A stretch of DNA of 21,567 nt, from positions 1-21,567 of IMG/VR virus record IMGVR_UViG_3300014720_000219. The stretch is one strand, 5' to 3'. Below, in pieces: positions 1 through 21,567 of the stretch. Source of the stretch: a virus. The position numbers and the translations under genes were made by a program. The stretch's first letter is position 1. Every line of letters starts with the position of its first letter. Below the pieces are notes generated by a model. It saw nothing but the letters and a program-made list of their open reading frames with translations, did no database searches and was not told the DNA's origin.

Positions 1-294
1 CCAAACCTTACAAAACTACTTGATACAACTAGGGTAATTATTGAATGCCTTGATAGGGAAGATGCTGCTGCCCAAGATCTAAACTCTTGGATAGCACTTA
101 ATGATATATTAGATGAAAATGGTGACCCCATATCAAAAAATGTATTTTTTCATAATATTAAAGTTTATCAGGCAGATGAAAGTAGGGATATCCTTGAATT
201 AGCCTCTGCCAGAACTTTAGGCTTAAATAAACTTATAATAGAGTATGACTATCATACCCAAGCCGTTGACGCCATTGCCCAGCGGTATACATAA
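1..294 (+). CDS. 3' end of an unrecognised phage protein (neck or tail-completion region)
   Basis: An open frame runs from base 1 to the TAA at 292-294 and gives 97 residues; the start lies outside the window. The fragment is acidic and soluble-looking, with a helical stretch (DTTRVIIECLDRED near residues 8-20) and a beta-rich C-terminal part (NKLIIEYDYHTQAVD near residues 76-90). I do not recognise the family. In long-tailed phages the gene just before the major tail protein is often a head-tail connector or tail terminator, so a neck or tail-completion role is possible from position alone. It is followed by 74 non-coding bases that hold the promoter-like motif of the next gene. Confidence 0.6.
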   Translation, partial: PNLTKLLDTTRVIIECLDREDAAAQDLNSWIALNDILDENGDPISKNVFFHNIKVYQADESRDILELASARTLGLNKLIIEYDYHTQAVDAIAQRYT

Positions 295-298
295 ACGG

Positions 299-307
299 TG
301 TTATAAT
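299..307 (+). promoter_or_regulatory. Extended -10 promoter of the major tail protein gene
   Basis: TGTTATAAT is a perfect extended -10 (TGnTATAAT) in the gap between two genes. No -35-like hexamer lies 17-18 bases upstream, as is common for extended -10 promoters. Initiation about 7 bases downstream would give a leader of roughly 55 bases that ends in the ribosome binding site AAAGAGGTG (355-363) before the ATG at 369. The same nonamer pattern occurs in two other gaps of this window (1784-1792 and 16650-16658), which strengthens the call. Confidence 0.6.
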
Positions 308-368
308 TAATCTGAGGAAACAAACGCCGTACAACTTAATATCTATTTCTATGGAAAGAGGTGAATAA

Positions 369-1007
369 ATGGCATATAGTCGTGGAACATCGACCAACAT
401 TATCGTTGGTGCTGCAGCACTTTTTATTGCAGACACAACTTTAACTCCAGCAACACTGGAATCATTTGACACTGAAGAGTCATTCAAGGAAACCCTTGCT
501 GATGATGCAGATTATACAAATGTAGGTTATACCATGAATGGTCTTGAATTACAGTTCCAACCAGACTTCGGTGAAGTACAGGTTGACCAAATTCTTGACG
601 TTGCTAAACTTTATAAGCAAGGTATGCAAGTAAATCTTGCAACTGCTTTTGCTGAGGCTACCCTTGAGAACCTTCTTTTGGCTCTAGCATTTAACTCAGA
701 CGAACTATCTGGAACAAAGGCATCTAACGCAGGACAGGTTTTAAACCTATCAGGTGGAGATATCGGCGAATGTCCAGTAGAGCGTGGAATTGTTGCAGTA
801 GGACCTGGTACAGGTGACTGCGTAGATTCTCCATTTGTGGAGCGTGTCTACACAGCATACCGTGCTTTGTCAATTGAAAACGTAACAGTTTCAGCAAAGC
901 GTGACGAGGCTTCAATGTTTGAAGTTTCATTCCGTTTGCTACCAGAAGATACTTCAGGTTCATATGGTAAGATCGTTGATCGTACCTTCGGAGACCTATT
1001 GTCTTAA
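369..1007 (+). CDS. Major tail protein (tail tube subunit)
   Basis: A 212-aa protein that should polymerise into the tail tube around the tape measure. I base this on its size, its place just before the chaperone and tape measure genes, and its composition: an N-terminal glycine/alanine segment (TNIIVGAAALFIAD), a middle part rich in acidic and aromatic residues (LELQFQPDFGEVQVDQ), and a beta-rich C-terminal end. The ATG at 369 has a good ribosome binding site, AAAGAGGTG, ending 5 bases upstream. All seven arginine codons are CGT, unlike most nearby genes, which fits high expression. The gene is isolated between its own promoter and a strong terminator, so it can be made in excess over the other tail proteins, as an abundant subunit requires. 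The family is inferred from memory of actinophage tail proteins; no catalytic motif is expected. Confidence 0.85.
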   Translation: MAYSRGTSTNIIVGAAALFIADTTLTPATLESFDTEESFKETLADDADYTNVGYTMNGLELQFQPDFGEVQVDQILDVAKLYKQGMQVNLATAFAEATLENLLLALAFNSDELSGTKASNAGQVLNLSGGDIGECPVERGIVAVGPGTGDCVDSPFVERVYTAYRALSIENVTVSAKRDEASMFEVSFRLLPEDTSGSYGKIVDRTFGDLLS

Positions 1008-1026
1008 TAGTTTTACTATTCAGCAT

Positions 1027-1060
1027 AGCCCATATCTTCGGATGTGGGCTTTGTTGTTTT
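1027..1060 (+). terminator. Intrinsic terminator after the major tail protein gene
   Basis: A 10-bp stem, AGCCCATATC (1027-1036) paired with GATGTGGGCT (1041-1050), has one G-U pair and a UUCG tetraloop (1037-1040), followed by TTGTTGTTTT (1051-1060). Stem, stable loop and T-rich tail are textbook for rho-independent termination. It starts 19 bases after the stop codon of the major tail protein and separates that gene from the chaperone/tape-measure genes. Confidence 0.9.
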
Positions 1061-1061
1061 A

Positions 1062-1070
1062 TGGTAAAAT
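1062..1070 (+). promoter_or_regulatory. Promoter-like motif giving a leaderless chaperone mRNA
   Basis: TGGTAAAAT matches TGnTATAAT with one change and starts 1 base after the T tract of the terminator. The gap to the ATG at 1080 is 9 bases, so transcription would begin at or a few bases before the start codon. No Shine-Dalgarno sequence lies between the motif and the ATG. A restart is needed here because a terminator immediately precedes the gene. Confidence 0.5.
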
Positions 1071-1079
1071 TGAATTTAT

Positions 1080-1775
1080 ATGGCAACTACAATATATAAT
1101 TCTCAAATAGTATATTTATTTGATGGTACGGAATTAGAAATAATACCATTAAAGATTAAGTACTTACGTGAATTTATGCAAACCTTTAAAGAAATAAAAA
1201 ATACAAAAAATGATGATGAAGCCATAGCCGTATTAGTTGAATGTGTGCGGGTATGTATGAAACAGTACTATCCGCCAATATCAAAAACTGTTGAAAACAT
1301 AGAAGATAACATAGATATGCCCACAATATATAAAGTATTAGATACTGCTGCTGGAATTAAGATTAATAAAAAATCAGAAGAGCCAGTTAAAGATCAGGCA
1401 TTAGATAGTGGTCAAACCTGGGAAAATTTAGATCTTGCAAAATTAGAGTCTGAGGTTTTTTTGCTCGGAATATGGAAAGACTATCAAGAACTAGAGACAT
1501 CTTTATCAATGCCAGAATTAATGGCAACCTTAGAGGTAAGTAGAGAATTAGATTATACAGAAAAGAAATTTATGGCTGCAATTCAAGGGGTAGATTTAGA
1601 TAAAGAAACAAATAAGAGTAAAGGTCAAAAAGAATGGGAAGATATGAAAGCCAGAGTATTTAGTAAAGGCAAAACAAATGATAGTAATGATGTTTTAGCA
1701 CTACAAGGTGTTAATGCCCAGAAAGTAGGGTTTGGTATCGGCATGGGATTAGAATACGAAGACCTAACAAAATAG
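1080..1775 (+). CDS. Long tail assembly chaperone (G and T parts fused in one frame)
   Basis: A 231-aa protein with two parts. Residues 1-95 align with the whole chaperone domain of the short paralogue at 1821-2153, with a single one-residue gap (shared MATT start, DGT, PLKI, LR-FM, EC, SK, PT-YK). Residues about 114-231 look like the downstream part of frameshifted chaperones of actinophages (SEVFLLGIWKDYQELETS, MPELMATL, EKKFMAAIQGVDLD, GFGIGMGLEYE). In most relatives this second part is reached only by a programmed frameshift; here the frame is continuous. A run of six A at 1368-1373 encodes Lys97-Lys98 exactly at the junction. The protein should bind the tape measure and recruit tail tube subunits, and is normally absent from the finished virion. 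The start has no ribosome binding site and may be leaderless. Arginine codons are mixed (one CGT, one CGG, two AGA), unlike the short copy. Confidence 0.8.
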   Translation: MATTIYNSQIVYLFDGTELEIIPLKIKYLREFMQTFKEIKNTKNDDEAIAVLVECVRVCMKQYYPPISKTVENIEDNIDMPTIYKVLDTAAGIKINKKSEEPVKDQALDSGQTWENLDLAKLESEVFLLGIWKDYQELETSLSMPELMATLEVSRELDYTEKKFMAAIQGVDLDKETNKSKGQKEWEDMKARVFSKGKTNDSNDVLALQGVNAQKVGFGIGMGLEYEDLTK

Positions 1776-1810
1776 CCTGTTTATGCTATAATTGACATAG
1801 CCTATATAGG
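1772..1810. repeat. Direct repeats and palindrome around the short-chaperone promoter
   Basis: ATAGCCT occurs at 1772-1778 and again at 1797-1803, flanking the -10 motif; GCTAT at 1785-1789 is an inverted match to ATAGC at 1772-1776. A perfect 10-base palindrome, CCTATATAGG, lies at 1801-1810, just after the predicted start of transcription, and runs into the AGGAGG ribosome binding site. The arrangement resembles an operator, but repeats this short can arise by chance in AT-rich DNA. Confidence 0.3.
1784..1792 (+). promoter_or_regulatory. Extended -10 promoter of the short chaperone / tape measure operon
   Basis: TGCTATAAT is a perfect extended -10 in the 45-base gap between the two chaperone genes. 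Initiation near 1799 would leave a leader of about 20 bases with an AGGAGG ribosome binding site (1808-1813) before the ATG at 1821. No convincing -35 is present. This promoter should also supply the tape measure and tail-tip genes downstream, since no terminator is seen before 16649. Confidence 0.6.
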
Positions 1811-1820
1811 AGGATACACA

Positions 1821-2153
1821 ATGGCAACAACAGTACATGAGGGCACAGAACTTACTCTCATTGATGGCACAAAAATCAAGGTACGTCCACTTAAGATTTC
1901 CTTGCTTCGTCCATTTATGAAAAAGTTTGAGCAGGTAGCAGGGGTGGCAGAAGATAATGAAAAGTCAATGACTCTTCTTATTGAATGCGTACAGATTGCT
2001 ATGGAGCAGTACAGTCCAGACTTGTCTAAAGAGATTAGTAAACTAGAAGACGTTTTAGACCTTCCAACAGTTTACAAAATTATTGAAGCCGCTTCTGGAG
2101 TTAAGTTAGCAGATGCAAACGCTCTTCTAAACACAGTGCTTGCAAACAATTAA
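1821..2153 (+). CDS. Short tail assembly chaperone, paralogue of the preceding gene
   Basis: A 110-aa protein that corresponds to the N-terminal (gpG-like) half of the long chaperone, with conserved positions such as LIDGT, RPLKI, LLRPFM, LIECVQIAMEQY, DLPTVYKII and ASGVKL, then a short C-terminal tail. It has no second part: 22 bases after its stop the tape measure gene begins, so no frameshift extension can be encoded here. It has a strong ribosome binding site (AGGAGG, 7 bases from the ATG) and its own extended -10 promoter. Both arginine codons are CGT, as in the major tail protein. These features predict that it is made in larger amounts than the long form, as the short form is in phages that use frameshifting. 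It should coat the tape measure protein during tail assembly. Confidence 0.8.
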   Translation: MATTVHEGTELTLIDGTKIKVRPLKISLLRPFMKKFEQVAGVAEDNEKSMTLLIECVQIAMEQYSPDLSKEISKLEDVLDLPTVYKIIEAASGVKLADANALLNTVLANN

Positions 2154-2175
2154 ATAATAAAAGAGGTGTAAATGA

Positions 2176-5100
2176 ATGGCTGACGTAAATGCTAATATTG
2201 GCGTACAAATTGATACGTCAGCGGCATTGGCAGAACTTAAAAATCTTCAACGTCAGTTAGCAAACTTTCATTCATCAGTGTCAAAAAGCAGCGCTGCTGC
2301 TGCAATGGCACAAAAAGGTTTACAAACCAATCTTTTAAATGCGATAAATGCAACGGGTAAATTCCGTGCACAAATGGGGTTAGTAAGAACCTCAACAGAA
2401 TCATTTACTCACGCACTGGAGACAAACAAACTCTCTATGCGTGAGTATTTCCGTTATGCAGGCGGATCTACAAGAACATTTGGAAGATTATTTAAACAAG
2501 AGTTTAACACGATTGGCAAGGTAGCCGAAGAGCGTGTTAAGAAAATGCAGACCCAATATATTAAGATGGGTCGTGATGCATCTGGAGCAATGAAGGCAAT
2601 TGCAATAACTCCAAATACATTAAATATGAAGGAATACTCCACACAGTTGGCGGTAGCAGCACAAAAACAAGCATTGCTTAATCAATTATTAAAACAAGGA
2701 TCTACCAATCTTTTAAACTTTGGTAAAAATACACAATGGGCAGGACGCCAACTTATGGTTGGTTTTACAATACCGCTTGCTTATTTTGGTACTGCTGCTG
2801 CTAAAACATTTATGGACCTTGAAAAACAGGCTATTAGATTTAAGCGTGTTTATGGAGATATGTTTACAACTACTGATGAAACAAATAAAGCGTTGGCTGA
2901 TATACAACAACTTGCCGAAGAGTTTACAAAATATGGCGTTGCCGTTGTCGATACTATAGAAATGGCAGCAAATGCTGCTGCAATGGGTAAAACAGGAGCA
3001 GAACTTACAGCCCAAGTAGCACAAGCAACACGTCTTGCAGTTCTTGGTGGAGTAGAACAAGCACAGGCATTAGAAACAACAATTTCTGTAACAAATGCTT
3101 TTGGCATAGCAGCAGATGAATTAGCAAATAAAATTAACTTTCTTAACGCAGTTGAAAACCAAACCGTAGTATCTATTGAAGATTTAACAATTGCAATTCC
3201 TAAAGCAGGACCAGTTGTTAAACAACTTGGCGGATCGGTTGAAGATTTAGCATTTTTCTTAACTGCCATGAAAGAAGGCGGTATTAATGCATCAGAGGGT
3301 GCTAACGCACTTAAGTCTGGTCTTGCATCATTAATTAATCCAACAGATAAAGCATCAAAAATGCTTGCTGGTATGGGAATTAATATTAAAGCAATAGTTG
3401 AAGGAAATGCTGGAAATATTAGAGAAACAGTTATAGATTTTGCTCAAGCCTTAGACACACTAGATCCACTTAATCGTGCTAGAGCAATTGAGCAATTGTT
3501 TGGTAAGTTCCAGTTTTCAAGATTATCAACTCTATTTCAAAACGTAACAAAAGACGGAACACAGGCTGCAAGAGTATTAGAACTTGCAGGGGCATCAATT
3601 GAAGAACTTGCTATATTATCTGAACGAGAATTAGGTGTATTAGAAGATGCTATTGGAACTGATTTTAGAGAATCAGTTGAAAAACTTAAACTTGCTATAG
3701 CACCAATAGGAAAAACATTTTTAGAAGCAGTAACGCCAATTGTTAAGGTAATTGGTAGATTATTAGAAAAGTTTAATAATCTTGGAGATGGCACAAAGAA
3801 ATTCCTTGTTGTAGCAACAACACTTGTTGGAGTAATTGGTCCAGTATTGTTGATGACATTTGGTTTACTTGCTAATGGTGTTGCAAATATAATTAAATTG
3901 TTCATAACAATGCGTTCTGGATTTTTAAGGGCAGGGACAAATACAAACCTTCTTGCACAACAAACTCAGTATTTAAATAGTGAACAACTAGAAGCAGCCA
4001 CAGTAGCAGCATCATTAAACCAAGCCCACACCCGTTTAACACAATCCTTTTCAGCAGAAACAACAGCAGTAAGATTATTACGTCAAGCATACATTGATGC
4101 AACAATAGCGGCAACAAACTTTGCAAGAGCAAATCCTGGAATGATGATGCCAGGTGGAAAATTTAGTCCACCCAAGAAATTTGCAAGAGGTGTAACTGAA
4201 GTTCCAGGAAGTGGAAATAAAGATACAGTTGCTTCTATGCTTACTCCTGGAGAAGCAGTAATTCCTGCACCAGTTGCACAAGATGATAGATTTAAACCAT
4301 TAATTGCAGCACTTGTATCTGGAGAAATTAAACAATATAAAAAGGGTGTAACTAGTGCTGGAGATGATTATGCACATGTTGGTGGAATGAAAAATATGGA
4401 TATTGATAAATTATTACAAGATCCAAGAATTAGTGCATTAGAAAAACAAAAACTTGCAACATATAGACAAATTTTAATTTCACAAGGAAAGCCTACAATA
4501 ATACCATCTTATGGATCACTAGCCTATTCATTTGATCCAGCATTAAATAAGGCTATGGCAAAAGGAGGGGTTCCATTTTCATCATTTGAAGCGGCTTGGA
4601 CTAGTCGTGGTCCAGATAAATGGATATCTTCAAATATTCCTGCATCTCAAGCCAGTGTAGTTGATAGCGCTATACTCAAACAAATAAAGGCTTCTGGCGT
4701 TACAAAAGTAACTGATGCAATGGTAGATCAAGCATTTAAAAATCTTCCACCAGAAATTAAATCAAGTTCTGGATATACACAAATGTCTGCATTACATTCA
4801 CAGTTAGGATCTTATGGAATTGGAAGAGGTTTAGGGTCTAATCCTAAAACTTCTGAAGCCATTTTACAAGAAGCCAAGAAAAAGGGTTATATAAAAGATT
4901 ATAAAATTGAAACAAGAACTACAAGCAAGGGGACTTTAGGAACTAAATCAATTATTATTACAAACTTAGATGGAACTCAAGTAAATCTTGGTAGGGGATC
5001 AAAAACAAATAGACAATATATTTCTGATACACAAGATACAAGAAGAAAATCTGGAATTATAACAGGTCAAAGCAGTAGAGCAAAATCTCCAGCACTTAGT

Positions 5101-8100
5101 GTCGTTGGTGGTGGATCAAGTGATGTAAGACAAGTTGCAGTTGGTAAAAACGAATCAATTCTTAATAAAAAAACAACTTCGACGCTTCGTTCTGGTAAAT
5201 CAGTTTTTGTTCCAGGAATGGGAAGACTTGGACTTATTGGTGCAGATGATGGAATACCAGGAGGACAAACACGGGCTGGTGTAAGAAATATACCTTTCTC
5301 AAGTGCTTCAGGTATGCGTGTTCCAGAGTCACAAATGAATAGGCTAATTGAGTCATTAGATAAGAATACAAAAGTAACAGATGACGGAACACAAACAACA
5401 ACTAAATTAGCTAAAGAACAAAAGCGTGAAGTAAGAGCACAACGTGCAGGAGCAGTAGGAAGAGTTGCTGGTCCCGTGGCTGGAATTGCAGGTATTGGAG
5501 CAATGGCAGGATTTATGACTGGCAACAATAATATAGGTATGGCAATGATGGGTATTTCTGCTCTTGCAACTATTGCCCCTATGCTTACAAATCCATTAGG
5601 TTTATTTGTTGCTGGATTAGTTGCAGTAACAGCCATGATTTGGAAAATGAATAGAGATGTAGAAAAGGCTAGACAAGAGGGAGTTAATCTTGCCAAGTCT
5701 ATGAATATGACATCTGAAAAATTAAAAAATCTTTCAGTTATAACTAATACCGTAAGTGCTACAGAGGCTGCAGATAGAAGACGTCAAACCACATTAACTG
5801 GACAAAGTGCTGTACAAAGAAAATTTGGTCAAAATGTACTTGGTAGCGATTTTGGTAAAGGTTTAATTGCAGATATTGAAAAACAAGCCAAGGTTGGTCA
5901 AAGTGTTCAACAAATTGGAGAAAACCTTTCTAATAGTCTTGCTTATGCAATTGTTCAAGGCGTAGTTACAACAGAGCAAGCAAGAAGCATTGCAGCAGCA
6001 CTTGGACAAGAATTACAAAGTTATGAAATACCAGCAATTGTTAGTGGAAAACTTACAACACTTCTTGGACCAAATGGAGAAAACTTAGCCACAGACCCAC
6101 TTCAGGTTACACTTGCAATTCAAGAAGAGTCTATGCAAAAACAGGCTGATTTCTTTAAAACCGCTTTAGAAAACATACAACCAACTGGATTTAACTCTAC
6201 GGCAACAATACTTGGAGCAACGGGTGTTGGTGCAGCAGGAGGCGCTGCAATTGGCTCAACAGCCTTTGGTATTGGTGCAATACCAGGTGCAATTTTAGGG
6301 GGTACTGTAGGTGCTATTGGTGGAATAGGCGCTGCCTATAGTATGAAAGGACCAAAAGAAGAAAACGCTAAACTTGGTGCAGCAGCGCTACAACTTGGAT
6401 TAGAACAAGTAACTATGAACAATGGTTTAGTAGATGCACTTAATAAACAATATGATATTAAAGTTAAAATGGCTAAAACAGATGCAGAAATTAAAAAAAT
6501 TGAAGAAGAAAGAAAGAGTGCATTAGATACATTAAACGCAAAAAATGCAGAAGCCTTAAAACTTCTTATTTCACAAAAAGATGCTTTTGGTCCAGATATA
6601 TTTAAAAAAGGAATTGATGCAGCAGTAAACTCTTTATACAAAGAGGGACCAATGAAAGTCTTTGCTGACCAAGCAATTAAAGATTTAGAAGGTATTACTA
6701 ACTCAGACTTTAAAGCATTTGTTCAAATTGAATTTGCTAGTGGATCACTTGATCCAGTTACTGTATCTAAACTTGCAAAAAATAAAGAACTTCAAACAAA
6801 ATTTACATTACTTGCTGAACAAAAAGGTAGTGAAAATGCAAATATGATTCTACAACTTCTTATGAAGTCTGGAGTGTCAGATACTAATCTTCCTATCTTT
6901 ATGGACATTATAAATAATGATCCAAAGAATTTTGACAAAAATTTAAAGGCAATTGAAGTTATTTCTAATATGGAACAAAAATATGGAATTAGACTTGATT
7001 TAAACACTAATGGAGAAAAAAAATTCGAGGCTACTAAAAAAATACTTGATGATTTAGTAGGAATGCCAGAAGAAATTACAAAAGATGGTTTACTTGACCT
7101 TAAGGTGAAAGATCCAAAAACATATAATGCGATTATGGCTAACTGGAATACTCTTGTTGGAACTTCCGATACAATAAATAGAACAGTAATAATTGATTTT
7201 GTTACATCACAAGATGACAATGTATTAATGCAATATTTAACTACAAAAGGTTTAACCAACCTACCATATTCAATGCAATATCTTCGTGCTAGATATGGGG
7301 AAGAGGCAGCAGCCTGGAATGTTGGAAGACAGGGTAAAATTAAAAATAAAATACCAGGAGACGAAGATGATAGCAGTAGTGGTGGTAAAGAAGACACCAC
7401 ACTTAATGAACTTTTAAAGAAATTAAAATTAACAAGAGATGCAAGCATAAATGCTCAAGGCGGACTAAAAGAACTTAGAAGAGTAATGAAAAATGCTGGT
7501 GGAGATCTTAAAGTATTTAATGGACTTAACCAAGCCCTTGCAAAAATGGGTGCAGAAAGTGATTTTATTAATTTTATTGGTGGAATGGATAATGCTTTAG
7601 AAGCAGCCTATGTAAACGCCGACAAACTTAAACAAGGAATTATAGAATTAACTGATGACGGAATACTTGCAATGAAGGCTTATCAAGAGGCTCAAATAGG
7701 TGCATTTAGTGTTACCGCTGCTTTAGGAATTACAGAAACCATCAAACAAAGAGATGCTTTTGTAAAATTAACTGCCGCTGGAGTTTCTGCAGCAGATGCA
7801 TTAGAAATGATGGCAGATTCAAACTTTATGCTTTCTATTGCTCAAAGAGCGGGAACAGAAGAAGTTAAAGACCTTATTGAGCAATATAATTTATTAAAGT
7901 CAACAGTTAAAACGACACAAGATATAATAAACCCAGAAAAAAGTTTTAAAGATTTAATGGATGAAAATATGAAATATTATGATTTTCTTGAAAGAGAAGC
8001 CAGAGCACAATATGAACCACAAATTGAATCATTAAATAAATTAATAGATACTAATGAAAGATTAATTGATGTGCAGCAAAGAGTTATTGAAGAAAACTAT

Positions 8101-9273
8101 GATCGTCCTATTGCATTATTAAATCAACAAACTACTTTATTAAATCAAGATTTAAATTTAATTGATAAAGCCGCTGAGTCAATTAATAAAAAATATGATG
8201 AGCAAGAAAAGGCATTGCAAAAAATATCTGATATTCAAGATGAAATTGCAAATAAAGAAAAGGGAAGAATTACAATTGCAGATGCTTTAACACGAGGCGA
8301 TATATCTGCAGCAGCAAAGGCTATTCAAGAAGAACGACAGGCAGCAGCAAAAAGGGCACAAGAAAGAAGTTCTAATTTATTACAGGTGGCAAGAGAAAAA
8401 GAACTTGCAGGATTAAGAAGTTCTAGTGGATTAACAAGAGCACAAATTGAAGAAAAGATATATGGAATAAGTCAGCAAATTTTTAAACTAGAACAAGATA
8501 AATTACCAATTGTTACAAAAATTCAAGAACTTAATGATGCAAACTATAACATTCAGGTAAAACAATTACAGCCACTTAAAGATGAATTACAAACAAGAAT
8601 TAATAATATTAATGCTGCAAGAACAGCCTGGGAAAGCCAAATGCTTGCTATTGAAAAAGCAAAATATGAGGCAAGCGGATATAATAAAATTTTAGAACTT
8701 GGTGAAGGTATACTTAAAAGAATTAAGGCATTATGGGATTCTTTAACTGCTAAGGCTGCCGATGCTGCTGTAATAAAGGTAGTGCAGCAAAAGACTGAAA
8801 CAGTAGGATTTGATGAACATATTGCAACGAAGTCTATTTTGGCTAAGGCAAATAAAGAATATTTTGAAAAACAAATATTTCCTAAAGTTGAGTCTGGTAG
8901 TCTTGGTGGCAGCGAACTCTTAGACTATGCAAAGGCATTTACTCAGGCTTATGGTACAAAATATATGCCGTATGCAACTGGTGGCATGGTTCCTAAATAT
9001 TATGTTTCAGGAGGATATTCTAGAGGTACCGACACAATTCCAGCGATGCTTACTCCTGGAGAATTTGTTGTTCGTAAAAATGCTGTTGATTCATTTGGAG
9101 TAAATAATCTTAATAAAATAAATGATGGTTTACATGGCGGATCTTCAGTGTATAATTATAATCTAAATGTTAATGTTAAATCTGAATCAAATCCAGACGA
9201 TATTGCAAGAACCGTTATGACTCAGATTAAACGAATTGATAACCAAAGAATTAAGATACAAAGAGGAGCATAA
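2176..9273 (+). CDS. Tape measure protein (very long, TP901-type core)
   Basis: At 2365 aa it is the largest protein of the window; it sets tail length and is the scaffold for tube assembly. A TP901-like core spans roughly residues 170-560 (motifs WAGRQLMVGFTIPLAYFG, MKEGGINASEGANALKSG, LFGKFQFSRLSTLFQ). Three hydrophobic stretches lie at about 543-579, 1096-1158 and 1347-1389, the last very Gly/Ala-rich; such segments are thought to act when DNA crosses the host membrane. A linker with GDEDDSSSGGKED lies near 1730. A long charged coiled coil spans about 1937-2163. The motif TPGE occurs twice, in SMLTPGEAVIP (TPGE at 690) and AMLTPGEFVVRK (TPGE at 2293). No peptidase or lysozyme motif was found. 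The start ATG at 2176 has AAGAGGTG 7 bases upstream; an overlapping ATG at 2172 is out of frame. Arginine codons change from mainly CGT early on to almost only AGA in the middle. Confidence 0.93.
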   Translation: MADVNANIGVQIDTSAALAELKNLQRQLANFHSSVSKSSAAAAMAQKGLQTNLLNAINATGKFRAQMGLVRTSTESFTHALETNKLSMREYFRYAGGSTRTFGRLFKQEFNTIGKVAEERVKKMQTQYIKMGRDASGAMKAIAITPNTLNMKEYSTQLAVAAQKQALLNQLLKQGSTNLLNFGKNTQWAGRQLMVGFTIPLAYFGTAAAKTFMDLEKQAIRFKRVYGDMFTTTDETNKALADIQQLAEEFTKYGVAVVDTIEMAANAAAMGKTGAELTAQVAQATRLAVLGGVEQAQALETTISVTNAFGIAADELANKINFLNAVENQTVVSIEDLTIAIPKAGPVVKQLGGSVEDLAFFLTAMKEGGINASEGANALKSGLASLINPTDKASKMLAGMGINIKAIVEGNAGNIRETVIDFAQALDTLDPLNRARAIEQLFGKFQFSRLSTLFQNVTKDGTQAARVLELAGASIEELAILSERELGVLEDAIGTDFRESVEKLKLAIAPIGKTFLEAVTPIVKVIGRLLEKFNNLGDGTKKFLVVATTLVGVIGPVLLMTFGLLANGVANIIKLFITMRSGFLRAGTNTNLLAQQTQYLNSEQLEAATVAASLNQAHTRLTQSFSAETTAVRLLRQAYIDATIAATNFARANPGMMMPGGKFSPPKKFARGVTEVPGSGNKDTVASMLTPGEAVIPAPVAQDDRFKPLIAALVSGEIKQYKKGVTSAGDDYAHVGGMKNMDIDKLLQDPRISALEKQKLATYRQILISQGKPTIIPSYGSLAYSFDPALNKAMAKGGVPFSSFEAAWTSRGPDKWISSNIPASQASVVDSAILKQIKASGVTKVTDAMVDQAFKNLPPEIKSSSGYTQMSALHSQLGSYGIGRGLGSNPKTSEAILQEAKKKGYIKDYKIETRTTSKGTLGTKSIIITNLDGTQVNLGRGSKTNRQYISDTQDTRRKSGIITGQSSRAKSPALSVVGGGSSDVRQVAVGKNESILNKKTTSTLRSGKSVFVPGMGRLGLIGADDGIPGGQTRAGVRNIPFSSASGMRVPESQMNRLIESLDKNTKVTDDGTQTTTKLAKEQKREVRAQRAGAVGRVAGPVAGIAGIGAMAGFMTGNNNIGMAMMGISALATIAPMLTNPLGLFVAGLVAVTAMIWKMNRDVEKARQEGVNLAKSMNMTSEKLKNLSVITNTVSATEAADRRRQTTLTGQSAVQRKFGQNVLGSDFGKGLIADIEKQAKVGQSVQQIGENLSNSLAYAIVQGVVTTEQARSIAAALGQELQSYEIPAIVSGKLTTLLGPNGENLATDPLQVTLAIQEESMQKQADFFKTALENIQPTGFNSTATILGATGVGAAGGAAIGSTAFGIGAIPGAILGGTVGAIGGIGAAYSMKGPKEENAKLGAAALQLGLEQVTMNNGLVDALNKQYDIKVKMAKTDAEIKKIEEERKSALDTLNAKNAEALKLLISQKDAFGPDIFKKGIDAAVNSLYKEGPMKVFADQAIKDLEGITNSDFKAFVQIEFASGSLDPVTVSKLAKNKELQTKFTLLAEQKGSENANMILQLLMKSGVSDTNLPIFMDIINNDPKNFDKNLKAIEVISNMEQKYGIRLDLNTNGEKKFEATKKILDDLVGMPEEITKDGLLDLKVKDPKTYNAIMANWNTLVGTSDTINRTVIIDFVTSQDDNVLMQYLTTKGLTNLPYSMQYLRARYGEEAAAWNVGRQGKIKNKIPGDEDDSSSGGKEDTTLNELLKKLKLTRDASINAQGGLKELRRVMKNAGGDLKVFNGLNQALAKMGAESDFINFIGGMDNALEAAYVNADKLKQGIIELTDDGILAMKAYQEAQIGAFSVTAALGITETIKQRDAFVKLTAAGVSAADALEMMADSNFMLSIAQRAGTEEVKDLIEQYNLLKSTVKTTQDIINPEKSFKDLMDENMKYYDFLEREARAQYEPQIESLNKLIDTNERLIDVQQRVIEENYDRPIALLNQQTTLLNQDLNLIDKAAESINKKYDEQEKALQKISDIQDEIANKEKGRITIADALTRGDISAAAKAIQEERQAAAKRAQERSSNLLQVAREKELAGLRSSSGLTRAQIEEKIYGISQQIFKLEQDKLPIVTKIQELNDANYNIQVKQLQPLKDELQTRINNINAARTAWESQMLAIEKAKYEASGYNKILELGEGILKRIKALWDSLTAKAADAAVIKVVQQKTETVGFDEHIATKSILAKANKEYFEKQIFPKVESGSLGGSELLDYAKAFTQAYGTKYMPYATGGMVPKYYVSGGYSRGTDTIPAMLTPGEFVVRKNAVDSFGVNNLNKINDGLHGGSSVYNYNLNVNVKSESNPDDIARTVMTQIKRIDNQRIKIQRGA

Positions 9274-9902
9274 TGGCAACCGCAGCATACGTTTCAGGTA
9301 GAAAAAGATATCAGAGACCACAAGCAATACTTTGGTCAGAGAATGCTGGAACCCTGACTGATGGTCTTTACGTGCCAACTGGACAAGAAGTTGGAGCAAC
9401 CTCATCTCTTACATCGGGCGGTATTAATCAATTTTTAATTTTATCAGATCACAATAGGTCTGAAATGTCATTTAATTCAGAAAGAATAGAAAAACGTGAA
9501 AGAACAATTAATGGTCGTATGAGATCTTATCATATTGCAGATAAACTTAGTATGAACGTGTCTTGGGATAATTTACCTTCCCGTGCCTATTTAGATGTTG
9601 CAGACTTTAATGCAAGTGGCGTATCACCAAGAAAAAATACCACAGGAGAGTACACTTCTGATGGCGGTGCTGGTGGAATGGAAATATTGGACTGGTATGA
9701 AAATCATCAAGGTCCATTCTGGATGTTTTTAGCATATGATAAATATAAAAATTTTGGAGATGATGATGCAGCATTTAATAATTTAGGAAAATATAATCAA
9801 GTAATTGAAGTTTATTTTTCTGATTTTAATTATTCAGTTACAAAACGGGGCGGCAGTAATCACGATCTTTGGAATATATCGGTAATGCTGGAAGAGGTCT
9901 AA
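9273..9902 (+). CDS. Minor tail protein, probably distal tail/tip component
   Basis: A 209-aa protein whose ATG overlaps the tape measure stop by one base (TAATG); its ribosome binding site AGAGGAG lies inside the end of the tape measure gene. The first gene after the tape measure is commonly a distal tail protein that joins the tube to the hub, and the length suits that role. Visible traits are a basic N-terminal segment (SGRKRYQRPQ), many aromatic residues (LDWYENHQGPFWMFLAYDKY) and a beta-rich end (VIEVYFSDFNYSVTKRGG, LWNISVMLEEV) that resembles a tail beta domain. I do not recognise the exact family; the role comes mainly from order. Translation is probably coupled to the tape measure. 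Confidence 0.65.
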   Translation: MATAAYVSGRKRYQRPQAILWSENAGTLTDGLYVPTGQEVGATSSLTSGGINQFLILSDHNRSEMSFNSERIEKRERTINGRMRSYHIADKLSMNVSWDNLPSRAYLDVADFNASGVSPRKNTTGEYTSDGGAGGMEILDWYENHQGPFWMFLAYDKYKNFGDDDAAFNNLGKYNQVIEVYFSDFNYSVTKRGGSNHDLWNISVMLEEV

Positions 9903-9903
9903 G

Positions 9904-12900
9904 GTGTTTGTTAGTGAGGCATTAAAGACCCATTTTGAAACATCCGCAACAATTCAAACAAGATCTTTGGTCTTGGCTGAATGGAATATGAATATGCCAG
10001 ATAATATTTTTTATGTTGGTAATTACAGGTACAGACCAACTGGTTCAGAGGCAAAGTATCAAACCCTTCCATCATCTTTTGATAAATCAGATGAAGGTGA
10101 TTATTATACAGATGCAACAGACTCTGAAATCTCTATAGATGGCGGGGTAGATAATCAAGACGTGCCACAAGCATTTACATCTATAGAACAAAAAAGAAAA
10201 CTTCTATATTCGTTAGAGGACTGTTTAAAGCCATTTAGACCTAGGTCAGGAATTAATAAACCATTATTTTTTCATAATAGACAATACCTTGCAAACTCTG
10301 GAGCGTTCTTAGCACAAAGACCAAGATATTATATGTCTTCCAGATATGATGAATTTAAGTATTGGAATTCATATAGAAAAGAAAATAATATAGAACGTGG
10401 AATTGCAAAAAATATTTCAAATGGTTTATTTTATATAGATGATACAGTTCCATTTGTAGTTTATAAAAACAGTGTTCCAGCAAATAGAATTGTGGTTAAA
10501 ATGCAAACAAATGTTGGCACTGTAGATTTATCAAATTTTGTTAATTTTTCATCAACGATCCCAGACCCACTTTATGGAGATACAAATAAGACTACGCCTA
10601 AAAGGTGGAAAATACAATATTTAAAAAATAACAATTGGGTAGATGCCTATTCATTTAATGAAAACTCTACTAGATCAGATGGAAGCCAAATAATTGGACC
10701 AGATGGATATGTTGAGTTAGAATATGGTTTAATTATTCCAGATAAATATAAAGAAAATTTTATTTTTGCAGAAACATATGCATCATCAACTCTTTTACCA
10801 GAAACATCAATAGACGGATATGCTTATTTTATTGAAACAGATGAATCTTATATTGGTAGATTTTATGTTTGGAATGATGCAATATCTAACTACGAAGTTT
10901 TTATTCCAGAATATGGTTGGAGATTAGGCTCTGAATCAATTAACTCACAAACTAACTTTGTTAAAGATCTTGTGTCTCCTGCGGCATTTATTGATCCAAA
11001 AACTATAGAAACCAAATATAGAGAGTTTGAGTATATTCGTGGAATTAGAATTGTTGTAGAGTTAATGAATAAAAATGAATCTACATTTGATTTAATTGAA
11101 ATGTCTCCAAGACTTGTTGTTGATATATCAAATGATGTTATTGAATATGAAGTAAAAAAATCTCTTTCTGATATTGGTAACACCTCTTTACCAGTTGGAC
11201 AATTATTAGCCTCTACAGGATCTCTTTCTATATTTGATGCAGATCAAGCATTTAATCCAAACAATTCTAACAGTATTATTAAAGATTATTTAAGAAAAAA
11301 TATAAAATTTAATTTTTATGAACAAATTTTAAATGTTGAAGATTCAGATTATGCCGTTCCAATAAAAACTTTATATTCAGAAGGAATGCCACAGTCTGAT
11401 GTAACTGGCGGAACACTGTCTTTAGAGTTAAGGGATTTTTATTTCTTTTTAGAATCAATGCCCGCTCCAAGAATGCTTGTTACAGAGGTTTCATTAAGTT
11501 ATGCTATATCGTTATTACTTGATTACATTGGTTTTACAAATTATTCATTTAAAAGAATTAATGATGAAAATGATCCAATTATTCCATATTTTTTTGTTGC
11601 ACCAGATCAAAATGTTGCAGAGGTATTAAATCAACTTGCAATATCAACACAAAGTGCTATGTTTTTTGATGAATATAATAATTTTATAGTAATGAGCAAA
11701 GACTATTTAATGCCAACAACAGATATGCGTAATACAGATATGCAACTACTTGGAAACAATAACCAATCAATTTCTGGAATTATTGAAAACCAAACAACAT
11801 CAAATATACCTAATATTATTTCTGCAAGCAGCGAAGATAAAAAAATATTTAATGATGGCAAAATAAGTTATACAACAAGGTATATTCAAAGATCATATGG
11901 CTCAATTAGGCAATCATCTATGATTGATAAAGAAAAAACCTGGATATATAAACCAGTTTTATTATGGGAGGCTTCAGGAACCAATTCAACAAAAACGGTA
12001 AACGAATTGGCATCAAAACAAAGCAATTATGTTTTAGGGGCAATGCCATTAAACTCTGACTTGTCTAGTAATTTGCCAACGGTAGTTGGTGGCGTAGTAA
12101 TAAATAATATTATTGATATTGGAGAAAATGTATATTGGCTAACAAGGTATCAAGGATATTTATATTCTAATGGCGAAATAATTAGATACGATGCAGCAGA
12201 ATTTAATATAACTGGAACTGGTAATGTTTGGATTTCAAATAATCAAGAATATCAAAAATATTTTGCCTCACTTCCATTTAATGGAAAGATATATCCAACT
12301 GGATTACTTCGTATTTTTTCAACACCTTATTATGAATCAGTTGGCTCTATTACAAGATTACAACCAGGCGCAGTTTATGAGCATGGTCGTGGTCAGTTTG
12401 GAACACAAGTAACATCTCATTTTGCTGGAATAAACTCATATTGGTCTAATAATGACAATGTTCGTGGATGTAATATGCAATCAAAATATTTATTTACAAC
12501 TGAGATTAATCCAACACTACCATCAACATCTGTTGGCGCAGCAGGAAAAATTACAGAAACTGGTGTTGAGTCTAATGTTTTAGCAAAAGAAACATCTAGG
12601 AATAGTATTATTAAAAATAATATGGCTACAAGTTATTTTACAGAAACAGAAGTTAATAGTTTAAGGTCAACTCAGTCTGGAACAATTCAATCTTCTGCAT
12701 TAATTATGAATGGACCATCCTTTAAAACTACAGAAAATCCAATTAAATTTATTTCTTATGTTTATAAAAATTTAGACAATGCATATAAACATTTTGGAAC
12801 AAGGGTTAGGATAGTTGGAAAAATTGAAAATAGCGAAACTAGAAGTCAAACCCCAATTGGAAGCATGCCATATTATCAGGTTGGTGGAGTTCAGCCAAAT

Positions 12901-14238
12901 CAAAGTATTAGCATTGGCGGTGGATCTGGTGGTTTAGCAGTTATGTTAAATCCAGAAACAAATAATGGATATTATTTTGAGATTATTGCTTTAACAGAAA
13001 ATAATGTGGAGTCATATTTAAATTTAGACAAAAATAATCAATCTAATATATCAATTAACAATATAGTATTTTATAAAATTAAAAAAGAAAATTCTTCTAA
13101 TGAGGCAATTCCAATAAAATTATGGGGAGGGCTTAGCAAGATCCTGGTAGATGATGGTAAGTTTGCTGGTCAGTATAGGGTTTCTGGAGAAGAAAATTCA
13201 ACTGTATATGATTTATCTGTAGAATATCAAGATATAGGAAGTACTAGAAGATTTTTCTTATATATTAATAATCAAATAGTCCAGATTGTAGACGATACAG
13301 ATCCTTTGCCAATTTATAATAACATGGCTTTGTTTACTCGTGGATCTTCAAGATGTATGTTTGAAAATGTTTATGCGCTATCAGAAAACTACTCTCAAAA
13401 TTCTACTGTTCTAACTGGAGAAACTTTATCATCGGCATTTGGTGATAAGGAAATTAGCGTTAATGAATCATTTAGAAAATATGCGATGAGTGGAATTGTT
13501 CAATCAACTTACCTATCTGGAATTAGTGCTCAACAACCACCAAAATATAACATGTATTTTGAAGAGTTTGGCTCAATTATGAGAGAGTGTGCTTATTTTA
13601 ATATTAAGTATGATCGTGCATATCCAGCACTTTATGCACAATTATCACCAACATTTAATAGAATTAAAAGTTATACAACATCTGGATTCTATGCTGATTC
13701 TTATGGGGCAGAATTTTTAATTTTTAATTCAACAGACTCAGCAATTAACTTAGACGAAACAACTGGCAACTATTTAAGAATTCAAGGAATTGCATTTACT
13801 CAAGATACCACCTATGAATTGTCTGTTGACGAATACTTTAAAAAACGTGGTAACCTTTCAGACCCACCATTTCAAGGCAGTTCTTTAACTTATTCTCCAT
13901 TGATTGAAAAAAATAAATATGATCAAATTAAATTAAGTAGATTAATTTATGGAAAAAACGAATTTTCAATAGACACTCCATATATACAAACCCCAGATGA
14001 TGCAGAAGCACTAATGGGGTGGATTATTAACAAGGTTATGGTTCCTAAAAAATCTGTAGGCTTAAAATTATTTGCAACGCCAATACTTCAATTAGGCGAT
14101 ATTGTAACTATTGACTATAAAGATTCTAACGGTATAGATCTAATATCTTCTTCAAGTGATAGGTTTGTAGTGTACAATATTGACTATTCAAGAAAATCTG
14201 ATGGTCCAGATATGACTGTTTATTTAAGCGAGGTATAA
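9904..14238 (+). CDS. Large minor tail protein: tail hub with lectin-like insert
   Basis: A 1444-aa protein starting at a GTG one base after the previous stop, with GAAGAGG upstream. The C-terminal part, about residues 1363-1444 (MGWIINKVMVPKK, LQLGDIVTIDY, FVVYNIDYSR, DMTVYLSEV), has the look of the closing beta domain of phage hub proteins. A middle segment around 430-620 (RLVVDISNDVIEYEV, GTLSLELRDFYFFLES, NVAEVLNQLAISTQSAMFFDE) also fits a hub core. Residues about 936-1155 resemble a concanavalin/laminin-G type sandwich (GGSGGLAVMLN, GYYFEIIAL, YDLSVEYQD, RRFFLYINNQIVQIV, MALFTRGSSRCMFENVYAL), so this part may bind a host surface sugar. It probably forms the tail tip and contacts the host. 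Hub and lectin calls are judged by eye and not by search. Asparagine, tyrosine and serine are abundant. Confidence 0.75.
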   Translation: MFVSEALKTHFETSATIQTRSLVLAEWNMNMPDNIFYVGNYRYRPTGSEAKYQTLPSSFDKSDEGDYYTDATDSEISIDGGVDNQDVPQAFTSIEQKRKLLYSLEDCLKPFRPRSGINKPLFFHNRQYLANSGAFLAQRPRYYMSSRYDEFKYWNSYRKENNIERGIAKNISNGLFYIDDTVPFVVYKNSVPANRIVVKMQTNVGTVDLSNFVNFSSTIPDPLYGDTNKTTPKRWKIQYLKNNNWVDAYSFNENSTRSDGSQIIGPDGYVELEYGLIIPDKYKENFIFAETYASSTLLPETSIDGYAYFIETDESYIGRFYVWNDAISNYEVFIPEYGWRLGSESINSQTNFVKDLVSPAAFIDPKTIETKYREFEYIRGIRIVVELMNKNESTFDLIEMSPRLVVDISNDVIEYEVKKSLSDIGNTSLPVGQLLASTGSLSIFDADQAFNPNNSNSIIKDYLRKNIKFNFYEQILNVEDSDYAVPIKTLYSEGMPQSDVTGGTLSLELRDFYFFLESMPAPRMLVTEVSLSYAISLLLDYIGFTNYSFKRINDENDPIIPYFFVAPDQNVAEVLNQLAISTQSAMFFDEYNNFIVMSKDYLMPTTDMRNTDMQLLGNNNQSISGIIENQTTSNIPNIISASSEDKKIFNDGKISYTTRYIQRSYGSIRQSSMIDKEKTWIYKPVLLWEASGTNSTKTVNELASKQSNYVLGAMPLNSDLSSNLPTVVGGVVINNIIDIGENVYWLTRYQGYLYSNGEIIRYDAAEFNITGTGNVWISNNQEYQKYFASLPFNGKIYPTGLLRIFSTPYYESVGSITRLQPGAVYEHGRGQFGTQVTSHFAGINSYWSNNDNVRGCNMQSKYLFTTEINPTLPSTSVGAAGKITETGVESNVLAKETSRNSIIKNNMATSYFTETEVNSLRSTQSGTIQSSALIMNGPSFKTTENPIKFISYVYKNLDNAYKHFGTRVRIVGKIENSETRSQTPIGSMPYYQVGGVQPNQSISIGGGSGGLAVMLNPETNNGYYFEIIALTENNVESYLNLDKNNQSNISINNIVFYKIKKENSSNEAIPIKLWGGLSKILVDDGKFAGQYRVSGEENSTVYDLSVEYQDIGSTRRFFLYINNQIVQIVDDTDPLPIYNNMALFTRGSSRCMFENVYALSENYSQNSTVLTGETLSSAFGDKEISVNESFRKYAMSGIVQSTYLSGISAQQPPKYNMYFEEFGSIMRECAYFNIKYDRAYPALYAQLSPTFNRIKSYTTSGFYADSYGAEFLIFNSTDSAINLDETTGNYLRIQGIAFTQDTTYELSVDEYFKKRGNLSDPPFQGSSLTYSPLIEKNKYDQIKLSRLIYGKNEFSIDTPYIQTPDDAEALMGWIINKVMVPKKSVGLKLFATPILQLGDIVTIDYKDSNGIDLISSSSDRFVVYNIDYSRKSDGPDMTVYLSEV

Positions 14239-14239
14239 A

Positions 14240-14749
14240 ATGTCATCTAGTTTATCGCCAACACCAAATACTCCACTAAATATAAATCAATTATTAACAT
14301 CGTCCAATGCAAATTTAATTAAAACTGCAACACCAGATATTGTATTATTTGATGATGAGTCTGTTCCAACAGAACAAATGGCTGATTTAATATTTGAAAA
14401 TATTGGTGGACAAGAGTTGGTCAATATAGCAAGAAATGATACTATCAATGGTCAAAATATATCTTATCAGCCAATAAAAAATATTAGATCAATACAACAA
14501 TCTTATAATCCAAATAATATTTTAGGACTACAAAAAACCTCAGATAAATATTTTTCTGGATTTTCTATTAGGTTTGATCAAAAATCTCCATATGTTGGTA
14601 ACGGTTTAGATGGTGCAAATGTTTATATTGATGACCTTGGTGCTTTAGTAGTAGAGGCTGTTGGTTTAAATAATGATGAACAAATTGAGGTTCAAATAAG
14701 CACGGATGGTACAATATATACTATACAATTTGACGGGAATGAATCATGA
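14240..14749 (+). CDS. Tail-associated protein of unknown fold
   Basis: A 169-aa acidic protein that starts one base after the stop of the large tip protein, with GCGAGG upstream, and overlaps the next gene by 4 bases (ATGA). The N-terminal third is Ser/Pro/Asn-rich and probably flexible; residues about 108-169 are beta-rich (GFSIRFDQKS, ANVYIDDLGALVVEAVG, EIQVQ-like IEVQISTDGTIYTIQF). No catalytic motif or membrane segment is visible. Position inside a run of tail genes makes a tail-tip or fibre-attachment role likely, but I do not recognise a family. Confidence 0.6.
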   Translation: MSSSLSPTPNTPLNINQLLTSSNANLIKTATPDIVLFDDESVPTEQMADLIFENIGGQELVNIARNDTINGQNISYQPIKNIRSIQQSYNPNNILGLQKTSDKYFSGFSIRFDQKSPYVGNGLDGANVYIDDLGALVVEAVGLNNDEQIEVQISTDGTIYTIQFDGNES

Positions 14750-15900
14750 TAACCGATGCTGGAAAATCTATTATTGGTAAATACCTGCTTGGTCAGGCTC
14801 CAGCATATGCTTCATATATTGCTATTGGCTGTGGTCCAACTCCTTTAGATACCTCCGATATTCAGGGTGATTTTTCTGATAAAACAAATCTTGACTTTGA
14901 AATGTTTCGTGTTCCTATTTCTTCAAGAGGATTCGTAAAAGAAAACGGTATTGATAAAATTGTTTTAACAGCAGAATTACCAACAGAAGAAAGATATGAA
15001 ATATCAGAGGTTGGTTTATATTCTGCAGGCTCAAACCCATCTGCTGGAGCATATGACAGTAAGACGGTGTTTGCTTTTACTGCTGGAGAAAATTGGCAGT
15101 ATCACACAACCTCAGCAGCAACAGCAATAGATACCTTTACTGCACCATTAGATGATCCAGAAGATGATAATATTATTGCAGTAGAAGATCCAGTTTTTCA
15201 AACAAATGCTGACAATGCAATATTTTTTAAAACATCTCGTGCAAATAGATATGAAAGATCCAGATTTTTAAATAATGTTATTTTAATTCAAGGTAATGAT
15301 GCAGATTTAACACTTAGCGAAGAAAGTGGTCCAACATTAGACCATTTTGTAATTGAGGAAGGATCAAACCATATACATTTAACTAGTCCACAGGTTGACT
15401 TTAGCAGAAATTCACCTAAAGATGAATTAAAGTTGGCATTTTCTTTGGTTAGTAAAAATGGAAGTTCTTCTGCAATCCCAGATACTGTTAGAGTTTTAGT
15501 AGATTTTTCATCAACAGATGCTGGCTCTGGAGAGTTTGCAAGGTTTGAAACAGAAATAAATCACGCAAGTTCTGGCAATACGGAGTCAAGTCAAGACTTT
15601 GAAACAAATAGATATTTTATTGTATCAAAAGAATTACAAGAACTTTACACAACAGCAAATTTTACCTGGGATGCTGTAACAGTTGTTAAAATTTATGCTT
15701 GTATTATAGATGGTGGCGTCCCATCAGAAGATTATTACATTGCTTTAGATGCAATGAGATTAGAAAATACACAAACCGTTAATCCACTTTATGGTTTAAC
15801 TGGATATTCTATTGTTAAAAATGATAATGCAGAAACAATTGTAAAGTCTCCTAATACTAGCAACTATGTAGAATTTAGGTTTACCGTTGGAGTTTCATAA
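14746..15900 (+). CDS. Minor tail / fibre-like protein
   Basis: A 384-aa protein that overlaps the genes on both sides (4 bases before, 1 base after). The first 100 residues (MITDAGKSIIGKYLLGQAP, YIAIGCGP, FEMFRVPISSRGFV, ERYEISEVGLYSAG) look like the baseplate-attachment module found at the N-terminus of several phage fibre proteins, in which a conserved ISEVGLY-like turn occurs. The rest is beta-rich and Ser/Thr/Asp-rich, including DHFVIEEGSNHIHLTSPQVDF and YYIALDAMRLENTQ, and may fold as a carbohydrate-binding sandwich. A tail fibre or tip subunit is the best fit. The upstream ribosome binding site is weak, so translation is probably coupled. Confidence 0.65.
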   Translation: MITDAGKSIIGKYLLGQAPAYASYIAIGCGPTPLDTSDIQGDFSDKTNLDFEMFRVPISSRGFVKENGIDKIVLTAELPTEERYEISEVGLYSAGSNPSAGAYDSKTVFAFTAGENWQYHTTSAATAIDTFTAPLDDPEDDNIIAVEDPVFQTNADNAIFFKTSRANRYERSRFLNNVILIQGNDADLTLSEESGPTLDHFVIEEGSNHIHLTSPQVDFSRNSPKDELKLAFSLVSKNGSSSAIPDTVRVLVDFSSTDAGSGEFARFETEINHASSGNTESSQDFETNRYFIVSKELQELYTTANFTWDAVTVVKIYACIIDGGVPSEDYYIALDAMRLENTQTVNPLYGLTGYSIVKNDNAETIVKSPNTSNYVEFRFTVGVS

Positions 15901-16649
15901 TGGCAGATCTAGGTATTAAAAAATATCGTCAACCATATATTAATCTTCCACCAATAAACAGCGAAACCGAAGGGTATTCATTAAGATATAGAGTTATTTC
16001 TGAAGATAGAAACAGAGTTTCTCACTGGTCCCCAATTTATTTAATTATTCCAGAATACACCTATGTTCCTGGCTCAATTGAATTTAATAGCGCAAATCAA
16101 GTATCAACCTTTACATGGGATCCAGTTACAATTTTAAAAAATAAAACAACAGTTTCTAACATTACAAATAAACAATTAACTAATGATTTAGCAACAATAA
16201 CAACTAGCACTGCTCACTATATGGTTGTAGGTGATTGGGTAACTATAGAAAATGTAGATTCTCCATTTAATGGAACATATAAAATAAATGCGGTAACTGC
16301 AGATACTTTTACATATTACAAAGATCATGGAAATATTGCATCTACTCCAGTAAGTCCTGCTGGAGCATATAAAACTAACTCATTTATTACAAATGCCCTA
16401 GCCTATGATATTTGGTTGCGTTGGGACAGAGGAGATAGCGGTGACTGGATATATAAAGAAAGAATTCAAACAACATCTGTATCCTATCCACATGCCAGTT
16501 TTTATACTATTGGTGGGGTAGTGCAAAATCAACCACCCAATAGACTTAGTATTGAAATATATTTAACTGGACAGCCAATTGCAAGATCAGACGGGGCTGC
16601 TGGAACACCATTTTTAAAAGTATATAGAATGCTAAACGAAACGATCTAA
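15900..16649 (+). CDS. Tail protein with beta-sandwich repeats
   Basis: A 249-aa protein whose ATG overlaps the previous stop (TAATG), with GGAG (15889-15892) 7 bases upstream. The text YSLRYRVISEDRNRVSHWSPIY near residues 26-47 is what a fibronectin type III-like strand pair looks like, and FTWDPVT and YDIWLRWDRGD repeat the pattern further on. An insert around residues 85-130 (ATITTSTAHYMVVGDWVTI, FNGTYKINAVTADTFTYYK) matches a short beta module common in phage tail proteins. It is probably an accessory tip or fibre protein. It is the last gene before the promoter at 16650, so it may end the tail operon, though no terminator is visible. Confidence 0.65.
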   Translation: MADLGIKKYRQPYINLPPINSETEGYSLRYRVISEDRNRVSHWSPIYLIIPEYTYVPGSIEFNSANQVSTFTWDPVTILKNKTTVSNITNKQLTNDLATITTSTAHYMVVGDWVTIENVDSPFNGTYKINAVTADTFTYYKDHGNIASTPVSPAGAYKTNSFITNALAYDIWLRWDRGDSGDWIYKERIQTTSVSYPHASFYTIGGVVQNQPPNRLSIEIYLTGQPIARSDGAAGTPFLKVYRMLNETI

Positions 16650-16658
16650 TGATATAAT
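16650..16658 (+). promoter_or_regulatory. Extended -10 promoter between tail operon and downstream genes
   Basis: TGATATAAT is a perfect extended -10 in a 17-base gap; its first base follows the stop codon of the upstream gene. It lies 8 bases from the ATG at 16667, so a transcript from here would begin at or within about 2 bases of the start codon. GGAG at 16659-16662 could serve translation only on longer read-through transcripts. No -35-like sequence is visible. Confidence 0.5.
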
Positions 16659-16666
16659 GGAGATAT

Positions 16667-17110
16667 ATGGCTAAATTACCGCTACCAGAACGAGGACAAC
16701 CATTAGATGTTACATACATCTATGAGTTAGTTAAGACTGTTAATGATTTGTCTACAGAGGTTTCCTCTGCAGCATATAATTTTACAAGCATTGATAACGG
16801 TCCATCAATTAAAGAAACTGTAAAAACATCAAATGCAAGAGTTGTTGGTGGATATGTAGAAATTTTTACAAACAGTATTGTAAGTGCGGGTAACGAAAGA
16901 GCATTTACTTATTCATTTCAAAATGACTTTAAATTCCCCCCAATAGTTACAGCAACAGCACTAAACATTGGAAATACTGAGGCTGGTCAAAATGTTACAG
17001 TTGTTTTGCAAAAGCCAACTACATCTAAGGTTGATGGGTTTGTAAGGTTTGGAGCCTCTGGAAATCTATCGCTTGCTGTTAATCTTATTGCCATTGGTAT
17101 TCCAAACTAA
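16667..17110 (+). CDS. Small tail/fibre protein with H-type lectin-like C-terminal part
   Basis: A 147-aa protein. Residues 1-35 form a short attachment segment (LPLPERGQPLDVTYIYELVKTVNDLSTEV) with helical heptad spacing, as in trimeric fibre stalks. Residues about 60-147 are beta-rich and carry FTYSFQNDFKFPPIVTATA followed by alternating strands (VTVVLQKPTT, GFVRFGASGNLSLAVNLIAIG). The FPP-V pattern recalls H-type lectin domains and phage fibre tips, so it may bind a host sugar. The resemblance is by eye. It lies at the end of the structural block, but behind its own promoter-like motif, so it may be expressed separately from the other tail genes. Confidence 0.6.
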   Translation: MAKLPLPERGQPLDVTYIYELVKTVNDLSTEVSSAAYNFTSIDNGPSIKETVKTSNARVVGGYVEIFTNSIVSAGNERAFTYSFQNDFKFPPIVTATALNIGNTEAGQNVTVVLQKPTTSKVDGFVRFGASGNLSLAVNLIAIGIPN

Positions 17111-17119
17111 AATTTATTT

Positions 17120-17311
17120 ATGATTTTTTGTAAAAAATGTGGTGGGAGATTGTTTATTGATAGACAATACACAAGTACTCAACATATAGAAACATATTGC
17201 GTTCGATGTGGAACTAGAAAATTTTTTCATCCACCTATGGAAAGCGGAGAGGGTAGATGGTTACTAGAAAAGGAATTATCGAGAGCGAAATTTACAATAA
17301 CGACTCTGTAG
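17120..17311 (+). CDS. Small zinc-ribbon protein
   Basis: A 63-aa protein with two CxxC pairs, CKKCGG (residues 4-9) and CVRCGT (27-32), 20 residues apart between the inner cysteines, which is the classic zinc-ribbon pattern. Small phage zinc ribbons often bind nucleic acid or RNA polymerase. The C-terminal half is basic/acidic mixed (GEGRWLLEKELSRAKF). No ribosome binding site is visible before the ATG; a TAAAAT hexamer at 17108-17113 ends 6 bases upstream, so it could be leaderless. Its last 55 bases overlap the next gene in another frame, suggesting linked translation. Function is unknown; a role in transcription control is an inference. Confidence 0.7.
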   Translation: MIFCKKCGGRLFIDRQYTSTQHIETYCVRCGTRKFFHPPMESGEGRWLLEKELSRAKFTITTL

Positions 17312-17799
17312 TAAAAGGAAGTAAAAAGATATGGTTTCTTAATGGAGACCTAGTAAGGCTCTACCATAGTTCTAGATCTACTGGATTGGTTTCGGTATAT
17401 AATATTACTAAAGACAGAATTGAAACCTGTTTGCGTACAGACTTTAGAAAGAATAGAGAAAAGGCTTATACGGTTGCTGAGACTGCTAAGTTAATTAATC
17501 GTCATAGAAAATATATGCCAACACTAATGAAAAAAGGAATAATACCACCTCCAATAGGAGCAAGAGTAAATGGAGAAAGGGGCTGGCAAATAAGATCATA
17601 TTATTCAGAAAGCACGGTACAGGCAATTCGTGATATACTGGCATCTATACATATTGGACAACCAAGAAAAGATGGATTAATAACAAATAATATGACGCCA
17701 ACAAACCAAGAGTTGACAAGACGAATGGGCAAAGGTATACTTACATATACAAGAACAGATGACGGAAGGTATATTCCAATCTGGTCAGAAAATATTTAA
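17257..17799 (+). CDS. MerR-type helix-turn-helix DNA-binding protein
   Basis: A 180-aa protein. Residues about 71-128 contain a winged helix-turn-helix of the MerR/excisionase type: YTVAETAKLINRHRKYMPTL (helix, turn, helix), then GIIPPPIGARVNGERGWQIR (wing) and a following helix (SESTVQAIRDILAS). The N-terminal 65 residues form a separate beta-rich part (KKIWFLNGDLVRLYHS, GLVSVYNITKDRIE) of unknown function. The chosen ATG at 17257 has GGAGAGGG just upstream and lies inside the zinc-ribbon gene. It sits between the tail genes and the replication genes, so it may regulate one of these blocks or guide replication initiation. No integrase is seen nearby, so an excisionase role has no support here. 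Confidence 0.75.
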   Translation: MVTRKGIIESEIYNNDSVVKGSKKIWFLNGDLVRLYHSSRSTGLVSVYNITKDRIETCLRTDFRKNREKAYTVAETAKLINRHRKYMPTLMKKGIIPPPIGARVNGERGWQIRSYYSESTVQAIRDILASIHIGQPRKDGLITNNMTPTNQELTRRMGKGILTYTRTDDGRYIPIWSENI

Positions 17800-17819
17800 A
17801 ACAAGAAAAAGGTGGGGTA

Positions 17820-18032
17820 ATGGAAAAAGAAAATACAAAAATGTCAGTAACACTGGGATATACCCTTAATTTGGGTAATTTTCAATCACTAAGGATTGAC
17901 TTGGGCGTAGTTGACTCAAAGCGCAATTATGAAGACGATAGTCAAGCCTTTGAAAGAGTTTATAAATTTGTTGAAGACAAATTAACAGAAAAAATTAAAG
18001 AAGCGCAACTAGAGGCTGATAGCGATAATTAA
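17820..18032 (+). CDS. Small conserved-looking protein of unknown function
   Basis: A 70-aa protein with a strong ribosome binding site (AAAAAGGTGGGG) directly upstream. Residues about 8-31 form a beta-rich segment (SVTLGYTLNLGNFQSLRIDLG), followed from about residue 40 by an amphipathic, charged helix (FERVYKFVEDKLTEKIKEAQ). The strand part with an NLGN turn recalls small proteins that recur beside replication or recombination genes in phages, but I cannot name a family. Its ATG begins the replication block, and its stop overlaps the start of the next gene (TAATG), so the two are probably translated together. Confidence 0.65.
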   Translation: MEKENTKMSVTLGYTLNLGNFQSLRIDLGVVDSKRNYEDDSQAFERVYKFVEDKLTEKIKEAQLEADSDN

Positions 18033-18340
18033 TGGCTGAACGCAAAGACCGAATGGCTTTGCTTAGCAGATACAGTAAATTGCATACAGCAAGGTATGAG
18101 CAAAAGCCATCTTTAAATTTAAATGTAGAGCAATGGTCTGCTGATTCTTTGATAGAGTCATATGGTATTTCTGGCTGCTATGATTTACTTGAATATTATT
18201 TTAATATTGCACAAGAACCAAGTTGGAACTACTTTGCTTATAATGCAGAAAAAATTCTTAATGGTAAACTAGATATAGAGCAAGATATTGAAGAAAGAAT
18301 AGAACGAAGAAAATTGGCAAGAAGGTGGTTAAGTGAATAA
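18032..18340 (+). CDS. Small helical protein before dnaB, candidate helicase loader
   Basis: A 102-aa protein that starts in the stop codon of the preceding gene and overlaps the helicase gene by 8 bases. It is mostly helical: a basic N-terminal end (MAERKDRMALLSRYSKLHTA), a middle part rich in aromatic residues (YDLLEYYFNIAQEPSWNYF) and a charged C-terminal helix (DIEERIERRKLARRWLSE). I recognise no family. Small helical proteins encoded just before a phage DnaB-type helicase are sometimes its loader, and the overlap implies matched synthesis, so loading or anchoring of the helicase is a reasonable but unproven guess. Confidence 0.6.
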   Translation: MAERKDRMALLSRYSKLHTARYEQKPSLNLNVEQWSADSLIESYGISGCYDLLEYYFNIAQEPSWNYFAYNAEKILNGKLDIEQDIEERIERRKLARRWLSE

Positions 18341-19556
18341 TACAGAAGCAAAAGTTATTTCAGCAGTATTACAAGATAAACAAATGCATGTATTGTTACA
18401 AGCCAACGTAGAAAATCTTCTTAGAACCCATAATGATGTATGGAATTTTATTCGTTTATATTTTGATAACAATGGATCTATTCCGCCAGCATCTTTAGTA
18501 ATAGAAAAATTTAGAGACTTTCAGCCAATAGAAAATGTTGGCGCTACTAAGCATCACCTTGAAGAGTTGCAAACTGAATATTTAAACGATAGCCTTAAAG
18601 ATATTTTAAGATCTGCAGCAAGTGAGGTGCAATTAGGTAATGGTACAGAGGCACTAAATGGACTTATTACAAAAACTTCTGAGTTAAAGAAAAATACTTC
18701 TGCTATACGTGATATTGATGCTACAGATCTTGACTCTGCCGTTGCATATTTTGAAAAGATCCAGCAACAAAAATTAACTGGTCAAGTTGGTATTAAAACA
18801 GGTTTGCCAGGATTTGACAATTACCTACCTTCTGGAATTATGCCAGGACAACTTGGTGTGTTTTTAGCATATCCAGGCATTGGCAAATCTTGGCTTGCTC
18901 TTTATTTTGCAGTACAGGCATGGAAGCAAGGCAAGTCTCCATTGGTAATATCTCTTGAAATGTCTGAAACTGAAGTTCGTAATCGTGTATTTGCAATTAT
19001 GGGTGAAGGTGTTTGGTCTCATCGTAAACTAAGTAATGGTGAAGTAGAACTTGATATGCTTAAAAATTGGCATGCTAATAAAATAGCAGGCAAACCAGAG
19101 TTTCATATTATTTCAAATGATAGTGGTGGCGAAGTCAATCCATCTGTAGTTCGTGGAAAGATTGATCAATACAAGCCAGATTTTGTTATTGTAGATTATC
19201 TACAACTTATGTCCCCAAACCAAAAGTCTGAAAATGAAACGGTACGTATGAAAAATCTTTCAAGAGAACTTAAACTCATGGCTATTAGTGAAGAAGTTCC
19301 TATTGTTGCTATCTCATCTGCTACGCCTGATGATGTTAAAGACCTTAGTAGTGCCCCTACATTAGGTCAAACTGCGTGGTCTAGACAGATTGCATACGAT
19401 GCTGACTGGGTAATGGCATTGGGTCGTGCAACTAATAGTGATATTATTGAGTGTGTATTTAGAAAAAATAGAAACGGTTTTATGGGAGACTTTTTAGTAC
19501 AAGTAGATTTTGACAAAGGTTATTACAGGTATAAGGATTACGAAGATGGTAAATAA
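18333..19556 (+). CDS. dnaB: DnaB-type replicative DNA helicase
   Basis: A 407-aa superfamily 4 helicase, shorter than the roughly 470 aa of bacterial DnaB. Residues 1-110 form the small helical N-terminal domain (NTEAKVISAVLQD start, typical of the family). The RecA-like motor follows: Walker A AYPGIGKS at 179-186, catalytic-glutamate region VISLEMSETEVRNR near 207-220, Walker B FVIVDYLQLM at 284-293 and the arginine/lysine loop FRKNRNG at 376-382. All key motifs are intact, so it should unwind DNA as a hexamer at the phage fork, using ATP. It starts at GTG with AAGAAGGTGG upstream, inside the end of the previous gene, and its end overlaps the primase start by 11 bases. Arginine codons in the motor part are often CGT, whereas the N-terminal part uses AGA. 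Confidence 0.93.
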   Translation: MNNTEAKVISAVLQDKQMHVLLQANVENLLRTHNDVWNFIRLYFDNNGSIPPASLVIEKFRDFQPIENVGATKHHLEELQTEYLNDSLKDILRSAASEVQLGNGTEALNGLITKTSELKKNTSAIRDIDATDLDSAVAYFEKIQQQKLTGQVGIKTGLPGFDNYLPSGIMPGQLGVFLAYPGIGKSWLALYFAVQAWKQGKSPLVISLEMSETEVRNRVFAIMGEGVWSHRKLSNGEVELDMLKNWHANKIAGKPEFHIISNDSGGEVNPSVVRGKIDQYKPDFVIVDYLQLMSPNQKSENETVRMKNLSRELKLMAISEEVPIVAISSATPDDVKDLSSAPTLGQTAWSRQIAYDADWVMALGRATNSDIIECVFRKNRNGFMGDFLVQVDFDKGYYRYKDYEDGK

Positions 19557-20469
19557 TATTTATAGTAAAGAACAAATACAAAGAGTTTTAAATGGTGCAG
19601 GCATTGATATAGAGGCAGAATTTGGTAATGACTTTATTATCTATTGTCCATATCACAATAACACAAGAACTCCTGCTGCTGAGGTTGCAAAAGATAGTGG
19701 TTTGTTTTTTTGTTTTGGATGCCAAACTACAAAAAATCTTGAAGAGTTTGTTATGTTTGTAACTGGTAGAACTTATTTTGAAGCAGCACGATATATAAAA
19801 AGCAAACAAACAGAGACAAATATTGAAAGTGTAATTAATAAAACAATGTATGCTCCACCAGACTTTGTTCAGTATGATGAAGTATTAATTAAAAGATTAA
19901 ATAATCAAGCCCTAGAATCTCCAAGAGCAATACGCTATTACTCTAGTAGGCTTATAACTGAAGAGTCAATAAAGAAATTTGCTTTAGGTTATTCAGAAAA
20001 ACAGGATATGGTTACTATACCAGTTCATTCTCCAGATGGAATGACCCTTGGTTTTGTTGGTAGATCTATTGAAGGCAAAGAATTTAAAAATACCCCAGGA
20101 CTTCCAAAAGGTAAAATATTGTTTAATTTACATAGAATTAAAGCATCTAGTTTGGTATATGTTGTAGAATCATCTTTTGATGCTATAAGGCTAGACCAAG
20201 TAGGATTCCCAGCAGTTGCAACACTGGGCGCTAACGTATCTGCATCGCAGATTAAGTTATTAGAAAAGTACTTCAATAATGTTGTACTTGTTGCAGACAA
20301 TGACGAGGCTGGCGCAATAATGAAAGATAAGTTAATTGAAAAACTTGGTTCATTAGTCAGTGTAATAAATATAGATAAAAAATATAAAGATATAGGCGAT
20401 ATGGATGACGATGCAATTAGAACTCTTGAGTTTAAATTTGACAAATCTATATCATCTATGCTAAACTAA
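19546..20469 (+). CDS. dnaG: DnaG-type DNA primase (zinc finger plus TOPRIM)
   Basis: A 307-aa primase that makes RNA primers at the fork. The CHC2-type zinc finger is visible as CPYH (C34, H37) and CFGC (C56, C59). The TOPRIM fold follows, with VYVVESSFDAI (catalytic E208) and VADNDEAG (D251, D253). The region between (SRLITEESIKKFALGYS, VTIPVHSPDG, LGFVGRSIEG) matches the RNA polymerase core of the family. There is no C-terminal helicase-binding domain, so it is about half the size of bacterial DnaG. I chose the ATG at 19546, which has AAGGA 8 bases upstream and overlaps the helicase gene by 11 bases; a TTG at 19510 would add 12 residues that do not look like primase. It works with the adjacent helicase. 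Confidence 0.92.
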   Translation: MVNNIYSKEQIQRVLNGAGIDIEAEFGNDFIIYCPYHNNTRTPAAEVAKDSGLFFCFGCQTTKNLEEFVMFVTGRTYFEAARYIKSKQTETNIESVINKTMYAPPDFVQYDEVLIKRLNNQALESPRAIRYYSSRLITEESIKKFALGYSEKQDMVTIPVHSPDGMTLGFVGRSIEGKEFKNTPGLPKGKILFNLHRIKASSLVYVVESSFDAIRLDQVGFPAVATLGANVSASQIKLLEKYFNNVVLVADNDEAGAIMKDKLIEKLGSLVSVINIDKKYKDIGDMDDDAIRTLEFKFDKSISSMLN

Positions 20470-20493
20470 AATGACAAACAGAAGGAGAAAAAT

Positions 20494-21150
20494 ATGAGCG
20501 TTATAAAGGGACTCAAAAATATAAATGCCCTGCTCGATAAACCAAAATATGATGAAAACTCGCCAAAGGTAAGATGGCTAAAACTTGCCGATGGTCAATC
20601 AGCAAAAATCCGTTTTGTTGAGGAACTAGATGAAGACTCTGCAAATTATAATTCAAATCGTGGTCTTGCTCTAGTTGTAAAAGAACATACAAATCCAAAA
20701 GACTATAAGCGCAAGGCTGTAGACACAATGGAGTCGGAAGGTCGTGACTGGGCAGAAGAAATGCATCGTAAAGATCCAAAGGCTGGCTGGAGAGCACGTC
20801 TTCGTTTTTACTGCAACGTTCTAGTTGATGACGGTATTGAACCACCTTATGTGGCTATTTGGTCAATGGGTGTTAGCAAGCAATCAGCATTTAATACAAT
20901 TCGTGAGTATGCCTTAGAGACTGGCAGTATCTCAAACGTAGTTTGGAAAGTAAAGCGTAACGGTCAGGGTACTGAAACAAGTTACACAACTATTCCTAGT
21001 GCACCAGACACAGAACCATTTGACTGGTCAGCATACAAGCCTTATGCACTTGAGTTAGCATTAAAGAAAATTCCTTATGCTGAGCAAGAAGCATTTTACT
21101 TAGGCTTTGACGGTCCAACAACTTCATCTGCAACCAACGTAGATTGGTAA
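20494..21150 (+). CDS. Single-stranded DNA-binding protein (gp32-like, probable)
   Basis: A 218-aa protein with AGAAGGAG 6 bases before the ATG. The layout resembles T4 gp32-type binding proteins: a short N-terminal arm (KGLKNINALLDKPKYD), an OB-fold-like core (VRWLKLADGQSAKIRFVEEL, RARLRFYCNVLVDDG, PPYVAIWSMGVSKQ, VWKVKRNGQGTETSY) and a C-terminal tail (PTTSSATNVDW). The set of cysteines and histidine that binds zinc in gp32 is not recognisable; only one Cys (in FYCNVL) is seen. The tail is hardly acidic but ends in Asp-Trp. Position between primase and polymerase fits a fork protein that protects single strands. Eight of eleven arginine codons are CGT, consistent with high expression. Other recombination or replication binding proteins are possible. 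Confidence 0.75.
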   Translation: MSVIKGLKNINALLDKPKYDENSPKVRWLKLADGQSAKIRFVEELDEDSANYNSNRGLALVVKEHTNPKDYKRKAVDTMESEGRDWAEEMHRKDPKAGWRARLRFYCNVLVDDGIEPPYVAIWSMGVSKQSAFNTIREYALETGSISNVVWKVKRNGQGTETSYTTIPSAPDTEPFDWSAYKPYALELALKKIPYAEQEAFYLGFDGPTTSSATNVDW

Positions 21151-21151
21151 G

Positions 21152-21567
21152 ATGAATTACGTAGGTTTACACTTACATACACACTATTCGTTATTCGATG
21201 GTGTTGCTACTCCAGAAGAATACGTGAACCGTGCAGTTGAGTTGGGAATGCCAGCAATTGCCATTACCGACCACGGTACTTTATCTGGGCATAGGGAACT
21301 GCACCGTATTGCAAAAGCAAATAATGTAAAGCCTATCCTTGGTTTAGAAGGATACATGTGTGCAGACATATCTGATAAAAGAGATAAGTCTGAAAGAGAA
21401 GGTCAACAAGACCTTGTTTATAATCACATTATCCTTCTAGCCAAGAACCAAAAAGGTTTAGAAAATCTTAATAAAATTAGTGAAATTGCATGGACAGATG
21501 GATTTTTTAAAAAACCAAGGTTTGACTTTGCGATACTACAAAAATATAAAGAAGGTATTATTGTAAC
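21152..21567 (+). CDS. dnaE: DNA polymerase III alpha subunit, N-terminal PHP domain (partial)
   Basis: The first 138 residues of a C-family replicative polymerase; the gene runs off the end of the window. The PHP domain is clear: HLHTHYSLFDG (H7, H9) as motif I, AIAITDHG (D40, H41) as motif II, GLEGY (E66), and NHIILLAKN (H92). The polymerase active site lies outside the window. The start ATG is one base after the previous stop; no clear ribosome binding site is seen, so translation is probably coupled to the binding protein. With helicase, primase and binding protein upstream it completes a phage-encoded fork. The metal-binding positions visible so far are intact, as in polymerases whose PHP domain proofreads, which is an inference here. 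Confidence 0.93.
   Translation, partial: MNYVGLHLHTHYSLFDGVATPEEYVNRAVELGMPAIAITDHGTLSGHRELHRIAKANNVKPILGLEGYMCADISDKRDKSEREGQQDLVYNHIILLAKNQKGLENLNKISEIAWTDGFFKKPRFDFAILQKYKEGIIV

Follow-up and report, generated by a model that had tools for sequence, protein, structure and literature searches.

A tandem pair of long and short tail assembly chaperone genes that may take the place of ribosomal frameshifting in a group of uncultured phages

Most long-tailed bacterial viruses produce a short and a long tail assembly chaperone from one gene through an occasional ribosomal slip, and why phages keep frameshifting to set the chaperone ratio is a standing question. Frameshifting is widely conserved except in T4, and in lambda a gpG to gpGT ratio of 30:1 is needed for tail assembly (PMC5009743). 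The two protein families found in the locus described here, PHROGs 10504 (N domain) and 10474 (T domain), also occur in the Stanwilliamsviridae (Streptomyces phages Coruscant, EGole, Wakanda and Yaboi) and in Trinavirus-type Rhodococcus phages. As in our locus, they are encoded between the genes for the major tail protein and the tape measure protein, with a terminator and an extended -10 element upstream. Unlike our locus, these phages have a single N gene with a Shine-Dalgarno sequence (SD), the T part lies in the -1 frame, the long form needs a frameshift, and there is no second N gene.

The window, that is, the whole stretch of DNA analysed, is the 21567-base virus record IMGVR_UViG_3300014720_000219, from a single uncultured virus; all the features of its chaperone locus lie on the plus strand. 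The locus opens with the major tail protein gene (369..1007; PHROG 2175, E 2e-33), which was identified by this match and by a position homologous to that of annotated Stanwilliamsviridae major tail proteins. The next gene (1080..1775) specifies a protein of 231 aa in which an N domain (1080..1364) and a T domain (1419..1772; PHROG 10474, E 6e-17) are joined in a single frame, the latter corresponding, by alignment with the T ORFs of Stanwilliamsviridae, to what relatives encode in the -1 frame. Forty-five bases after it begins a 110-aa gene (1821..2153). BLASTP aligned residues 1-95 of the long protein with residues 1-96 of the short one (E 4e-30; 39/96 identical [41%] and 73% positive, with a single gap of one residue). 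Over the N domain both proteins match PHROG 10504, and only the long one matches PHROG 10474. The tape measure gene (2176..9273, 2365 aa) has its own SD, is preceded just 5' of its ATG by an in-frame stop codon, and probably lies on the mRNA of the short gene. The first-pass annotation had described an in-frame 231-aa gene followed by a 110-aa paralogue that aligns with its first 95 residues with a single one-residue gap, and this was right in every detail checked by BLASTP and against PHROGs; its placing of the tape measure gene 22 bases past the stop of the short gene was confirmed by the start at 2176.

We suggest that the pair serves a long-tailed phage as its set of tail assembly chaperones, with a GT-like long form encoded by the 231-aa gene and a G-like short form by the 110-aa gene. 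The pattern is that of G and GT, with an N-terminal domain common to both proteins and T present only in the long one. In Streptomyces phage Coruscant PHROGs 10504 and 10474 are the two chaperone ORFs, in different frames, and homology extends to 127 Streptomyces phage records, many of them annotated as tail assembly chaperone on the strength of position and frameshift. That the long gene might be an unrelated protein, a reservation expressed when the locus was first described, was rejected because it is homologous to both the G piece and the T piece found in Stanwilliamsviridae; its relatives are the frameshifted G/T chaperones of that family and of Trinavirus. A Pfam search matched the window proteins to no chaperone family, and a sequence search of solved structures returned only chance-level matches (E 0.2 or worse) to unrelated proteins. 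Similarly, a fold search with predicted models of both proteins (pLDDT about 79-80; the underlying alignments were made without rows from the phage record collection) found no PDB match at E 0.001, including the HK97 gp13 type. Because the predicted structures matched no solved chaperone, the assigned role rests on gene order, on homology to annotated frameshifted chaperones and on the frameshift itself. The host is presumably an actinobacterium, judging only from the isolate relatives; no prophage relatives were found in GTDB genomes.

Relatives were gathered by six scans of viral contigs and each was classed by tblastn and reading frame. How often a long in-frame form stands beside a short paralogue, a question raised with the first description of the locus, could thereby be answered for viral contigs: among 447 complete loci, that is, those with both flanking genes present, 290 carry the long gene (N and T in one frame) and then the short gene (N), 156 carry a lone N gene followed by T in the -1 frame, and the remaining locus is broken. 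That locus (L134) has a long gene of 133 aa interrupted in its T domain, with T then in another frame, through either a read error or decay. In all 447 loci, as in the window, the chaperone genes sit between the major tail protein and tape measure genes. The single-gene loci are those of Stanwilliamsviridae, Rhodococcus phages and environmental contigs. Loci with a long gene and no short one are contig-end cuts (seven checked; two more end within the long gene). Median dN/dS values are 0.13 for the long N domain, 0.07 for T and 0.14 for the short gene; both genes are under purifying selection.

In our judgment the locus as a whole is rather likely to be explained by one tandem duplication, of a chaperone gene read by -1 programmed frameshifting, that yielded an in-frame long gene and a short gene, with two modes of initiation taking the place of frameshifting. 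The upstream copy would have been fused in frame and would have lost its slippery site and SD; the downstream copy would have shed its T domain while retaining a promoter and SD of the ancestral type. Transcription from the major tail protein gene would stop at the terminator, uncoupling the chaperone genes from that mRNA. The long form would then come from a leaderless mRNA made at a separate, mostly sub-consensus promoter; the short form, and probably the tape measure protein as well, would depend on a strong SD and an extended -10 promoter that fits the consensus. The short form would probably be made in excess, as in lambda, with no frameshift, the two products acting as do lambda gpG and gpGT. 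At the sequence level the evidence consists of the two genes, the in-frame fusion, the loss of the conserved slippery site and two distinct, conserved sets of start signals; from these we infer how, and how strongly, the signals are used. The proposal of the first-pass annotation that duplication had created dedicated short and long genes agrees with the distribution found here, in that relatives frameshift and the two-gene loci keep an in-frame long gene together with a short one.

The differing start signals of the two genes provide what we regard as the strongest new evidence. Between the major tail protein and long genes of the window a terminator scan revealed a putative intrinsic terminator (AGCCCATATC-TTCG-GATGTGGGCT followed by a T-rich tail, 1027..1060; fold z-score -7.9), and among two-gene loci such a terminator is present in 133 of the 140 distinct gaps, against 3.6 in shuffled sequences. 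It is followed by a candidate extended -10 element, TGGTAAAAT (1062..1070), 9 bases 5' of the long ATG, which predicts a leaderless or nearly leaderless mRNA. This element is conserved as TGNTANNNT within 3-15 bases of the start, nearly always 5-9, in 135/140 distinct gaps (6 in shuffles); an SD-like sequence occurs in only 2/140. Since the predicted 5' UTR is 0-4 bases in 130/135 cases and the start codon is ATG in 140/140, the mRNA of the long gene is probably leaderless. Its hexamer is TATAAT in only 26/135, otherwise being mostly TAGAAT, TAAAAT, TATACT or TACAAT; the minority of long genes whose TATAAT equals the short gene's in strength counts against the ratio model.

The short gene of the window is preceded by its own predicted promoter, the extended -10 element TGCTATAAT (1784..1792), and by the SD AGGAGG (1808..1813). 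The consensus TGNTATAAT, perfect in the window, was found before the short gene in all 151 distinct sequences (about 1 in shuffles), and an SD-like sequence in 150 of them. After thinning at 82% identity the start-signal counts were 76/79 for the long gene and 83/83 for the short one. Among 29 single-gene relatives a terminator is present in 26, an extended -10 element placed for a leadered mRNA in 27 and an SD in 28; in a larger single-gene set the last two occur together in 93/100. The single-gene relatives thus look like the short gene, which has retained start signals of the ancestral kind; those of the long gene have changed.

Several further observations concern these signals. In L075, L076, L078, L130 and other loci the last codons of the long gene enter the -10 element of the short gene (CTT ATG CTA TAA T), so that promoter and long C-terminus share bases. 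In a different locus (L073) the long and short genes stand 172 bases apart; a recombination endonuclease VII, of which a remnant is encoded there (Pfam PF02945, 1e-10), was inserted immediately upstream of the promoter and SD of the short gene, both of which are intact; L106 appears to hold the same contig. In the RNA fold of window positions 1008-1072 (z -7.9) the -10 region of the long gene pairs, outside the terminator stem, with bases just after the major tail protein stop codon. Such pairing in a modelled read-through RNA might hide the start of the long gene, and it appears unconserved in other gaps. A third consensus extended -10 element, TGTTATAAT, lies at 299-307, 61 bases 5' of the major tail protein gene. 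Elsewhere in the window (16648-16670) the element TGATATAAT lies 8 bases before the ATG, at 16667, of a gene for a 147-aa protein with no Pfam match; because of this short distance that gene may be leaderless too.

If duplication has replaced frameshifting, the ratio of short to long form is probably set by the two promoters and the two initiation modes. The suggestion that promoters and start signals fix the ratio had been made in the first-pass annotation, and the conserved, different signals upstream of each gene speak for it. Mycobacteria can translate mRNAs that lack a leader about as robustly as those that have one (PMC4633059). In one study lower production rates were predicted for leaderless transcripts (PMC7148126). 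Start signals alone thus fix no ratio, and promoter strength may matter more than leader status.

Phylogenies bear upon the age of the duplication. In the N-domain tree the long copies form one group, and the short copies fall with the N domains of single-gene phages bearing the heptamer GGGAAAC (98/95 and 99/95); a further grouping of short copies with single genes gave a similar result. The T-domain tree has the single-gene phages diverging ahead of those with two genes, with the exception of the long-branched L192, and in the major tail protein tree the GGGAAAC phages are nested among two-gene phages. One duplication would explain the data, with a mild conflict among the trees over its order relative to the split from the GGGAAAC phages. 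The duplication might instead predate that split: fused and frameshifting copies would have coexisted, the lineage of the window losing the downstream T and the other lineage losing the fused copy and so arriving at pure frameshifting. The position of the GGGAAAC single genes beside the short copies and apart from the long ones, and the nesting in the major tail protein tree, both favor such a history. It requires more steps, however; the T tree leaves the GGGAAAC single-gene phages outside, and AU tests reject neither monophyly of the two-gene phages (major tail protein tree, p 0.43) nor a clade of long plus short copies (p 0.17). We hold the older date to be unlikely, if deserving of consideration. 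The C-terminal tails of the short copies do not align at the protein level, so the GGGAAAC heptamer could not be mapped onto them. In the trees of T and of the major tail protein, the single-gene GGGAAAC loci L192 and L193 sit on a long branch within the two-gene phages, and a return to frameshifting is possible in their case.

With regard to the slippery site, T lies in the -1 frame in all 83 distinct single-gene overlaps and an in-phase XXXYYYZ heptamer is present in 74 of them: GGGAAAC in the environmental phages nearest to the group of the window, and CCCAAAC or CCCAAAT in most others. The remaining nine are of the Coruscant/EGole/Yaboi type and have CCCGGAA at that place. Among the Boydwoodruffvirinae, the frameshifting relatives L162-L164, L166 and L172 lack a canonical XXXYYYZ in the overlap and have CCCGGAA where others have CCCAAAT; many records annotate T as a hypothetical protein of its own, and that of Faust gives it as a CDS of 60 bases. 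The annotation of Yaboi, NiceHouse and Francesca has a joined product. The single-gene relatives show the marks of a frameshifted gene, namely T out of frame with N and an overlap that holds a slippery site; the window does not. Judged by sequence, the fused long gene, which has no conserved heptamer, has lost the conserved slippery site. It could be argued that hidden frameshifting or slippage in the A-rich junction of the long gene (e.g., AATAAAAAATC in the window) still supplies part of the short form, the short gene merely topping it up, and in-phase heptamers do occur in 19 of 151 distinct long-gene junctions. These are of eight kinds, however, without conservation, and where relatives have GGGAAAC or CCCAAAT the long genes share no heptamer; scattered heptamers of this sort may be what is to be expected of A-rich DNA. 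We consider a contribution from hidden frameshifting very unlikely.

The two N domains have diverged. At twelve alignment columns, including one indel, the long and short copies are fixed for different states. In 94% of locus pairs it is the short copy that shows the greater conservation, the long copy evolving faster. The idea, put forward in the first-pass annotation, that the two domains could specialise is consistent with these observations and is made plausible by them, although they do not prove different functions. Tentatively, and with some doubt, we might go further and propose that the copies have divided the labour: the leadered short protein would only coat the tape measure, and the private N domain of the leaderless long protein would be tuned as a recruiter or initiator, stoichiometry and timing being governed by two promoters and two initiation modes rather than by recoding. 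An even greater divergence, in which the short gene has left chaperone work for another role and the long protein alone does that work, could draw upon the 41% identity of the N domains and their fixed differences. It is difficult to reconcile with the greater conservation of the short copy, with its place directly 5' of the tape measure gene in every complete two-gene locus, and with its having the length of an ancestral G and grouping with working single-gene N domains; we regard it as most improbable. Finally, although the window is one uncultured virus record, the chance that sequencing or assembly joined two frames, the error against which the first description had cautioned, or collapsed two phage variants into one contig is negligible, since some 300 loci retain the in-frame fusion (the long and short pair occurring in 305, with 174 distinct 600-base cores) and the copies differ at ~59% of residues and fall into separate clades.

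A large natural group, known only from metagenomes, seems to have given up frameshifting beside relatives which keep it, and the signals that seem to have taken over are visible in the DNA. Comparison of two-gene with frameshifting phages can show which features of G and GT matter: a fixed ratio, a shared N domain or coupled timing. It would also follow from the arrangement that two paralogues some 700 bases apart start differently, one leaderless and the other leadered.

Compared with known systems, the locus shares with lambda gpG/gpGT an N-terminal domain common to short and long forms; lambda uses one gene and a -1 frameshift, whereas the window has two genes. For the chaperones of some cluster EA Microbacterium phages, the description is of two ORFs akin to G and T rather than of a short paralogue next to a long fusion. 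T4 genes 26 and 51, which we take to be a short and long pair, are related (20% identity, E 2e-6; both PHROG 150). They lie on opposite strands whereas the genes of the window are in tandem, and the T4-like proteins belong to another family, with no PHROG in common with the window. We know of no close relative of the T4-like set that frameshifts, nor of a leaderless/leadered contrast within it. Some T4-like phages reportedly have a short gene together with a long one that is a fusion (Vladimirov et al. 2022, as described in PMC10885494), and from that description they resemble the window in having such a pair in place of frameshifting. Because of that report (PMC10885494) the principle of separate genes is already known. 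Among open-access texts we found no paper describing paired chaperones such as those of the window. What is new would be an independent case in another protein family, with tandem order, relatives that still frameshift and a conserved contrast between predicted leaderless and leadered starts.
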